From Pseudoalteromonas sp. XMcav2-N (GTDB taxonomy: Bacteria; Pseudomonadota; Gammaproteobacteria; Enterobacterales; Alteromonadaceae), in assembly GCF_024124545.1 (NCBI RefSeq), contig NZ_JAMXSF010000002.1:62001-126000 (forward strand): a stretch of 64,000 nt of DNA, written 5' to 3'. The notes under the pieces are model-generated. The model saw only the letters and a program-made list of their open reading frames with translations, was not told where the DNA came from and did no database searches. Positions 1 through 64,000 of the stretch are shown here, in pieces (the first letter of the stretch is position 1; each line of letters begins with the position of its first letter). The translations under genes and the position numbers were made by a program.

Positions 1-336
1 TTTGAAGAACATACGCCTTCCCACACACAAAATGACACATTTAGTGGTCACAAACGTACATTTTGGCCACCGGTAGGAACTAAATTCAATTTGGTACTAG
101 AGGTTTGGGGGGCTAGTCCATCCAAACTTTATAACAATGTACAGTTTAATTGGAAGTTTGGAAAATACTCCCACGTTTATAAAAAAGGCGTTCTCAACAA
201 TACATTTTCCGAATCAAACGAATTTTACTATAACCCTGAAACTGATGGAAACTTTACCATTGGAGTTAGACACTTAGCAACTGACGAAGCTGCATATTCA
301 GTAAATTGGAGAGCAACACTTTCGTGTGTTAATTAA
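1..336 (+). CDS. C-terminal part of an unidentified protein (5' truncated by window edge)
   Basis: The frame is open from base 1 to the TAA at 334-336, so this is the last 111 codons of a gene that begins outside the window. No internal start has a convincing ribosome site. The fragment is rich in aromatic residues and Asn/Ser (WPPVGTKFNLVLEVWG) and ends in SCVN, like a beta-rich exported domain, but I do not recognise a family. The next gene starts 9 bases after the stop, so the two probably form an operon and may act together outside the cytoplasm. Confidence 0.6.
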   Translation, partial: FEEHTPSHTQNDTFSGHKRTFWPPVGTKFNLVLEVWGASPSKLYNNVQFNWKFGKYSHVYKKGVLNNTFSESNEFYYNPETDGNFTIGVRHLATDEAAYSVNWRATLSCVN

Positions 337-345
337 GGATCAGAT

Positions 346-1272
346 ATGAAAAATTTATTTTTACTTTTTTTGCTCAGCCTGCTACCCCATTTATGTTTTG
401 CGGTCAATATTTCGGACATCGAAAAAGGCAATGTAGGGGGTATAGTCCCTATTACAGCTGGTGGAATTTTTGTTCCTATTCCTATTGCATTTGAACACAA
501 TCTACCACCAGAACCACAGGACGATGGTAGCCTGGGTAGTATAGACTCTGATAATGATGGTGTTCGTGATGATATCGAAAGATATATCGCCCAGCAGTAT
601 CCTCTAAATCGAACTACACGAGGCTATTTATATCATGCTGCAGCATATGCCCGAAAAATAGTCTCAGCGCCCAGTTCCCCAGCTCAAAATGGTATGGAAG
701 AAGGGTTAATGGTACCGCACCAAGTATTATATTCGTACTTAGAAGTGCAAAAGGCAACCTACTGTCTGAATACCAATAACAGGGATCAAATTCGATATGT
801 AACTGCAATGAATATGGACTCCAAAGAGCGCTTCACCGCTTTTATGAAAAATACAGCCAAGGTGAAAAAACTAATTAAAATTAGCGATCAAGGTACGGAC
901 TGTCGTATTTCAAATACAGAACCTTTACGCCCTGATCATCCAGGCTTTCATAGCAGAACTCCTGATGACCTACATGGCTATATCACTGACGGATACGGTG
1001 TTACAGCAGTCAACAAGCATCGGAAAGTGGGTATGGGGATCGATGCACCAAAGCGCTTCACCATATACAACAAAGCAGGCAGTGACGGGGCATTACGCAT
1101 AAAAGTGTGGCAATCAGACAAACTGATCAAGAACACCCTCGTCGCAAGGGGAAAATTTCATACCTTTACCTTCATACACACTATGGTAGACAACCAATGG
1201 TTTGAGTATGAAGTATTTAAAGAAAGCGGTGAAACCGTACTGTTCAATATTAAAATTGATCCCCATATTTAA
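346..1272 (+). CDS. Exported protein with a calcium-binding-type DxDxDG motif, function unknown
   Basis: 308 aa. The first ~20 residues (MKNLFLLFLLSLLPHLCFA) are a clear Sec signal peptide. AAGGA at 335-339 gives a well-placed ribosome site. Around residue 67 lies IDSDNDGVRDDIERYI, which fits thrombospondin type-3 or EF-hand-like calcium loops (DxDxDGxxD), so calcium binding in the periplasm or outside is likely. Four cysteines (apart from the signal peptide) could form disulfides. The C-terminal third looks beta-rich. I cannot assign a family or activity. It follows the truncated gene by 9 bases, and a strong terminator at 1346-1376 closes the unit. Confidence 0.7.
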   Translation: MKNLFLLFLLSLLPHLCFAVNISDIEKGNVGGIVPITAGGIFVPIPIAFEHNLPPEPQDDGSLGSIDSDNDGVRDDIERYIAQQYPLNRTTRGYLYHAAAYARKIVSAPSSPAQNGMEEGLMVPHQVLYSYLEVQKATYCLNTNNRDQIRYVTAMNMDSKERFTAFMKNTAKVKKLIKISDQGTDCRISNTEPLRPDHPGFHSRTPDDLHGYITDGYGVTAVNKHRKVGMGIDAPKRFTIYNKAGSDGALRIKVWQSDKLIKNTLVARGKFHTFTFIHTMVDNQWFEYEVFKESGETVLFNIKIDPHI

Positions 1273-1345
1273 CAGTAACAGTGCTATAAAAAGTAAGTGT
1301 TTTTAGGCACAGACTTAAAATATAATTCTTGTATTCAACATGTTT

Positions 1346-1376
1346 TTAAAGGCCGTTTCAATTTAACGGCCTTTAA
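1346..1376 (+). terminator. Rho-independent terminator after the 346-1272 gene
   Basis: Perfect 12-bp inverted repeat, 1346-1357 and 1365-1376, around a 7-base loop. The left arm is preceded by a T run and the right arm is followed by TT, so it could work from either side. Confidence 0.75.
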
Positions 1377-2314
1377 TTAGATTTACAACGAGTCTCACTT
1401 AAAAAATAGCACAAAAAAAGTGCAACTGCATCTCCATAACATATAATAGGATAGAAGTTATATTCTTATTCCCATCCAAAATGTAGAGTAACATATTCAA
1501 GACACGAAAAAACATTCCTCACAATTGACAGACCGTCAAGGCCTTGTTGATCAAATCCAGATAGCTTAGGCAACACTGCGATTTCAGCTATTACCTTTAT
1601 ATTCAGGCATACCTGGCCCAGCAATTCTGTTGAGCACTATCACTTTGATCATCGCTGTATTTTTTGCGTCTGTGTTTTTTGCGTCTATGTTTTGCGTCGT
1701 GCTACGTGGTTTGCAAAAGCTACGGTTTCTGATGCAATACCTCACCCATGAAGCCGCCTCTCGCGGTTTTTCGCTTATTTAAATCTATATAGCAATCAAA
1801 TTCATCAACTGAGAACCTAAATAACGCTGAACGTCTGTGTTTTTCTAGGTGTCTGTGTTTTGTGATATTTGACCTTTTAGGAAACCTTCAGTCAGATACA
1901 TATGTTTTGGAACGGTTTTTCACAAGCGCATGATGTAAGTTAGTTGCTGTGTATGTATTGTTTTCCTGACTAACATGCTCTCGATGAAGCGCATGTTGGT
2001 AACTGTGGCGCACTAAACGGGCCACTTACTTTTAAAGTCATTGAGTGGATATTCTTTCCAATTAAATTTGGCTTTATCCTTATGGATCCGCTCCAACACT
2101 ATTCAAGTATCAGGGCCTTGCACATGTACTCAAACAGCAAAATTCTCTAGGGCAATTTGAACTTGAATTCCATGCAAATGAGATCAAGATATAAGGCCAC
2201 AAACTCTGATAAGCACACCTTATCGGCGCAGACTCCGCTCAGCTTTTGACAAGGCGATAGCACCAAACTATAGCGCTATGACACGATTAGACTATCCTGA
2301 ATAATATTTAAAGG
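1377..2314. other. 938-bp gene-free stretch with short T-rich direct repeats
   Basis: No credible coding frame on either strand. It contains several imperfect copies of GCGTCTGTGTTTTTT (about 1666-1715 and again 1830-1860) and one hairpin with a T tract (1751-1771). The composition is AT-rich. It may be decayed DNA, but I recognise no gene remnant. Confidence 0.4.
1751..1771 (+). terminator. Possible weak terminator hairpin
   Basis: AAGCCGC (1751-1757) and GCGGTTT (1763-1769) pair as 7 bp including one G-U, with a 5-base loop and a following T stretch. No gene lies directly upstream, so its role is unclear. Confidence 0.35.
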
Positions 2315-2329
2315 ATGAAAAGGTGGTCT

Positions 2330-2692
2330 ATGCAACAAATACTTAAGCTGTTACTGTCCATTGTAATCGTGATCATTACTTTTATCGCTTCTGCAACCTT
2401 TGCAGGCATGATGGCCGAATATGCAGGTTGGTGGAAAAAACCCGTGATAGGCGGCGTTGCAGCGGCATGTGTGGTGCTTTCAGGTTATATGAGCGCACCA
2501 GGCCATAGGCTGTATTATGCAGCCGCATGGCTGGGAATTGGCGCAGTAGCTGCGTGGGTGATGTCTAACGCATTTATGTATGCCGAGGACGCCAATACTT
2601 TAGTGCCCCTATATATCACCTATACCTGTGGTTTAGCGGCTTTAATATTTTGCTGGGTCTTGGAGCGTAAACGGTATCACTACCATCAGTAG
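2330..2692 (+). CDS. Small integral membrane protein, unknown function
   Basis: About 120 aa with four hydrophobic segments: residues ~3-30, 38-52, 60-82 and 92-112. The C-terminus is basic (ERKRYHYHQ). The ATG at 2330 is preferred because AAAGG at 2319-2323 sits 6 bases upstream, whereas the earlier in-frame ATG at 2315 has its AAGG only 1 base away. No family is recognised, and there are no conserved charged residues inside the membrane spans to suggest a transporter. It is a lone gene, convergent with the methyltransferase at 2717-3499. Confidence 0.6.
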   Translation: MQQILKLLLSIVIVIITFIASATFAGMMAEYAGWWKKPVIGGVAAACVVLSGYMSAPGHRLYYAAAWLGIGAVAAWVMSNAFMYAEDANTLVPLYITYTCGLAALIFCWVLERKRYHYHQ

Positions 2693-2709
2693 CATAAAGG
2701 GTAGTGATA
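2675..2709. terminator. Inverted repeat at the 3' ends of convergent genes
   Basis: Perfect 10-bp arms, TATCACTACC at 2675-2684 and its complement at 2700-2709, around a 15-base loop that contains the stop codon of the membrane protein gene. It lies between two convergent genes and may serve as a shared terminator, although the T tract is poor. Confidence 0.35.
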
Positions 2710-2716
2710 TTATCCA

Positions 2717-3499
2717 TTATAAAAGTGTCTGACTTTTACGCGCCTTAATCGAATACAGCATTGGTACCTGCTGACCCTGGTGCAACTTTTGGTATCCTAG
2801 CTCAGACACAAACTCCAGCCCTTCAAAGCAATCGTACGGGCTATACGGATGTTCAGCAAAGAGCTCAATACTCAGGCCTGCCTTTATCAATGCATTGATC
2901 ACATCACTGACGGAATGGGTCCAGGTCACCGTGGTACTTTTGCTGCCATCGCAGTTTTCTGTATAAGTGCCCTCTTCCTCAATATCCGGCGCACCATGAG
3001 GAAAATAAGCATAGCCTGCCAGCAAGTCATTGAAAGGGTGGAACTCAATCAAGTGGAACACACCACCAGGTTTGAGCGCGCCCGCTACAGTTTGTGCCCA
3101 TGCAGTTAAGTCAGGCAACCAGCACAATACGCCGTAAGAGGTAAACACAATATCAAACCGGCGCTTATTAACTTGGCCAAACTGGAGAACATCGCTTTCA
3201 ATGAACTCAGCTTTGAGGTCAAGCGCTCCTTTTAGAGCATTTGCCTGCTTTATGGCACTTGCGGATAGGTCTACCCCGGTCACATCGGCGCCCAGACGCG
3301 CCCAGGATAAGGTATCCTGGCCAAAATGACATTGCAGGTGCAGCAGAGACTTACCCTGCACATCACCCACCTGTGCCAGTTCAATCGGGTTCAATGAACA
3401 CTGTCCGGCCTTAAACCCGGCAACATCATAAAATTCAGACGTAACGTGTAATTGGGTTCTTTTGTCCCAGGCTGATTTATTAATGCTTAAGTAATCCAT
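2717..3499 (-). CDS. Class I SAM-dependent methyltransferase
   Basis: 260 aa. Motif I is clear around residue 50 (LLHLQCHFGQDTLSWARLG), followed by the acidic end of strand beta2 (VTGVDLS), a motif II-type stretch (FDIVFTSYGVLCWLPDL) and a motif III-like region (LKPGGVFHLIEFHP). This is the Methyltransf_11/25 Rossmann fold, which moves a methyl group from S-adenosylmethionine to an unknown small molecule. A purine-rich GGAAGG lies just before the ATG. The gene stands alone with no pathway neighbours, so the substrate cannot be inferred. Cytosolic: no signal peptide or membrane segment. Confidence 0.8.
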   Translation of the reverse strand: MDYLSINKSAWDKRTQLHVTSEFYDVAGFKAGQCSLNPIELAQVGDVQGKSLLHLQCHFGQDTLSWARLGADVTGVDLSASAIKQANALKGALDLKAEFIESDVLQFGQVNKRRFDIVFTSYGVLCWLPDLTAWAQTVAGALKPGGVFHLIEFHPFNDLLAGYAYFPHGAPDIEEEGTYTENCDGSKSTTVTWTHSVSDVINALIKAGLSIELFAEHPYSPYDCFEGLEFVSELGYQKLHQGQQVPMLYSIKARKSQTLL

Positions 3500-3724
3500 G
3501 ATCCTTCCATACTTTTTATATTTTCAGGTCAACTAACAAAACACTGTAACTTGAAGTGGAACCAGAGACAAACCTGGCACGATAGGCAATACACAGTTGC
3601 TCGCGTCAGCACATTCACAGAGTTAACTTAGATAGTCATTGACTAACAAATAAACACTTCTGATTGACAGGGCTACAAATTTTGATAACTCTAGACTAAG
3701 AATCTTTTTCAACCAGTAATTACC

Positions 3725-4636
3725 ATGAAATACAGATACTTATATGCCATTTTTTTGATGTGCTGTATGTCAGTAACCTATGCGAGTGAGACATTGAGAC
3801 CTGTTAACCTAAAACAACTGCACCAGATCATTGATCAGGCAGACAGGTTGGTAGTAAAAGATCCAATAAACGCACTGGTGAAATTTGAGTCCGAAAAAAG
3901 AGAAGACTTATCAGCATTGAAAAACAGCCTGGTAATTGAACGCCCCGAAGCAGATCGACTCTGTTTATGCGTTGGTAACCCCGTAATCTATTTCTACAAA
4001 GATGATAAAGAGCTAGGAGTTCTATCACATATTGGCGGTACCAACATACGCTTCTCACACTGGAGCAGTGATGCTTCTGTTGTGGATACAGATAAATGGC
4101 TGACCTGGTTTGATGATCGCGGCATGCCATGGCCACGACAGATGTTTGATACGCGAAGGAAAGAGCAAATACAAAACCAGAAAAATGAGCAACGCTGGCT
4201 TGGAGCAATGCCCTCGTCAGTCAGAGCAGTCTGGGCTGAGGCTCTAACCCCTTATGGCACAAGGGATACACAGCGATTGATGACTCTATTCACGGCGGCA
4301 ATACCAGATAAACGCCTACAGGTCCTGGCTTTGCTAAAATGGTTTGGCTCCGGCGCTGGACCTTGGTCAGGTTATCCATCCTATGAGAATGTTGCAAGGA
4401 AAATGCTGTTTAACTACTCAACGGCTAACATCATCTCAATCATTAACTCAACCCAGCTAAGTACAGCACAAACAGAAGGAGCAGCCAGGTTTTTTGGAGG
4501 TTGGGACTTTTCGCAAAAGCGACCCGATGACCTGGAAAAGATGCCTGATACACTCAAGGAACAATTATGGGAGCACGTATCATCAACAATGGATAAAGAT
4601 AAACTTGCCAGGGCAAGACATGCATTTAAAAAATAA
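3725..4636 (+). CDS. Exported protein of unknown function
   Basis: 303 aa with an N-terminal signal peptide ending near VTYASE (residues ~1-20). The segment after residue 75 (RLCLCVGNPVIYFYKDDKEL) is a beta-strand-rich patch with a close Cys pair (CLC), followed by GGTNIRFSHW and a Trp-rich helix-like stretch (WLTWFDDRGMPWPRQMF). It resembles small conserved hypothetical proteins of marine gammaproteobacteria, but I know no function for them. No strong ribosome site is visible. The gene stands alone and a long hairpin follows the stop. Confidence 0.55.
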   Translation: MKYRYLYAIFLMCCMSVTYASETLRPVNLKQLHQIIDQADRLVVKDPINALVKFESEKREDLSALKNSLVIERPEADRLCLCVGNPVIYFYKDDKELGVLSHIGGTNIRFSHWSSDASVVDTDKWLTWFDDRGMPWPRQMFDTRRKEQIQNQKNEQRWLGAMPSSVRAVWAEALTPYGTRDTQRLMTLFTAAIPDKRLQVLALLKWFGSGAGPWSGYPSYENVARKMLFNYSTANIISIINSTQLSTAQTEGAARFFGGWDFSQKRPDDLEKMPDTLKEQLWEHVSSTMDKDKLARARHAFKK

Positions 4637-4637
4637 C

Positions 4638-4721
4638 AGTAACTCCCAGCACATTCATTGCAAAGATACGCTTAGTAACGCCAAAACCAACTGAAAAATC
4701 TTTGCAATGGTGTCTGTTACT
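4638..4721. repeat. Long two-part hairpin after the 3725-4636 gene
   Basis: An inner perfect 12-bp inverted repeat (4656-4667 with 4698-4709; CATTGCAAAGAT) encloses a 30-base loop, and an outer 6-bp repeat (4638-4643 with 4716-4721) extends the structure. There is no T tract, so it is not a standard terminator. It could be a transcript-end structure or the relic of a small mobile repeat. Confidence 0.5.
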
Positions 4722-4743
4722 TACACCCTGATACTGATTTGCT

Positions 4744-5163
4744 CTACAACCCTAACCTACTACAGCGAGCCGACGTGACATGTAAGTTAGCGATTATATC
4801 GGCGAGGTTTTTATCAACCGCCAGGTCAACAATAATTTGAATCTCGGAGTCCAAGTATTTCCTTAGTACATCGTTCGTACAGACAAAGTTCAGCGTCTTT
4901 ACTTTGTATTGGTTTTTCTTTTCTTCAAATAATGCGTCACTTCGGCTAAAGCTTTCAACGCCAATTTCTAATGAAACCACGTCAGTTGATTCATAAAAAG
5001 AGAGTAATTTGGCTTTATCTCCATCTTGAAGGAGCAATTGAGAAACATCCTCTTCAAGCCTGACATGCTCATTCTCACTATTCGTTGCTTTGTATATTAT
5101 TGAAAAAGTCAGTCCCAATGCCACGACAAACACATGTAACAACTGTCTGCTTTTTTGCTTCAA
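4744..5163 (-). CDS. Hypothetical protein with one N-terminal membrane anchor
   Basis: 139 aa starting at a TTG codon. GGAG at 5171-5174 lies exactly 7 bases upstream, and the only nearby ATG is out of frame and ends at once, so TTG is the likely start. Residues ~8-26 (LLHVFVVALGLTFSIIYKA) form a signal anchor. The rest is acidic and mixed alpha/beta, with two late Cys (about residues 94 and 133). No family recognised. It is a lone gene facing away from the riboswitch operon. Confidence 0.5.
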   Translation of the reverse strand: MKQKSRQLLHVFVVALGLTFSIIYKATNSENEHVRLEEDVSQLLLQDGDKAKLLSFYESTDVVSLEIGVESFSRSDALFEEKKNQYKVKTLNFVCTNDVLRKYLDSEIQIIVDLAVDKNLADIIANLHVTSARCSRLGL

Positions 5164-5637
5164 AACATATCTCCGAAAGACCTGTTAATTATTATTTATC
5201 ACCATGGCGTCCTCAATAAGAAAGCGTGCTTGTCAGTGAATAAGCACACCTCACTCACTGCTTTACCAAATATTACCCGAGAAACCAACCAGAACCGACC
5301 CCGTGCGTCTAACGAAACATCCTAAAAAAGGCACTTTACCAGAATCATCCATTCAATCTGTAGAAAGATTGTCCACCAATCACAAACAGAAAACATACCA
5401 TAGCCGGACCAAATTTAGGACACACTCCTGCCCCTTTTGCACAATTGAGCCACATTGTGCACATTTCTAAAAATGAGCATAAATCATTAAATTTAAAGGA
5501 CTTCACAATGGATAAGGGTAAGTTTTAAACAGCCTTTCTGCCTTATTTCAGGTGAAATGTGCAAATAATGTGAAAGTTGCGGTTTGGCCTTTGTGGTTAT
5601 TGCAATTTTAGGCTACCTTCCACAGACAGGCTTAAAA
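5164..5637. other. Gene-free leader region upstream of the riboswitch
   Basis: No supported gene. It contains a 7-bp inverted repeat GCACAAT/ATTGTGC (5439-5445 and 5454-5460) that could be a protein site. The promoter for the riboswitch transcript must lie in roughly 5500-5630, but I cannot pick one promoter hexamer pair with confidence. Confidence 0.35.
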
Positions 5638-5709
5638 TAGCAAACCTTTCGAAAGGAAGGGACGCAAAGCTTCCGGTCTAAGGTGAGTGCTAAGATAGCG
5701 GGGTTGCTG
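5638..5709 (+). promoter_or_regulatory. c-di-GMP-I (GEMM-I) riboswitch aptamer
   Basis: The hallmark elements appear in order: AGCAAACC (5639-5646), a P2 hairpin capped by a GAAA tetraloop (CCTTTC-GAAA-GGAAGG), GGGACGCAAAGC, CCGG, TCTAAG, then a second stem ending in GATAGCGGGGTTGCT at about 5694-5708. The terminal AGCAA/TTGCT helix closes the aptamer. GEMM-I RNAs bind cyclic di-GMP and often control genes for surface attachment and extracellular polymers. The genes downstream encode exported proteins with carbohydrate-binding modules, which fits. The 5' end of the operon mRNA is about 230 bases long. Confidence 0.93.
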
Positions 5710-5780
5710 AATGCCAACGAGTAAAAATGAAGTGTGCATACTGTTGTTTTGTATGCGCATTGCGTAGCATATTGGCATTC
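5709..5780 (+). promoter_or_regulatory. Extended hairpin that may be the riboswitch expression platform
   Basis: Immediately 3' of the aptamer, GAATGCCAA (5709-5717) pairs perfectly with TTGGCATTC (5772-5780). Inside this lies a second stem, 5732-5741 with 5751-5760 (10 bp including two G-U pairs, 9-base loop). The outer stem begins at the base that ends the aptamer P1, so the two could compete. There is no T tract, so the output may be translational or through RNA stability rather than intrinsic termination. Confidence 0.55.
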
Positions 5781-5907
5781 ACGCCTATGGCATCTGTTGT
5801 CATACCGCTCTCTTTTAGTCTTTCCTCATCCCTGAGCTTGTCGTTGCGATTTTAACCTGTTCATTCTGGTCGACCGCCTATTCAGCGAAGAACAGCAGGG
5901 AAACAAC

Positions 5908-5952
5908 ATGTCAGATGACAATGCTCTGGGGAATACTCATGAGACAACATAG
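5908..5952 (+). CDS. Possible 14-aa leader peptide overlapping the start of the CBM2/YceI gene
   Basis: ATG at 5908 has AGGGAAAC 8 bases upstream and reads MSDDNALGNTHETT before stopping at 5950-5952. It overlaps the proposed ATG (5939) of the following gene in another frame. This geometry would couple the two by termination-reinitiation. The evidence is only the ribosome site and spacing, so it may be fortuitous. Confidence 0.3.
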   Translation: MSDDNALGNTHETT

Positions 5953-7738
5953 ATACAACAAGCAGCGCCGGCTTTTTAAAGTCGGGCTCTGTTTAATGGC
6001 TTTAGGACACGCGATGCCGGGCCTGGCAGCGCAGTGCGAGTTCAAGGTAAAAAATGAGTGGCAAAGCGGTTATACCGCAGAAGTCACGGTATATAACGAT
6101 TCCGACGTTGCCTTAGATGGCTGGACGGTCGGGCTTGAGTTTAATCAGGGTGAGTCAATCAACAATGCCTGGCGCGCCCAACTGGGCGGCAGCAACCCCT
6201 ATCAGTTTGAGAACCTCAGCTGGAACCGAAAGATTAACCCAAACTCGTCAAAGTCTTTTGGTTTTAACGTGCAAAAAGCGGCCGGGCAAACCGCCGTTGC
6301 ACCTGTCTTCTCTGGCATTTGCGCAAGCAGCGGACAGGATGACAATAACGAAGTCAGTGTTGCTATTACCGCGTCTGACACCCAGGCCACGGCGCCTGCC
6401 ACCATCCAGTTCAGTAGCGAGCTTGCCAATTCAGCATCAGACACAGTGAGCTATCTGTGGGATTTTGGCAACGGCCACAACTCAGATGAAATGAACCCAC
6501 AGCATACCTTTGAGCAGCCGGGTGATTACCAGGTGTCATTAACCATCAACGACGGCGCCAATGACTACCAGGCAGCACCAATTTCACTCTCGATTGAACA
6601 AGCGCAGCCAGAATCAGCACAATGTGTATTTGAAGTGGAACAGGAATGGATCTCGGGCTTTCGTGGCAAGGTCACCATCACCAACACCGAAAGCGTTGCC
6701 ATTTCAGGCTGGAAAGTGCTGATGGAATTTGCCGATAACACCAAACTGACCGGCGTCTGGCATGGTAATCACAGTGGCAATAACCCCTATGAGATTGTGA
6801 ATGAGAACTACAACGGCACCATTAATCCGGGCCAGAGCTTAAACTTTGGCTTTAATGCCCAAAAGGCGCAGGAAAACGATGCCCCAACTACGCCTTCGCT
6901 CGGCGGCTTGTGCTCGACAGATGGTAATATTAACCATGCGCCAACGGCCGTTGCATCTGCCTCTGTAACCTCGGGCCAGCGCCCTTTAACAGTGAACTTT
7001 GATGGCAGCGGCTCTTCCGATCCAGACGGCGATACCCTGACCTACAGCTGGGATTTTGGTAACGGCAATACATCCAGCGAGCCAAACCCTGCTTATGTTT
7101 TCGATCAAACCGGTACATTTACGGTCAAATTAACGGTCAATGACGGGGTTAATACCACAGTCAGCCAGCCTATCAGCATTCAGGTCGCAGAGCCGGATGT
7201 AGCGCCAATTACCGGACCGTTTGAGTTAAATCCGCAAAGCTCCAGCCTGTATTTTGTCTCAACCAAGAAACAGCACGTGGTTGAAGCACACACCTTCGAA
7301 AACCTCAGCGGCAGTATTTCTGAGCAAGGGGCAGCAAGGCTCACCCTGGATCTGGCCAGTGTTAATACGGGTAATGACACCCGGGATGGCAGAATGAAGG
7401 AGCACTTATTCGATACCAGCTTATTCCCCCACGCCGAAGTACTGCTCGCCGTTGATTATGCAGCTCTGACAGCCTTACCTATTGGCAGCACTGACAAGCA
7501 GACTGTTACCGCCACGCTCAATCTCAAAGGCGTGATAGCCGAAGTGACAGCAGACGTAGCAGTTCGCCGCCTGACGCACACTAAGGTGATGGTGCAAAGC
7601 CTAGCCCCTGTTGTGCTGGACGCAACAGACTTTGGTTTAGAGCCAGGTATAGAGACACTGAGAACATTGGCGAATTTATCTGTGATCAGTTACGCGGTTC
7701 CCGTGAGCTTTAACTTAGTTTTTGAAGCTCAACAATAG
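5939..7738 (+). CDS. Secreted CBM2-PKD-CBM2-PKD-YceI protein
   Basis: About 599 aa from the ATG at 5939 (GGGG 7 bases upstream; an earlier in-frame ATG at 5915 would spoil the signal peptide). Order: signal peptide ending near GLAAQ; family-2 cellulose/chitin-binding module (~28-110); PKD domain (~125-205, SYLWDFGNG); second CBM2 (~210-300); second PKD (~315-400, YSWDFGNG); C-terminal YceI-like beta-barrel (~405-595). CBM2 modules bind cellulose or chitin. YceI barrels bind isoprenoid lipids or quinones, and CBM2-YceI proteins of Saccharophagus are reported to bind ubiquinone. No catalytic domain is present, so a role in carrying a redox lipid at the polysaccharide surface is inferred. First gene of a three-gene unit behind the c-di-GMP riboswitch. 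Confidence 0.85.
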   Translation: MRQHRYNKQRRLFKVGLCLMALGHAMPGLAAQCEFKVKNEWQSGYTAEVTVYNDSDVALDGWTVGLEFNQGESINNAWRAQLGGSNPYQFENLSWNRKINPNSSKSFGFNVQKAAGQTAVAPVFSGICASSGQDDNNEVSVAITASDTQATAPATIQFSSELANSASDTVSYLWDFGNGHNSDEMNPQHTFEQPGDYQVSLTINDGANDYQAAPISLSIEQAQPESAQCVFEVEQEWISGFRGKVTITNTESVAISGWKVLMEFADNTKLTGVWHGNHSGNNPYEIVNENYNGTINPGQSLNFGFNAQKAQENDAPTTPSLGGLCSTDGNINHAPTAVASASVTSGQRPLTVNFDGSGSSDPDGDTLTYSWDFGNGNTSSEPNPAYVFDQTGTFTVKLTVNDGVNTTVSQPISIQVAEPDVAPITGPFELNPQSSSLYFVSTKKQHVVEAHTFENLSGSISEQGAARLTLDLASVNTGNDTRDGRMKEHLFDTSLFPHAEVLLAVDYAALTALPIGSTDKQTVTATLNLKGVIAEVTADVAVRRLTHTKVMVQSLAPVVLDATDFGLEPGIETLRTLANLSVISYAVPVSFNLVFEAQQ

Positions 7739-7750
7739 GAGGGAAAGAAA

Positions 7751-10700
7751 ATGATATTCAATAATTTACCACGATTCTCTACCTTGACTCGTAGCAAATC
7801 TGCAGCACCTGCTATTGCAAAGTTTGCCGCCTGCATTAGTTTAATCGCAAGCGCGCCGTTTGCTCAGGCAGCGCAGTGTTCATTCAACATTCCGGATAAC
7901 TGGAACAACGGCTTTAAAACCGAGATAGTCATAGAGAATGACTCAGATCAGAGCTTTAACACCTGGTCGCTCGAACTCACCTGGAACCCGGGCATATCCC
8001 TGCAAAATAGCTGGAACGGCAATTTCGACTGTAACGACACGGGCTGTACCATCACCTCACAAGGTCATACAGTTCATGCAAATCAGTCATTTGGTCTCGG
8101 CTTTGTTGCCAATAAAAATGGTCTGAGTGAAGACGTTGTCATTACCCTCAATGGTGATGTGTGCAGCAACTCTGGCCCGACTACGCCCCCGGATGCGGTC
8201 ACAGAAACGGGCTTGTGGGCACTGGACAGTGCTGAGTCTTCACTCAGTTACGTGTCGGTCAAAAAAGACCATGTGGCAGAGCTGAACCAGTTTGCGTCTC
8301 AGAATAACGCTGCTCCTGCGCTATCGGGTAGTATTGATGCCGACGGGCGCGTCACGCTGGCGGTTGATTTAAATAGCGTGTCTACCGGTGTGGATATCAG
8401 AAACAGCCGGGTTATGGACTTACTGTTTGAAACAGAATTACTGCCAACAGCGTACTTCAGTACTCAGATTGACCCTGCACTATTGAGCACGCTGGAAGTG
8501 GGCAACCCGACGGTTCAAACCGTTACCGGCGAGATGAGCCTGCATGGCGTTAACCATGAACTCAGCCTGGATGTGTTGGTCGTGAAGCTGGCAACGGGCC
8601 ATGTTAATGTCAGTACGCTTACGCCTTTGATAGTCGACAGTAAAACCTTCGATATGGACTATGGTATTGAGGCACTGAGAGTGGTCGCTAACCTGAGTGG
8701 TATTGGCGAGACCGTACCGGTTTACTTTAACCTGACCTTTTTATCTGCCGAGCAAGACGGTTTTGAGCCGGTTAATATGGCGGCTAAGCCCGCTGCGCCT
8801 TCCGAGCTCAGCGCCAGTGTGCTTTCTACCGAAGCGCAGGCGCAATTAAGCTGGTACGACAACAGCAATAACGAAACCAACTATCTGGTGCGTTTAAAGT
8901 CGCTTGATGGCCGCTGGCACACCGCCGCTACGCTTGCCTCTAACGCAAGTTTTCATGAGTCGGGTTTACCGGAGTCCGGCGAGTTTGATTACAAGGTGAT
9001 TGCGCTGAACAACTCAGTGCCCTCCCAGCCCAGTAATATTGCCCGTATTACAGTCACGCAAACCGACCCCATTGCCCGTGGCATGGAGTTGTACAAAACC
9101 AACTGTGCCGGGTGTCATGGCTCTGAGGGTGGCGGTCTGGGTTCATTCCCTGCGCTCAATACAGAACGCGATGTACAGGCCATGATTGATGTGATCACCG
9201 CGACTATGCCTTATGGCGCGCCGGGTGCCTGTGATGAGCAATGTGCCACGGATATCGCGACATATCTGCAAACCCTGTGGCCTGCGCCACTCACCTGTGA
9301 TGTGGGTGTCGCGCCTGTGGCATACGGTGCAAGACAGCTGAAAATACTGACCCAAACCGAATATCAAAACACAGTAGAAGACTTACTGGGAGTTGATTTT
9401 GAAGTATCAGACGGCCTGTCGCCGGATTCTCAGGTGGGCTTTTTCATTAATAATACCCATGCCGCTGTGCAGCCTTCTAACTACAGCAACTACCTGCTGG
9501 TTGCCGAAGAAATCGCACAATGGGTGGCTGATAATGGCTATTCGCCCGCTTTAAGTTGTGCAGCCATTAACGAAGACTGTGCCAACCGTTTGATTGATGA
9601 GTTAGCGCCGCAGATATTCCGCCGTCCGCTAACGCAGGATGAGTCAGACAGTTATCGACTGATCGCTACGGGCTTTTTCAACAATAACGACGTTGCAGCG
9701 GGCATGCAGTTAGCGCTGGAAGGCTTGCTGTCTTCGCCGCAGTTTATTTATCGTCATGAGTTAGGCGAAGCGAACCCTGATAACTCAGAGCTGGATTACG
9801 ACGCCTTTGAGCTGACCTCATGGGAAATGGCTACCTTCCTGTCTTATACCTTTACCGGTTCATCGCCAGATCAACTCCTGTGGCAAGCCGCTGAGCGTGA
9901 TGAGCTGCGTGATGAAGCCCATATCATTGCCCATGCAAACCGCCTGGCAGAGCAAGCCAAACCGGTGCTGGGTGACTTTGTAGGCAGCTGGCTGGGCACA
10001 GGCAGTTTAGAGGTCGCCAGTAAAGATCAGGACCACTATCCGGGCTTTGCCAATCTGGTACCCGCCATGAAAGCAGAGATCAACGAAACTTTCTCCTACA
10101 TCATGACTCAGCCGGACGAAAAATTTGGCTCGCTGTATACCGCCAACTTCACGTTCGTCAATCAGATGCTGGCCAACCACTACAACATTCCCGGCGTATC
10201 GGGCGATGACATGCAAAAAGTTGAGACCACACAACGTGGGGGTATCTTAGCCAATGGTGCGTTTATGTCACGCTGGGCAGAAGTAGATGAATCGCACCCT
10301 ATCTTACGCTCGGTCAGAGTGCGCCGCCGTATGCTGTGTCAGGAGCAGCCCGATCCGCCAGCCGGTACCTTTGAAGCCAGAGAGCAAAGGCTTGCCGAGC
10401 TGTCTGACTTGTTGCAAGACCCGACGACCACTAACCGACTCAAGTACCACAGCCTGACCGAAGGTCAGCCTTGTTCAAGTTGCCATGAAAAGTACATCAA
10501 CCCGATGGGCTTTGGTATGGAAGACTTTGATGCCGTGGGCAACATCCGCAATCAAGACAATAACGGTAATGTGATCGACGCATCGGGCACCCTCTACGCC
10601 CCTGAGAAATACGCGCAGGTCAGTGACTTTGTGCCATTCAACGGCACTAAACAATTAGGTGCTGTAATAGCCGACCTGTCTTCAGCTCAAAGCTGCTTAC

Positions 10701-10921
10701 CACAGCAAATGTTCCGCTACGTAATGGGTGTGGGTCATGACTCAATCGACCCGACGAGTGAAGAAGACAAGCGCCTGTCTCAGACAGAGCAGGTCGGTTA
10801 TATGTGTGAAATCGACACACTGACCAACACCATGATGCAGGAAAGCCCGAGAGCCATGCTGGAGAAATTTGGTTCACTCAAGTCGGTGCGTTATCGCAAA
10901 GCCTGGTCCAGAAGCGAGTAA
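7751..10921 (+). CDS. Secreted CBM2-YceI-FN3-cytochrome c-DUF1587/1595/1592/1588/1585 protein
   Basis: 1056 aa with GGAGGG 6 bases before the ATG, starting 12 bases after the previous stop. Order: signal peptide (to ~41); CBM2 (~42-125); YceI-like barrel (~155-335); fibronectin type III (~345-435); cytochrome c with CAGCH at 452-456; then the array DUF1587 (~530-590), DUF1595 (~610-680), DUF1592 (~685-820), DUF1588 (~825-930, with a second haem site CSSCH at 908-912) and DUF1585 (~975-1040). The DUF15xx array is common in planctomycetes and myxobacteria, where it is thought to be an oxidoreductase with no proven substrate. Here it is joined to a polysaccharide-binding module and a quinone-binding-type barrel in one chain, which suggests electron transfer at a polysaccharide surface. 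Confidence 0.85.
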   Translation: MIFNNLPRFSTLTRSKSAAPAIAKFAACISLIASAPFAQAAQCSFNIPDNWNNGFKTEIVIENDSDQSFNTWSLELTWNPGISLQNSWNGNFDCNDTGCTITSQGHTVHANQSFGLGFVANKNGLSEDVVITLNGDVCSNSGPTTPPDAVTETGLWALDSAESSLSYVSVKKDHVAELNQFASQNNAAPALSGSIDADGRVTLAVDLNSVSTGVDIRNSRVMDLLFETELLPTAYFSTQIDPALLSTLEVGNPTVQTVTGEMSLHGVNHELSLDVLVVKLATGHVNVSTLTPLIVDSKTFDMDYGIEALRVVANLSGIGETVPVYFNLTFLSAEQDGFEPVNMAAKPAAPSELSASVLSTEAQAQLSWYDNSNNETNYLVRLKSLDGRWHTAATLASNASFHESGLPESGEFDYKVIALNNSVPSQPSNIARITVTQTDPIARGMELYKTNCAGCHGSEGGGLGSFPALNTERDVQAMIDVITATMPYGAPGACDEQCATDIATYLQTLWPAPLTCDVGVAPVAYGARQLKILTQTEYQNTVEDLLGVDFEVSDGLSPDSQVGFFINNTHAAVQPSNYSNYLLVAEEIAQWVADNGYSPALSCAAINEDCANRLIDELAPQIFRRPLTQDESDSYRLIATGFFNNNDVAAGMQLALEGLLSSPQFIYRHELGEANPDNSELDYDAFELTSWEMATFLSYTFTGSSPDQLLWQAAERDELRDEAHIIAHANRLAEQAKPVLGDFVGSWLGTGSLEVASKDQDHYPGFANLVPAMKAEINETFSYIMTQPDEKFGSLYTANFTFVNQMLANHYNIPGVSGDDMQKVETTQRGGILANGAFMSRWAEVDESHPILRSVRVRRRMLCQEQPDPPAGTFEAREQRLAELSDLLQDPTTTNRLKYHSLTEGQPCSSCHEKYINPMGFGMEDFDAVGNIRNQDNNGNVIDASGTLYAPEKYAQVSDFVPFNGTKQLGAVIADLSSAQSCLPQQMFRYVMGVGHDSIDPTSEEDKRLSQTEQVGYMCEIDTLTNTMMQESPRAMLEKFGSLKSVRYRKAWSRSE

Positions 10922-10951
10922 TGCGGGTCACAACATTAAGAGGTTAGTAAC

Positions 10952-12178
10952 ATGAAAAAAGAGCATTTAAATAACATGGCGATATCGCGCCGCAGCTTAT
11001 TAAAAATGTTTATGGCGTCGGGTATTTCGACCGCCCTGATCCGCACATCGCCGCTGGTATCAGGATTGCTTTACGCACGACATGCCGATGCCATGGACGC
11101 CGGGCTGCCCAATAAAACTGTGTCTATTTATATTCCGGGCGGCTCTATTGCGTCGCTTTGGAACCCCACAGGCAGCGGTGAAACCATGCAACTGGGTGTG
11201 ATGTCGGCAGGCTATGAGCCGGTTAAAACCGAATGTAACTTTATGGTCAATATGGCCCATTCCAATGCGGGTCATGGCCGTATGCCGGTACTGCTCGCCC
11301 AGAGCTGGGGCGGCGACAGTTACGACGTCACTATGGGTAACGCACTGGGCCCGAACCTGCCATTTCGTTATCTGAACTTAGGCGTTCACAGTAATGGCCA
11401 GGGTCACTTAACCAAAGACAACCGTAACCGTTTGCCGTTCCAGGAAAACCCCTTCACCGTGTATAAAATGGTGTTTGGCGGCGCCCAGGGCAGCAACAGT
11501 AAAACGCCTATCATGAATGCGCATATGTCGGCAGCCAACGCGATTAAAAACAGACTCGCTGGCTACGAAATACAGCGCATGAATGACCATCTGGATGCCA
11601 TTGCAGACACCCAGCGGCGTTTAGATGAACTCTCTGGCGGCACCTCCTGTGGCATTGCCCCCGATGACACTGAGTTCCCGTTAACCTTTGATACCTTTAG
11701 TCAGCAGGCAAGGCTGCAAGCAGACATAGCCGTGGCAGCTTTGCAATGTAACCTGACCAGCTCGGTATCGCTGGCCTTTGGTAACCACCAGTCTGAGTTC
11801 CGCATTCCTGAGCTGAACTTCCAGGGGCACTATCACAACGCCATTCACGGTGGCAGTAACGGCCAGCCAAACTACCCGTACTACACCGAAATGCGCAGCC
11901 ACCTGGGCAGCCTGAGCGCCTATTTGATCCAAAAACTCAAAGCAGCCGGCATTTTAGACAGCACAGTGGTACTAGAAACCACCGACATGGGCCACGCAGA
12001 CAAACACTCTGCCAACCCCTGCGCCTATCTGATCGCCGGCGGTGGCGCCCGCATCAACCGAGGCGTAGTCAGCGACATCGGCTCTGGCTACAACCAGCAC
12101 GATGTACTGCACACCGCAGCCAAGGCGTGTGGCGTAGACCTTGGGTTTGGTAAGGAAATTCCGGGGGTGATTGTTTAG
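10952..12178 (+). CDS. DUF1552 protein with a twin-arginine signal
   Basis: 408 aa with AGAGG 8 bases before the ATG. The N-terminus carries a Tat motif (SRRSLLKMF, residues ~11-19) followed by a hydrophobic stretch and an alanine-rich cleavage region (ARHADA), so the protein is exported folded, probably with a cofactor or metal. The remainder fits the DUF1552 family, which almost always sits beside DUF1592/1588/1585 cytochrome proteins and is related to alkaline-phosphatase-like or DUF1501 folds. His-rich patches near the C-terminus (DMGHADKHS, YNQHDVLHTA) are candidate metal ligands. It ends the riboswitch-controlled unit ahead of a strong terminator and probably acts with the preceding cytochrome protein. 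Confidence 0.85.
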   Translation: MKKEHLNNMAISRRSLLKMFMASGISTALIRTSPLVSGLLYARHADAMDAGLPNKTVSIYIPGGSIASLWNPTGSGETMQLGVMSAGYEPVKTECNFMVNMAHSNAGHGRMPVLLAQSWGGDSYDVTMGNALGPNLPFRYLNLGVHSNGQGHLTKDNRNRLPFQENPFTVYKMVFGGAQGSNSKTPIMNAHMSAANAIKNRLAGYEIQRMNDHLDAIADTQRRLDELSGGTSCGIAPDDTEFPLTFDTFSQQARLQADIAVAALQCNLTSSVSLAFGNHQSEFRIPELNFQGHYHNAIHGGSNGQPNYPYYTEMRSHLGSLSAYLIQKLKAAGILDSTVVLETTDMGHADKHSANPCAYLIAGGGARINRGVVSDIGSGYNQHDVLHTAAKACGVDLGFGKEIPGVIV

Positions 12179-12245
12179 GTGGTTGTTTTGGTAACTGCTA
12201 TTTATATTTAGTGAGTAGCTTTGGTTTATAGATAATCAGGACAGC

Positions 12246-12271
12246 AAAGCCCCTTTTTAGGGGCTTTTTTT
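12246..12271 (+). terminator. Rho-independent terminator of the CBM2/YceI/DUF1552 operon
   Basis: AAAGCCCC (12246-12253) pairs with GGGGCTTT (12260-12267) around a 6-base loop and is followed by a run of T. Confidence 0.85.
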
Positions 12272-12537
12272 GTGGCGTAGCACTTGAGTACGCGCATCCT
12301 CATTTGACACGCCAAGACCTGAAGCTAACTGAGCCTCAGCTGCACGCATTTCTTACAGCAATTCAATTTTCTCTTGCATCGCTTCGTACTCGGCCACATC
12401 AAGTACAACGGCAACACCTTTACCGCGCTGTGTGATTACCAGTGGACGGCGCGTCTCATTGATTTGCTTGGTATAAGACGCGACCACCAACTATACTTGC
12501 CCATAAACTCATAATTCAGCGGTTCACATTCGATCAT
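12257..12537 (-). pseudogene. Decayed Phd/YefM-family antitoxin gene
   Basis: On the minus strand the Phd/YefM core can be read (SYTKQINETRRPLVITQRG, then GVAVVLDVAEYEAMQEKIELL), followed by an in-frame TAA and then the usual family tail (EMRAAEAQLASGLGVSNEDA) in the same frame. An upstream piece (MIECEPLNYEFMGKYS) is in a different frame, so there is at least one frameshift and one nonsense mutation. Phd antitoxins bind DNA and neutralise a partner toxin. No toxin gene is visible on either side. It lies just after the Gabija pair and overlaps the terminator of the opposing operon. Confidence 0.75.
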
Positions 12538-12588
12538 ATGGACTATCGAATGCGTGACTCTATATTAAGTACGGTTTAAGCGGTGAGT

Positions 12589-14514
12589 TTATAACTTAAT
12601 AATTTCACCTTCCCGTGCTAACTTCTTTTCCATAAGACTTTCCTCAACTTTAGTCACATCTGATGTATAAATCACATGAGCGAGACTATTCTTAGCACGA
12701 GTAGATGTGACATAAAATAATCGTCGGGTTCGATCCAAACCAGTTTCGTCACCTGCATCCCGCTTTTTTTGGCTTTCCCGCGAAAGCTCTTTCGCACCAA
12801 AATACTGCTCGTAGGAAAATGAGAACCCGCCAGCTTCATCATCATCCATGACAACCATTACACGCTCGAATTCGTTACCCTTCACGCCTTGATGAGTTCG
12901 GAAAATTGAGTTCCCATCAATATAGTCCTTATAGTTCCGAATCTGGAAGAAGTCAGTCTCCAAAACTTCAGCCCAAGCAGCAATTTCACTGCCATCATGC
13001 TCTTCAGGTTCTGACTCAGCCTCAGGCTTGGCTCCCGGTTGGACTGACTCTAGTTCAGTCTCAGCGTCTTCTGAATTCGTCACAAACGATTGCAATTTTG
13101 GAGGAACTTTCAGCAGGTTGTGCTCAGCGATCACTTCTAGAACTGCTCGAAAGTTGACCTTATCTTTTGAAACCACATCTCGAAATGCATGTTCCGCGGC
13201 TCGGGCTGGCGCGAGCGGATCGTCTCTGTTTGCTTGAAATACACAGGCTTCTAAAAGCGGAGACTCGTTTTCTCTCAAAATATACATCAACTCGGCTCGC
13301 CTTTTCTTCATGCTTGCTTCAGCCAAAGGAAAAACAATGCTAGAGAAAAAATTTAATTCGGTATTTTTTCCTTCTGCAATCCGATCTTTAATTTTTTCTG
13401 ATTTTGAGAGCTTGTCCCAAATACCATCAAAGCCAAGCCGACGCCCAGCCATTTTATGTTCCAAAAGTAAGATAGCAGTTTCTTTCGATTGAATATCTGT
13501 CCAGTCCGTGTCACCTGTAACTTCCGCCATCGTCTCGCGAATTTTTGCTTCAACTTGATCTTTGTCTGAGACACCGTGCGACAATAAGAAGTACCGGACG
13601 TAACCTTCCGCAGCTCCATCTCGGGCAAACTGTCTACGTTTATCCTCATCATTACGAACTTGATTCCCCAAACCAACGATGCGCCGCGCTGAGCGATGGT
13701 TCATTTTCTTGTCGAAAGTAGTCCAGTCAATTGGTTTAGTCTTACCCAGCTCAGGCTCTCCCCCGCCAAAGATACGCTGCATCGTATCTCCAAACAGACC
13801 GATTACAACTTTGTCCGATTTTGCTTTTTGCAGCTCAAAGAATGCACTAACTACGTCTTTATTTGTATCCTGGCTTTCGTCAATGAATATAAAAGGGTAT
13901 TTGTTTACTATGACTTCCGCCATCATCGGTTTGGTGGTCAATAAATTAGAGAAAATCTTCAAAACATCCGTGTGCGAAAGGGCATTTGGGGAGGAGTTTA
14001 TGCCGTTTGGATCGTAATCGAATGAGCGAGGTTGCGCCAACCATTCCATTTTCTTAGTCAGGCGGGTGATATCCCTTTTTCGGGCATCGGATGCCTTGCC
14101 TGCACGGCCTTTATCTTCTTTTTCCTTGAGATCTTCTAAATCGGTAGGAATTTTTTCCAAGTACCACTTGCGAATGTCCTCATTGAAGCCGCCAATTGCA
14201 TCCCAGCAAAAGCTATGAATCGTAGAAACCGCGAAGATCGGGTTTTGCTCGATTCGGTCCTTGATTTCATCTGCAGCGTTGTTAGTAAAGGTTACAACGG
14301 CAATTTGCTTTCCTCGCCGAGAAAAGTCGTCAGAGTATTGATTTTTCAGGAAATCCAGAGCATTTTTTAGAGAGTAGGTTTTTCCTGATCCCGCCCCAGC
14401 GAAGGTAATAAAGCTTTTTCCTGACCCTATGCGTAGGCACGCCTTAATAGCTTCATCAACATCACTGTCATGATCTATGGGTTTGGTTTCCGCAAAGTAG
14501 AATTCTTCTGACAT
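12589..14514 (-). CDS. gajB: GajB-like UvrD/Rep superfamily-1 helicase (Gabija defence)
   Basis: About 641 aa from the ATG at 14514, which has the run GGGGGAAG just upstream. A reading from 14568 would overlap gajA needlessly. Visible motifs: Walker A FAGAGSGKTYSLKN, motif Ia VVTFTNNAADEI, Walker B FIFIDESQDTN, motif III (GLFGDTMQRIF) and a C-terminal motif VI-like LFYVTSTRA. It is an SF1 helicase. In Gabija systems GajB works with the OLD-family nuclease GajA to degrade phage DNA. The start lies 10 bases after the gajA stop, so the two are co-transcribed. It is longer than the prototype GajB (~494 aa), with an acidic insert around residues 480-510 (ESEPEEHDGSE). Confidence 0.85.
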   Translation of the reverse strand: MSEEFYFAETKPIDHDSDVDEAIKACLRIGSGKSFITFAGAGSGKTYSLKNALDFLKNQYSDDFSRRGKQIAVVTFTNNAADEIKDRIEQNPIFAVSTIHSFCWDAIGGFNEDIRKWYLEKIPTDLEDLKEKEDKGRAGKASDARKRDITRLTKKMEWLAQPRSFDYDPNGINSSPNALSHTDVLKIFSNLLTTKPMMAEVIVNKYPFIFIDESQDTNKDVVSAFFELQKAKSDKVVIGLFGDTMQRIFGGGEPELGKTKPIDWTTFDKKMNHRSARRIVGLGNQVRNDEDKRRQFARDGAAEGYVRYFLLSHGVSDKDQVEAKIRETMAEVTGDTDWTDIQSKETAILLLEHKMAGRRLGFDGIWDKLSKSEKIKDRIAEGKNTELNFFSSIVFPLAEASMKKRRAELMYILRENESPLLEACVFQANRDDPLAPARAAEHAFRDVVSKDKVNFRAVLEVIAEHNLLKVPPKLQSFVTNSEDAETELESVQPGAKPEAESEPEEHDGSEIAAWAEVLETDFFQIRNYKDYIDGNSIFRTHQGVKGNEFERVMVVMDDDEAGGFSFSYEQYFGAKELSRESQKKRDAGDETGLDRTRRLFYVTSTRAKNSLAHVIYTSDVTKVEESLMEKKLAREGEIIKL

Positions 14515-14524
14515 AACTTCCCCC

Positions 14525-16687
14525 CTATTCTTTTGGTGAAAGCTGAGCTGCCAGCCATTTAAGGCCATCGCTCATGTATTCAGGGGGACTGAAGCTACTC
14601 GACTCTCTATCCGCGAGATGGAATAGGCAATCGAAGGCAAAGTCGCCCTTTTTTAAACCTTGTACATATTCATAAAGTGACTCTGACAACGACTTACTGC
14701 CATCTTCATGGGCCGATTTGGCAGTTTCGAGTTTGGGTTTCTTCTGAAAATACTCTTGGTCAAAATTAGCCAAAATCAAAGCATCTTCAAATGTTCGGGA
14801 TAAAACCTCCTTCTCAGAAATCTGGGTCGGTTTCTGAAAAGCAACGTAAAGCGGCGCACCTTCGCTTGTTGTCATATGTTCCGTTTTGGGCAAATCTACT
14901 AACTCATCCAAAGTTTCTTTCTGTGGATGCCAGATCTTCAAAGTATCATTGTTGCTCTTTTGATCAGAGTTTCTTTGCGGAAAACAAGACTTCCCGTTGT
15001 TATCAACAGAGTCAAGATCCGTCAGCACTAGAGTCGTGACCCCAAGCTTCTCGACTAACGCTTTGTATTTGTGCGTGTGAGCACCGTTCACCTCGAGCAT
15101 CGAGATGTACCGATTAGATAAATCCGGGAAGCTATTGGAAATGAACTCTGGTACCAGAAGACGCTCTGCTTGCCCCTCGACGAATATAACGCCGTCGGCA
15201 AAGAAGATGTCACAATGAGTGAGCTTCAAGTGTTTACTTACAAACAAAAGCTCATCTTTCGCATTCGCAAAAAGCTCTGACATGTTTGCAATTGTTGTAT
15301 GGTCCATTGCGATGGACGTATTTGCATTATTCCGCCGGAAGTAACGTAAATTTTTGAAGTCAATATCATTAATAATATGACTGGAGTGGGTGCTAATCAC
15401 GAGTTGTGTCTGATATTCAGTCTGAACTTCTTTGCTATTCTTGTCGCGCAAGTCAGGATGATTCCGCAAAGTATCGTAAGCTTTCGATACAAAAACACGC
15501 TGAACTTGCGCGTGAAGATTTACTTCCGGTTCTTCAAGTAAGACTAGGTGAATTGGTTCAATCTGCTCTTCAACATTGTCCTCTGAAGCCGCTGATTTAC
15601 CAACACGCATCCATTTGTCTCGGAATTCTAGTAGCCTAAAGGTCAGATAGATGAGATTCTGATAGCCAAGTCCTAAGTAGCTTTCGGGAATAAATTCTTC
15701 ATTTTCTTTATCAAAACGGTATCGTATTGATGACGATTTTTGCAACGCATCTATTCCGCTAATTTGCGCGGAAATTTCAACAGTTGGATTACCACCGATA
15801 CCTGGATACCCCATGCTTTTTAACTCTTCGAAGGGATCCTCAAACTGTTTATTCAACCTTTCGGTGAATTCCTTTTCTAAATCTTGTTGTTGCCCCAAGA
15901 CTTTGAGATCGCCAGCCTCTGGATAATCTTCTGGATTTAAAATACGCTCATAATAGTCTCGAAGTAACTTGTTGAGTCGCTGTTTTTCTGAATATGGCCC
16001 TGTTTGTTCTGCGTTATCTTGAGCACCTAGCCCTCGCTGCTCGGATATAACATCTACTCGAATTAATTTTTTTAAAGCTTCAGATTTTAGCGGCTGTAAA
16101 ATTTCGTTCGAACTCGGCTCAGCGTCTTTGCTCAAAATGTAGTGCTTTTGCTTTATGAATTTACTGAAATTACGGCCTTTCTCTAAGAAATCACATAGAT
16201 CTTTAGGCCATAGGCTTACTTCACCTTGATGCTTGGTTACTACCTCTCTCGTATTAACAAACTCACCAAATAGTTTGGATACATCAATCACTTCATAATT
16301 TATGCGAACGGATAGAGCTCCACCTTTCCACTCTAGGTCTGGTAAGATGTCACGAACCTTATATGCTTCACTAGCTTCTGCTGTTATCTCGATATCTAAA
16401 CTAGGCAATAAGCCAATAAGGATATCGGATAGATCCTGCATTTTCTCGATGGAGGGAAACTCTTCTTCGACTTCTTTACCCAGATTTTGGATGTGCTTCC
16501 AATTACTCTTAGATATATCTCTAACCTTAAGATTTTCCGGGCTTTTTAGAAATGTATGAAGAGCACCAATGCAAGACGTTTTTCCACTATTATTAGCACC
16601 TACAAGAACTGCTGTTTTATCGTCAAGCACTAAGGTTACATCGGCTAGCCGCCGGTAATTCTTTAAAGTGAAGGAAGTAATTTGCAT
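14525..16687 (-). CDS. gajA: GajA-like OLD-family ATPase/TOPRIM nuclease (Gabija defence)
   Basis: 720 aa with AAGG 8 bases before the ATG. The N-terminal half is an ABC-type AAA ATPase: Walker A VGANNSGKTSC near residue 31, a long helical insert, and Walker B LVLLEEPEVNLHAQ. The C-terminal half is a TOPRIM nuclease: the glutamate of FVEGQAERLLVPEF and the acidic pair of LVLTDLDS are visible. In Gabija, GajA nicks DNA when nucleotides are depleted during phage infection. An OLD protein directly followed by a UvrD-type helicase is the defining Gabija layout. It is longer than the ~578-aa prototype. No other defence gene is adjacent. Confidence 0.85.
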   Translation of the reverse strand: MQITSFTLKNYRRLADVTLVLDDKTAVLVGANNSGKTSCIGALHTFLKSPENLKVRDISKSNWKHIQNLGKEVEEEFPSIEKMQDLSDILIGLLPSLDIEITAEASEAYKVRDILPDLEWKGGALSVRINYEVIDVSKLFGEFVNTREVVTKHQGEVSLWPKDLCDFLEKGRNFSKFIKQKHYILSKDAEPSSNEILQPLKSEALKKLIRVDVISEQRGLGAQDNAEQTGPYSEKQRLNKLLRDYYERILNPEDYPEAGDLKVLGQQQDLEKEFTERLNKQFEDPFEELKSMGYPGIGGNPTVEISAQISGIDALQKSSSIRYRFDKENEEFIPESYLGLGYQNLIYLTFRLLEFRDKWMRVGKSAASEDNVEEQIEPIHLVLLEEPEVNLHAQVQRVFVSKAYDTLRNHPDLRDKNSKEVQTEYQTQLVISTHSSHIINDIDFKNLRYFRRNNANTSIAMDHTTIANMSELFANAKDELLFVSKHLKLTHCDIFFADGVIFVEGQAERLLVPEFISNSFPDLSNRYISMLEVNGAHTHKYKALVEKLGVTTLVLTDLDSVDNNGKSCFPQRNSDQKSNNDTLKIWHPQKETLDELVDLPKTEHMTTSEGAPLYVAFQKPTQISEKEVLSRTFEDALILANFDQEYFQKKPKLETAKSAHEDGSKSLSESLYEYVQGLKKGDFAFDCLFHLADRESSSFSPPEYMSDGLKWLAAQLSPKE

Positions 16688-17245
16688 GTATCAAAACCTT
16701 AAAAAACGGGCCAAAGACAAGGGGACTTACATTTAATATTATTTCTTTTTGCTACTTTTCGACCAATGCCCGCTTACGGTAGAAAACGCACACTCGAGCG
16801 ATGCCTTACAACGCTTTAATATTCATGCAAACACATAATCGCTAGTTGAATTGGGCCGCAAGCCGTCTCCGGCTAATGTAGTTTATGCTTTGGGAATTTA
16901 CTTTTGATGAGTAACTTTTGTTTTGAACCGTTTATGACTCAAACCATTACAACGCGACTCATTCCCTGCCTGAACAACGTTATTTATGAGTATCATTAGA
17001 CCCACTTTTTTCTTATTTGGCAAGATGCTGTGGTTTCGGCACAACATGACTTAGTCCCCAGCATATCGCATTGGCAAAGTGATCATCCCCGTATTCCTTA
17101 GCCAGCAATACAGACTACAGATACAAAGAAGCTTTTTGCTCGGCTCGAAAGACCCCGGGATCACAGTGGGTTTGTGATGAATTTTCGCTTGGACACCCAA
17201 CCTAAATTAGTACACTTCAGGAAACTGCTGCGTTTAACGTTAATA
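16688..17245. other. Gene-free region upstream of gajA
   Basis: No supported reading frame. It must hold the gajAB promoter. Near 17153-17180 there is a degenerate piece of the REP-like unit (CCCGGGATCACAGTGGG and GGTTTGTGA), so array A once extended further left. Confidence 0.4.
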
Positions 17246-17523
17246 GATCCTAGCTCGTAAGCGTCCGGGGTGACGCTGGGGTTTGTGATTTCGACTGCAA
17301 AGGGATACCGCTGTGCCGCACGTTGGCAGATCCCGGCTCGCAAGCGTCCGGGATGACGGAGGGGTTTGTGAGTTCGACTGCAAAGGGATACCGCTGTGCC
17401 GCATGTTGGTAGATCCCGGCTCGCAGGCGTCCGGATGACGGTGTGGTTTGTAAGTTCGACAGCAAGGGATACCGCTGTGCCGCACGTTAGTAGATCCCGG
17501 CTCGCAAGCGTCCGGGATGACGG
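17246..17523. repeat. REP-like tandem array A (four units, ~83 bp period)
   Basis: Core GATCCCGGCTCGCAAGCGTC, continuing CGGGATGAC, starts at 17246, 17329, 17412 and 17493 (periods 83, 83, 81). CCCGG and CCGGG can pair as a short hairpin. Between cores lies a conserved spacer containing TTCGACTGCAAAGGGATACC. The first unit is degenerate and the third lacks one base. No transposase is nearby. Confidence 0.85.
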
Positions 17524-17670
17524 AGATGGACACCAGCGTTAAAGGCACCAATTTTGAAAGGAAAGTTCGGCCGTGTCAGCTTTGACTGCCAGGCCGATGC
17601 TCATCCAAACACTGTCACGCTTTGATTTTGGTGCTATCTGATAAAGATGTGCTACTTCTTTGATCCGCCG

Positions 17671-19614
17671 TTACATCCCAAAACCTAATTGCTTTACTTT
17701 ACTCAAAACCTGCTGATAGCGGATGTCTGCGCAGCTGCCAAACCCGGCGCGTTGTCTGAATTTGGAAGACGTGGCCAATGGCGAGGTCATGCCGGTTAGG
17801 AATCGGGTCAGTATTGCGGAGCTTGGCGTAACGCCAATTTGCATCAAATGCTGTTTTAGCGCATTTAAGTCGTTTCGTAATGTATCGTCCGACGGAAATT
17901 CGGCCTGTTTTGACTGGGCTAGTTGAGCAGTTTGACCTCGGCACGCTGAGCAGTGCCCGCATTGCACAGGGGCATTTTCGTCGTCAAAATAGCGCGCTAA
18001 GTTGTAACTTAAACAGGTGTTTAACTCAAAAAAGCGCAGCATGGCGGCGATGCGTTTGACCTCGGCTTGCTCCTTATCTAAAAAGTAATCGGCAAGTTCT
18101 TTGGCCAGATTTGGTTCTGCCAGCTTAGTTTCATCTACCTGATAAACCTGCATCATGCGCTTTGACTCAAGCTCGATGTGCCCTTGCTCATGCAGGTAGT
18201 CCAGCGCCGCTACAATCCGGTTTCTGTCGTGCCCTAGTTGCACTAAGGCCTGAATATCAACGGTGCCCCATACTTTCTTAAATTGCGTATTGGCAATTAT
18301 CTGCTGAATAAACTGCTGACGGTTCGCGTCGAACATGCTGATGACGTCCTGCTCTGTGCGTAACCACTTGAATCTAAAGTCGGCGTAAAACGCGTATTTG
18401 GCCTCAATTACGCCTTTGAGTTCGAGCTGCACCAGTAAGGTTTTTAACGCCAGCAATCGGATATTGCTGACTTTAGAGGCGCTGAGTTCCTGCATTTCCC
18501 ACAAACCCTGCTGTTGCTGCGATTGAATTTCGTCAATCAGTGCCTGAATGCTGGCTTGCTCCGGGGTGTCGGCGTAAACAAAGTTCTCAAGCGTCGCTAC
18601 GCCATCTAAGTTAGCCAAAGTAATGCATTCAGAAAATTGTCCGTCGCGCCCTGCGCGGCCTATCTCCTGGCTGTAATTCTCTATCGATTTTGGCAGGTCG
18701 TAGTGCACCACAAACCGAATATCGGATTTGTCTATGCCCATACCAAAGGCAATCGTGGCAACGATCACTTGCTTGTGATTGTTCATGAAATCGTTTTGGA
18801 TACTCTGACGAAGGCTGTCATCCAGCCCGGCATGATAAGCAGCGGCGTTTACGCCCGCCGCCTGCAATTGCTTAGCCACCTGCTCGGCCTGTTGTTGCAG
18901 CGTGACATACACAATACCTGCGCCAGCTTGTTGCTTTAAATAACCAATCAGTGCCTGCACTTTTTGCGCTTCCGGGTAGGCATACACGCTTAAATCCAGG
19001 TTAGCGCGATAAAAGCCCGTCTGCACAATATGCTCGGGTTTTATATCAAACCGGTTCGCCATGTCGCGCTTTACTTTTTTGGTCGCCGTGGCGGTAAGCA
19101 GCAACACTAATGGGATGTTTAACTCATTACGATAGTCGGGTAGCTTAAGATAATCAGGCCTGAAATTATGGCCCCACTCAGAGATACAGTGCGCTTCATC
19201 AACCACCAGCATAGAAATAGGCACTTGCTTAATGAATTCTCTGAAGCGCTCGTTTTTAAAGCGCTCAACCGAGATCATCAGCACTTTAATGCTGCCATTT
19301 CTGACATTTTGCATCACAGACTGGCTTTGCTCTCGGGTTAACGTTGAATCTAAACTGGCCGCATTGATGTTTTTGCTGTGTAAAAACTCAAGCTGATCTT
19401 TCATAAGCGCCAGCAGTGGCGAGATAACTAAGGTTAAATGGGGTAGCTGTAAGGCCGTCAGCTGATAACACAAGGACTTACCAGAACCAGTTGGGAATAT
19501 TGCGAGGCTAGAGTGGCCGTTGACCAGCTGGGTGACTGTTTGTTCCTGGCCCGGCCTGAATGCTGAAAAGCCAAAACGCTGCGATAAGGTTTGGTGGAAC
19601 ACCGATTCGTTCAT
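17671..19614 (-). CDS. recQ: RecQ-family ATP-dependent DNA helicase
   Basis: About 647 aa from the ATG at 19614; an upstream GTG at 19656 is less likely. Motif I is FPTGSGKSLCYQL, motif II VVDEAHCISEWGH, motif III LLTATAT, motif V IVATIAFGMGIDKSDIR, and motif VI SQEIGRAGRDGQ. A four-cysteine zinc site of RecQ type follows (CLSYNLARYF, then CGHCSAC). The C-terminal tail (~550-647) differs from a textbook HRDC domain. RecQ unwinds DNA with 3'-5' polarity during recombination repair. It is isolated between two REP arrays, so I treat it as a repair gene rather than part of the Gabija locus, though co-location with a defence pair is worth noting. Confidence 0.88.
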   Translation of the reverse strand: MNESVFHQTLSQRFGFSAFRPGQEQTVTQLVNGHSSLAIFPTGSGKSLCYQLTALQLPHLTLVISPLLALMKDQLEFLHSKNINAASLDSTLTREQSQSVMQNVRNGSIKVLMISVERFKNERFREFIKQVPISMLVVDEAHCISEWGHNFRPDYLKLPDYRNELNIPLVLLLTATATKKVKRDMANRFDIKPEHIVQTGFYRANLDLSVYAYPEAQKVQALIGYLKQQAGAGIVYVTLQQQAEQVAKQLQAAGVNAAAYHAGLDDSLRQSIQNDFMNNHKQVIVATIAFGMGIDKSDIRFVVHYDLPKSIENYSQEIGRAGRDGQFSECITLANLDGVATLENFVYADTPEQASIQALIDEIQSQQQQGLWEMQELSASKVSNIRLLALKTLLVQLELKGVIEAKYAFYADFRFKWLRTEQDVISMFDANRQQFIQQIIANTQFKKVWGTVDIQALVQLGHDRNRIVAALDYLHEQGHIELESKRMMQVYQVDETKLAEPNLAKELADYFLDKEQAEVKRIAAMLRFFELNTCLSYNLARYFDDENAPVQCGHCSACRGQTAQLAQSKQAEFPSDDTLRNDLNALKQHLMQIGVTPSSAILTRFLTGMTSPLATSSKFRQRAGFGSCADIRYQQVLSKVKQLGFGM

Positions 19615-19767
19615 GAGGCAAAATTCCGTGTTAACAACTGCCGTGTAAGATAACACATTACAGTTCTCCAGTAATACCTAGCCAGTTTGACGAGTGGCAG
19701 GCTTCCACGTGACGGCGAAGCTGGTTGGGTTCGTTACCAGAAGGAGCCTCGGTATTGCCGGTTAGTA

Positions 19768-20128
19768 GATCCCGGCTCGCATGCGTCCGGGATGACTGAG
19801 GGGTTGGTTGGGTACGCGATCAGAAGGAATCACCGTATTGCCGGTTAGTAGATCCCGGCTCTCGTGCGTCCGGGATGACCGAAGGGATGGTTGGGTTCGC
19901 GACCAGAAGGAACCACGGTATTGCCGGTTAGTAGATCCCGGCTCGCACGCGTCCGGGATGACCGAGGGGTTGGTAGGGTTCGTGACCAGAAGGAACCACG
20001 GTATTGCCGGTTAGTAGATCCCGGCTCGCACGCGTCCGGGATGACCGTGGGGTTGGTAGGGTTTGCGAACAGACGGAACCACGGTATTGCCGGTTAGTAG
20101 ATCCCGGCTCGCATACTTCCGGGATGAC
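19768..20128. repeat. REP-like tandem array B (five units, exactly 83 bp period)
   Basis: Cores begin at 19768, 19851, 19934, 20017 and 20100, every 83 bases. A partial spacer without its core extends left to about 19714. The spacer (GGTTGGTAGGGTTC, ACCAGAAGGAACCACGGTAT) is shared within this array but differs from arrays A and C, so each array was homogenised or amplified separately. Confidence 0.88.
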
Positions 20129-20180
20129 GGCGGGGTTTGTGAGTTCGACGAGCACAAACCACTAAGACGCTAAGCAGCCC

Positions 20181-20801
20181 CTATGGTTTTTTTAACGTAC
20201 AGTGCTCGCGGTTATAGAGTCGATCCATATACTCATTAATGTTCGCAAAGTCATCCAGTAGTTTTTGTTCTTGTCCCCAACAAAGTGTGTATGCAAGTAC
20301 AATATCTGTAACTGAGAATTGGTCGTCAACTAAGTAGTCTTGTTGAGAAAAATGCTTTTCTAAAGCTGCGGCAGCTTTTTTATACAACATATTATTTTGC
20401 GGGATAATTTCCCGAACGTGCTGCTCTGCTGGCAAAACAAAATCCATTGAGTTGATCTCGGTAGACTGCACAAAAGGTTCCAGCTCACTCAACGTAAAAC
20501 AAACCCATTGGTTATGAAGGTTTCTCGACCAGCTTGAAGGTGCTGCTATTAACTTTTTATCTGGCACTAAATCGGCTATCGCCGTGACGATGGCCGCTGA
20601 TTCAAACAAAGGCTGTCCATTGATTAGTGCCGCAGGTAACTTGCCCAATGGGTGAATATTTAGCAGCTCCTGAGACTTAAAAATGTCTACTCCGTTTTGC
20701 ACAGACTCGAATGTTAACCCAGCCTCACGCAACGCCCAGAGTACCCGGGCGCTCCTCGTGGGACCCAGCTCAAACAATTTGATATTAATTTCTTCAACCA
20801 T
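20181..20801 (-). CDS. Glutathione S-transferase family protein
   Basis: 206 aa. The N-terminal thioredoxin-like domain (~5-80) has the GST pattern: KLFELGPTRSARVLWALREAG at the active-site strand/helix, HPLGKLPAAL with the cis-Pro, and FESAAIVTAIAD with the glutathione-binding ESxAI motif. The C-terminal all-helical domain has the N-capping-box type SVTDIVLAYTL. It conjugates or exchanges glutathione with an unknown electrophile in the cytosol. No strong ribosome site is visible. It sits alone between REP arrays B and C. Confidence 0.85.
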   Translation of the reverse strand: MVEEINIKLFELGPTRSARVLWALREAGLTFESVQNGVDIFKSQELLNIHPLGKLPAALINGQPLFESAAIVTAIADLVPDKKLIAAPSSWSRNLHNQWVCFTLSELEPFVQSTEINSMDFVLPAEQHVREIIPQNNMLYKKAAAALEKHFSQQDYLVDDQFSVTDIVLAYTLCWGQEQKLLDDFANINEYMDRLYNREHCTLKKP

Positions 20802-20979
20802 AATCGCTAGTTATTTTTCTTTATTCAAAGTTGCCATGATTTTGCTGCGTACTACCTGTCACTTTTGCAGCGAGGTGATGGGTATCATACCCATAACAAA
20901 GACAAATTGCTAAATAGCTGCTGCCGAGTAGCTTGTGAGGTTCTTGACCAGAAAGAGCCCCCTGCGTTGCAGGTTGGTA

Positions 20980-21330
20980 GATCCCGGCTCGCAAGCGTCC
21001 GGGATGACGGTGGGGTTAGGGAAGTTAGACGTGCACAGGATACTTCGGCGCTGTATGTTGGTAGATCCCGGCTCGCAAGCGTCCGGGATGACGGTGGGGT
21101 TGGGGAGGTTCGACGTGCACAGGATACTTCGGCGCTGTATGTTGGTAGATTCCGGCTCGCAAGCGTCTGGGATGACGGTGGGGTTGGAGAGGTTCGACGT
21201 GCACAGGATACTTCGGCGCTGTATGTTGGCAGATCCCGGCTCGCACGCGTCCGGGATGACGACGGGGTTGATTGGGTTCGATGTGAGCAGAATATAACGG
21301 CGCTGTATGTTGGTAAATCCCGGCTTAACA
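20980..21330. repeat. REP-like tandem array C (five units, 84 bp period)
   Basis: Cores start at 20980, 21064, 21148, 21232 and ~21316 (period 84); the last is truncated. The spacer (TTCGACGTGCACAGGATAC, TTCGGCGCTGTATGTTGG) is specific to this array. No coding is supported in 20802-21538. Long open frames here are by-products of the repeat. Confidence 0.88.
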
Positions 21331-21538
21331 GCGAGCTTATGTATTTCAAAAAGCAAATAAACAGTAAGCACTTACATTAAGCATTCCATTTAATCAAAGC
21401 GACTCAGATTATACATGCGTTCTAAATGTTACTTTTGTGTAATGGGGTGTAATAATATTTCGAAAACCTTGCTGATAGACTCAAAGACTGTTGAAAAATT
21501 AATCTACCGATAATTTTACACAGCAAGGAAAGTACACC

Positions 21539-22660
21539 ATGAGTAAGCAAGACCCCATTGCGCAATTACAAGTTGAAATCGCGCAGCTTCAATCAGCATT
21601 TGAAGATCTAAACAAACACTGTTCTAAAACCAATTCGCACGGTGCCATATTCCGCTGCGCCTCGTGCATCCCACAGCAGTTTAGTCACTGCACAAACAAA
21701 CCCACTAACCCGCAACAGCCGAATTTTGTGCCAGATTTTAATGTGCCGCTCATCGCTGACGGTGGTGGCAACCAAGACTGTGAGATCCTGGAAAAACTCG
21801 GCCCATTAGCCGGGTTAATTGGGACTTGGGTCAGTACCCGGTATGGCGGATTTAATGTTATGCCCATCCCGCAAGATAACGCCCCAAATGGCTTTATCTT
21901 AAAAAACATGTCCTACTACGAGGTCATGACGTTTAGCGCTATCCAGGGCAAAGTGGCTAATCGGGCGGGTAACTACGAGCAAGATGCGTACACCATTTTT
22001 TATTCGCAGCGGGTGTTTTTTGCCGATGGCCCGCAAAAAGATGAGCTCATCCATGCTGAAAATGGCAGCTGGTTACATCAGGTGATTGCACCTCAGGGGC
22101 AAGGTACCCTGAACAAACAACCCTGGGTGCCGGATACCCCCAACCCGCTCCCGGTACAAGCGCAGGATCGGACGCTCGTAAAACAAGTGTCTGTGCCGCA
22201 TGGCAACTCGATTTTAGCATTGGGAGGTCACGATTGCTTTAGAGGCGCGCCCAGCATTCCTGTTGCCAATGCTCTGCCTGCGGCTGGCGGCGCAAGTTTT
22301 AAGGCTCCTTATGGTACCGATATTCCTGAAAACCCCAATGTTAATCCTAACATTGTGCTGCAGGTTGCCTTAGACAGCCTTTACCAACAAGGCATAGGTG
22401 TAATCGATACCACTTTGCTGAATGTCGATACGCAGGCCGATGGCGATATCGCTAATACACCCTTTATGCAAGCGCATTCTAATGTGCCTCGGTTCAAAAA
22501 CACTATGTGGTTAGAGCGACTATCCAATGGCCAGAATATGCTGCAATACACCCAGGATATTTCGCTGGACTTTAGCCTGGCAAGCGGCAAAGACCACAGC
22601 AAACGCAGCCGCTATACGTTTCCACACATAACGGCCAATACGCTATTTAAAGTGCAATAA
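21539..22660 (+). CDS. Leader-bearing protein with nitrobindin-like beta-barrel; candidate second substrate of the YcaO system
   Basis: 373 aa, AAGGAAAG upstream. Residues 1-27 form a Leu-heptad helix (MSKQDPIAQLQVEIAQL) that aligns with the leader of the Cys-rich protein at 22804. It is followed by a short Cys-containing segment with Cys at about 28, 40, 43 and 50 (HC, RCASC, SHC). Residues ~85-370 resemble the nitrobindin/THAP4 or FABP-like haem-binding barrel (LGPLAGLIGTWVS, GFNVMPIPQ, YTIFYSQRVF, LIHAENGSWLHQV, VPHGNSILALGG). The ribosome site and first codons also match those of the next gene, which suggests duplication of a shared leader module. Function is inferred: either a modified protein or a haem/ligand-binding partner. 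It is the first gene of the cluster 21539-27258. Confidence 0.65.
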   Translation: MSKQDPIAQLQVEIAQLQSAFEDLNKHCSKTNSHGAIFRCASCIPQQFSHCTNKPTNPQQPNFVPDFNVPLIADGGGNQDCEILEKLGPLAGLIGTWVSTRYGGFNVMPIPQDNAPNGFILKNMSYYEVMTFSAIQGKVANRAGNYEQDAYTIFYSQRVFFADGPQKDELIHAENGSWLHQVIAPQGQGTLNKQPWVPDTPNPLPVQAQDRTLVKQVSVPHGNSILALGGHDCFRGAPSIPVANALPAAGGASFKAPYGTDIPENPNVNPNIVLQVALDSLYQQGIGVIDTTLLNVDTQADGDIANTPFMQAHSNVPRFKNTMWLERLSNGQNMLQYTQDISLDFSLASGKDHSKRSRYTFPHITANTLFKVQ

Positions 22661-22685
22661 ATACCCTATTGCAATGTGATGAATG

Positions 22686-22770
22686 TGTCTTTTAAAGACA
22701 TGCTGTTTGCCACTGATTACACGCATGGGGCAAGCAACAAACCTAGGTTGTTGTTGGTATGCGATACCAA
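22686..22770 (+). promoter_or_regulatory. Intergenic hairpins ahead of the Cys-rich gene
   Basis: Between the two leader-bearing genes are a 7-1-7 palindrome TGTCTTT/AAAGACA (22686-22700), a near-palindrome around CCTAGG (~22735-22752), and a perfect 7-bp stem with 3-base loop (22754-22760 with 22764-22770). They may end or attenuate transcription from the first gene or serve as operators for a second promoter. Confidence 0.4.
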
Positions 22771-22803
22771 ATAACACAATAAACTTAACTTAAGGAAAGT
22801 ACG

Positions 22804-23775
22804 ATGAGCGAACAAGCTATCAAAGAACTTCAGTTACAGGTAACTGAGCTCACCTCAAAAGTCAAAGCACTAGAAGCACGCTGTAACCCGTCTGGCATTG
22901 CAGACTGTGCAGTCTGTTACTACTGCACACCGTGTGCGCCATGTGCCGCACCAACCGTCTTATGTGCCCCGTGTACAATCACACTCTGTGCAACCTGTGC
23001 ACCTGTTGGTACCAGCTATCAGCCGCTGGGCCCACCAACCCCCTGTGTTGCCTGCGTACAATGTGAGTCAACCCATAAATGCGTAACCTGTGAACCTGTG
23101 ACTAACTGTGTCACCTGTTATCCATGTATCGTGACTTTCTGCGTACAGTGCCAACAGGGCCAGAATCTGCAATGTCAACAATGCGCACCTGTCACTCAAT
23201 GCGATACTTGCTACCCTTGTATCGTTAACTTCTGTCAGCAATGTGCCCCAGTCACGCAATGCGTCTATTGCTACCCCTGTACCGTTACCCTCTGTCAACA
23301 ATGTGAGTCTGTCACTAAGTGTGATACTTGTTATCCATGTATTGTGACTTTCTGTGTTATGTGCCAGCCGGGTCAAAACGGGCAATGCCAGCTATGTGCC
23401 ACCAGAAAGTGCGAAACCTGTTATCCGTGCATCGTTAACTTCTGCCAGCAGTGCCAGCCGGTTACCAAATGTGATACCTGCTACCCCTGTGTGGTGAACT
23501 TCTGTGCGCAGTGTTATCAGTGTACGTCTCAATGTGTCCAATGCGCTCAGCAGTGTCTTCAATGCACTTATCATTGTGCTCAGTGCACCCAACAATGTGT
23601 GCAGTGTGCTCATCAATGTCTTCAATGCACCCACCAGTGTTTGCAGTGTACCCATCAATGCGTTCAGTGTACCCACCAGTGTTTGCAGTGTACTCATCAA
23701 TGCGTTCAATGCGCCCACCAGTGTGTGCAGTGTTACCAATGTGTAACTTGCACACCATGCAGTACCGGCGGCTAG
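22804..23775 (+). CDS. Giant Cys-repeat protein, candidate RiPP precursor for azoline/thiazolidine formation
   Basis: 323 aa with about 73 Cys (my count), almost all as CxxC. Residues 1-26 are a Cys-free Leu-heptad leader (MSEQAIKELQLQVTEL). Residues 27-101 are irregular CxxC pairs with a Pro/Gly break at ~66-80. Residues 102-243 hold six modules C-x2-C-Y-P-C-x4-C-x2-C; modules 1 and 4 carry a 10-11-aa insert (QQGQNLQCQQ type), so 102-172 and 173-243 form a 71-aa tandem duplication. Residues 244-306 are nine 7-aa repeats C[VLA]QC[TA]xQ/H. The tail is TPCSTGG. No signal peptide. AAGGAAAG precedes the ATG. The immediate neighbours are a cyclodehydratase and a thiazolinyl-imine-type reductase, so the cysteines are probably heterocyclised. 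A metal-storage protein is the alternative. Confidence 0.75.
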   Translation: MSEQAIKELQLQVTELTSKVKALEARCNPSGIADCAVCYYCTPCAPCAAPTVLCAPCTITLCATCAPVGTSYQPLGPPTPCVACVQCESTHKCVTCEPVTNCVTCYPCIVTFCVQCQQGQNLQCQQCAPVTQCDTCYPCIVNFCQQCAPVTQCVYCYPCTVTLCQQCESVTKCDTCYPCIVTFCVMCQPGQNGQCQLCATRKCETCYPCIVNFCQQCQPVTKCDTCYPCVVNFCAQCYQCTSQCVQCAQQCLQCTYHCAQCTQQCVQCAHQCLQCTHQCLQCTHQCVQCTHQCLQCTHQCVQCAHQCVQCYQCVTCTPCSTGG

Positions 23776-23787
23776 CACGCGGTTATT

Positions 23788-23816
23788 GACACTCCCCGCT
23801 TTGTGCGGGGAGTGTC
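23788..23816 (+). terminator. Strong intercistronic hairpin after the Cys-rich gene
   Basis: Perfect 12-bp stem GACACTCCCCGC (23788-23799) with its complement (23805-23816), 5-base loop, then TTCT. The T tract is short, so partial termination or mRNA stabilisation is likely. Either would give more transcript for the substrate than for the enzymes, as is usual in RiPP operons. Confidence 0.65.
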
Positions 23817-23839
23817 TTCTGAAATTGGATGTTTAATTT

Positions 23840-26272
23840 ATGAAAAAGCTAAGATTAACCCCGGCTGCGAGTATTAATCCCAACAGTAACGGTGTGTTAT
23901 TAAGTTCAGATTTGGGAGACTTTCAGGTTCACGGTCGGGATACCTCAGACTTTGTTGAAAAGATCCTGCCACTGCTACAGGGCGAGCTGACGCAGGCTGA
24001 AATTTGCACCCGCTTACCTGAGTATGCCGATTCAAGTATAGAGGCTGTGCTGCAACTGCTTAGTCAGTATGGTTTGTTAGAAGAAGTCTCTGAACAACTC
24101 GAGTTTAAGCCGCCCGGTTTAGTACAAACGCGCTTTTTACGGCCCTGGCAGCAAACTAACCAGCAACCTCATAGCCAAAGTCAGGTGTACTCCCTTGATC
24201 CCTGCCGGGTACTCGTCGTCGGTCTCGAGCCCTGGGCAATCACACTGCTGGAAGAGCTGGGCACGGCGGGAGTCGGCCATATTCATTTATTAGATAAAGA
24301 AAATATCACCAGTGACGACTCAACATGCCACCGCTTTCTTACACCACAAGACATTGGCAAACCCAGAGCCCAAGTGTTTAAAGAGGCCCTGCAACAGCGC
24401 AACCCCTGGATGCAGATCAGCCACTCAACGCTCACCAGCGAGCACCCGCACTTAGGCAGCCCATCAAATGACTGGGATTTGGCCATTGTCACTTTCAGTA
24501 AAGATGCGCATTTTTGGTCACACACAGTCTCTGAATATGTGCATCAACACAAGATTAAAACCCTTTATGGTCACCTGGATGGTCTGGAGAGCTGGATAGG
24601 CCCGGTGGTCAATGTAGACGACGCTCACTCAGGCTCATGCTGGAACTGTTTGCGACTCAGAAAGCTGGGCACAGAGCAACATGGCGAACTGGCGCACGAA
24701 TTAGAAAAAAGCCATAAAAAGAATCGCGAAGGCCGTGCCCGCAGCATGCTCACGCCTATGTCTGCCATCACGGGCCAACAGCTTGCCATGGAGGCGTTAA
24801 AACTCCTTTGGGGCTATAGCGAAAGCGAACTGGTATCGCGTGTTATGGTACAAAATCTGGTTACGCACCAGGCTGAAAAACATGCCATTATCCCTATTCC
24901 CTGGTGTGAGGTATGTGGGTTTGATCATAGCCATGCAACCACCCATGCGTTATCCATGCACCGCGATAACCAGCCTGCTGACAATCCTCTTAATCAGCTC
25001 CAGGATGTTGAGCAATTTAAATCGCTATTTGAAGGCTGGGTGGACCCGGTAACTGGGATAGTCCGTCAGCTCACAGGACATGCGCCACATTTACCAGACT
25101 ACCCGATCACCGCATCTGCCGGGGTCTCCTCGTTCACTGAGGGCGAGTTTGACCCAAGAGCTGCAGGCCAGGTCGGATCCGGTAAAGGGTTAGATACAAT
25201 TTCAGCACATATCAGTGCGGTTGGTGAGGCACTGGAGCGCTACTCGGCGGCCAGATACCAATTGAGTGATTGTAAATATGCCTCAATTAGCCAGTTAAAC
25301 GGTGACTATGTCGACCCGGATACTTTGGTACTGTATTCCAATAAGCAATACAGCACCCCTAATTTCCCGTTTCATAAATGGCACAGAAAACAAAAAATAC
25401 ACTGGTGTCGCGGCAGCTGGCTGGCAACCAATGACCCAGTCTGGGTGCCGGCGTTGGTCAGCTATTTTAATTTTGCCTGCCCTTACAAAGAGCAGTTTAG
25501 CCAGGTGTCGTCAAACGGGCTCGCAGCTGGTCAAAACAATGATGATGCTGCGCTCAGAGCCTGTTATGAACTCATTGAGCGCGACGCCATGATGCTCACC
25601 TGGTATGCACAACAGCCCTGCGAACGGCTCAGTTATGAGGCACTTAACCGTGGCAAAATGCGCTTAATGATTGAGGAGTTAACTGAACTGGGCATTGAGC
25701 TTGAGTGTTACTTACTGGATGTGGGATTACACGTACCCACAGTTGTATGTCTGGCACTGGGAGACGGCTATCGCACTCCTGCTGCCTCTGTGGCCCTGGC
25801 CACGCATGGCGATATCAAAGTGGCTATGCGCAAAGCGCTGCTGGAGCAAGGCCATGTGATGCCTTATCTGTGCCAGTTGATGCGCTCAGGGCAAAAAATC
25901 CCTCAGCAGGTCAGTGAGGTAACCGGCCTGGAAGATCACGCGGCTTATTATTTTAGTAACAGCAAACTTGCTGCCTTTGACTTTATGCGCCGACCAATCA
26001 GCGAGGCGAAAACGCTGGAAGACTGGCCGTATGAAGTGATCACACACGTCAGCCAACTCAAACAACGCCTGGATGAAGCAGGCGTAGAAATCGCTATTGT
26101 AGATGTTACTTCACCCGATATGGCACTCAGCCCGTTCAGGGTTGCGCGTGCCATCGGTGTCAACATGCAGCCCATCCACTTTGGTGAGCAGTTTAAACGG
26201 GTAGACAATCCAAGGCTGCGCAAGTTACTGCAAGGACGTCCGGTTAATAAAGAACCACATCCAATTGCTTAG
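23840..26272 (+). CDS. Fused E1-like/YcaO cyclodehydratase (TOMM biosynthesis)
   Basis: 810 aa. Residues ~1-85 resemble the leader-recognition domain of TOMM E1-like proteins (RLTPAASINPNSNGVLL, LLQGELTQAEI). Residues ~115-360 are a ThiF/E1-like Rossmann domain (VLVVGLEPWAITLLEELGTA, HIHLLDKENI) with zinc-type Cys pairs (CWNC and CEVC). Residues ~400-805 are a YcaO domain with the ATP-binding acidic motifs (ISAVGEALERYSA and CYELIERDAMMLTWY, near SSNGLAAGQN). It ends EPHPIA, close to the Pro-rich C-terminus of azoline-forming YcaO enzymes. The family uses ATP to cyclise Cys/Ser/Thr to azolines. It starts 64 bases after the 73-Cys protein and 14 bases before the reductase. No flavin dehydrogenase is present. 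Confidence 0.88.
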   Translation: MKKLRLTPAASINPNSNGVLLSSDLGDFQVHGRDTSDFVEKILPLLQGELTQAEICTRLPEYADSSIEAVLQLLSQYGLLEEVSEQLEFKPPGLVQTRFLRPWQQTNQQPHSQSQVYSLDPCRVLVVGLEPWAITLLEELGTAGVGHIHLLDKENITSDDSTCHRFLTPQDIGKPRAQVFKEALQQRNPWMQISHSTLTSEHPHLGSPSNDWDLAIVTFSKDAHFWSHTVSEYVHQHKIKTLYGHLDGLESWIGPVVNVDDAHSGSCWNCLRLRKLGTEQHGELAHELEKSHKKNREGRARSMLTPMSAITGQQLAMEALKLLWGYSESELVSRVMVQNLVTHQAEKHAIIPIPWCEVCGFDHSHATTHALSMHRDNQPADNPLNQLQDVEQFKSLFEGWVDPVTGIVRQLTGHAPHLPDYPITASAGVSSFTEGEFDPRAAGQVGSGKGLDTISAHISAVGEALERYSAARYQLSDCKYASISQLNGDYVDPDTLVLYSNKQYSTPNFPFHKWHRKQKIHWCRGSWLATNDPVWVPALVSYFNFACPYKEQFSQVSSNGLAAGQNNDDAALRACYELIERDAMMLTWYAQQPCERLSYEALNRGKMRLMIEELTELGIELECYLLDVGLHVPTVVCLALGDGYRTPAASVALATHGDIKVAMRKALLEQGHVMPYLCQLMRSGQKIPQQVSEVTGLEDHAAYYFSNSKLAAFDFMRRPISEAKTLEDWPYEVITHVSQLKQRLDEAGVEIAIVDVTSPDMALSPFRVARAIGVNMQPIHFGEQFKRVDNPRLRKLLQGRPVNKEPHPIA

Positions 26273-26286
26273 AAAAGGACAATATT

Positions 26287-27258
26287 ATGAAAGTACTCGT
26301 TTGTGGTACCCACTACGGTTCCACCTATATTCGCGCTTTAACCCAGTTTCCACAAGACAGCTTCACCTGTGTGGGTGTCCTGTCAAAAGGCAGTGAGCAT
26401 TCTCAGCAAATTGCACAGCAACTGGGCGTGCCCTATTACACAGATGTTTCCACAGTGCCGGCTGATTCTATTGATATCGCATGTGTCGCGATATCGGGCG
26501 ACGCTGGCCAGGCCATTGTATTATCTCTGTTAAAACAAGGTATCTCTGTGTTATGTGAGCACCCCGTTGACCAGGCGTTTGTACAAAAAGCACTGGCACT
26601 TGCCAAGCAGCATCAGGCGTATTTTCATGTCAATGGACACTTTGCCGACCTCTACGCCCCCCAGGCATTTTTACAATCAATTCTGAGCGCTTATCAGCAA
26701 GGGTTTAGCTGTATGCATTATGCCATGGGGGCTAATTTAAGAACGCTTTATTCAGCGCTGGATCTGTTGGGCCGCGCACTCGGTGGGTATGCAGGACTCG
26801 AGGTCATCAAATACAGCGGCGAGCCTATGGCGTTTCAGCCGATTATGCTCAAAACCGACAACCTCACAATCTCGCTCTTGTGCCAGAACTTTTCGTCCGC
26901 TGAGGATGACGGCAGCGCGACTTTTTTAAACCATCAGTGCTCAGCGCTATTTCCGCATGGCACCTTAACACTCAGTGAAACCACCGGCCCGTTAAGCTGG
27001 TTTCCTTCAAGCCAAAGCCTGCCGGGTGAGACCTGGCGAACCTATATGCCTGTTGAGCTTGCGCCCATGGACAAACAACAGCTAATGGGCCACAGAGATC
27101 AGTGCAACCTTGCCGCCGTTGCGGCTTTGGCAGCGACAATACAAGGCGAAACACAGCCGGTATACCAACAGCCAGATTACTTATTAGCCCTGAGCAGGTT
27201 ATGGCAGGCTGTGCTAATGGAATTACAGCCCCAGGCCAAAGACGACTGCGCCGCATAA
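26287..27258 (+). CDS. Gfo/Idh/MocA-type reductase resembling thiazolinyl imine reductases (PchG/Irp3 type)
   Basis: 323 aa. The N-terminal NAD(P)-binding fold starts VLVCGTHYGSTYIRAL and continues GVLSKGSEHSQQIAQQLGVP, which to my reading is closest to Irp3/YbtU and PchG. Those enzymes reduce a thiazoline C=N to a thiazolidine with NADPH in yersiniabactin and pyochelin assembly. The CEHPVDQAFVQKALALA stretch is the usual second Rossmann signature. AAAGGAC lies just before the ATG, and the start is 14 bases after the YcaO stop. The pairing with a YcaO cyclodehydratase suggests reduction of ring products on a ribosomal peptide, a reaction I do not know from RiPPs. Substrate is inferred; the fold assignment is firm. 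Confidence 0.8.
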   Translation: MKVLVCGTHYGSTYIRALTQFPQDSFTCVGVLSKGSEHSQQIAQQLGVPYYTDVSTVPADSIDIACVAISGDAGQAIVLSLLKQGISVLCEHPVDQAFVQKALALAKQHQAYFHVNGHFADLYAPQAFLQSILSAYQQGFSCMHYAMGANLRTLYSALDLLGRALGGYAGLEVIKYSGEPMAFQPIMLKTDNLTISLLCQNFSSAEDDGSATFLNHQCSALFPHGTLTLSETTGPLSWFPSSQSLPGETWRTYMPVELAPMDKQQLMGHRDQCNLAAVAALAATIQGETQPVYQQPDYLLALSRLWQAVLMELQPQAKDDCAA

Positions 27259-27266
27259 TGATGTGC

Positions 27267-27299
27267 TTTCCACCGGGTGTATTTAGCGCCCGGTGGAAA
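27267..27299 (+). terminator. Hairpin at the end of the YcaO cluster
   Basis: Perfect 11-bp inverted repeat TTTCCACCGGG (27267-27277) and complement (27289-27299) around an 11-base loop. It is followed by TT only, so it is a weak intrinsic terminator or a stabilising 3' end. Confidence 0.6.
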
Positions 27300-27459
27300 T
27301 TAAAAGAGACAGTTCAACTTAGAGCATAGTTATGATATTCGGGTGGTAGCCCACAAAATTATTTTGCTCGATGTAAGCTCCTGGTCAGCTAATTCATGTT
27401 TGAACTTTTTCTCAAAGCCGATACTCTTGCAGTACCTATTCACAATGAGCATGTAGATT

Positions 27460-28220
27460 ATGAAGCTCGTAATGTCGCTACTGTTCTTGTTCACCTTCTC
27501 CGTACACGCTGAATTGACTCTTAAAAAAGTCGAAAGTGATATTTTTGGTGAGTATAAACTCGATAAGGAAGAAGTGCTGCCTTTTTTACTGTCGGACTCC
27601 CATCAAGATAAAAATCTCGCTAATTATTTACGCTCTTTAGTATACGGGTTTGGACTTTATGGCGCTGAGAAAAGTATAGTTAAATCAGAAATGTACTTTC
27701 TTCCCTTGCTAAGTTTGGAATACCGAAACATTTTCTTTTTCGCAGGACCTTTTGGTCAAACTCAAGTAACCCCGAGAAAGTAAAAAGAGGAGGTAAACTG
27801 CTTGAGCAGGCTTCTGAATCAGGGGATCCAGACGCGATATATAACCTGTATGCAATGCACGATAATGGTCGTTACGACAACAAAACGAAGCTCAGGTCAA
27901 TTTTAGCGCAAAATTACGACAAAGGTGATACGGAAATTGCTCTGCTATATGGACGTTTCATGAGAGACCTACTAATTGAAAAACAAGACAAACCTGAAAT
28001 GCTCAGAGTATTGGACAAACTAAGTAGAATTAGCTTTAAAGGGTATGAAGGTGAGTATTACTATATATTATCGGGCTATTATGGTTTGCAAAAATCTCCC
28101 TTGTTCGATGAGGATAAAAGAGATTATTACCTTATTCTCTCTTATAAAAATGGCTCTCAAGCCGCCGAAAAGCTGCTGAAAGGAATGGGGATATTGCCGG
28201 AATTGCCGAGCACGAAATAA
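27460..28220 (+). pseudogene. Frameshifted Sel1-like exported repeat protein
   Basis: The first frame runs 27460-27783 with a signal peptide (MKLVMSLLFLFTFSVHA) and stops at a TAA. A second frame shifted by one base is open across that stop, reads KVKRGGKLLEQASESGDPDA, and continues to 28220. Joined near 27760-27775 they give a coherent ~253-aa protein with TPR/Sel1-like helices (GDPDAIYNLYAMHDNGRYDN, GDTEIALLYGRFM, GSQAAEKLLKGMG). Sel1-like proteins scaffold other proteins. The shift lies in a short run of C and A. It could be a recent mutation, a sequencing error or programmed frameshifting. A single base would restore the gene. Confidence 0.65.
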
Positions 28221-28311
28221 ATCTCTGCAAGGCCATTTTGAAAGACGAAAAGCACCTTGCTGATCACTTGTTCATTTAACCAGGGCCCTATGACCGTTTC
28301 AAACAGCTAGA

Positions 28312-28761
28312 CTATGTGGATTTTGTACTTTTCAATAAATGCCTGTCTGATTCTGTCGGAGGATTGTCAGCGGTGAATTTGGATAAATCCCGGATAAATC
28401 CCTCAGAGGGGCCTGATGGTGTATTGATAACGAGTACGTGACTGTCGGTGAGCGCCTTAAAACGTCTTTTTACATTGAGACCGGCAATAACAAGGTCGCC
28501 AGCATTTGCAACAAACTCGTCGTTTTCTACACCGAACTCTATTTCTCCTAAGATAATGTAAAAGATCTCATCATCAATCTCATGAAAATGCTACGGAGCA
28601 TCATTGCCGTTAGGCAGTTTGCTATCAAAAATAGAAACCCGGTTATCTGTATCTGAGCCAGATGCAAGAATGGACGTGATTTCCCCCTGTTCAAGATCAT
28701 ATCTCTCAGCATTACCGGCTTTGACGTGCTTGTATCTTATTGTATGCCCTCGACTATTCAA
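28312..28761 (-). pseudogene. Cupin-domain protein gene with a premature stop
   Basis: The minus strand reads a quercetinase-like single cupin: RYKHVKAGNAERYDLEQGEI, then LPNGNDAP, an in-frame TAG at 28591-28593, then HFHEIDDEIFYIILGEIEFG, NAGDLVIAG and NVKRRFKAL, ending at 28312. The stop falls in the first metal-binding cupin motif, where P-x-H-x-H is expected. No ATG is available; a TTG at 28761 is in frame. Intact relatives are small non-haem iron enzymes or sugar-binding proteins. Flanking DNA (28221-28311 and 28762-29005) has no gene. Confidence 0.7.
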
Positions 28762-29005
28762 CGCGCTTTAGCGACACTTTCACTCTTGCGCTCTTTATAA
28801 ATGGCTCACCTGATTACATCATTATGTGTGATGCTACCTGCTAATAAAGGGCAATACTAAAACTAATCACAGCTAGAGCTAAAACTCTTATCTTCACACT
28901 TTTTGCACTTTTGAAGCCTATATTTGCCGCGGTTGCTCGTACGGGGTGCGTAAACGGCACTCTGATTAAGGACCAGCTTCACACTAAAAGGAGAGGATTT
29001 TGACT

Positions 29006-31180
29006 ATGAAACCAAGCAATACACTGGCGTTGCTGCTGGCAGGTGCAGTCGCAGCATCTGGTGCATCGTTTGCGGTACATGCCGCAATAGATACCGATGA
29101 TGAGAAAGTGACACGACTGGACCTGCAAGGGCAGATAGATAACTTTGCGCCCTTTTCTAAAACTCTGTGGGCCGGGGCGCACAATGCATATGCCTCACAT
29201 GCCTGGAGTAAAGGTACGTATACCGATGTAAATCAGTACTATTCTCCCAAGAGCCTGCTAAAACGCGGCATACGGGTGATGGAATTTGATATATACCCGG
29301 AAGGCACTTTTGATTCAACCCCTATGCTGTGCCACAACTCATTGGAAAATAAAGCCATTTGTTCAAGCTTTCACGCGAAACTGTCGGAAGGGTTAGACGA
29401 CATTAAAGACTTTCTGAAAGGCAACCCGGACGAAGTGGTGTTACTGAAAATCGAATCGTACAAGCATAACGACCATAAAAACTGGCACAACAAAATTGGC
29501 GAGCGCCTGCAAAAAGATATCGGCGATTATTTGCTGATGCCCTCTGACTGGGGTTATGCAGATAAAAGCTGTGCCTCTTTGCCGGTGTCGCACCTCACCA
29601 AGCGCGATATTCTGGCAGCGGGTAAGCAGCTGGTCGCGGTGGTGCAAACCCCCAGGGATCACAGCAACCTGTGTTCTTATCACAGCAGTGGCAGTTACTC
29701 TAAATTCTGGAATACCGTGTTTATCGGCGTCGATGCCTTCGATGCCAGTGGCAACCTGCAAAGCAATCAACCGTTTTGCCAGAACGGCAGCAATGAGTGT
29801 TTGAACGGCGATCAGACCGCGCATTATCTTGCCAACAATATGACGGTGATCATTGATGGCGCGACGCAGCTGAATCCGGATGGTCCCAGTTCAAGTAAAA
29901 CTGGCAGCAATGTGATCAGCAAGTGGGCCAACAAAGGCGCACAAATTCTCGAGCTTGCGCTGGTCGAGGCCAATAACACCAGCGCTGCCAGCGGCTATGG
30001 TGCCAATGAAGTCCAGATTGAAGACTTTATCTGGTCGTGGAAATCGAACCGGCCCAATGGTTCGGGCAACTGTGCCAGCCTCGAAAGCGATGCCGCTATT
30101 GTCGACAAAGCCTGCTCTACCTATCAGTACCACGCCTGTGTAGATGATAACCGTAACTGGAAGCTGACCACCAGCAAGGGCAGCTGGGAGATGGGGTTTG
30201 CGAACTGTCAGAGCCTGGGCGGCAGCTATACCTTCGCGATGCCATTCAATGCCTATGAACATGTGCAACTACAAAACACCATAGGTGCCAGTTCCGAGCA
30301 CCACTGGGTTAACTATTACAAGGCGTTCGATGATTTCTGGCTGTCTAACGCGGATGAGCATATCGACTGGCAGTATGTAAAAAACACTGCAGTGGGTTCG
30401 ACCAACAAGGGCGACACTTTCAATGACATTGCTTTATTAAAGCGTAAAGCTCTGGTGGGCGGCACCTTTAATCTCAGCTCAGTGCGGGTTCGCTCAAACA
30501 ATCGGGTGGATGGCTTTCAGGCCTGTTACGAGACCAAGCAGAGCTTGTCGCATGCCAGCGTGGGCACATCAGAAATGTGCGTTACCTATGGCGGCAGCGG
30601 CGGTAGCTGGGGTGATAAACTGACCTTTGATAGCAGCAAGGGCGAGCACCTCAAGAGCCTGCAGATCTGTAAAGACGATGGCAAATATGGCTATGATACG
30701 GTGTACTATCTGAAGCTGACTTCCAGCAATGGCAGTTCAATCAAAGGCGGTACTTCGTCTGGCAGTTGTACAACCTACTCGGCCAGTACCAGCCAGCAAT
30801 TGTTCGCCTTTCATGGCACAGATAATAAAGAACTTAACGCACTGGGTGTATACCGCATCGCCAGTTCACAGGTAAACGGTGGGCTCTACGCCACCGGCTG
30901 GCTTGACCGAGATGATCCAGCCAGTGGCGATAATGAATTATTCAGTTCCCACCAGTCAGTGGGTAACATCGGTGCCAGTTGCAGTACCAGTGATGTTGCG
31001 GGGGTAATTGCACGGGTCAAAGACAGTAAGCTGGACTCAAGCCTGACCGGGCAAAACCTGGTCAATAACAGCTCTGGCTTTGCCTGCTGGAACTCCAGCA
31101 ATGGCGGAAGCAGCAGTTACACAACCTGTGAGGACTACGAAGTGCGGTACTTCTTCACCAAGGCCAGTTGTTTGCCTTAA
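29006..31180 (+). CDS. Secreted PI-PLC-like phosphodiesterase with C-terminal lectin-like regions
   Basis: About 724 aa from the ATG at 29006, with AGGAGAGG 9 bases upstream; a TTG two codons earlier is less likely. A signal peptide ends near AVHAA. Residues ~45-340 show the PI-PLC X-domain plan: first catalytic His in LWAGAHNAY, RGIRVMEFDIYP, second catalytic-type His in PMLCHNSL, DEVVLLKIES, and later TVIIDGAT. Such enzymes cleave phosphoinositides or related phosphodiesters, usually outside the cell. Residues ~375-500 (ANCQSLGGSYTFAMPFNAYE, WVNYYKAFDDFWLS) look C-type-lectin-like, and ~510-600 (YGGSGGSWGDKLTF) resembles a jacalin-like sheet. These would target the enzyme to a glycan or membrane; that part is a weak call. 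Many Cys suggest disulfides. Confidence 0.75.
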   Translation: MKPSNTLALLLAGAVAASGASFAVHAAIDTDDEKVTRLDLQGQIDNFAPFSKTLWAGAHNAYASHAWSKGTYTDVNQYYSPKSLLKRGIRVMEFDIYPEGTFDSTPMLCHNSLENKAICSSFHAKLSEGLDDIKDFLKGNPDEVVLLKIESYKHNDHKNWHNKIGERLQKDIGDYLLMPSDWGYADKSCASLPVSHLTKRDILAAGKQLVAVVQTPRDHSNLCSYHSSGSYSKFWNTVFIGVDAFDASGNLQSNQPFCQNGSNECLNGDQTAHYLANNMTVIIDGATQLNPDGPSSSKTGSNVISKWANKGAQILELALVEANNTSAASGYGANEVQIEDFIWSWKSNRPNGSGNCASLESDAAIVDKACSTYQYHACVDDNRNWKLTTSKGSWEMGFANCQSLGGSYTFAMPFNAYEHVQLQNTIGASSEHHWVNYYKAFDDFWLSNADEHIDWQYVKNTAVGSTNKGDTFNDIALLKRKALVGGTFNLSSVRVRSNNRVDGFQACYETKQSLSHASVGTSEMCVTYGGSGGSWGDKLTFDSSKGEHLKSLQICKDDGKYGYDTVYYLKLTSSNGSSIKGGTSSGSCTTYSASTSQQLFAFHGTDNKELNALGVYRIASSQVNGGLYATGWLDRDDPASGDNELFSSHQSVGNIGASCSTSDVAGVIARVKDSKLDSSLTGQNLVNNSSGFACWNSSNGGSSSYTTCEDYEVRYFFTKASCLP

Positions 31181-31206
31181 CTGAGTGAAGCAGCCTGAAC
31201 TCTTAC

Positions 31207-31228
31207 AAAGCGCTTTCGGGCGCTTTTT
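31207..31228 (+). terminator. Rho-independent terminator between convergent genes
   Basis: AAAGCGC (31207-31213) and GCGCTTT (31220-31226) with a 6-base loop and following T tract, right after the PI-PLC-like gene and overlapping the approach to the Kelch gene stop. Confidence 0.75.
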
Positions 31229-31230
31229 CA

Positions 31231-32280
31231 TTATTCAACTGCTTGTATCGACAACGTCATGGTCGACGACAAGGTTTCCTGTGGCCCTACTTTGGCAGCG
31301 CCTCCGATAATATGCAGCTGCTCGTTAAACGAGACTGAACCATGGCCATGGCGCGGTTGAGGCAAATCGGGCAGAGCCTGCCACAGATCCGTTTGCGGAT
31401 CGTATGCCCATACGTTATCGAGCGCTTTACCTGCCTGCCAGTCTCCATTGGCACCGAACACTTCGCCACCCGACACTATAATTTTGCCATCCAGCACACT
31501 GGCTGATAACCCGGCCGATGCAACGGGTAAGGGCGCAATCGGTGACCAGCTATCCGTTTTGGTGTTATAGACTTCGGCATGACTGAGGTTTACACCCTCT
31601 TTACCGCTGGTGCGTCCGCCAATGACGTAAATTTTATGACCAATCACCGCACTGGCGGCCGAATTGCGCGCCACACTCGCAGACGTAACCTTACGCCAGT
31701 AAGCATTATTAACCAGCACATAGTGTGCGTCGGTATCCATGTTTTTACCACTGCCCCGGCTGAGCGTTTTACCACCGATCACATGAATGTTTTTGCCCAC
31801 GCTGGCATACACAGATTCAGCAAGCGGTATGGGTAAAGACGGCGCGTTGCGCCAGGCCTGCATGTTGCCATCGAGCCTGAATACCGAGCGCTGAATTTGC
31901 CAGGCATTATCCTTAGCCCCCGTAAAACCACCAATGGCATACAGAAAATGCTGGTTAGCGACCATGCCCAGATGATGGCGGGCTGCGGGCAAAGCAGGGG
32001 CTTTGGTCCAGCGCGCGTGAGCCGGGTGAAGTAAAAACACGTCAGTGGTGGGACCTAAATCAGAAAACGACGGGAGATCGGAAGGCGTAAAGCCGCCCCC
32101 CACAAAAATACGCTTGTTAAAAACCGCAGGATACACTTCCTGCAGCGCAATGGGTAAGTGGGGCCCGGCCGACCAGCTAAATGGCGTCCGAGGCTCAACG
32201 TTTTGCTCTGCCCCAAGCGATCCCGATAGCAACATTGCTGTCATTACCATAAAGACCCGACTTGCAGAGAATAGGCGCAT
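31231..32280 (-). CDS. Exported Kelch-repeat beta-propeller protein
   Basis: 349 aa with AGGAG 6 bases before the ATG. A signal peptide ends near GSLGAEQ. At least five Kelch motifs follow (IFVGGGF, LYAIGGF, IHVIGGK, IYVIGGR, IIVSGGE, LHIIGGA), each with the usual GG and a Trp some 20-25 residues further on, so the protein folds as a single beta-propeller of about six blades. Related exported Kelch proteins include N-acetylneuraminate epimerase (NanM), but no sialic acid genes are nearby, so I leave the activity open. It is transcribed alone and faces the PI-PLC-like gene across a shared terminator. Confidence 0.8.
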   Translation of the reverse strand: MRLFSASRVFMVMTAMLLSGSLGAEQNVEPRTPFSWSAGPHLPIALQEVYPAVFNKRIFVGGGFTPSDLPSFSDLGPTTDVFLLHPAHARWTKAPALPAARHHLGMVANQHFLYAIGGFTGAKDNAWQIQRSVFRLDGNMQAWRNAPSLPIPLAESVYASVGKNIHVIGGKTLSRGSGKNMDTDAHYVLVNNAYWRKVTSASVARNSAASAVIGHKIYVIGGRTSGKEGVNLSHAEVYNTKTDSWSPIAPLPVASAGLSASVLDGKIIVSGGEVFGANGDWQAGKALDNVWAYDPQTDLWQALPDLPQPRHGHGSVSFNEQLHIIGGAAKVGPQETLSSTMTLSIQAVE

Positions 32281-32411
32281 TCTGACTCCTTAAAATTTAA
32301 TCAAACTATGATACGGTAATGCCAGGGCGCAAGATCAGTGTGCGCGTCATCCTATACAGTTACCGTAAAACATCAGCAACATCAAATAAAAGAGCCAGCA
32401 TGCGAGCCTGG

Positions 32412-33458
32412 TTAGGCATCAGGCAGCGGTGTGCTGAGGATTTCCTTACGCACAATTTCAGCCCCGGCACTGAGGGCATTTAATTTGCCCCGAGCCACGT
32501 CCCGTGCAAGCGGTGCCATGCCACAGTTAGTGCAGGGGTAAAGCTTATCGGCATCCACATATCTGAGCGCTTCTCTGAGTGTTGCGGCGACTTCTTCTGG
32601 CGTTTCTATGGTATCCGTCGCCACATCAATGGCACCGACCATGACCTTTTTGCCGCGCACCAGAGATAATAGCTCCACCGGCACTCGCGAGTTATGGCAC
32701 TCCAGCGAGATAATATTTATGTTCGACTTTTGCAGCTTAGGCAACACTTCCTCGTACTGACGCCACTGTGAACCCAAGGTTTTTTTCCAGTCGGTGTTGG
32801 CTTTAATGCCGTAGCCATAGCAAATGTGTACGGCCGTTTCGCACTTCAACCCTTCAATGGCACGCTCCAGGCAGGCTATGCCCCATTCATTCACTTCATC
32901 AAAGAACACATTGAATGCCGGCTCATCAAACTGAATGATGTCGACGCCGGCCGCTTCCAGCTCTTTGGCTTCCTGATTTAATACCTTGGCAAATTCCCAG
33001 GCCAGCTTTTCACGGCTCTTATAATGGTCGTCGTACAAGGTGTCTACCATGGTCATCGGGCCGGGCAGCGCCCACTTTATTGGTTGCTTGGTTTGCTGGC
33101 GCAAAAACGTCGCGTCTGCAACAAATACCGGCTTCTGGCGGCTGATGGGACCCACCACGGTTGGTACACTGGCATCGTACCGGTCGCGAATTTTAACCGT
33201 TTTACGGTTTTCAAAATCCACGCCGTCGAGGTGTTCAATAAAGGTAGTCACAAAGTGCTGACGGGTTTGCTCGCCATCGCTGACAATATCAACCCCTGCC
33301 AGCTGCTGCTCCTGCAACGACACACGCAGTGCATCTTGTTTGCCGTCAATCAGTGCCTGTCCTTCGAGCTTCCAGGGCGACCACAGTACCTCTGGCTGTG
33401 CCAGCCAGGCAGGTTTAGGCAAGCTGCCCGCAGTGGAGGTGGGTAAAAGTGTTTTCAT
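32412..33458 (-). CDS. mesD: MesD: core-MetE folate-independent methionine synthase
   Basis: About 348 aa from the ATG at 33458; the earlier in-frame start at 33509 would overlap mesX. The sequence is the C-terminal catalytic half of cobalamin-independent methionine synthase without the folate-binding N-terminal half: STAGSLPKP, VDIVSDGEQTR, ALPGPMTMVDTLYD, DIIQFDEPAF, the zinc-ligand region HICYGYG, and YPCTNCGMAPL with the final zinc Cys. Core-MetE proteins encoded with a DUF1852 protein (MesX) make methionine from homocysteine without folate and are reported to need oxygen. Here mesX ends 29 bases upstream, so the pair is an operon. Confidence 0.88.
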   Translation of the reverse strand: MKTLLPTSTAGSLPKPAWLAQPEVLWSPWKLEGQALIDGKQDALRVSLQEQQLAGVDIVSDGEQTRQHFVTTFIEHLDGVDFENRKTVKIRDRYDASVPTVVGPISRQKPVFVADATFLRQQTKQPIKWALPGPMTMVDTLYDDHYKSREKLAWEFAKVLNQEAKELEAAGVDIIQFDEPAFNVFFDEVNEWGIACLERAIEGLKCETAVHICYGYGIKANTDWKKTLGSQWRQYEEVLPKLQKSNINIISLECHNSRVPVELLSLVRGKKVMVGAIDVATDTIETPEEVAATLREALRYVDADKLYPCTNCGMAPLARDVARGKLNALSAGAEIVRKEILSTPLPDA

Positions 33459-33487
33459 AATTTCTGCCGCTTCTTTGTCGTTAACTA

Positions 33488-34462
33488 TCAGGCGTAATTC
33501 GCCGACCACTGCTCAAGTACATTCTGGTAAGGTTTAATAAAGTGCTCATGGGCAAATTTACCCTGCTCCACTGCCAGCCTGCTGCGCTCCTCACGGTCGT
33601 ACACAATTTGCGTCAGTGAGTGGTCCTGGTTTTTAAGATTTGGCTGGTAGCGTCTGCCTGCCACTGCATTGGCGTTATAAATCTCCGGGCGGTAGATTTT
33701 CTGGAACGTTTCCATCGTACTGATGGTGCTGATCAGCTCCAGGTTGGTGTAGTCATTCAGCAAGTCGCCAAAGAAGTAAAACGCCAGCGGGGCAACACTG
33801 TTTGGCGGCATAAAGTAGCGCACCTGCAAACCCATTTTCTTAAAGTATTGCTCGGTCAGCGACGACTCGTTTGGTTCATATTCAAAACCCAGTACCGGGT
33901 GTTGGTTTTCGGTTCTGACATAGGTTTTGCTGTCCGACACACTCAGGCAGATCACCGGACGCTTTTTAAAGTTTTGCTGATAGGCACTGGAGTTCACAAA
34001 GTGCTTAAACAGCTTGCCGTGCAATTCTCCAAAGCCTTCGGGGATACTAAACTGCGGTTTACCTTTATTGTGATCGAGCAGTACCACACTGAAATCGTAG
34101 TCGCGCACATAAGATGAAAAGTTGTTACCGACGATGCCTTCGGTGCGCTCACCGGTTTTGTGGTCAATAATATTGGTTTTCAATACTTCGATTGAAGGAA
34201 AAGCTTCGCCGCTGCCCGCAATGTCGATATCTACCGAGATGATCTCCAGCTCAATGGCATATCTGTCGCCATTTGGGTTGTCCCAGCTCGCCAGCGCATT
34301 AAAACGGTTATCGATCATCTTTAATGCATTACGCAGGTTCGCCTGACGACTTTCCCCTCTGGCCAGGTTGGCAAAGTTGGTTGTGATCCGTGTATTGTCT
34401 GACGGATGGTAGTGCTCATCAAAAATGAGGCTTTTGACTGTAAAAGTAAACTCGTTGTTCAT
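33488..34462 (-). CDS. mesX: MesX: DUF1852 partner of MesD
   Basis: 324 aa, full-length for DUF1852 (start MNNEFTFTVKSLIFDEHYHPSDNTR, with the typical TRITTNFANLARG). This family nearly always sits next to core-MetE and was named MesX after genetic work showed it is required for MesD-dependent methionine synthesis; it is thought to be an oxygenase that may supply the methyl donor, which is still unproven. Conserved acidic/His patches (VDIDIAGSGE, LLDHNKGKP) could bind metal. First gene of the mesX-mesD operon. A possible MetJ site lies 240-270 bases upstream. Confidence 0.88.
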   Translation of the reverse strand: MNNEFTFTVKSLIFDEHYHPSDNTRITTNFANLARGESRQANLRNALKMIDNRFNALASWDNPNGDRYAIELEIISVDIDIAGSGEAFPSIEVLKTNIIDHKTGERTEGIVGNNFSSYVRDYDFSVVLLDHNKGKPQFSIPEGFGELHGKLFKHFVNSSAYQQNFKKRPVICLSVSDSKTYVRTENQHPVLGFEYEPNESSLTEQYFKKMGLQVRYFMPPNSVAPLAFYFFGDLLNDYTNLELISTISTMETFQKIYRPEIYNANAVAGRRYQPNLKNQDHSLTQIVYDREERSRLAVEQGKFAHEHFIKPYQNVLEQWSANYA

Positions 34463-34701
34463 GGCGTTCTGGTATCCAATTTTCTTTATTTAACCCAAAT
34501 GTACAGTGCTCTACCCGGTGCAGTGTTTGCACTTAGCCATAATCAAGTAGGTCCGGCGTTGAGAGCAGTTACATTGTTACCCGGGCAAGCACTTGAAGAA
34601 AAACGGTTTAATTTCACCTAAAACTTGAGCTGTGTTCATGCTTGTTACCAGGCCCCGCTTTTTTGCCGGCTAGCCACAAGAAAAAAGGCACAAAAACACC
34701 T

Positions 34702-34733
34702 AGAAATTTAAACACCCAGATGGCTAGATGTTT
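34702..34733. promoter_or_regulatory. Possible MetJ operator between mesX and the TSUP gene
   Basis: Four tandem 8-mers: AGAAATTT, AAACACCC, AGATGGCT and AGATGTTT. The third and fourth match the MetJ box AGACGTCT at 6 of 8, the first at 5 of 8. MetJ binds at least two adjacent boxes. The site lies in the divergent region between the methionine operon and a transporter. It is flanked by a longer imperfect inverted repeat (AATTTAAACA/TGTTTAAATT). The rest of 34463-34897 shows no gene. Confidence 0.4.
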
Positions 34734-34897
34734 AAATTGAAATTCCTTCAACTAAAACGTGAGGAATATTCAAAGCTTATCTGAAAAGCCTGCGCTCTTA
34801 TCTTGATATACTCGTGTGGAACGTGGCGAGCCGATTACCTGCTGGGTAACCCACTCGCCATCCGTCTAACTCCGAATAATAAAATGAGACAAACACA

Positions 34898-35707
34898 ATG
34901 AGTGACTTGTTGTTATTAATAATATGCTGTGCCGTGCTGGGCAGCGGTGTGGGCTTTCTGGCCGGGCTTCTGGGCATTGGCGGCGGTCTGGTGATTGTCC
35001 CGGTACTAAGCAGTATCTTGTTGTACTTTGCGGTGCTGCCTCCTGAGCAGGTCATTGTCGCCGCCATTGCCACGTCTTTGGCCTCTATTTTGTTTACTTC
35101 TACTTCCTCGGCCATCGCCCACCACAAAAATGGCAATGTGCCCTGGGAGTTGGCTCCCTGGATCATGACAGGGGTGGCACTGGGTGCGCTGATCAGCGGC
35201 TTTTTAGCGGCCATGCTGCCAGAGCAAATTGTACGCTGGGTGTTTGCTATCAGCGTGGTCCTGATTGCACTGAAGATGTTTTTTGGCAATAACAAGCCCG
35301 CTGCTGACGAGCGCAGTATGCCCAATAAAGGGGTGTTAACGGGGTTTACAACCTTAACTGGCGGGCTCTCAGCCATGATTGGTATCGGAGGCGGTGCACT
35401 ACTGGTGCCCCTGCTGACGTTTTTCTCCATTGATATGAAAAAAGCCATTGGCTGCGCGTCTGCCTGTGGCATCGTGATTGCCCTGTTTGGCTCTGTCGGT
35501 TACATCACATCGGGCAGTGCTCAATTTGCCTTAGCAGATGGGTTTGCCGGGTTTGTCTACCTGCCAGCACTGCTGGGAATTGTCTGTACCTCCTGGTTTA
35601 CCGCACCGCTGGGCGCTAAAGCGACCCACCATTTACCCGTACCAACCATCAAGAAAATTTTTGCTGGGTTACTGGTTCTGGTTGCGGCGAATATGACACT
35701 CGCTTAA
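34898..35707 (+). CDS. TSUP-family (TauE/SafE) membrane transporter
   Basis: 269 aa with about eight hydrophobic segments and the duplicated family signature: GFLAGLLGIGGGLVIVPVL near residue 20 and a second GLSAMIGIGGGALLVPLL near residue 160. TSUP proteins move small sulfur or carbon anions (sulfite, sulfoacetate, thiosulfate) across the inner membrane. Specificity is not visible. The gene diverges from mesX-mesD and shares their upstream region with the possible MetJ site, so a sulfur-related substrate is plausible but unproven. The ribosome site is weak. Confidence 0.85.
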   Translation: MSDLLLLIICCAVLGSGVGFLAGLLGIGGGLVIVPVLSSILLYFAVLPPEQVIVAAIATSLASILFTSTSSAIAHHKNGNVPWELAPWIMTGVALGALISGFLAAMLPEQIVRWVFAISVVLIALKMFFGNNKPAADERSMPNKGVLTGFTTLTGGLSAMIGIGGGALLVPLLTFFSIDMKKAIGCASACGIVIALFGSVGYITSGSAQFALADGFAGFVYLPALLGIVCTSWFTAPLGAKATHHLPVPTIKKIFAGLLVLVAANMTLA

Positions 35708-35800
35708 CTCGGTGTTAGTTCGCCTTAACCGGTATCACCCAGTTCACACTCAGAACAAAAACAGAGTTGCAGCGCTAAACGCGCCGCAACTCAAATACAT

Positions 35801-35995
35801 TTAACATATGAATGTCGTTTCGCAAGCAGTCGGATAATATGAAGGGCAGTCGTTGGCAAGACTTGGAAAAGTAGGGTTGATAGTTACCTGGTTTAGGTCT
35901 CTTCCACCAGCCACATTGGGTGTGGCTTCAAGTACCAAAGTTGCCTGTGTGTTGCTCAAGTTTTTAATCTGTTTTTTCTTAAATGTCAGTTTCAT
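35801..35995 (-). CDS. Orphan GG-leader peptide, possible RiPP/lanthipeptide-type precursor
   Basis: 64 aa from the ATG at 35995, with AAGGA 6 bases upstream (the ATG at 36001 is too close to it). The leader MKLTFKKKQIKNLSN, then ATPNVAGG, has the basic K-K-K-x-I-K-x-L start and the Gly-Gly cleavage site of natural-product precursor families. The 33-residue core after GG is rich in Ser, Thr, Tyr and Pro and has three Cys (NDCPSYYPTACETTFIC). No modification enzyme, protease or exporter lies next to it. Genus relatives are often annotated as class I lanthipeptides, which I recall rather than tested. Confidence 0.6.
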   Translation of the reverse strand: MKLTFKKKQIKNLSNTQATLVLEATPNVAGGRDLNQVTINPTFPSLANDCPSYYPTACETTFIC

Positions 35996-36001
35996 TATCA
36001 T

Positions 36002-36326
36002 TCCTTGTGTCGATAAATAAGTTTCATTAATTATCTTAACTTAATCCAGATTGTTTGCAATAGAGGAACAAACTTTTAGTTCCCCCATTCAGAGCGAGCT
36101 ATTGAGTGGTATTCGTTGTGCCGCTTTCATATACCCGGCTTCACTCAGTTGTTGTCAGAATGCTAACAGGGCACTTTTACCGTCCGGATAATGCTCAAAA
36201 AAGAAACGGGGGCTATACGAGCAACCAGGCATGCGCCAGCAGCTCATAACAATCAAATAATGAAGGTGCATGAGTCACTCCGTCAAACAGGCCTCAGCTC
36301 GTGCTCTTCAGTCACCCCACTGTCAT
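36002..36326. other. Gene-free 325-bp stretch
   Basis: No supported gene. On the minus strand a short open piece (about 36160-36250) reads SPRFFFEHYPDGKSALLAF then stops, and resumes QQLSEAGYMKAAQR. It may be the worn end of an old gene, but I cannot name it. Confidence 0.3.
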
Positions 36327-36839
36327 TCAAAACACTTTTGCGGCCTGCTGCTTTGCGGTTAACGTAAAACGCTGTGATAAACCAAGGCGCTTGTATTTAG
36401 CCCGCATAGCCAGCTTCTTGTCATTACCCTTGCCGTAAAATCCGTTGTGAAATCGCAGCCCTTGCTTGTGGTCAACGCCGACAAACTTGCCCATCACCAC
36501 AATCTGATCTACCTCGGTCTGGTCGCCGTGATGAGCGGTCTGCGGTGAGAGGATCAGCCCTTCAATCTTCTGTGTGGTCTCGCCCTGAGTCATAAAGACT
36601 TGCTGCTGAATTGCGTTAAAGATATCCCTGTGCGCTCCTTTAAATTCATGAACTGACAAATGCCCATCGTTATCAGTATCCGCGCCTGGAAAGCTCGACG
36701 GGTCGATGGCCACGACCAGGTAAGCACCCGACTCGTCAAAGTTCAGCGTACCCTGCTCGGCCACCATTAAGTGAGCGCTGGCCGCTGCCGACGTGACCAA
36801 ACAGGCGATCATAGCGATACGTTTGATAAAATAAAACAT
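36327..36839 (-). CDS. Exported EF-hand protein
   Basis: About 170 aa from the ATG at 36839, with AGGAGGT upstream overlapping the spacing after the previous stop; a longer reading would overlap that gene. A signal peptide (FIKRIAMIACLVTSAAASA) is followed by a single complete EF-hand loop DTDNDGHLSVHEF near residue 53, so calcium binding is expected. The remainder (FVGVDHKQGLRFHNGFYGKG) is unknown. It starts 17 bases after the YHYH lipoprotein gene and is surely in the same operon, so the two may act together in the periplasm. Confidence 0.75.
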   Translation of the reverse strand: MFYFIKRIAMIACLVTSAAASAHLMVAEQGTLNFDESGAYLVVAIDPSSFPGADTDNDGHLSVHEFKGAHRDIFNAIQQQVFMTQGETTQKIEGLILSPQTAHHGDQTEVDQIVVMGKFVGVDHKQGLRFHNGFYGKGNDKKLAMRAKYKRLGLSQRFTLTAKQQAAKVF

Positions 36840-36856
36840 GATTAAACCTCCTATGA

Positions 36857-37948
36857 CTAAAGCTGGCCCTTCACACAACGCTGAAAATACGGATAGGTGT
36901 CGGTGGCATAGTAATGGTAAATGCCTTGCGGAAACTCAGGAGTGACGCCATAGCGGCCATTGCACTCATCCAGATCGCCACTGCCCGCCACATACTCCCA
37001 ATCCTGCGCAAAGGTCCCGAGTGCATAAACAGACGTTGAGGGTCGGTTGCTGCTGACGCTCTCCACCAGCTGGTAACTTCCCGTCATCACCTTTAATGAC
37101 GATGTTGAATCCTGTGCATCGCTGTAACCATATCGGGCGTAAATTGGGAAGCCATCTGCGGCCCAGCCAATCAGAGTCATGCTGGTTTCAGAACCGCCAC
37201 GCAGGGCAATAAAGCCTTCCGGCATGCCGTGGTAATGATAAGCACCATTGGGCTGTACATGGGCATTGTTGTCATCGGTGCCAAAGTCAAAACTGGTCTG
37301 GCCAAGCGCTTCGATATGCCAGTTGCCGGTGTTGCCGACCAAACTACAACTGTTGCCGGAATCATCGCATGAGCCTGCCGTATTGGCGTCTATTTTTACG
37401 CCGTTCAATACGTACCCCGTTGCGCCTCTTGGCCCGCCGAGCGTTAAAACCGTATCCGTTTGTTCGGGCGTTAGAGTGTAACTGACAGAAACCGCGGTTT
37501 CGCTGATGGTATTGGGGTTTGCCGGATTAGGAAAAGTACCCGTTTCATGGTCTGGAATGCCGTTGGCTGTGAGTTGCCGGGTGCTTCCGGTACAGCTCCA
37601 GTCGGCATTGCTGGTCATTTGTACCGAGGCGGAATCATTGAACTCGCTGTAGAAGTAATCACACAGCACGCCGTCGGTAGAGCCGGATGTCACTGCGGTA
37701 CCATTGTCAGTATCAAGTCCTGTTCCCGAATCCTGAGAGCCAGAGTCATCAGTTTCGGACCCGTTGCCGGAATCCTCGGTACCCGAGTTGTTAGCCTGCG
37801 TTGCAGAACCTGAACTCGTGCTACTGACATCTGTGATTACAGAGTCATTCTGAGTACTTGCCTCACCACCCGATCCGGATCCACATGCCGACAATAAAAA
37901 CATCGATACCCACAGCGCTAAAACAGACTTTTTATGTATTGTAACCAT
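36857..37948 (-). CDS. YHYH-domain lipoprotein
   Basis: About 363 aa from the ATG at 37948, with GGGAG 8 bases upstream. The signal ends in a lipobox, LLSAC, so Cys is the lipidated residue. A long low-complexity Ser/Asp/Gly linker (~25-90) follows, then a globular domain with the YHYH motif (GAYHYHGMPEG, ~residue 245) and a second His-rich end (GIYHYYATDTYPYFQRC). YHYH proteins are exported and probably bind metal through the motif; their role is not established. The repeated D-S-G and G-S linker suggests a flexible arm from the outer membrane. Operon with the EF-hand gene. Confidence 0.82.
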   Translation of the reverse strand: MVTIHKKSVLALWVSMFLLSACGSGSGGEASTQNDSVITDVSSTSSGSATQANNSGTEDSGNGSETDDSGSQDSGTGLDTDNGTAVTSGSTDGVLCDYFYSEFNDSASVQMTSNADWSCTGSTRQLTANGIPDHETGTFPNPANPNTISETAVSVSYTLTPEQTDTVLTLGGPRGATGYVLNGVKIDANTAGSCDDSGNSCSLVGNTGNWHIEALGQTSFDFGTDDNNAHVQPNGAYHYHGMPEGFIALRGGSETSMTLIGWAADGFPIYARYGYSDAQDSTSSLKVMTGSYQLVESVSSNRPSTSVYALGTFAQDWEYVAGSGDLDECNGRYGVTPEFPQGIYHYYATDTYPYFQRCVKGQL

Positions 37949-38120
37949 ATCTGATACTCCCACAGTGCTAACCACTTGGTAGCCTGTTGGCTACCTCTGG
38001 TTTTCACTATATAAGTGGATTGTGCAAACACGGCGCAAAAAAAGTGCAAATAGTATGCAAGTTGCAAACTCTCACTGGGGATGGACAGCCTGAGATTAAA
38101 CCGCTCGACCAACAACAAGG

Positions 38121-38597
38121 CTAACCTTTCTGGGTTTGGAGTGACTTTTCCATAAATAGCAAGGGCTGCCCATTGTGCTCCCCCTGTTTAAACTGCCTGT
38201 AACCAAGCTTCTGATAGATATGAATACCGCGGGTATTTTCGGCAAATACATCAAGCCAGATGCGCTTGCACCCCAGCTCATCGACACAATATTGTTCCAT
38301 CTTGCTAATGGCGTGCTGACCAATACCGCGGCCTTTAGCACTGACCACAATTCTGCGAAATTCCACACAGGTTTCACCATCGCGTGCCAGAATAATAAAA
38401 CCGACCAGCGACTGATTGTCATAGATAGACAAATACACTGTATGCGGTTGTGCCAAAGCTGCGCGGTGCTGCTCTGCACTATTCGGGAGAATAAAGCCAG
38501 ATGTATCTGCAGCCCCTTCCATTTCAACAAACCGCGCTATGTCTGATGGTTTTGATTTTTTTAGTTCAATAGTGCGTGGGTCAGTAGTAGGGTCCAT
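38121..38597 (-). CDS. GNAT-family N-acetyltransferase
   Basis: About 158 aa from the ATG at 38597, with AGGAAG upstream. The acetyl-CoA site shows as RIVVSAKGRGIGQHAISKME (the Q/RxxGxG/A pattern), followed by CKRIWLDVFAENTRGIHIYQ and KLGYRQF, the usual beta5-alpha4 end. It transfers an acetyl group to an amine of an unknown small molecule or protein. Lone gene between the YHYH operon and the TetR gene. Confidence 0.85.
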   Translation of the reverse strand: MDPTTDPRTIELKKSKPSDIARFVEMEGAADTSGFILPNSAEQHRAALAQPHTVYLSIYDNQSLVGFIILARDGETCVEFRRIVVSAKGRGIGQHAISKMEQYCVDELGCKRIWLDVFAENTRGIHIYQKLGYRQFKQGEHNGQPLLFMEKSLQTQKG

Positions 38598-38804
38598 ATT
38601 GAACTTCCTGTATCTGATATCTTTTGGTTTCAAAATCAAAGAATAAACAATTATGCACCTTACTAAAAGCGGATTGCCGTGTAATTACTTCGCATTTGCT
38701 GGGTGCCTGCTAGCCGTTGAAAGCAAACGCTGTCAGATTTATTCAGATATGGAGTAGCTATAGAACCTGAGCCTACATACTTAACCAGACAGGTTCTGTA
38801 AGCC

Positions 38805-39368
38805 CTAAGTTTGTGATTCCAAAGAGTGACACAAAAGTGCCAGGGGTCCGTCCATCATTTCGGACTTAATCAGAGCCTTATCGTGGCAACAGCTGGCAGA
38901 CAAAGCAAAGCCATGTAAGTAATCCGCCAATAAATTCAGCCCGTCTTCTTCTGTTTCCTGGTGCAAGCCCAACGGGCCAACAATCGTTTTATAGCGCTCC
39001 GTAAATACCTGAGCAGGACCATATGATTTCATGCTCAGTATGGTTTGTAATAATCCATTGTATTCGCTCAGCAGCTCAATATAGCTGATACATAAACGCT
39101 TTAACTCAGCTTGCCAATCAGGATTTTGGCTGGGCTGATAGATTTGAGCAACAAGCGATGTGGTCAGTGCTTCCAGTAGTACATTCTTATTCTTAAAGTA
39201 GTGATAGATAGCCATAGGGTCCACTGCTAAGTGCGTTGCGATGGCGCGGACACTTGGCACTTTGCCATCTCTTTTCATTAAGAACTTTGCGGTGTCCAGG
39301 ATACTTTCAGCACTTAAAAGCGACCGCTTGCCAGCCGGTCGTCCGCGTTTCTTTTCATTGACGGCCAT
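38805..39368 (-). CDS. TetR-family transcriptional regulator
   Basis: 187 aa. The N-terminal helix-turn-helix is typical: ILDTAKFLMKRDGKVPSVRAIATHLAVDPMAIYHYFKNKNVLLEAL (~residues 24-70), after a basic tail (KKRGRPAGKRS). The C-terminal ligand domain resembles TetR_C of AcrR-like repressors, ligand unknown. It diverges from a DHFR-like gene, with a perfect palindrome at 39393-39411 between them, so it most likely represses both itself and its neighbour. Confidence 0.88.
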   Translation of the reverse strand: MAVNEKKRGRPAGKRSLLSAESILDTAKFLMKRDGKVPSVRAIATHLAVDPMAIYHYFKNKNVLLEALTTSLVAQIYQPSQNPDWQAELKRLCISYIELLSEYNGLLQTILSMKSYGPAQVFTERYKTIVGPLGLHQETEEDGLNLLADYLHGFALSASCCHDKALIKSEMMDGPLALLCHSLESQT

Positions 39369-39392
39369 CTGCCTTTCCTTATAAACTAAAAA

Positions 39393-39411
39393 TATTCTAC
39401 AGTGTAGAATA
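39393..39411. promoter_or_regulatory. Probable TetR operator
   Basis: Perfect 9-1-9 palindrome (TATTCTACA, G, TGTAGAATA) in the divergent gap between the TetR gene and the DHFR-like gene. Size and position fit a TetR dimer site overlapping one or both promoters. Confidence 0.7.
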
Positions 39412-39466
39412 AATTCTAAGTGATTTATTACCTAAACTCAACCACGGCGAGTGTGAGGAGAAACTA

Positions 39467-40000
39467 ATGGCAAACATTGTATTTATAGCGACGAGCCTGG
39501 ATGGATATATTGCAGATAAACACGGTAAACTCGACTGGCTAAGGTCTGTACCTAACCCGGACAATGTCGATACTGGTTTTAATTCCTTGATGGCACGAAT
39601 TGACGCTATAGTGATGGGACGCAATACCTTCGATATGGTTATGAGCTTTGATTGTGACTGGCCTTACACCAAGCCTGTATTCGTCGTCAGCAATATGATG
39701 ACAAAAGTACCACAAGGCTTTGAAGAAAAAGTATTTCTGCTCAAAGGTGAGCCAAAAGATATTGTTGATAAGCTCAATGCGCAAGGGTTTAATGAGCTGT
39801 ATATCGACGGTGGCGTGACAATTCAAAGCTTCCTGCAAGACGATCTGATTGATGAAGTGGTGATCACCCGCTTTCCTGTGCTGCTTGGCGGGGGCTCTCC
39901 TTTGTTTGGCGAACTCACCCAGCCATTGCAGTTTAGAGTTGCCAGAAGTGAAATAGTGCTGAAAGACTTAGTTCAAACCACTTACGTACGACAGGTATAA
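39467..40000 (+). CDS. Dihydrofolate reductase-like protein (RibD C-terminal fold)
   Basis: 177 aa with GAGGAG upstream. MANIVFIATSLDGYIAD at the start, MGRNTFDMV in the middle and LYIDGGVTIQSFLQ plus LLGGGSPLF at the end fit the YyaP/RibD-C branch of the DHFR superfamily, NADPH-dependent reductases of unknown substrate that are not the housekeeping folate enzyme. It faces a TetR gene across a perfect palindrome, so it is probably induced by a small molecule, perhaps one it reduces. Confidence 0.85.
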   Translation: MANIVFIATSLDGYIADKHGKLDWLRSVPNPDNVDTGFNSLMARIDAIVMGRNTFDMVMSFDCDWPYTKPVFVVSNMMTKVPQGFEEKVFLLKGEPKDIVDKLNAQGFNELYIDGGVTIQSFLQDDLIDEVVITRFPVLLGGGSPLFGELTQPLQFRVARSEIVLKDLVQTTYVRQV

Positions 40001-40055
40001 CCGTTATTTATATGAGTACTGGCCATGAAATGGCGCGCCTCAGCGGTTAATTACC

Positions 40056-40820
40056 TCAAGGCTGCGCATATTTTTCCTGACTGGGTGGCGACCACGAAAT
40101 ACACTGAACTTGCGGCACCCAGATATAGCCTTGCTGGTCGCAACCATAGGTTATTCCGGGCACTTTTATCTGGTAAAGCCCGGCAATGTATAAACAGAAA
40201 ATGGCATCCAGTGCGTCTTCATTGCCTTTGAGAGCTTGCCCGCTCAATGACTCTATGTAGTCCTCAGACAAAATATGCGAGAACGACTCTGGCACCTCAA
40301 GCGCTAAAACCGGTGAAGACGCTAGTTGCGTAATTAAGCTGGCCAACGCTATCTGACCTGCCTTGCGCGTAGCAACCTCTCCCTTTTTATAAAGTAACCT
40401 CTCGGGAAGTTCAAAACACTCGATCATCGCGGGATGCGGATAGCACTCAATTTGCCATTGTGCCAATGCCAGATGCCCAAACCCCTTGTCCTGTAGGGCC
40501 AACGAGAGGTCGACACTGGCAGCGGCGGGATATAAGGTGGTGTTTGAGGTATGGCAAGATGCTTTACGCGACCCATAGTCTCTGCTGAGCTGCTTTTCAC
40601 ATTCCCGCTGGCCCGTTTGATTTTCGATGATTAGCGGCGCATCAATTGCAATGCCAGTGAGCAACGGCTGATTTGAGATAAAAGCCAAAATATCGCCAAG
40701 CCCAAATAAAGCAGGCTCCAGCTCCTCCAGTGACAAAACCCCGTTGTCCAAACGACCCACCGCGGCTGCAGAGGGGTTCTTTTCGCTATGCCAGGCCAGA
40801 TCCAGACCCATCAATTTCAT
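40056..40820 (-). CDS. DUF429 (RNase H-fold) protein
   Basis: 254 aa. Begins MGLDLAWHSEKNPSAAAVG with the first acidic residue of an RNase H-like fold, followed by GIAIDAPLIIENQTGQRECEKQLSRDYG and ALKGNEDALDAIFCLYIA, the two other conserved acidic patches of DUF429. The family is predicted to be nuclease-like, but no activity has been shown to my knowledge. No operon partner: the next gene on the strand, yfiR-like, ends 48 bases upstream of its start and belongs to another set. Confidence 0.8.
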   Translation of the reverse strand: MKLMGLDLAWHSEKNPSAAAVGRLDNGVLSLEELEPALFGLGDILAFISNQPLLTGIAIDAPLIIENQTGQRECEKQLSRDYGSRKASCHTSNTTLYPAAASVDLSLALQDKGFGHLALAQWQIECYPHPAMIECFELPERLLYKKGEVATRKAGQIALASLITQLASSPVLALEVPESFSHILSEDYIESLSGQALKGNEDALDAIFCLYIAGLYQIKVPGITYGCDQQGYIWVPQVQCISWSPPSQEKYAQP

Positions 40821-40867
40821 AAAACTCTCCTTAACGCTTTCCCTATTTTACACTCGCCTTGTTTACC

Positions 40868-41374
40868 TCACCGTACCTCAGTGGCCAGTTTCAGTAAATG
40901 GGCGCTAAAGTTCAGGCCCCGGCGCTTTGCATCAGTCAGGTTTACCCGAAAACTGAGGTTATTGGCATCGGCTATCAGGCCTATCATGGCGCCCTGACGA
41001 AACCCCTCGCTGGTATCCGACACCACCAGTACAGGAGAGTGCTCCAGATCTTCGAGCCAGTACTGAGTTTGCTGCCGGTTTTGCTGGCTCAGAAACAGAA
41101 TGTCGCAGCGTGATATTTGTTCGTTGTTTGGCAATTCCATCACTTCGGTATCATCATCCATATCCTGCGTGTGCAGTAGTGAAGTAACTGCCTGATACAG
41201 CTCTGAGTTGCCCACAACACAAAAACGCAATTTGTTGGGCGGCGGCGGAGGCCACTTGCTAAACTGACTGAAACGATATAAAAACGCCGCTTTGAGCTCA
41301 TTTTCGCTCAGGCTTTGTGCTTTCCCCTCGCAAGCAAATATTAATAAACACAGCGCAACCAGATGTTTAATCAT
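40868..41374 (-). CDS. YfiR-family periplasmic protein (DUF4154)
   Basis: About 168 aa from the ATG at 41374, which lies inside the last codons of the TonB-receptor-like gene, so translation is coupled. A signal peptide ends near CEGKAQS. LKAAFLYRFSQFSKWP is the family hallmark, followed by LRFCVVGNSELY and SEGFRQGAMIGLIADANNLSFRVNL. In Pseudomonas, YfiR is a periplasmic brake on the membrane diguanylate cyclase YfiN. Here a diguanylate cyclase is encoded two genes upstream in the same operon, so it probably regulates that enzyme. Confidence 0.88.
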   Translation of the reverse strand: MIKHLVALCLLIFACEGKAQSLSENELKAAFLYRFSQFSKWPPPPPNKLRFCVVGNSELYQAVTSLLHTQDMDDDTEVMELPNNEQISRCDILFLSQQNRQQTQYWLEDLEHSPVLVVSDTSEGFRQGAMIGLIADANNLSFRVNLTDAKRRGLNFSAHLLKLATEVR

Positions 41375-43346
41375 TATTCCAGCTCCAGTTAACCGACAAA
41401 TGCACTTGCCGGCGGCGCTGCAAATAAGGGGTAAAACCATCATCGGTGATTTCAAGTATGTCTTTATCTGTGATATTTCTGACTCCCAAAGCAACAAACA
41501 GGTCCGGGCTATTTTGCCAGTTTAAGCTAACGTCATGGCTGACATACCCAGGTAAATGGCTATCAAAGGTTCTCCTTTTGCTAACACCATTAGCATTCAG
41601 GCTCAGCGTAAAATCAGAGTTGCCAAGAGGCATGCTAAAACGCATTTTGCCAATGAATTCAGGTGAGTTCGCTATGCCGAATCCACCTCTCAATCTGGAG
41701 CGTTGGACGGCCAAATTGGCAATCAAAGACATTCCCCTCGCCCAGCGTTTATCCACCCCGAATTCGACCCCATGGCTCCTGATAGGCGGCGGATTAAAGT
41801 AAATTGGCCGAAAGAAGTCCTGATGGATCAGGTTATTTATGTCGGCGTAATAAAAAGTGGCAAAAGACGACAACGAGTCACTCCAGCGCTGTACAAGACT
41901 CAGCTCGTTGTAATCTATCGTTTCGTTTTGCGGATTTGGTTCACTGAACACGCTGTTGGCGTTGCGTTCCAGAAAGTTCGCCACTCTGAATGCCCGGCTG
42001 TGACGCAATAACAGATGATGACCTTCCAGGAAGCTGTATTTAAGGGTAAAACTGGGTGACCACCTGGCTGGACTAAAATCAGAGTCGTCGTGTCTTAAGG
42101 CCCACTGAAACTTAAATCTTGGCGTAATACGCCACAGATCCTGAAAATACAGGCCGTAGCGGCTTTCATTGCTTTTTTGTTCAAAGTTAAACTGAGACGG
42201 TAAACTGGAACGAGAGCTAAATTCCTGTCGGTGATCCTTCTGAAAATCAACACCTATCATCAGTTCATGATTTTCGACTCCTAAAAAGACCAACTGCCCG
42301 TCCAGATTGCTCCAGCGCCCGGAATTCATGGGCCGAACAAACTCCACTTCACCGCTTTGCAGTGTCAATGGCACGCTGCGTACCAGATCATTGCCATGGG
42401 TGGAGACATGAAAGTAGGCTTCCATATCATCTGAAATCTTGTCATCAAAGGTTAAAGCCAGAAAATAAGCTTCATTATCCAGCGTTTCAAGTTCAGGTGT
42501 CGCCTGTTCAGCGCCGCCGCTAAATAACACGCTAAAACCATCGGGAAAACTACGCTGACGCCTCGAAGCCGCAGCCTGCAGTTGCAAACTACCCGCTTGA
42601 TGACTGAGCATAATTCTGCTGCTGCTCTCCTTGTTCAGATCTTGCCACACCAGCAACTCTGCTGGCGCGCCGGGCACAGGAAAGTCCTTTGCTCTTAATC
42701 TGGAACCACTGAGGGATAACCAGCTGTCGGCACCTGAGTCAGAGCGCATTCCGACAGTTACCCGGCCATGCTGTGTGTCATCATTGGTCACCGAAAAGGC
42801 GGTGTTCAGGCCTCGTAACTTACTACTGGTTTTAGTGACTATGTTAATCACACCCAAGAGCGCATTGTTCCCATATAAAGCAGCGGACGCGCCCGGGCTG
42901 TATTCAACCCGCTCAATCAAACCTACATCGACAAAGTTTTCGTAACCCAACAGCCCTGCATCCAGCAGGTTTTCATTCATTCTGGTGCCATCAAGCAAAA
43001 ACAAAAACCGCGAGTTAAAGTCGCCCGGTCTGCCTATGCCTCGCGCGCCCAGATAAATAAACGAGCTGTTATCCCGCGTAGTGATACCCACAAACATGGT
43101 TAGTATGTCGGCAAGTGATTGCAGGTTGAATTGTCTGATGTCTTTATCCGTGATCACATGGGTCACGGCCATACTGTCGCTACTGGAACGTTCGATCCGC
43201 GACCCGGCAGATATTTGCGTATTGCTGGGCAATTGATTGAGCTGCTGACTGAGCAAGTCTTCAAGATCCGGGAGTGGGTCATTTTTTGCCTGAACACAGA
43301 GCGACAACACGCCCATAAGTCCGGCAATAAGATAACACTGTTTCAT
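41367..43346 (-). CDS. TonB-dependent receptor-like outer-membrane protein of a YfiR/DGC operon
   Basis: 659 aa. A signal peptide ends near CVQAK. The plug domain (~60-185: VITDKDIRQFNLQSLADIL, LLDGTRMNEN, VERVEYSPG, ALYGNNALLGVINIVTK) and a 22-strand-type barrel follow, ending in Trp/aromatic residues (NWSWNND). No obvious TonB box precedes the plug. Such receptors accompany YfiR and GGDEF proteins in marine gammaproteobacteria, where a sensing rather than bulk-uptake role is suspected. Its start overlaps the cyclase stop (ATGA, 43343-43346) and its stop overlaps the YfiR start. Confidence 0.85.
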   Translation of the reverse strand: MKQCYLIAGLMGVLSLCVQAKNDPLPDLEDLLSQQLNQLPSNTQISAGSRIERSSSDSMAVTHVITDKDIRQFNLQSLADILTMFVGITTRDNSSFIYLGARGIGRPGDFNSRFLFLLDGTRMNENLLDAGLLGYENFVDVGLIERVEYSPGASAALYGNNALLGVINIVTKTSSKLRGLNTAFSVTNDDTQHGRVTVGMRSDSGADSWLSLSGSRLRAKDFPVPGAPAELLVWQDLNKESSSRIMLSHQAGSLQLQAAASRRQRSFPDGFSVLFSGGAEQATPELETLDNEAYFLALTFDDKISDDMEAYFHVSTHGNDLVRSVPLTLQSGEVEFVRPMNSGRWSNLDGQLVFLGVENHELMIGVDFQKDHRQEFSSRSSLPSQFNFEQKSNESRYGLYFQDLWRITPRFKFQWALRHDDSDFSPARWSPSFTLKYSFLEGHHLLLRHSRAFRVANFLERNANSVFSEPNPQNETIDYNELSLVQRWSDSLSSFATFYYADINNLIHQDFFRPIYFNPPPIRSHGVEFGVDKRWARGMSLIANLAVQRSRLRGGFGIANSPEFIGKMRFSMPLGNSDFTLSLNANGVSKRRTFDSHLPGYVSHDVSLNWQNSPDLFVALGVRNITDKDILEITDDGFTPYLQRRRQVHLSVNWSWNND

Positions 43347-44599
43347 ACTGATGCCTGTTTACTAAAGACCTTAAAGTTGTTCTTACCCGCACGTTTTGCC
43401 GCGTACATGGCATCGTCGGCGCAATTTAACAAGTCCATAGGTGCGCTGGCATCCAGCGGAGTATAAGCAAGGCCAATACTGATACCAATTGGCATCACAG
43501 TATCCTTTATAACAATAGGCCGGTTAATAATGGTGACTATCCTTGCAGCCAGTTTTTCTGCGTTTTCTGTCGACTCTATGCTTGGCAGAAGCAATGCAAA
43601 CTCGTCGCCCCCTAATCGACATAACAAATCATCACTGCGGATCATGGCACTAATCCGCTTACCAACTTCAATGAGGGTTTCGTCGCCGGCATCATGCCCA
43701 TAGTTGTCATTGACGAATTTAAAGTTGTCTAAATCAATGAACATAAGACAACTGAGCGGTCTTGGCATACATGCCTCGCAGGTAATCTCTTTGAGCATTT
43801 GATTTAATGCAACCCGATTAGGGAGGTTAGTGAGCGCGTCGGTTCGTACCATTTGTTTGAGTTGCTGACCCTGCGCCTGTTCCTGCTCTAATTGTTGGCG
43901 CAGTTCCGCCTGAGAAATATCGACACGTTTAAGCAGCTCATTAAAACTGCGGGTCAGAATGCCGATTTCATCGTCCCGGATCACATTTGCCCGCAACTGA
44001 AAGTTATGCTCACTGGATACCCGCTGGGCCAGCTCTGACAGAGCTATCAGAGGTGTCAGGGCTTTGCGCTGTACACGCGATAGCAGAAAAGCCGACACCG
44101 TAAACAAGGCGGCAATCAGTAGCGCTAACATCAGCACCAGATGCAAATACCAGTACATCATACTGGTTAAATCTATCACCATAATGAGATCGCCTTCGAC
44201 TTTGCCTTTAATGGCAACCGGGTAATATAAGCGCATTCGCACGCCCTCGTACTCGCGCTGAGGCTCAGATCCTATTTGCCGGTATAGTGCAGAAGCAGGA
44301 ACAAAACTGGGGTCGGCATATTCACTGAATACTTCGCCGGAGGTTTTTCGTAAAGACACAAACAGTACATCCTTTTTGATCCCAACCAGTGTGAGCTCTT
44401 TGGTTGCTGTATCTACATCGTTGAATACCAGCATAGGCACCACATTGTGTGCCAGTTGAGCAAGATTAATTTCAGCAGCTTCGGCCTGGCGGTCACGAAC
44501 GACAAACCACAGCAAAATGGATGTCAGTGAGAACACCAACAGCATGCTACTTGCCATCACCGACAAATTTAGCTGGGTGAGTCTCTTTACCAGAGACAT
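43343..44599 (-). CDS. Membrane diguanylate cyclase (CHASE8-like sensor, HAMP, GGDEF)
   Basis: About 418 aa from the ATG at 44599. Two membrane helices (~8-32 and ~150-175) enclose a periplasmic sensor similar to CHASE8 of YfiN-like enzymes. A HAMP segment (~175-230) and coiled linker lead to GGDEF (~250-412). The catalytic motif is intact (RLGGDEFALLL), and an allosteric I-site RSDD lies exactly five residues before it, so feedback inhibition by c-di-GMP is expected. It makes c-di-GMP from two GTP. First gene of the operon with the TonB-receptor-like and YfiR proteins, the likely input and brake. Confidence 0.92.
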   Translation of the reverse strand: MSLVKRLTQLNLSVMASSMLLVFSLTSILLWFVVRDRQAEAAEINLAQLAHNVVPMLVFNDVDTATKELTLVGIKKDVLFVSLRKTSGEVFSEYADPSFVPASALYRQIGSEPQREYEGVRMRLYYPVAIKGKVEGDLIMVIDLTSMMYWYLHLVLMLALLIAALFTVSAFLLSRVQRKALTPLIALSELAQRVSSEHNFQLRANVIRDDEIGILTRSFNELLKRVDISQAELRQQLEQEQAQGQQLKQMVRTDALTNLPNRVALNQMLKEITCEACMPRPLSCLMFIDLDNFKFVNDNYGHDAGDETLIEVGKRISAMIRSDDLLCRLGGDEFALLLPSIESTENAEKLAARIVTIINRPIVIKDTVMPIGISIGLAYTPLDASAPMDLLNCADDAMYAAKRAGKNNFKVFSKQASV

Positions 44600-44800
44600 A
44601 GATGGTAACGGCTCGCGCAAGTGCCCCCCAATAAACCAGATGACTGTATTGTCTTAATAAATATAGAAGAGAGCTGTACAAAAAACAGTAAGTAGCAGGC
44701 AATTCACGAAGTTTATTGGGTTTATTGCAATTCAGTAGCGTCAGTGGAGCAGTTCATTCCTCTCAGCAACTCGCGCACAGAGTGTCAGTGGCGTATCCGA

Positions 44801-45286
44801 TTAAAGGCACTCTGTAACTTGATGTTCCTTCAGCAAGGCTGATAATGTGTCCTGCGAGCGGTAACCCTGGGTGTAAAAAATAAGCTCGCCCTGCGCATTA
44901 AATATCAAAGTCATGGGCACAGGTGGCTTTTTCCCCAGAGATTGAGTGATTGCCGGGCTACTCAGAAAGGCCGGAAATGTATTGTGTGTACGTCGTAAAG
45001 CGCGCCGCAGGTCTTGTCGATTGCCATTGACCCCCATCATAATCGGCTGTACCCCGGCGCAGTGCTCAACCAGATTACTTAATGCCGTATGCTGCTTTTC
45101 ACACCAGCGACAGTTTGGCATAAAAAAAGACATCACGACTGGCGTCCCACTAAAAGGGGTCAGCGTTTGCTGCTCACCATGTGCAGCGTCATCAAGACGC
45201 TGCATAGGTTGGGTATAAAAGTCAGTCGCCTGACTCTCAAACCCCAGGCAAGTGACCAGCAACATGGCTACCCATTTAAAACTCAT
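44801..45286 (-). CDS. Exported thioredoxin-like protein paired with the zinc-type TonB receptor
   Basis: About 161 aa from the ATG at 45286, which overlaps the last codons of the TonB receptor gene. A signal peptide ends near SQATD. The thioredoxin fold is visible: PVVMSFFMPNCRWCEKQH with active-site CRWC, cis-Pro region KPPVPMTLIFNAQGE, and a final helix. It is probably anchored or soluble in the periplasm and reduces or isomerises disulfides. The coupling to a Zur-type receptor gene that has its own Cys pair (CAMC) suggests it keeps that receptor or its cargo site reduced. Confidence 0.85.
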   Translation of the reverse strand: MSFKWVAMLLVTCLGFESQATDFYTQPMQRLDDAAHGEQQTLTPFSGTPVVMSFFMPNCRWCEKQHTALSNLVEHCAGVQPIMMGVNGNRQDLRRALRRTHNTFPAFLSSPAITQSLGKKPPVPMTLIFNAQGELIFYTQGYRSQDTLSALLKEHQVTECL

Positions 45287-47381
45287 AGGTGAGCCCAAGG
45301 TAAGCCTGCCTGCCCCTCAAAGGACCGTGGATATACACCACATCATAGCCCCCTTCAGCATCGTACATAAGCGGGCTCCCCATATCTTCAGCCTGGTTAT
45401 AATCAAACAGATTGCTGGCACCAGCATAGAGGCTGAGAGCTTTGGAAAGAGGCTTTACCACTTTAACGTCAACCGTGACATAACTCTCAGCCGTGGTGGG
45501 TTTGGCAAACTCTCCGTTGGCATCGTTAAAGCCTTCATAGCCATATTCTGTCAGATCTCGACTCGCAACCCAGATAGCGCTGGTTATGATTTCCCACTCA
45601 TTTACGTGCAGATCTGCACTAAGCGTCGCGCGCTTTTCAATGGGTGCGATGCCAAATGAGGCTTTAAAGGTTTTATCATAGTGATATTGCTCGACAATGG
45701 CCGACACTGTCAGAGTGTCAGAGAGCTGCCAGTTTGCAGAAATATCCGTCGCTGTCACGGCCGCGGTTTCTGTTAACTGAGTGAGTAGCGGCGTGCCTGA
45801 ATCGGTATGAGATAAAGTTGCCAGGTGATCCACTTTGGTGTGAGCGGCTGACGCTGTCACAGTGAGCATTTCTGTTTCGTAACTGAGAGAGTAAGTTGCC
45901 GACTTAGAGCGCTCCGGCTCACTGACGTTTACCTGAAACCCTTTACCTGAATCCAGGATGCCATGATCACTTTCAAAGAAGGATAATGGCGCACGATAGC
46001 CCTGGCCCAATGACAGGCGTGAGGTAAAGGTTTCGTTGTGGAAATAACGCATATCAACTCTGGGAGAAAAGATGGTTTTATCAATTTCTATGCCGGGCTT
46101 TTGCGGGTCAACAAAGTCGGCCTGGATCTGATCCAAACGCAGCGCCGCTGACACTTCAAATGATTCATCAGGTAACCAGGTATCCTGAATATAGAGGCCG
46201 GTTGTATCGTAATCGAAGCTGTCGGATACATAGTTTGCCGTGTTTTGCAGTGCAGCTGACGATGAGCGCATCTTCTCATCTCGTTTATCCACCCCAAAGG
46301 TAAGCAGGTGTTCTGCATTCAAATCATAATTAAAACGTACCGAGTAATAGTACATAGTGTCTTCAGCATAATAATCTGTGCTTTCGTAGAATGAGTCCTG
46401 AATATGATCCACATAAGCCAAGCTCGATGTGACATTCAGGCGCGAAGAAATTTCATGTAACCAACTGATGCTGGCCTCTTCTCGCTCTGTTTTAACCCAC
46501 TCTGCGGTTTCCCAGGCATTGCCGATATAGCGATTTCTCACATCATCGTTCACAAACAAAGCGTCAGCTTCTCCCTGGCTGACGCTGGCCAAAGTAGCAG
46601 AAATACTGGTTGCGGTATCACCCAGAACCGGACCGCCAAAAACCTCGGATTGCGTTTGATTCAGTCGTACACGGATATTGTCTGAATAACCAATATCATG
46701 AGAGACCATTAACGTCAGTGACTGATTGGTCAGAGCCGGGTTTTCACTGACGCCATTGGCATCGCCGTCAAATTGGTCTTTGTTATCATACTGCCCTATC
46801 AGGGTTGCGCGGGTATTGCCGTCTGCACTAATACCGCTGGCCAATGCCGAGATGAGCTTGTATCCATCTGTCCCCGTCGCCATATCAAGCTCAATTTTAT
46901 CTTCAGTGGGCTCAGCAGTTACCAGGTTAACTGTGCCTCCAATCGCCTCTGGTGCAGTCAGTGACGCGCCAGCTCCACGGGCAATCTCTATTCGACCAAT
47001 TCCGGATGCCGCCACTGAGTCCATACCATAAAAACCGGAAATCATGGTATGCATTGGAATACCGTCAACCAGGACGTTCGTGTGCTCCCCTTTAAGGCCA
47101 TTGATCATGATCCGCTTTGCGCCACACATAGCGCACTCATTGGACACCCGAATGCCAATGGCATTTTGGATTGCATCAGCCAAACTGGAGGACTGGGTAT
47201 TTTTTATATACTCGTTTGAAAGCAGCTCTGTTTTAGCAATATCGTCTTTTAATGCACCCGACTTGATCAGACGTGAGCGCACGCCTTGTACCTCTATTTT
47301 TTCTACCGGCTTTTCTACCCCTGTTGCAGGCGCAGATGCAGCTGACGCAATAACCGTTAGCGTTGGCAATAGCAATGACAT
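45276..47381 (-). CDS. TonB-dependent receptor, probably for zinc (Zur-regulated)
   Basis: 701 aa with AGGA 9 bases upstream. After a short signal peptide comes a TonB-box-like EKIEVQGV (~28-35), a plug (~40-160: LADAIQNAIGIRVS, LVDGIPMHTM, IEIARGAGASLTAPEAIGGTVNLVT) and a beta-barrel ending GLTYEF. The plug contains an unusual exposed pair, NECAMCG with Cys 83 and 86. A perfect Zur box lies 37 bases upstream. Zinc-repressed TonB receptors such as ZnuD import zinc across the outer membrane, and that is my assignment; other metals are possible. Co-transcribed with a thioredoxin-like gene. Confidence 0.82.
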   Translation of the reverse strand: MSLLLPTLTVIASAASAPATGVEKPVEKIEVQGVRSRLIKSGALKDDIAKTELLSNEYIKNTQSSSLADAIQNAIGIRVSNECAMCGAKRIMINGLKGEHTNVLVDGIPMHTMISGFYGMDSVAASGIGRIEIARGAGASLTAPEAIGGTVNLVTAEPTEDKIELDMATGTDGYKLISALASGISADGNTRATLIGQYDNKDQFDGDANGVSENPALTNQSLTLMVSHDIGYSDNIRVRLNQTQSEVFGGPVLGDTATSISATLASVSQGEADALFVNDDVRNRYIGNAWETAEWVKTEREEASISWLHEISSRLNVTSSLAYVDHIQDSFYESTDYYAEDTMYYYSVRFNYDLNAEHLLTFGVDKRDEKMRSSSAALQNTANYVSDSFDYDTTGLYIQDTWLPDESFEVSAALRLDQIQADFVDPQKPGIEIDKTIFSPRVDMRYFHNETFTSRLSLGQGYRAPLSFFESDHGILDSGKGFQVNVSEPERSKSATYSLSYETEMLTVTASAAHTKVDHLATLSHTDSGTPLLTQLTETAAVTATDISANWQLSDTLTVSAIVEQYHYDKTFKASFGIAPIEKRATLSADLHVNEWEIITSAIWVASRDLTEYGYEGFNDANGEFAKPTTAESYVTVDVKVVKPLSKALSLYAGASNLFDYNQAEDMGSPLMYDAEGGYDVVYIHGPLRGRQAYLGLTYEF

Positions 47382-47417
47382 GTTTGTAAGTCCTAGTTCT
47401 TATCTTAGTTACAACCA

Positions 47418-47440
47418 GAAATGTTATAATATAACATTTC
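47418..47440 (-). promoter_or_regulatory. Zur box (zinc uptake repressor operator)
   Basis: Perfect 11-1-11 palindrome GAAATGTTATA, A, TATAACATTTC. This matches the gammaproteobacterial Zur consensus (GAAATGTTATA-N-TATAACATTTC) base for base as I recall it. It sits just upstream of the TonB receptor start, where a bound repressor would block the promoter. Confidence 0.88.
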
Positions 47441-47651
47441 AATTATCACCAAATTGGGGTTAATTACTAAAAACGTAAGACGAAGTGAATAATTTAGTCG
47501 AATGAAGACCGACTGCTGGCCGTCAGGATCGCTCGTATTTTAGCACTGCTTACCAGTAAGCCACTTGCCAAACAATGCGCCAGTCGATTTAATGACTTTA
47601 CCCTGTGCAAAGTCAGGGCGACCCACATGTTTTTAAATAAGGAGGATTTAC

Positions 47652-48035
47652 ATGTCAGAACACAACTATATTGATCTGGTCGAGGCTTATATCCACGCTT
47701 ATAACACCTTTGACATTAGCGCTATGCTGGCGTTGTTGGATGAACATATTGTTTTTGAAAACGAATCTAATGGGGAAGTCACGGCAAGCGCACATGGTAA
47801 GGCGGCGTTTGAGCAACTCGCTGTACAGGGTGCTGCATTATTCGAAACTCGCCAACAGACAATCAGAGAATTAGCACTCGAAGAGCATGCTGTCACAGCC
47901 TACATTCAATATCAGGCAACCCTGGCAGCCGACTTGCCAAATGGCTTGAGCGCAGGAGATACACTAGAACTTAAGGGCGAAACCCAATTTCGATTTCACA
48001 ATAACAAAATCACTTATATTAAAGACGTGAGCTGA
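47652..48035 (+). CDS. SnoaL/NTF2-like small protein
   Basis: 127 aa with AAGGAGG upstream. VEAYIHAYNTFDISAMLALLDEHIVFENES and the closing ETQFRFHNNKITYIKDVS are the start and end of the cone-shaped NTF2/SnoaL fold. Members are ligand-binding proteins or small enzymes (isomerases, cyclases). The pocket cannot be read from sequence. It precedes a LysE-type exporter by 46 bases and may share its transcript. Confidence 0.78.
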   Translation: MSEHNYIDLVEAYIHAYNTFDISAMLALLDEHIVFENESNGEVTASAHGKAAFEQLAVQGAALFETRQQTIRELALEEHAVTAYIQYQATLAADLPNGLSAGDTLELKGETQFRFHNNKITYIKDVS

Positions 48036-48081
48036 GATATGAACCGTCTGGATGTTTTTTGAGCTAAAAAGGATAAAGTGC

Positions 48082-48690
48082 ATGACCTTTGAACATTACC
48101 TCGCATTATTTATTGCCATGTTTCTTGTCGCCGTCATACCCGGCCCCGCCGTATTCGCGATTACTTCAGCCTCCGTTGCCAGTGGCTATAAGCGAGGTAT
48201 AAGTATGACACTGGGCTTACTGCTGGCCGACTATGTGTTCATTTTACTTGCGATTTCAGGTCTGGCTGTCGTCGCCGAAGTGCTGGGCAGCGCCTTTGTC
48301 ATCATCAAGTACCTCTGTGCCGCTTATCTGATCTGGATGGGAATTTCCCTGCTATTGTCCAAGCCCGATACAACGCCTACAGACACCGCAACACCCAGCA
48401 CACGCTCGGCCATACTCAGCGGCTTTTTGCTCACGCTGAGTAACCCTAAAGCCATTGTTTTTTATGTTGCCCTGTTTCCCACCTTTGTGGCCATAGAAAG
48501 TATGACCTATGTAGATATTTTGGGGATCATGGTATGTGCAACGCTGGCATTTGGCTCAGTTAATCTGGGCTATGTTTATTTGGGTGGTCAAGCCAGAAAG
48601 CTGATATCAACACCACGACGACTCACCTTGCTCAACCGATGTGCCGGTTCAGCACTGACAGCATCTGGTGTGACGGTTGCTATGCGCTGA
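48082..48690 (+). CDS. LysE/RhtB-family amino-acid exporter
   Basis: About 202 aa from the ATG at 48082, with AGGA upstream. The first helix VAVIPGPAVFAITSASVASGYKRG carries the family signature PGP, followed by five to six membrane helices and SNPKAIVFYVALFP, another family landmark. It exports amino acids or derivatives across the inner membrane. Follows the SnoaL-like gene on the same strand. Confidence 0.88.
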   Translation: MTFEHYLALFIAMFLVAVIPGPAVFAITSASVASGYKRGISMTLGLLLADYVFILLAISGLAVVAEVLGSAFVIIKYLCAAYLIWMGISLLLSKPDTTPTDTATPSTRSAILSGFLLTLSNPKAIVFYVALFPTFVAIESMTYVDILGIMVCATLAFGSVNLGYVYLGGQARKLISTPRRLTLLNRCAGSALTASGVTVAMR

Positions 48691-48772
48691 GAGTTTCAGT
48701 AACGGCCACACTGGCATTTGTGTGGTCCATAACAGACTGAGCTGAGCCTCAAAGACTCGGTTAAGTTCGATG

Positions 48773-49273
48773 TTATAATCCTATTGAAAGGATACAGCTG
48801 TTTTGTGACCCGGCACTACGTTTGTCCGGGTCAAAAAACGTATCCACAATATGAAACCCTGCCTTTCGCATCATACCCGCAGAAGCTAAGTTCTCTTCAT
48901 GCCGCTCAATTAGGACTACTTCACCACCGGCTTCCTTTGCCTGTTCGATACAAGCTTGCAGCAGAGCTGTGGCAACTCCTTTACCGCTATGCTGACTCGC
49001 AACCACCACATCACCGATAAAATACATCGCTCTGTGATTGGTATATTTGACCAGGTAATCCGGGCTGTGGGCGCCTTCAATCAGCACCGCAAAGCCGATA
49101 ATTTCATCATTCTGTACTGCCACCACAGCACTCGCTGCACCGCACTTGAGCAGCTCAAATTCGGCATTAACGCCAGCTTCGGTGAGGTAGTTCCATTCAT
49201 TCTGACCGTGCTGCCATAATAGTTTTTTTAAGATGTCAACTTCTGTTGCTAGCGCGAGTCGATAGGTAATCAT
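48773..49273 (-). CDS. GNAT-family N-acetyltransferase
   Basis: About 166 aa from the ATG at 49273, with AAGGA upstream. Acetyl-CoA motif VVASQHSGKGVATALLQACIEQA near residue 90, then GGEVVLIERHEENLASAGMMRKAGF, the standard end of the fold. Substrate unknown. Downstream of, and on the same strand as, a cupin and a LysE-type exporter (49314-50338), so the three may be co-transcribed. Confidence 0.85.
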   Translation of the reverse strand: MITYRLALATEVDILKKLLWQHGQNEWNYLTEAGVNAEFELLKCGAASAVVAVQNDEIIGFAVLIEGAHSPDYLVKYTNHRAMYFIGDVVVASQHSGKGVATALLQACIEQAKEAGGEVVLIERHEENLASAGMMRKAGFHIVDTFFDPDKRSAGSQNSCILSIGL

Positions 49274-49313
49274 ATGGGTAATCCTTACATTATTATTGTA
49301 CTTATAATTCGAT

Positions 49314-49670
49314 TCAGTTGTGTGTCGCCACAAGTTCAACCCTATCACCGTGACTGGGCGGCGTTGAAGTAACAATGAATATCAGGTCTTCATGATGTGT
49401 ATTACTTAGCTGATGAGCAATACCGGCAGGTACATGCAGACCCTGGTGTGACTGCAAAGTATGAACAGTACCATCCACTTCCAGCGTGGCCACGCCACTT
49501 AACACAAAGAAAAACTGCTCTGCATGGCTGTGATAATGTCGGCGTTCCGCCCCTGAGGGTGGCACGCGCTCCTGTATCACACTGAGCGCTGTCGACTTGA
49601 CCAAATGCCAGCCATCACACTGCGGTCCCCACTGATAATGCTCTGCGTTATTTTTTGAAACTGGGGTCAT
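49314..49670 (-). CDS. Single-domain cupin protein
   Basis: About 118 aa from the ATG at 49670, with AGGAG upstream. Cupin motif 1 reads RRHYHSHAEQFFFVLSGVATLEVDG (metal ligands H, H, E) and motif 2 VPAGIAHQLSN (third His), so a metal site is intact. Such proteins bind or isomerise small molecules. It lies 41 bases downstream of a LysE-type exporter and upstream of an acetyltransferase on the same strand. Confidence 0.85.
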   Translation of the reverse strand: MTPVSKNNAEHYQWGPQCDGWHLVKSTALSVIQERVPPSGAERRHYHSHAEQFFFVLSGVATLEVDGTVHTLQSHQGLHVPAGIAHQLSNTHHEDLIFIVTSTPPSHGDRVELVATHN

Positions 49671-49711
49671 GGTTACTCCTGTGTAAATGCCCTTTACAGT
49701 ACTTTGTATCA

Positions 49712-50338
49712 CTATGCGGTTAACGGTCCAGCCAACTGCTCTACAATCTCTTTCAACACTGGCAAGATGGATATGACTAATAACGCTGCCATGGTCAGGT
49801 TGAAACGTTTTCGACTGGCAGCACTGTTAAGCCAATTCTTAAGCAAAGAGCCAAACAATAACCAGATACCAACACAAGGGAAAGAGACCAACAGAAAGGT
49901 TGTAGCAATCAACACGGTCTGGCTATCAACGCCCGCCCCAACCGTTGTAAATGCAGCAACGGCGCCGGTAGCAACCACCCAGGCTTTGCCATTGATCCAT
50001 TGGAACAAGGCGCCTTTGAGAAATGACAGGGGTTTACTTTGACTTTGGGCGTCCCGGGCATCCGCAGAGCGAGCGACCAACAAAGCAAGGTAAAGCAGAT
50101 ACAATACGCCTGCACATTTGATAATCATATGCAGCGCAGGAAACCACTCAAAAAGCCGTGAAAAACCCAGACCAACCAGTAGCAGCATGAAGGCAAAGCC
50201 TATACAAATACCACTGAGTAGCGGCAAACTCCTTTGAATCCCGAAGTTTACCCCTGACGTCATCACCATAATATTATTGGGCCCAGGTGTCACTGAGGAT
50301 GATATGGCAAAGAGTACAACAGCATAGAGGTAATCCAT
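49712..50338 (-). CDS. LysE/RhtB-family amino-acid exporter
   Basis: 208 aa, with the family signature PGPNNIMVMTSGVNFGIQRSLP in the first helix, about six membrane segments, and WINGKAWVVATGAVAAF in place of the usual NPKA region. It moves an amino acid or related amine out of the cell. First gene of a likely three-gene unit with the cupin and acetyltransferase, which hints at handling of one small molecule by modification and export. Confidence 0.88.
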   Translation of the reverse strand: MDYLYAVVLFAISSSVTPGPNNIMVMTSGVNFGIQRSLPLLSGICIGFAFMLLLVGLGFSRLFEWFPALHMIIKCAGVLYLLYLALLVARSADARDAQSQSKPLSFLKGALFQWINGKAWVVATGAVAAFTTVGAGVDSQTVLIATTFLLVSFPCVGIWLLFGSLLKNWLNSAASRKRFNLTMAALLVISILPVLKEIVEQLAGPLTA

Positions 50339-50470
50339 TTAGCGTCATTCCGTGTTTGTTGTTTAATCCCCTTTTACAGAACAATTAGTGATCACACAAG
50401 TACCATCGGTGATATCAATTCTTTCGTCAGAGCCTTGATTACAATCCCACATAATTCAGGCAGCAGGCAC

Positions 50471-50824
50471 TTACTTTTTTTCACTGCTATTTGTCGACAA
50501 GCGATACGTGGACAGTACACCCAACAACCAGTCTTTACTTCTTAATGGCGGTTGCCCGTCACAATGCACCTGATAGTGCTTGCCCGACAATTTGCTTTTG
50601 GTTGCAGCATACTGAATGAATTCTTCTGCTGTCTCTATATCTTCATAGAAATAGTCGTATTTTTTCTTTATGTGTTCAACAGCTTCTGCACCGGTGTGCA
50701 GCGTACCATTACGTTCATACTGGCACTGGGTCTTTGCGACATACATTAGAAGATGGTTGATTTCACTTATCGAAGCGCTTTGAGCAGTCAACAGTACCGT
50801 ACCAAACAAAAAGACACTCAACAT
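50471..50824 (-). CDS. DUF5329-family exported protein
   Basis: About 117 aa from the ATG at 50824, with GGAAA 5 bases upstream. Signal peptide MLSVFLFGTVLLTAQSAS, then the family pattern: INHLLMYVAKTQCQYERNGT, HTGAEAVEHIKKKYDYFYED, ETAEEFIQYAATKSKLSGKHY and HCDGQPPLRSKDWLLGVL. Two Cys probably form a disulfide. The role of DUF5329 proteins is unknown. Lone gene. Confidence 0.75.
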   Translation of the reverse strand: MLSVFLFGTVLLTAQSASISEINHLLMYVAKTQCQYERNGTLHTGAEAVEHIKKKYDYFYEDIETAEEFIQYAATKSKLSGKHYQVHCDGQPPLRSKDWLLGVLSTYRLSTNSSEKK

Positions 50825-51014
50825 AGCAGTTTCCAATTATAAAAAAAGTATGGGTTGTTTGACGCACCCTCAGGGCGATTAGTTTAAATTCATCATATTT
50901 TTTTGACGTTCACTATGTTGCACTTACACGGTAAACCTGCCTCACGGAGCCGGTTGTCATTCACTTTGTGAACATACCCGGCTTCATCAATGAGCGAAAT
51001 ATTGCAGGCTTAAT

Positions 51015-51359
51015 ATGGAGTACATTAGCTATCCACGCCATCTGCACCCAGAGCTCTATGATGAAATAAATCAGGCATTTGTCATGACAAACGTGACGCC
51101 AAAGTTGGTCCAGCAAGTCAAAACCAAATCAGCCACACTGGCGCTGGTTGCCAATCAGGTGGGGTTTGCGATTGTGCCGAAGTCACTTAGTCAGAACGAC
51201 AACAATCAGATTGAATTTTTACCCATTAAGCAAGCATTACCCAGTGTTGATTACTACCTCTATTGCCGTGACTTAGAGCGACACCCGGGGCTCAGAGCAC
51301 TGCTGCGTATGCTCAAAGAAGAGTTAGAAGAAGCAACCCCTCCTTCGCTTTTACCGTAG
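51015..51359 (+). pseudogene. C-terminal fragment of a LysR-type regulator
   Basis: The 114 codons read the end of a LysR effector domain (VQQVKTKSATLALVANQVGFAIVPKSLSQ, then LYCRDLERHPGLRALLRMLKE). The DNA-binding helix-turn-helix and the first half of the effector domain are absent from the DNA upstream (50840-51014), so this is a remnant, not a working regulator. No ribosome site precedes the ATG. Confidence 0.75.
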
Positions 51360-51385
51360 AAAAGATGGACTAGAGTCATTTTTCT

Positions 51386-51550
51386 TCATTCAGCGCGTGC
51401 ATATCTGATCACCCACTTTAGGCAAGGCGCCTCACTGAGTCGACCATTTTGCTGTTCCAGCGTACCATAACGATAGATAAGCTGATCCACAGAGTCGAAT
51501 AACCAACGAGATTCATTGTTACTGGCATTGGTCAAAATAGCGTTTTTCAT
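51386..51550 (-). CDS. Possible 54-aa small protein
   Basis: ATG at 51550 to TGA at 51386; reads MKNAILTNASNNESRWLFDS, then a helix-like stretch and a Cys near the end (SEAPCLKWVIRYARAE). There is no clear ribosome site and no family is recognised. It lies in a gap between a LysR remnant and the PepSY operon and could equally be the end of a lost gene. Confidence 0.3.
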   Translation of the reverse strand: MKNAILTNASNNESRWLFDSVDQLIYRYGTLEQQNGRLSEAPCLKWVIRYARAE

Positions 51551-51610
51551 AATAAAGCATCGCCAGGTGTATTGTGAAAGTTACGATACACGGCGTTCAT
51601 TTAGGCACAA

Positions 51611-51635
51611 AAAAGGCGCTGTGATAGCGCCTTTT
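51611..51635. terminator. Rho-independent terminator of the PepSY operon
   Basis: Perfect 10-bp arms AAAAGGCGCT (51611-51620) and complement (51626-51635), 5-base loop, with T tracts on both strands. The stronger one serves the minus-strand operon. Confidence 0.85.
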
Positions 51636-51644
51636 CTTTATGAG

Positions 51645-53240
51645 CTATGCCTGGGAAGCGATGGGCTCCACATCTGTGGGTGCCACCTGTTTCTCGCCTG
51701 CATAAACCCGTTTCATAGCCCCAACACAGATTGCAGACAATAACAGTAAGATAGCATCTACCAGTAAAACGTCGCGTAACACACTCCCTTCAAGCTGGCT
51801 GGAAACACCATACATCAAGGTCCAGTCTGCAACTGCGACCAGAGCAAACAATGCAGCACATATACCGAGTAGCCCTTTACAGAACAACTTTTGATTGGCA
51901 AACAGTTGAGCAATGACGATGCTGGCGATCCACACGGCGTAAAAGCTGCGTTCAATCAAGTCCGCCCTACCAAGCTGCTCTACAGGTAGTACTCTCGCCA
52001 AAACAAAGCCTACTGCCGTTGCCAAAACAACCCCGATAAAACCCCCAGAGGTTAGACGTCTGACAAAGTTCAGACTACGTGCACTTTGCTTACGTTGCTT
52101 GGCACGCTTGTCGATCCACATTAAATTGCCGGTGATAATCAAATACGCTGTTGCCAGGCCAAACAAGAAAAAGGCCATACGCATGCCATAGCCGGCAAAA
52201 TCACCAAAATGCAAACTCGCAATGGTTGATAAGCCACCACGTACTGCATTGTCGTAATTGTCCATCGTCAGGTAAATTTGCTCCTGACTACTCATCAGAT
52301 AACGCACTTCGCGCCAAAGAGAAAAGTCGTCATTGCTGGTTGCCGCAAATACCAGAATGGCACTCTCGTCACCATAGTGCTCTATGCTAATACGCTCTAA
52401 TGTCACATCGCCCATGGTCGCCATCGCACGCCGGTACATCTCGTCTAAGCCCGTCATGGCCATGCGCTTATCTACCTCTTCCAGGTGAGGCTGGTCGAAT
52501 CCAGCGGCATCAAGTAAAGCGTCCTGGTTGCCCTGATACAAAATCACGGCATAAGAGATCTGATAAATAATCACCAGGTTGAATACCAAACCAGTAAATG
52601 CGTACATAATATGCATCGGCAAACCCATAGTGCCAATGAGGTTGTGTGCATCCAGCCACTTGTCTTTTTTGCCGTCTTTACGGTATTGAAAGAACTTGCT
52701 AAACAACTTACGCCAATGGATCACAATGCCGCTGAGTATCGCGACAAAGAAAAACAAGGTCACTAAGCCCACAAAGTACAAACCCGGGCGGTCCAGCCCC
52801 AGGTTGTAATGAAGCAAATAGACGAACTCGGCATAGTTATATTCATGACTGTCCCCGACCAGCTCTCCCGTGGTTGCGTCAAACAACAACGTGTGATGTT
52901 CATGATCTTCGCCGGTCACAGGATCCGGCTGTGCTAACTCGCTTTCAAAGCCAATTTCGATATAAGGATTGTGTTCGTCAGGGGGAAAGATGAAAAAGCC
53001 GCCATGCATTTCCACCTGGTATTGCTCTTCGATGGTTGCCAACGCTTTGTCGAACGCTGGCGTGCCTGTTGCTGCCTTGGCATCGATCAACAAGGGGGTG
53101 CGTTCCCAACTGGTGATATTGGCCTTGAACAACGAGATTGCGCCTGCAAAAAAGATCACAAACAGGACAGTAGAGATGATCAGCCCAACCCAGGCATGTG
53201 CATTCGTGAGTGATTTTAACGTCTGATTATTCATCGTCAT
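51645..53240 (-). CDS. PepSY-associated transmembrane protein, probable iron-siderophore reductase
   Basis: 531 aa with AAGG 6 bases before the ATG. Hydrophobic segment ~14-35, periplasmic PepSY-type domain (~40-170), then further membrane helices at ~185-210, 235-260, 380-405, 425-445, 460-480 and 495-515, with paired His in the helices (VYLLHYNLGL, IVIHWRKLF, LPMHIMYAFTG) as expected for haem-coordinating reductases. Relatives such as PiuB and FpvG reduce or release iron from siderophores in the periplasm. Last gene of a three-gene operon behind a Fur site. Confidence 0.85.
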   Translation of the reverse strand: MTMNNQTLKSLTNAHAWVGLIISTVLFVIFFAGAISLFKANITSWERTPLLIDAKAATGTPAFDKALATIEEQYQVEMHGGFFIFPPDEHNPYIEIGFESELAQPDPVTGEDHEHHTLLFDATTGELVGDSHEYNYAEFVYLLHYNLGLDRPGLYFVGLVTLFFFVAILSGIVIHWRKLFSKFFQYRKDGKKDKWLDAHNLIGTMGLPMHIMYAFTGLVFNLVIIYQISYAVILYQGNQDALLDAAGFDQPHLEEVDKRMAMTGLDEMYRRAMATMGDVTLERISIEHYGDESAILVFAATSNDDFSLWREVRYLMSSQEQIYLTMDNYDNAVRGGLSTIASLHFGDFAGYGMRMAFFLFGLATAYLIITGNLMWIDKRAKQRKQSARSLNFVRRLTSGGFIGVVLATAVGFVLARVLPVEQLGRADLIERSFYAVWIASIVIAQLFANQKLFCKGLLGICAALFALVAVADWTLMYGVSSQLEGSVLRDVLLVDAILLLLSAICVGAMKRVYAGEKQVAPTDVEPIASQA

Positions 53241-53243
53241 TGC

Positions 53244-53498
53244 CTACCTTAGCATCATCAGAGTTGTATTAAGTATGACGGAGGGCACAAACATAAGCAT
53301 AAGCGCCTTAAAAGATTTCCACGCTGATGGATAAGCATATGCCCATACGATGCAGCCCGCCCAAATGGGAAATGCCAGGATCAAACCAATCAGCAGCCTG
53401 GTTCCTTCAGCAAAAGGAAGCAACAAGTTTAAGTTCAGTACCAAAGAGACTGACAAAAATAAACCGATGAACAAACCAATTAATGTTCTAGGCCACAT
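53244..53498 (-). CDS. Small membrane protein of a PepSY operon (DUF3649-like)
   Basis: 84 aa, three hydrophobic segments (~8-25, 32-54, 62-80), with PFAEGTRLLIGLILAFPIWAG typical of the DUF3649 small proteins found next to PepSY iron reductases. Its start overlaps the end of the DUF3325-like gene by 11 bases and it stops 3 bases before the PepSY start, so translation is coupled. Probably an assembly or accessory subunit. Confidence 0.75.
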   Translation of the reverse strand: MWPRTLIGLFIGLFLSVSLVLNLNLLLPFAEGTRLLIGLILAFPIWAGCIVWAYAYPSAWKSFKALMLMFVPSVILNTTLMMLR

Positions 53499-53808
53499 AA
53501 CTTGCCCCTCCGAAAAGTAAACTCACCAGGCACAACGCCGCGGTTATTGAGAAGGTGCGTACTTTCGAATAACCCGAGCTGATGGTAACCGTAAACAAAC
53601 TCAGCATAAACACCACCAAAGCCGCCAGCATTGACGATACCCAGGGGTAATCAAAACTGAATGTTACGATCCCGAGAATAAACAAAGAGAGCGCGCTAAA
53701 CCCAGCCAACGGCTTGGGCCATGCTCTGGAAATGAGGGTTTGCCGTTCACTGCCGAGATATAAACTCAGTGCAGACAGCCATAGAGGAATAATTGCAATA
53801 AAACTCAT
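53488..53808 (-). CDS. Small membrane protein of a PepSY operon (DUF3325-like)
   Basis: About 106 aa from the ATG at 53808, four hydrophobic segments, start MSFIAIIPLWLSALSLYLGSERQ typical of DUF3325. No Shine-Dalgarno is visible and the start lies only 7 bases from the Fur site, so the leader is very short; an earlier in-frame ATG would lie inside the operator. First gene of the DUF3325-DUF3649-PepSY iron operon. Confidence 0.75.
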   Translation of the reverse strand: MSFIAIIPLWLSALSLYLGSERQTLISRAWPKPLAGFSALSLFILGIVTFSFDYPWVSSMLAALVVFMLSLFTVTISSGYSKVRTFSITAALCLVSLLFGGASYVA

Positions 53809-53814
53809 ATTTAT

Positions 53815-53833
53815 ACTAATCGTTATCATTTGC
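53815..53833 (-). promoter_or_regulatory. Fur box upstream of the PepSY operon
   Basis: Minus-strand GCAAATGATAACGATTAGT matches the 19-bp Fur consensus GATAATGATAATCATTATC at 13 positions, including the central ATGATAA and ATTA. It lies directly before the first gene of an iron-related operon. The rest of 53834-54110 holds nothing recognisable. Confidence 0.75.
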
Positions 53834-54110
53834 AATTATGGTACGGTTTTACACCCAGACATTCAACTACAAAGCACAAAATATAGTCGCTGATGCGCTG
53901 CGTATTGCGCTGCAGACCATTTGTTATGAGTGCCTCAACGCCCGATTTACAGGTTCATTAAAGTTTTGTTTCTTTAAACAATTTACCCTTGCAACCCCAA
54001 AAACATTGGGATTAGATAAGCAATAGCATTATCAACTCTTCAGCTTGTGGTTCAGGATGTCGAGGTGTCAACAAGGCCTGAGCGACAGACCCAGACAATA
54101 GTGAGGGAAT

Positions 54111-54554
54111 ATGGAGATAGAACTAAGACAAGCCAGCAATGCCGACAAGCCTTATCTGTTACAGCTTCGCCTGCAAACCATGGTAGAGCACCTTGAGCAG
54201 GCAGGCGTTTTCCTCTGCGAAGAAGCACACCTGTGTCGGCTGGAAGAAGACTATGCCTGCTCACACTTGCTGATCATTAATAAGGTGGTAGTAGGAACAC
54301 TCAAGTTTAGGCTGATAAATAATCAGATGGACATTATGCAGCTTCAAATTGCGCCTGAATTCCAGAAACAAGGGCTTGGCCGCTGCACGCTCAAACACTT
54401 ATTCGAGCAATACCCCAATACCCCCTTTATCCTGACAGTGCTCAAACACAATCCGGCGCGTCGTTTGTACCTTTCATTGGGTTTTGAGACCTATGATGAA
54501 GACGAGTATGAATACCTGATGCGCAGACCTGCACACAAAACATTTATGGCTTAG
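54111..54554 (+). CDS. GNAT-family N-acetyltransferase
   Basis: 147 aa with AGGGA before the ATG. Opens IELRQASNADKPYLLQLRLQTM; the acetyl-CoA motif is IAPEFQKQGLGRCTLKHLFEQ, followed by VLKHNPARRLYLSLGFETYDED. Substrate unknown. Its last 11 bases overlap the end of the convergent gene at 54544-55353. Confidence 0.85.
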   Translation: MEIELRQASNADKPYLLQLRLQTMVEHLEQAGVFLCEEAHLCRLEEDYACSHLLIINKVVVGTLKFRLINNQMDIMQLQIAPEFQKQGLGRCTLKHLFEQYPNTPFILTVLKHNPARRLYLSLGFETYDEDEYEYLMRRPAHKTFMA

Positions 54555-55353
54555 CTTGCGCTGAGCCGGATAACAAACGCTGAAAATGCAGGTCAATTAG
54601 TTCATCGATGGCAGCCCGATTACGTTCGATGGCCAGATTGAACTGCTGTAACCGTTTCTCGCTAAACAAGCCCGGCCGGATCATGTAATGTGCGGGGTTT
54701 TTATGTACAGTTAAACGACTTGCCCTGACGTGTGCTTTATAGGGTTCCCGGTTGATCAGGTAAATGCCGGTGAACAAATCTTCCACCGCGTAATCAACAC
54801 GCTTTCGCACCAGCAAATTAAAGCGCTCTGTCGCTAAATTGATATCGACCACACAATCAGGACACTGCTGAGCAACGCGGGAAAATGCTTCGCCATAGAC
54901 ACTGCCACGATTCACAGCCACAAGCGATTTGGTCAAAAAGTGCAGGGTTGGTGCAAATGCATGTTGCGGGCTCAGGGGGTTATCCGCGTGGCGAAACAAT
55001 TGCATGACTTCATCCCGGTACGGCACGCTGAATTCAGAGAATTTGCGTCGTTCCTGCGTGAAGCTGGCTGCAAAAATCACATCGACTTTGCCTTTTTTAA
55101 ACTCTTCAAAAGCCCGGCTTGAAGAGGGAAAGGACACATAGCGCCAACATAAATTGGCATGTTTCAGAACCAGCTCCAGGATCTCTATATCCAGGCCCCG
55201 ATACTGCTCGCCCACTCGATAAGAGTATGGCGGCCAGTTGTCACTGGCACTGACAGTGACCGTTTGATCGCAGGATTGTGCAAGGGCTAAATATGGCGCC
55301 AGGCACACTACACTGATCAGCAAAAAGCTCATACAATAACGAAAAAAGCGCAT
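54544..55353 (-). CDS. Periplasmic solute-binding protein, SBP_bac_3 type
   Basis: About 269 aa from the ATG at 55353. A signal peptide ends near LALAQS. The class 3 binding fold is visible: VTVSASDNWPPYSYRVGEQYRGLDIEILELVLK, then KGKVDVIFAASFTQERRKFSEFSVPY and SVYGEAFSRVA. These bind amino acids or similar polar ligands. No permease or ATPase gene is near, so it may be a sensor or scavenging protein rather than part of a transporter. It lies downstream of the NRPS operon on the same strand after 108 bases. Confidence 0.82.
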   Translation of the reverse strand: MRFFRYCMSFLLISVVCLAPYLALAQSCDQTVTVSASDNWPPYSYRVGEQYRGLDIEILELVLKHANLCWRYVSFPSSSRAFEEFKKGKVDVIFAASFTQERRKFSEFSVPYRDEVMQLFRHADNPLSPQHAFAPTLHFLTKSLVAVNRGSVYGEAFSRVAQQCPDCVVDINLATERFNLLVRKRVDYAVEDLFTGIYLINREPYKAHVRASRLTVHKNPAHYMIRPGLFSEKRLQQFNLAIERNRAAIDELIDLHFQRLLSGSAQAKP

Positions 55354-55461
55354 AGTTCCCCTCACACAACACTTACCAGCTTAGACCATAACACGCTCTT
55401 TAACCGAAGACTCTAATTTTACGCAACAAATCAAAGCGTTCAGCTCTGGCAAATAAGGGGG

Positions 55462-58400
55462 TTATCCAAAACTCAACTGCTTAAAAGCCTTGACCAGATG
55501 CGCTGATAGCACGTCAAGCCAACGCTGACTTACAATACCAGCATCACTTTTCAATTCTACTGTCAAACCGCCCTCTTGCTCACGCACAAAGCGGATCTGC
55601 AACCAGTGATAGAGTTGCCCAAAGGAAAAAACCTCTGCGTCGGTGAGCCAGTCGGTTGCACTCAAACCCAGCCTTGGCTGAGCAAATAATTGCTGCTCTG
55701 GCAGTTCAATATGATCGGCAAAAGCCACCGATATTCTTGGCGCCTGAGATTGAACAAGCACTTTAAAAGACGCGTCCTTGCTGAATAAACTCAGCCAGCC
55801 ATAACTGTGCCCGCCAACCGGAAGTGCAAGTAAGTCCGTGCAGGTCGTTTCGAATTGCGCTTTAACAGACTCACAACTATGCAGCAACAAAGGAGCGCTT
55901 TGAGCAAACCAGCCCACGGCCTGTCCTGCTTCGACGGTTATGCCGCACTCTGGATCTTTTAAAGGTTGCCTGCCGTTGTTTTCAAGCGCCACCACCATAG
56001 ACTTTTCTGCTGTGCACCTCAGGTAACTGTGAGCCAATGCCGCAAAAAGAATGCTCTGCAAAGACTGACCTTGCTGAGCAAGCCATGACGTCAGGGCCTC
56101 TACCTGCTCCGGTTCCGCCAGTACAGCCTGATTGCGGATAGATTGCAGCCTGTCCAACTGCCTGAGTTTACGTTCTGCTTTCTGACAAAAAGCGCCCCTG
56201 TCGCTGAGCGCCCGTCGCCAGTAAACGAGATCCCCGTCAAACCGGCCAGCCATTACTGCACGATGCCATTGCTGCTGCCAATGCAGCAACGCCCAGTCTC
56301 GCTGCCTGTCAAATTGTCGCGGCGCATGCAGCAGATTGTGAAGATCGTCGCTGAGCACCTGAAGACTAATATCGTCCACTAACAGGTGGCTTAGCCCCAC
56401 AGCCACAATATGACCGTAGCGACTGCGATAGCTGGCAATGGTGACCAACTGTTCCTGTAATGAAGACTCCGAGAGGCAGGACTTAAATGCATCGCAGGCC
56501 TGTCGTTTAAAGTCATCAAAACTGGCTACGTCAAGCTCATCCGTCAGGTGTAAAGCCCCTTTACTGATAGATTGTGTCATCTCTTTCACATTAAAGCGCA
56601 ACCTCAGTGTGGGGTATTTACGCAGTATAATCCGCGCAACCTGGTGCACTTTTTCGCTGCTGATCTGCTGTCGGGTAAACAATACAGAGCACACTTGCCA
56701 GCGGGCTATCTGCTCTACATGGATCATGGCCAGTTTATTCGGCAAAGCGTAATTGAGCAGCTCAGGTGAGAAAAGCAGCCTGCTGGTATGTTCATTGTTT
56801 CCCAACTGAGTCAGTGGCGTGTCATTCAGTAATTGAGACAAAGACAAGCTCCAGCCATGCTGTTTAGCACGTAGCTGCAGTGCCAACGCTTTGAGTGAGT
56901 CGCCTCCCTGTTCCTTATACCCTTTAGACATGGCGAGCCTGGCAAGTGGTATACTCAAACTGTGTGCAATAAGCTCGTAAACAGAGGCCATCCTGGAAGA
57001 TTTTACAAACCGCTGCTGCGCGGTCCGCTGTAATGCCTGCTTATCAATTTTACCAATCGTCGTGGTTGGCAGCTGAGCGTAATAGTAGAACTGTGCAGGC
57101 AACATGTAGTCAGACAAAGAGTGGCTCAATGTCTTGCGTAGCTTAGGCGTGTGTGTGTCATGCAGCGCTCCGGCAACAAAGGCTATCAATTCACTACCAA
57201 TAGCCAGCACCGCTGAACTCTGTACACCGGGATATTGATCCAATACCGCTTCGATACCTTCAAGCTCTATCCGGTGTCCCAGTAAGTTAACTTGATTGTC
57301 TTGGCGACCCAGATAAGTGATAAGCCCTTGTTCGTCCCGCTTGACCAAATCGCCACTTCGATAGAAGCGCTGCGTACAGCCTAACCGCTGCATCGTTATA
57401 AACTTATCGGCCGTTTTTTGTGGCTCAGCCAGGTACTCTAACGCCAGGCCTTCACCCCCAATCAGTAACTCCCCTTCTTTGGATGGCCGGTTCTGAGCAT
57501 CAACGATCAGTAAGATACTGCCTGCCGACGGACGACCAATGGGCACTCTTTGCCGTTGCAGATCCTGCCGTGTAACACGATGCAAACATGATGTCACCGT
57601 GGCTTCGGACGGACCATATTCGTTATAAAGCGCGACTCGCCCGAACAAGTTTAGCCGCTCCCAGTGACGCACTATATTGTGGCTGAACTCCTCACCACCA
57701 AGAATCGCCGTGCTAAGCGTCATGTCCGAAAGCCAGCCTTGAGCACGCGGATCCGCCAGAAAGGTTGCCAGCAGGCTAGGTGGTACATCAATATGGGTGA
57801 TTTTGTACGAGATACACACAGCCGCAAACTCTGCCGGGTCAAGGACTGTACGCTGTGTAAAGTATACACAGGCACCGGCTGAGAGAAACATCAGCAGCTG
57901 CTGCAAATAAGCATCGGTCGAACTGGATAAAATACACAACGCACGATTATCCGGTGTAAGCTGATACTGCTGCCGTGCGGCCTGGATCTGCTGAGCCAGG
58001 CTGTGCCGCGAAATGCTGATGCCTTTTGGTTGACCTGTGCTGCCGGAAGTGTACACATGATATGCAACACGCCGTTTTTCGTTATCGATATTGTCTGCAG
58101 AGGGTGTATGCACATAGTGCGCAGCAGGTGATTGATTGCAAGGCAAGGCAATTTTGCAGCCAGCAACACCCAATTGAGGGTCATTCTGGCTGTAAAGCAC
58201 TACCCGCACCTGACTACGTGCCAGCATATGCTGCTTGCGAGCTTCCGGGAAACGGGTATCCAGGCATACAAAAGGGCATCCCATCAGCAACGCACTCAAA
58301 ATACCTGCCGCACTTAGTCGCGGATCATCTCCACAGATGGCGACACACTCATTCGGCTGAACTTCAAATGCCTTGAGCTGAGCAAGGCAGCAGGCAACCC

Positions 58401-58512
58401 GTTCTCGCAACTCACCATAGGTCAATGTCCAGTCATCGCCAACTAAAGCCCGTGCTTGAGTCGGTTGTTCGAGGATCTGGGCGACCATATCAGCCACTGT
58501 GACAGGCTTCAT
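55462..58512 (-). CDS. Single-module NRPS protein, A-PCP-C
   Basis: 1016 aa. Adenylation domain ~1-500: A3 YTSGSTGQPKG, A5 YNEYGPSEATVTS, A7 YRSGDLV, A8 GRQDNQVNLLGHRIELEGIE, A10 TTIGKIDKQAL with its Lys, and an A4 Asp (STDAYLQQL), so an alpha-amino acid is expected. Carrier domain ~515-585 with the phosphopantetheine Ser in QGGDSLKAL. Condensation-type domain ~600-1016, whose HHxxxDG motif reads SHLLVDD: the first His and the final Gly are changed but the catalytic second His is kept. There is no thioesterase. A terminal C domain suggests the loaded amino acid is passed to a separate acceptor. Starts in a 4-base overlap (ATGA) with the DUF1796 gene. Confidence 0.88.
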   Translation of the reverse strand: MKPVTVADMVAQILEQPTQARALVGDDWTLTYGELRERVACCLAQLKAFEVQPNECVAICGDDPRLSAAGILSALLMGCPFVCLDTRFPEARKQHMLARSQVRVVLYSQNDPQLGVAGCKIALPCNQSPAAHYVHTPSADNIDNEKRRVAYHVYTSGSTGQPKGISISRHSLAQQIQAARQQYQLTPDNRALCILSSSTDAYLQQLLMFLSAGACVYFTQRTVLDPAEFAAVCISYKITHIDVPPSLLATFLADPRAQGWLSDMTLSTAILGGEEFSHNIVRHWERLNLFGRVALYNEYGPSEATVTSCLHRVTRQDLQRQRVPIGRPSAGSILLIVDAQNRPSKEGELLIGGEGLALEYLAEPQKTADKFITMQRLGCTQRFYRSGDLVKRDEQGLITYLGRQDNQVNLLGHRIELEGIEAVLDQYPGVQSSAVLAIGSELIAFVAGALHDTHTPKLRKTLSHSLSDYMLPAQFYYYAQLPTTTIGKIDKQALQRTAQQRFVKSSRMASVYELIAHSLSIPLARLAMSKGYKEQGGDSLKALALQLRAKQHGWSLSLSQLLNDTPLTQLGNNEHTSRLLFSPELLNYALPNKLAMIHVEQIARWQVCSVLFTRQQISSEKVHQVARIILRKYPTLRLRFNVKEMTQSISKGALHLTDELDVASFDDFKRQACDAFKSCLSESSLQEQLVTIASYRSRYGHIVAVGLSHLLVDDISLQVLSDDLHNLLHAPRQFDRQRDWALLHWQQQWHRAVMAGRFDGDLVYWRRALSDRGAFCQKAERKLRQLDRLQSIRNQAVLAEPEQVEALTSWLAQQGQSLQSILFAALAHSYLRCTAEKSMVVALENNGRQPLKDPECGITVEAGQAVGWFAQSAPLLLHSCESVKAQFETTCTDLLALPVGGHSYGWLSLFSKDASFKVLVQSQAPRISVAFADHIELPEQQLFAQPRLGLSATDWLTDAEVFSFGQLYHWLQIRFVREQEGGLTVELKSDAGIVSQRWLDVLSAHLVKAFKQLSFG

Positions 58513-59228
58513 GCCGACTCCTTTACAACGCTGAGTCCGGAAAATCCGTTGACACCCACTAACATATCACTCCAGTGCTGGAGTTCACGCCCTTCCATCC
58601 AGGGCTCATCATTGTCAAAAGTGTACTTGCGGGTAAATGCCAATCCGGGACGGCTGTGTTCAGAAAGCTCATCGTGAAAGGTTGCCACCAGCAGGCCTAC
58701 TTTTGCGTTTGGACACACCTGCTCAAGCGTTGCTTTTAAAGCCAGTGTGTTAGCCAGGATTTCGTCGGGTGTTTCAAATTGCCAGTCGGCATGCTCTTCC
58801 ATGGCTACGCTCAGGAAGAACAACACACTGTCGAGGCTGGTAAGCTCGGTAAAAAAGCGCTCGCAGATCCCATCAAATTTCTCGCGAAAAATCGGATATT
58901 CCCGAGCCAAATCGTGGTTTTCCAGCGCAAAATCGTGGGCCGATAAATATCCAGCCGAGGGGTCGGCATACTTGCGATATTCTTTGCAGTCGGGCTCGTA
59001 GGGCGTTAAGTTTTCCAGTAACAGCACTTCTTTGCAGCGCGTTTGCAATGCTCTGTCGAGATCAGCGACAGAGCGCCCGCCGATCCAGTCGAATGGGCCA
59101 CGCCGACACCCCAAACCCAGTTGACGGGTCAGGTGCCTGGGTCGACAGTCCATGCCCAGACTGTGCACCCGACTATAATCACCGGCAATATAAGGGTTGC
59201 CTGCCTGGACTGATAAAGGGCGACTCAT
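58509..59228 (-). CDS. DUF1796 putative papain-like cysteine peptidase
   Basis: 239 aa. The family start is clear: HSLGMDCRPRHLTRQLGL, then RRGPFDWIGG, with the presumed catalytic Cys in MDC. Later His/Asp-containing segments (SAHDFALENHDLA, LVATFHDELSE) could complete a triad. DUF1796 is predicted to be a papain-fold peptidase or transferase and is scattered in cell-surface and natural-product loci; no substrate is known to me. It is linked by 4-base overlaps to the glycosyltransferase before it and the NRPS after it. Confidence 0.75.
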   Translation of the reverse strand: MSRPLSVQAGNPYIAGDYSRVHSLGMDCRPRHLTRQLGLGCRRGPFDWIGGRSVADLDRALQTRCKEVLLLENLTPYEPDCKEYRKYADPSAGYLSAHDFALENHDLAREYPIFREKFDGICERFFTELTSLDSVLFFLSVAMEEHADWQFETPDEILANTLALKATLEQVCPNAKVGLLVATFHDELSEHSRPGLAFTRKYTFDNDEPWMEGRELQHWSDMLVGVNGFSGLSVVKESA

Positions 59229-60328
59229 GCACAGGCTCCTTTACCTTGTAATTTGTTTAAACAAACGCGCCCTATTACCCGCCACCAGGTCGGTACTTCC
59301 AGTATCACACGCGCAAATGGGATAAGGCAGAGTTTGAGCTTATGGTGAGGGATAGTCCGAAACTCACTGCTCGCCTTGCTGTACAGCCAGAAGGTTTCGA
59401 CAAACCCCAGCGCCGTCCAGGCCAGCACCAAAGCAACACCAACCACCGTGCTAAACAAAAATGCGCTCAGCAAAATCAAAGGCATCAAAAGAAAGATACT
59501 GACAGAGATCATGTCGATGCGATGACGCAAGCCCAGAATGGTTTTGTCTGCCATCTGGGCACGATAAAACTCTGCCTTATGCAGTGCCACCTCAACAAAC
59601 CCCTGCGACCAGCGACGGCGTTGCTGTAGCAACGCACTAAAGGTTTGCGGGGGCTGCGTCAGTGCCTCTATTTCGGGCGCATAAAACACGGTATAACCCA
59701 GCTCCAGACCCAGCAAGCAGGTTTCTCTGTCTTCACCACTGCGCAGCCCGCTATGACGAGATAATAAATCAGCGATGATGGGTCGCTTATACAAGCACCC
59801 TGCTCCCGGCATGATAGGCACACTGCCTTCATTTTTGCTGAACTGATAGCTGGCTCGTTCCAGGGCATATTCTAACATCTGAAACTGCACCGCAGGTGTT
59901 TTGCCCGCTGTGGGGCGCATGCTGAAATAACATCCCATAGATACCGGATCTGCTGCCAGTTTGCGATGTACTTCAGGCAGATTATCCAAGCCCTGAAGCT
60001 CTGTATCAAAGTCGGTGAAGATGATGTACTTATGCGGCAAAGCTTTGATCAGGGTGTAAAGTGCCCCAATTTTTTGGCCATTTGGCGTCACCCGGCTAAG
60101 ACTAAGATGGGTCAGCTGCTCGGTACTGGCCGAAAAAGGTTGGTCGGTAGAACCATCATCAATCAGGATGATATCGAGTTCAGGGTAGCGCGCTGCCAGC
60201 GCATCAAAATATGCAAGTCGCTCGGCAAAGTGCGTTTTATCGCCTGCTTCATTGTAAAAGGGCACCAGCACCGCCGTCGTTTCGGTATGCACCCGCTGTT
60301 CAAGCCAGGTTAACTGATAGTCTTTCAT
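59225..60328 (-). CDS. Membrane family-2 glycosyltransferase, processive type
   Basis: 367 aa. TAVLVPFYNEAGDKTHFAERL and IILIDDGSTDQ are the nucleotide-sugar-binding start, FTDFDTELQ supplies the DxD-like metal site, and LLQQRRRWSQGF is the QxxRW motif of processive enzymes such as NodC or cellulose synthase. Two or three C-terminal membrane helices follow (~270-320). It should build or extend a glycan at the inner membrane. Fourth from the window edge in the operon, 8 bases after the ABC exporter gene. Confidence 0.85.
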   Translation of the reverse strand: MKDYQLTWLEQRVHTETTAVLVPFYNEAGDKTHFAERLAYFDALAARYPELDIILIDDGSTDQPFSASTEQLTHLSLSRVTPNGQKIGALYTLIKALPHKYIIFTDFDTELQGLDNLPEVHRKLAADPVSMGCYFSMRPTAGKTPAVQFQMLEYALERASYQFSKNEGSVPIMPGAGCLYKRPIIADLLSRHSGLRSGEDRETCLLGLELGYTVFYAPEIEALTQPPQTFSALLQQRRRWSQGFVEVALHKAEFYRAQMADKTILGLRHRIDMISVSIFLLMPLILLSAFLFSTVVGVALVLAWTALGFVETFWLYSKASSEFRTIPHHKLKLCLIPFARVILEVPTWWRVIGRVCLNKLQGKGACA

Positions 60329-60336
60329 AACACTCC

Positions 60337-61959
60337 TTAGTGCGATTTAACCAATGACAGTGTCTGTGCCGGATAGGGATGAAGCTGGCCGTCCCGCATC
60401 AAATAATGACAGTCGCAACAATCAAAGTAAGCCTCATCATGCGTGATCACAAACAGTGTTTTACCCATGGCTTTGAGCGTCGGTAGCCATTGCCGGTAAA
60501 ATACCTGTCTGCTTTGCGGGTCGATGTTGGCTGCAAATTCGTCCAGCATCAGAATCGGCCGCTCTTCCATCAAAGCCTGCACCATGGCCAGGCGCTTCAA
60601 CTGACCCGTAGACAAACGAGTATTGGTGAAGCGGCCCGCCCGAAACTGGACTTTGTCACTCAGTTCCAGCCTTTCCAGCCACTGATTAATCATTTCTTCG
60701 GCCATAGGCTGACCATAGCGATTTGCAAATACCACGCTGTCGGCCGAAATACCCGCAAAGAGCTGTCGATAAGTGAGTAACTGCCCCTTGTCCAGCGCAG
60801 CGTTGTCGAGCCAGACTTGTCCGCTCTTTGGCGTATACAGGCCACTCAGCAGACGCATAAAAGTGGTTTTTCCCGAGCCATTTCCACCGGAAATAAACAC
60901 AATGTCACCTCGATTCACCGTCAGATTGATCGGCCCCACAGCGAACCCTTGCTGATATTCAAAGGTTAGCTTTTGCAGTATCAGCTGATGTGAAAACGAA
61001 GCCTGATTAAACGCCGCATTGTCTTCGCTCGCGTCACAGGCCAGTTGTTTAATTTCAGCCAGCTTGTCTTGCGAGACCTGAAGCTGACTCAGTACCCGAA
61101 ACAACTCCATACTGCTGTGGAATGGGCTCACGATAAACAAAGTGATGATCACAAAACTAATGCTTTGTTGAGGCGATAAAGCAAGCCATAAAGGTGCTAT
61201 AAACACCGCCGCAGCGGCGAGCAGGTATAATGCGGCCATCAGCATCAGTTGATTGTGCGCAAAACGGCACTCGGCCAAGATTTTGTTATGCTGAACCTCG
61301 GTCGCATCGCGACTCAGGTATTCTTGGTAAAGGCTGTCATTGCGTGTGGCATTTTGTTTGACCTCCCGTATCCCCATCAGCAAATCGTGCAGATGTGTAA
61401 AAAAACTATCTTCGGCTTCGCGTGCGCGTTCATACCCCTGATGGATACCTGCAAAGCGCAGACAATAAACAATGACCGCCACGGCCATCAACCCCAGCGC
61501 CAGAAGTGCCCCCACAGGCGCAATCACAAACATATAAACCAGTGCTGCTACCACAGTAAACAAGTGACCCACACTCAGTGCAATAAACTGATTCAGCTGG
61601 CTGAGCGTATTGGCATCGTAAGCAATCGCCGACAAAATCCGCTCCTGGCCAAATTGTTCAACCATTTGCAACCGGGCATGACGCACTGCGTCCAGAATAT
61701 CCAGCCGAACCTTTTTGATGGTGGTTTCAGTTAGCCGGATCACGCTGCGCTGAAAAGTGAGCTGAACCACAACAAAAGCGCAAAAAGCCACAACAAACCA
61801 CAGTGCACCTTGCATCAGGTTGGCTGAATTCGTGCTATCCAGTTGCAGTGCCATGGTAAATGTATGCAGTATAAAAATGGTGGTACAGGCACTCAGGCTG
61901 CTTAACAGCACCAGTTTGAGTGACAGTACCTGCCATAAGGCTTTGCACTTGTCTATCAT
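60337..61959 (-). CDS. Cyclic-peptide-type ABC exporter (PvdE/SyrD family)
   Basis: 540 aa, one membrane domain (~1-310, about six helices) fused to an ATPase: Walker A SGGNGSGKTTFMRLL, signature LSTGQLKRL (weaker than LSGGQ), Walker B PILMLDEFAANIDP, switch His VITHDEAYF. The size and fusion match exporters of lipopeptides and pyoverdine precursors. It probably moves the operon product, or an intermediate carrying it, across the inner membrane. It overlaps the next upstream gene by 4 bases. Confidence 0.87.
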   Translation of the reverse strand: MIDKCKALWQVLSLKLVLLSSLSACTTIFILHTFTMALQLDSTNSANLMQGALWFVVAFCAFVVVQLTFQRSVIRLTETTIKKVRLDILDAVRHARLQMVEQFGQERILSAIAYDANTLSQLNQFIALSVGHLFTVVAALVYMFVIAPVGALLALGLMAVAVIVYCLRFAGIHQGYERAREAEDSFFTHLHDLLMGIREVKQNATRNDSLYQEYLSRDATEVQHNKILAECRFAHNQLMLMAALYLLAAAAVFIAPLWLALSPQQSISFVIITLFIVSPFHSSMELFRVLSQLQVSQDKLAEIKQLACDASEDNAAFNQASFSHQLILQKLTFEYQQGFAVGPINLTVNRGDIVFISGGNGSGKTTFMRLLSGLYTPKSGQVWLDNAALDKGQLLTYRQLFAGISADSVVFANRYGQPMAEEMINQWLERLELSDKVQFRAGRFTNTRLSTGQLKRLAMVQALMEERPILMLDEFAANIDPQSRQVFYRQWLPTLKAMGKTLFVITHDEAYFDCCDCHYLMRDGQLHPYPAQTLSLVKSH

Positions 61960-62645
61960 GCCTGGCCTCCCAGACTGCGGGCATAAAGCCGCTCAGAAAG
62001 TTGCCAAAGCAAACCACCGAGCACCAAAGAGCAGTAATATCTGACGTAGCCGTGGGTACGAAACTTGCGCTCGTTATGGACAAAATGGCCGCCTTTTAGC
62101 CACACATACTGTCCCCCCTGACGCTGGCAGCGCACACCCAGATCGGTGTCCTCACCACGCAATAATTGCGTATTAAAGCCATCCACAGCCCTGAATAAGC
62201 CTGCTGCGACAAAACAATTACCACCCATGCTTTGATGTCGACGATTAAAACGGTTAATGTCGGCCGCAATAAAACGACCTAACCAGTGACCACTGTCACT
62301 TTGTAGCGGCGCGGTTCCGTATACTGAATTGCCGGTGCCCAGGGCAAGCTGCCCCACCAGTTCAGGCACGTTTTCACTGCATACCGTATCGGCATCAAGA
62401 AATAAAAACATCTCGCCTTTTGCCTGCTCTGCTCCGTAATTACGGGCCGCCGCAGCACTGCCCGCGGTAATGGAAAAAACCAGCTCCGTATATCTGCGAG
62501 CGATCTCTGCTGTTGCGTCAGAGCAACGATCACAAACCACTATCAGTTCTGCGTTTTCGGGCAATTGAGCGACCAGCGCAGGTAAACTGATTGCGAGCGC
62601 CTCTGCTTCATTGTGGGCCGGCAAGATCACTGACAACATAGGCAC
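61956..62645 (-). CDS. Family-2 glycosyltransferase
   Basis: 229 aa. LSVILPAHNEAEALAISLPAL and ELIVVCDRCSDATAEIA bind the nucleotide sugar; FLFLDADTVC is the DxD site; LLRGEDTDLGVRCQRQGGQYVWL the acceptor-side ED motif. A short hydrophobic tail may attach it to the membrane. Second sugar transferase of the operon, 2 bases after the radical SAM gene and overlapping the exporter start. Confidence 0.85.
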   Translation of the reverse strand: MPMLSVILPAHNEAEALAISLPALVAQLPENAELIVVCDRCSDATAEIARRYTELVFSITAGSAAAARNYGAEQAKGEMFLFLDADTVCSENVPELVGQLALGTGNSVYGTAPLQSDSGHWLGRFIAADINRFNRRHQSMGGNCFVAAGLFRAVDGFNTQLLRGEDTDLGVRCQRQGGQYVWLKGGHFVHNERKFRTHGYVRYYCSLVLGGLLWQLSERLYARSLGGQA

Positions 62646-62647
62646 CT

Positions 62648-63820
62648 CTAGAGCAAAAAGTTATGCGCGTCGGGGCAGGCATTAAGCACTTTAAGGCTCT
62701 GCTGACGCATTGTTTTAGCTGCTCGTTGATAAGGTTCGGAAGCAATTAACTCCTCAATGGGCGTGTCGAGCACATTGCCAAAGATCAGATCCGGGAACTG
62801 TTTGGTCATCACCAGCTTGCCGCCAATGTCGACGTCCAGCTTAACGCCCATTTTGAGGTAGTGAGGTCGTGCTGGCATCTTGCCGCGATAGTACTGGCGA
62901 ATTTCGTCAGCATCGTAGTCTGGTCCGAATAACACCGGGATCTGCGCGGGATAAGCACGTAATGTGTCTATGGTCTCGATTACCTTCTCAATGTAATCCG
63001 CACGAAAATCCCCCATATCGAACCCGGTATAGGAATTTGGTACGGTGTCGTAGTCCTCACAAAAACGGTGATATTCACTGCGTGCCATCATGTCCACCAC
63101 CCACAGGTGGTTGTAGATCATCCAGTCAACACCCGCCTGCTCGCATTCATTCAGTAACTCAGTCGCTCTGTCCAGGTTCTTGGCCATCATGGTGTTTTCC
63201 ACCCCAATCAGCCATTGTTTGCCTTCTTTTTTGCCTTCTGCCAGCAGCTTAATGCCCGCCATTGTTTTGTTATAAGTGCCTTTTCCCCGGATCGAGTCAT
63301 GAATATCCTTTGGACCGTCGATAGAGATCAAAAAAGCCAACTGGTCGTGATACTTACTGAGTACCTCAAAGTGGCGTTTAATCATCAGGCCGTTGGTGCA
63401 GATGTAGATAAAACACCCAGCTTCGGCCAGGCGGCTAAGAAACTTTGGAAAGTCGGGGTGTAAGGTAGGCTCCCCCCCGGTTAATATAATGTCGCAGCGT
63501 TGACGCTCAACAAAATCAAACAGGTGCCCACTCTGATCATAGGGAATAGCAGTGGGATCCAGACCATGGTGGAAACCGGTTTCACGCCATTGAAAACATT
63601 GTTCACAGCGCAGGTTGCAGCTACTGGTCATTTTAATTACCAGCTTACAGATATTATCTGCTTCAATTTTTCCGCTCGCGGCATAGCGTCTCAGGGCATT
63701 AGCCACGCGTTCGGTACTGGCCTGATGATGAGCGGTAAAGCCCGGGTTTCTGGCCATAAAGTTCTGATGTGCTTGCGGTAATTCGCTGACCGCTAGTTGC
63801 GTGGCTTTTTTAGTCCACAT
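62648..63820 (-). CDS. Radical SAM enzyme
   Basis: 390 aa. The [4Fe-4S]-binding motif is SCNLRCEQC (~residues 68-76), followed by DIILTGGEPTLHPDF (GGE motif) and FLISIDGPKDIHDSIRGKGTY. The C-terminal third has the layout of SPASM/twitch proteins (GGKLVMTKQFPDLIFGNVLDTPIEEL), but only one Cys is visible near the end (NACPDAHNFLL), so the auxiliary cluster site is reduced or lost. Such enzymes modify peptides, sugars or nucleosides by radical chemistry. The substrate here is unknown; the operon suggests a sugar or aminoacyl product. It is the first complete gene of the operon in the window. Confidence 0.88.
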   Translation of the reverse strand: MWTKKATQLAVSELPQAHQNFMARNPGFTAHHQASTERVANALRRYAASGKIEADNICKLVIKMTSSCNLRCEQCFQWRETGFHHGLDPTAIPYDQSGHLFDFVERQRCDIILTGGEPTLHPDFPKFLSRLAEAGCFIYICTNGLMIKRHFEVLSKYHDQLAFLISIDGPKDIHDSIRGKGTYNKTMAGIKLLAEGKKEGKQWLIGVENTMMAKNLDRATELLNECEQAGVDWMIYNHLWVVDMMARSEYHRFCEDYDTVPNSYTGFDMGDFRADYIEKVIETIDTLRAYPAQIPVLFGPDYDADEIRQYYRGKMPARPHYLKMGVKLDVDIGGKLVMTKQFPDLIFGNVLDTPIEELIASEPYQRAAKTMRQQSLKVLNACPDAHNFLL

Positions 63821-63837
63821 AATCGACTCCTACAATC

Positions 63838-64000
63838 TTATCTGCTACTTGCGAGTAAATAATGACAAATCTGTTGTGATGCATTGGCATTAACCAAAGA
63901 GGCTGCTCGCATAGCCGTCTGCCTGCGCAGCTCGGCAGATGTCTGCAAGCGGCTGAGCAACTCACTCAGCTCCTGCTCGCACTGAGCATTCAACGCAGCG
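63838..64000 (-). CDS. C-terminal end of an unidentified protein (truncated by window edge)
   Basis: The minus-strand frame is open from base 64000 down to the TAA at 63838-63840: about 53 residues, alanine-rich and helical (ELSELLSRLQTSAELRRQ, ASLVNANASQQICHYL). This resembles the final helices of glycosyltransferases of the SpsG/PseG or GT-B type, but the fragment is too short to assign. It ends 17 bases before the radical SAM start and should belong to the same operon. Confidence 0.5.
   Translation of the reverse strand, partial: AALNAQCEQELSELLSRLQTSAELRRQTAMRAASLVNANASQQICHYLLASSR

Follow-up and report, generated by a model that had tools for sequence, protein, structure and literature searches.

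What does a bacterium make of a ribosomal protein in which nearly one quarter of the residues are cysteine, when its gene is followed by those for a ring-forming enzyme and a siderophore-type reductase? In this study, we explored this question in a window of 64,000 nucleotides from Pseudoalteromonas sp. XMcav2-N, the window being the whole stretch of DNA that was analysed. The preliminary description had read four consecutive plus-strand genes here, and the ORF list bears this out with identical coordinates (21539-27258); their order is FMP, CYS, a YcaO fusion and an Irp3/PchG-like reductase (table 1). The set is a conserved four-gene operon in some marine bacteria. In Pseudoalteromonas, the reductase (E 1e-139 or better) occurs in 12 of 108 genomes, all 12 carrying the four genes in one order, and the same 12 hold an FMP orthologue of at least 356 bits; in a second genus, probably Shewanella, YcaO was found in 5 of 129 genomes, with four genes in the same order in each. 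These 17 loci were picked through the reductase or YcaO and not through CYS, so the sample cannot tell whether CYS ever stands alone; yet the set that it had been proposed to look for elsewhere recurs, in one order, in 17 of 17 enzyme-picked genomes from two genera and thus does not reflect chance. One copy is divided by contig ends, and CYS lies directly ahead of YcaO in all 16 copies seen whole. A consensus scan of 21330-27460 for sigma-70-type promoters returned three sites, against 7.0 expected, all of them on the minus strand and none on the plus strand.

Wider samples were searched as well. The reductase was detected at 1e-20 in a single genome of the class sample (1/369), the source genome itself, and in 5 of 394 genomes of the order sample, the four non-source ones having it beside NRPS genes. 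In the phylum sample YcaO appeared at 1e-60 in 2 of 398 genomes, the second of which (G1033) shows neither a Cys array nor such a reductase among the ORFs of a 19-kb stretch. The genus of G494, probably Vibrio, gave none in 196 genomes, and viral contigs scanned for YcaO and for the reductase gave none; plasmids yielded two distant YcaO matches at the 1e-30 limit (27-29% identity) and no match to CYS (tblastn, 1e-5).

Table 1. Features of the four-gene set (positions are those of the window)
Feature	Position	Strand	Details
FMP, haem-binding-barrel-like, leader-like N-terminus	21539..22660	+	373 aa; NF040572
Leader-like segment of FMP (residues 1-27)	21539..21619	+	match to CYS leader
Four-Cys segment of FMP (residues 28-51)	21620..21691	+	present where leader present
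heme_bind_FMP domain (residues 87-372)	21797..22654	+	profile match
CYS, Cys-array protein, putative main substrate	22804..23775	+	323 aa, 73 Cys; 16 complete copies compared
Conserved CYS leader (residues 1-27)	22804..22884	+	near-frozen compared with relatives
CYS Cys-repeat core	22885..23772	+	CxxC arrays; 21/42/60/84-bp tandem repeats
Hairpin between CYS and enzyme genes, 12-bp	23788..23816	+	predicted fold
Fused leader-binding/E1-like/YcaO cyclodehydratase	23840..26272	+	810 aa
N-terminal winged-helix-like part (residues 1-90), reads as RiPP recognition element	23840..24109	+	model; LynD alignment
E1/ThiF-like domain, CWNC and CEVC pairs	24182..24919	+	PF00899
YcaO domain, SGKG, GEAxERYS, SNGxAAG and ExxERD motifs, PHPIA end	25178..26269	+	profile and motifs
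Irp3/PchG-like reductase, predicted thiazoline to thiazolidine	26287..27258	+	323 aa; PF01408, PF21390

The third gene does encode a fused E1-like/YcaO enzyme, as first described: besides its ThiF and YcaO domains, it exceeds the cut-offs of the SagD-family cyclodehydratase profile TIGR03604 (232.8 bits; cut-off, 219.25) and of the TOMM leader-binding profile TIGR03882 (62.1 bits; cut-off, 36.9), and the CWNC pair of the E1-like domain is present in 17 of 17 copies. In the predicted model, residues 1-90 form strands and three helices, the LynD alignment begins at residue 3, and the fusion models like LynD/TruD, its nearest structures (PDB 4v1u, 4bs9; 22-23% identity). LynD and TruD take a short core as substrate and are partnered by proteases or an oxidase, whereas the enzyme examined here stands beside a Cys array of 217-511 residues and a reductase. 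It also ends in PHPIA, not in the PxPxP that is a feature of azoline-forming YcaO proteins.

The fourth gene had been read as a PchG/Irp3-like reductase, and the greater part of that reading stands. The protein joins a Gfo/Idh/MocA Rossmann domain (PF01408) to an Irp3-like_C domain (PF21390, 40.4 bits; cut-off, 27), an architecture shared with Irp3/PchG (4gmf), and a PDB search with a limit of E 0.001 yields Irp3 entries only (4gmf, 4gmg and two more). All 17 copies keep an EHP motif, its histidine (H92) aligned to Irp3 His101, in place of the EKP of ordinary Gfo/Idh enzymes, and also a loop glycine aligned with the GSxRS stretch of Irp3. The likeness falls short at two points. The best NCBIfam match, the thiazolinyl imide reductase TIGR01761, scores 166.4 bits, below its cut-off of 188.8 (181.0 in L067 of the second genus, 321.4 in the NRPS copy L052), and at the position aligned with Irp3 Tyr128 stands Phe119, beside an invariant His118, so that the catalytic acid would be either His118 or a different residue, His101 and Tyr128 being residues that we take to have roles in thiazolinyl imine reductase. 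Around this position Irp3/PchG read FY and SxQL, whereas the four-gene reductase reads HF and NxRT. The settings differ too: condensation, AMP-binding and carrier domains adjoin the L052-L055 reductases (4/4), as is the NRPS setting of Irp3/PchG, whereas the four-gene reductase adjoins YcaO and a ribosomal substrate, with no NRPS-sized ORF beside it in the ORF lists of the window and of the second-genus loci. A type of reductase that serves carrier-bound small molecules in NRPS pathways may have another job in this set. The reductase tree, which the preliminary description had called for, is unrooted, since the Gfo/Idh outgroup has branches of length 10 and two unrelated attachment points, one of them within the second-genus four-gene rows; placement therefore relies on profiles, PDB rank and motifs, and these support a grouping, as far as sequence can tell, with thiazolinyl imine reductases and not with sugar dehydrogenases.

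These features bear on whether the rings would be reduced at all. Thiazolines made by YcaO might instead persist, with the reductase acting on few or none of them (e.g. at a single site for editing) or on a different imine. LynD/TruD-type heterocyclases leave thiazolines without a reductase, and the nearest structures to the fusion are precisely such cyanobactin-type enzymes; the score under the TIGR01761 cut-off and the missing tyrosine point the same way. On the other hand, an intact reductase ORF sits beside YcaO in 17 of 17 genomes, with EHP and the loop glycine kept throughout, and we regard persistence as unlikely. Reduction of the rings is the reading retained below.

The estimate of about 73 cysteines in the second gene product proved exact. 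Its leader differs from each of four relatives by zero or one amino-acid-changing substitution, with up to 14 synonymous ones, and 22 of its 27 residues are identical in L067. The core is less conserved and elastic, with 39-131 Cys across the 16 complete copies; Cys positions are retained while other residues drift, a count that leans on an aligner favouring Cys-Cys matches. Read from sequence, leader plus core is the pattern of a RiPP precursor. A stable stem (-12.7 kcal/mol or lower) occupies the spacer before the enzyme gene in 14 of 16 copies, with a sequence that varies between lineages; the hairpin in the window is without a T run and absent from the list of the consensus scan, and its role may be to keep substrate output above that of the enzymes. 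At E up to 1, neither a Pfam or NCBIfam family nor, among them, a metallothionein family matched CYS, composition bias limiting these searches, and a homologue search of a protein database returned 277 candidates with none at E up to 1. Given that near-identical CYS copies exist in genomes, we interpret this null result as a failure due to composition bias and not a true negative. A multihaem c-type cytochrome array was ruled out (no CxxCH in 16 of 16 copies).

FMP scores 228.4 bits on heme_bind_FMP (NF040572; cut-off, 150), and its fold is assigned from profile matches alone because the AlphaFold2 model from a five-row alignment reached a pLDDT of 28.6. The preliminary description held that this barrel protein shares the leader of CYS. 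The sharing is real, with an alignment score of 48 that 0 of 2000 shuffles matched, but it is not universal: leader and four Cys occur in 13 of 17 genomes, and the leader is absent in the L041-L044 lineage (4/17), where stops lie just upstream. Among the copies counted, all 12 with the leader have four Cys before the barrel, and the four leaderless ones have none there. Thus, FMP is probably a second substrate, or a partner, of the set, judging by its leader and cysteines.

Could CYS be a metal protein in its own right? The core contains 43 CxxC, against a mean of 17.3 and a maximum of 28 in 2000 shuffles, and no CxC or CC, each of which turns up about 17 times, on average, when this core is shuffled; CxxC spacing is typical of metal clusters, and the length of the core varies freely. 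Metal binding through free thiols would suit the arrays equally well, in which case CYS would be a metallothionein-like or Fe-S/Zn array and the enzymes would modify few residues, or only FMP. Yet the leader outconserves the core and matches that of FMP, as a docking tag would, CYS invariably precedes YcaO where the copy is whole, and no family matches it; a metal array of free thiols therefore seems to us decidedly improbable beside modification of the array.

In its general outline, the set resembles TOMM/LAP systems of the microcin B17 and streptolysin S type, and it has the hallmarks of an azoline RiPP: a SagD-type YcaO, an E1-like leader-binding partner and a substrate with a conserved leader and a variable Cys-rich core. 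It departs from them in its reductive partner, its protein-sized substrate and a conserved unit that lacks both exporter and peptidase. The absences had been claimed at the outset and were upheld: no SagB-type azoline dehydrogenase (TIGR03605), the flavin enzyme that would give thiazoles, exceeded the cut-off in any of five genomes searched, with one match below it, at 43.7 of the required 78.4 bits (G052), and the stretches fetched around the loci hold no flanking gene family common to the lineages, hence no common exporter or peptidase. An ordinary TOMM cluster making an exported antimicrobial, with protease, transporter and dehydrogenase elsewhere in the genome, would fit the TOMM enzymes and the two further YcaO genes of the source genome, but given these absences and substrates far larger than TOMM peptides we consider it very improbable; equally remote is an operon that cuts the Cys array, with YcaO activating the amides so that they are cleaved and not closed into rings. 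Other Pseudoalteromonas TOMM loci (L045-L047) likewise have YcaO beside an Irp3-like reductase, with HF and RT in 3 of 3; in contrast, no Cys array was seen in them, a putative substrate of no known family adjoins, and their reductases share only about 25-34% identity with the four-gene reductase where the two align. L045 and L047 carry a Pkinase gene.

Overall, we suggest, with moderate confidence, that the operon converts many CYS cysteines to thiazolines through YcaO and then likely to thiazolidines through the reductase, yielding a predicted protein-sized reduced-azoline RiPP. The winged-helix N-terminus of the fusion would hold the 27-residue leader, and the YcaO domain, using ATP, would cyclise Cys side chains with the amide before them, each closure costing 18 Da. 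The NAD(P)H-using reductase, kin of siderophore Irp3/PchG, would then reduce the C=N bonds, all or only part of them, by two hydrogens (+2 Da) each, with no SagB-type dehydrogenase found to compete. As export and cleavage genes are lacking in the conserved unit, the modified chain is probably retained inside the cell, leader on, perhaps as a soft-metal or redox-active array, and FMP, probably modified too, would work with it. At its boldest, and we think this quite doubtful, the system would be the first RiPP of a reductive azoline type, its ribosomal polymer having tens of backbone amides turned into thiazolidines. Since a backbone thiazolidine corresponds to a peptide aldehyde closed into a ring with an N-terminal cysteine, the chain would, on this same doubtful reading, be a programmed depot that stores aldehydes of the Cys-x-x and Cys-x-x-x kinds and is elastic in length by tandem-repeat growth; acid, metal or haem-peroxide chemistry taking place at the FMP barrel would open it.

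To our knowledge, azolines in RiPPs have two fates: they remain as they are or undergo oxidation to azoles. A literature search found no text that joins 'thiazolidine' with 'YcaO', and within the literature searched (including PMC10127202, PMC8719888, PMC12455567 and PMC4603692, in the parts available), a body mostly outside subscription journals, there was neither a report of a reductive azoline RiPP nor a description of the four-gene set; the main text of the TOMM genomic landscape (PMC4603692), as far as available, has no occurrence of Shewanella, Pseudoalteromonas, reductase or thiazolidine. A ring-forming enzyme and a siderophore-type reductase in one operon would add a third outcome for azolines, reduction, and this would act on a protein with tens of cysteines, up to the largest of the arrays counted above. 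Backbone thiazolidines are aldehydes in masked form and could serve as ligands for soft metals; the product would therefore be chemically unlike the proteins known to us.

The four open reading frames of the operon, for a haem-barrel-like protein (FMP), the Cys-array protein (CYS), the YcaO fusion and an Irp3/PchG-like reductase, start and end at exactly the bases proposed in the preliminary description, with intergenic gaps of 143, 64 and 14 nt. An identical string, AAGGAAAGTAC, lies ahead of the start codons of both FMP and CYS, and a similar 27-residue segment opens each protein. The operon sits on contig C22 of a 5.7-Mb genome close to Pseudoalteromonas rubra, the reductases of P. rubra strains S2599 and S2676 being 96-97% identical to its copy. 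A search for the four-gene set elsewhere, as had been advised, recovered it in two genera in constant order. Of 108 Pseudoalteromonas genomes, 12 carry a strong reductase match (E <=1e-139), all with the order FMP-CYS-YcaO-reductase (11 whole; G030 split at contig ends within or next to CYS); in the second genus, inferred to be Shewanella, YcaO was found in 5 of 129 genomes, with the four genes in order in all five. FMP orthologues of at least 356 bits mark the identical set of 12 genomes as reductases of at least 464 bits. Weaker reductase matches (E <=0.001) are found in 13 further Pseudoalteromonas genomes, three of a distant type, and other FMP matches (E <=1e-10; top score 164 bits) in 12 further genomes, the three paralogues inspected (L072-L074) having different gene surroundings. 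Among ORFs of at least 100 aa in the stretches fetched, no flanking gene is common to the P. rubra-like, L041-like and Shewanella lineages, flanking ORFs grouping solely within single lineages, so the conserved unit comprises four genes and, as anticipated, no exporter, peptidase or dehydrogenase. A genome-wide search, confined to SagB among such accessory genes, gave none above cut-off in five genomes and one weak partial match (G052). Named sources of reductase and YcaO relatives include Marinomonas, Endozoicomonas, Methylococcaceae and Undibacterium; at least 15 contigs are apparently common to 49 reductase rows and the best 52 of 117 YcaO rows, so the enzyme pair extends beyond the two genera. 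Overall it is rare (1 of 369 genomes in a class sample).

Features in the window and at other loci
Feature	Position	Observation
REP-like cluster 1	window 17332-17522	27-bp palindromic motif, 11 copies over the three clusters (<=3 mismatches; none expected by chance); ORFs across clusters spurious, not genes
REP-like cluster 2	window 19771-20129	83-bp spacing
REP-like cluster 3	window 20983-21261	84-bp spacing; stops ~280 bp 5' of operon
Short ORFs	window 27460-28220	107 and 121 aa, different frames; resemble fragments of one gene
726-aa protein	window 29000-31180	PI-PLC-X, jacalin-lectin, mucin-WxxW, each above Pfam cut-off; relatives 3' of operon in L035 and L036 too
FMP paralogue	L072:5195-10997	44% identity, alignment from query residue 63; adjoins phosphoesterase, ferritin-like (PF12902), GMC-oxidoreductase genes; L073 similar in appearance
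Second YcaO/reductase type	L045:4995-8044	
Second YcaO/reductase type	L046:1745-4794	
Second YcaO/reductase type	L047:7273-10118	
Two further YcaO genes	L059:8079-15283	own genome, contig C42
OsmC-YcaO protein	L059:8079-10328	
YcaO	L059:10590-12596	with kinase-like ORF and 241-aa protein of no known family (by eye, nitrile-hydratase-leader substrate look)

CYS, described as having about 73 Cys in 323 aa, has 73 by count, and matches no Pfam or NCBIfam family at E <=1. Across 16 complete copies, with lengths from mechanically called ORFs, it spans 217 to 511 aa and 39 to 131 Cys, an elasticity owed to tandem units of 21, 42, 60 and 84 bp. Its Cys spacing is ordered: CxxC occurs 43 times against 17.3 expected (2000 shuffles), CxC and CC never against ~17 each, and beyond residue 30 the 71 Cys-Cys gaps include 43 of 3 residues and 10 of 4. 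Relatives hold at most one CxC and two CC, and CxxCH is found in none of the 16 copies. The leader (residues 1-27) is nearly frozen, with 0, 0, 1 and 1 nonsynonymous and 0, 10, 14 and 11 synonymous differences from L036, L037, L038 and L040, respectively, and 22 of 27 residues identical in L067, from the other genus. In the core, the same four comparisons show Cys in both sequences at 70/72, 57/57, 58/60 and 72/73 of the positions where either has it, against identity at 210/224, 124/184, 132/189 and 151/223 of the other positions, an excess that is partly a method effect because the aligner favours Cys pairs.

The barrel domain of FMP scores 228.4 bits on heme_bind_FMP (NF040572; cut-off 150), and FMP weakly resembles the THAP4-type family (19.1 bits, under the cut-off of 25); its order is leader-like segment, four Cys, barrel. 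Shuffle tests covered three leader-bearing genomes and L041: against the CYS leader the window, L066 and L067 segments score 48, 58 and 55, equalled by 0 of 2000 shuffles each, and leaderless L041 scores 20, equalled by 429 of 2000. By alignment, the proposed common leader holds in all five genomes of the second genus and in 8 of the 12 Pseudoalteromonas, L075 among them (13 of 17 overall), and fails in L041-L044, where in-frame stops immediately precede the FMP start. All 12 leader-bearing copies that were counted have the Cys quartet, as does L075; none of the four leaderless ones has it. Leader and quartet together make FMP look like a second substrate in most genomes; in the L041-L044 lineage it cannot be one of the leader-bearing kind. 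Between CYS and the YcaO gene, the window's spacer forms a hairpin (predicted fold -27.9 kcal/mol); folds reach -12.7 kcal/mol or lower in 14 of 16 copies, with stem sequences varying between lineages (L070 is weaker, -8.7 kcal/mol; the spacer of L068 is shortened by a long upstream ORF start), and the hairpin may allow more substrate than enzyme to be made.

Sugar dehydrogenases of the reductase's superfamily have many solved structures. Against the whole PDB set (E <=0.001) the reductase matches Irp3 entries only (4gmf, 6.3e-22), and it shares with Irp3 the Rossmann and Irp3-like_C domains and the His of an EHP motif, aligned with Irp3 His101; in a 50-row comparison EHP marks 40 thiazolinyl-type rows and EKP 10 ordinary Gfo/Idh rows. 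Profile, PDB rank and motif, used in place of a tree that could not be rooted, bear out the proposed proximity to Irp3/PchG. Unlike Irp3, it has Phe at the Tyr128 position, adjoining invariant His118; this region reads HF in RiPP-side rows and FY or LY in NRPS rows (4/4) and P0049. Together with TIGR01761 scores under the cut-off of 188.8 (window 166.4, L067 181.0 bits), this difference makes it a distinct, Irp3-like branch. Three of the 108 Pseudoalteromonas genomes (G104, G025, G032; L045-L047) pair a different YcaO with a distant Irp3-like reductase (PF21390 above cut-off in L045, the one tested), with a Pkinase gene within L045 and L047 and no Cys array seen at the three loci; reductive TOMMs may thus be a broader class.

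The chemistry, location and role given here are all inferred. Probably, the leader docks on the N-terminal domain of the YcaO fusion, which would close Cys to thiazoline in an ATP-driven step, and the Irp3-like enzyme would then reduce the thiazoline C=N. From outside this system, the sorangibactin report supports the last step: it assigns to the Irp3 relative SrbI the reduction, in trans, of a thiazoline bound to a carrier, and without SrbI, after deletion, no sorangibactin A was made (PMC10127202). YcaO azoline RiPPs are an already known kind; the operon shares YcaO with them but adds a reductive partner and a protein-sized, elastic Cys array, undescribed as far as literature searches reach. 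In the boldest reading, since thiazolidine hydrolysis gives the aldehyde oxidation state according to the same paper (PMC10127202), each reduced backbone ring would be a masked peptide aldehyde.
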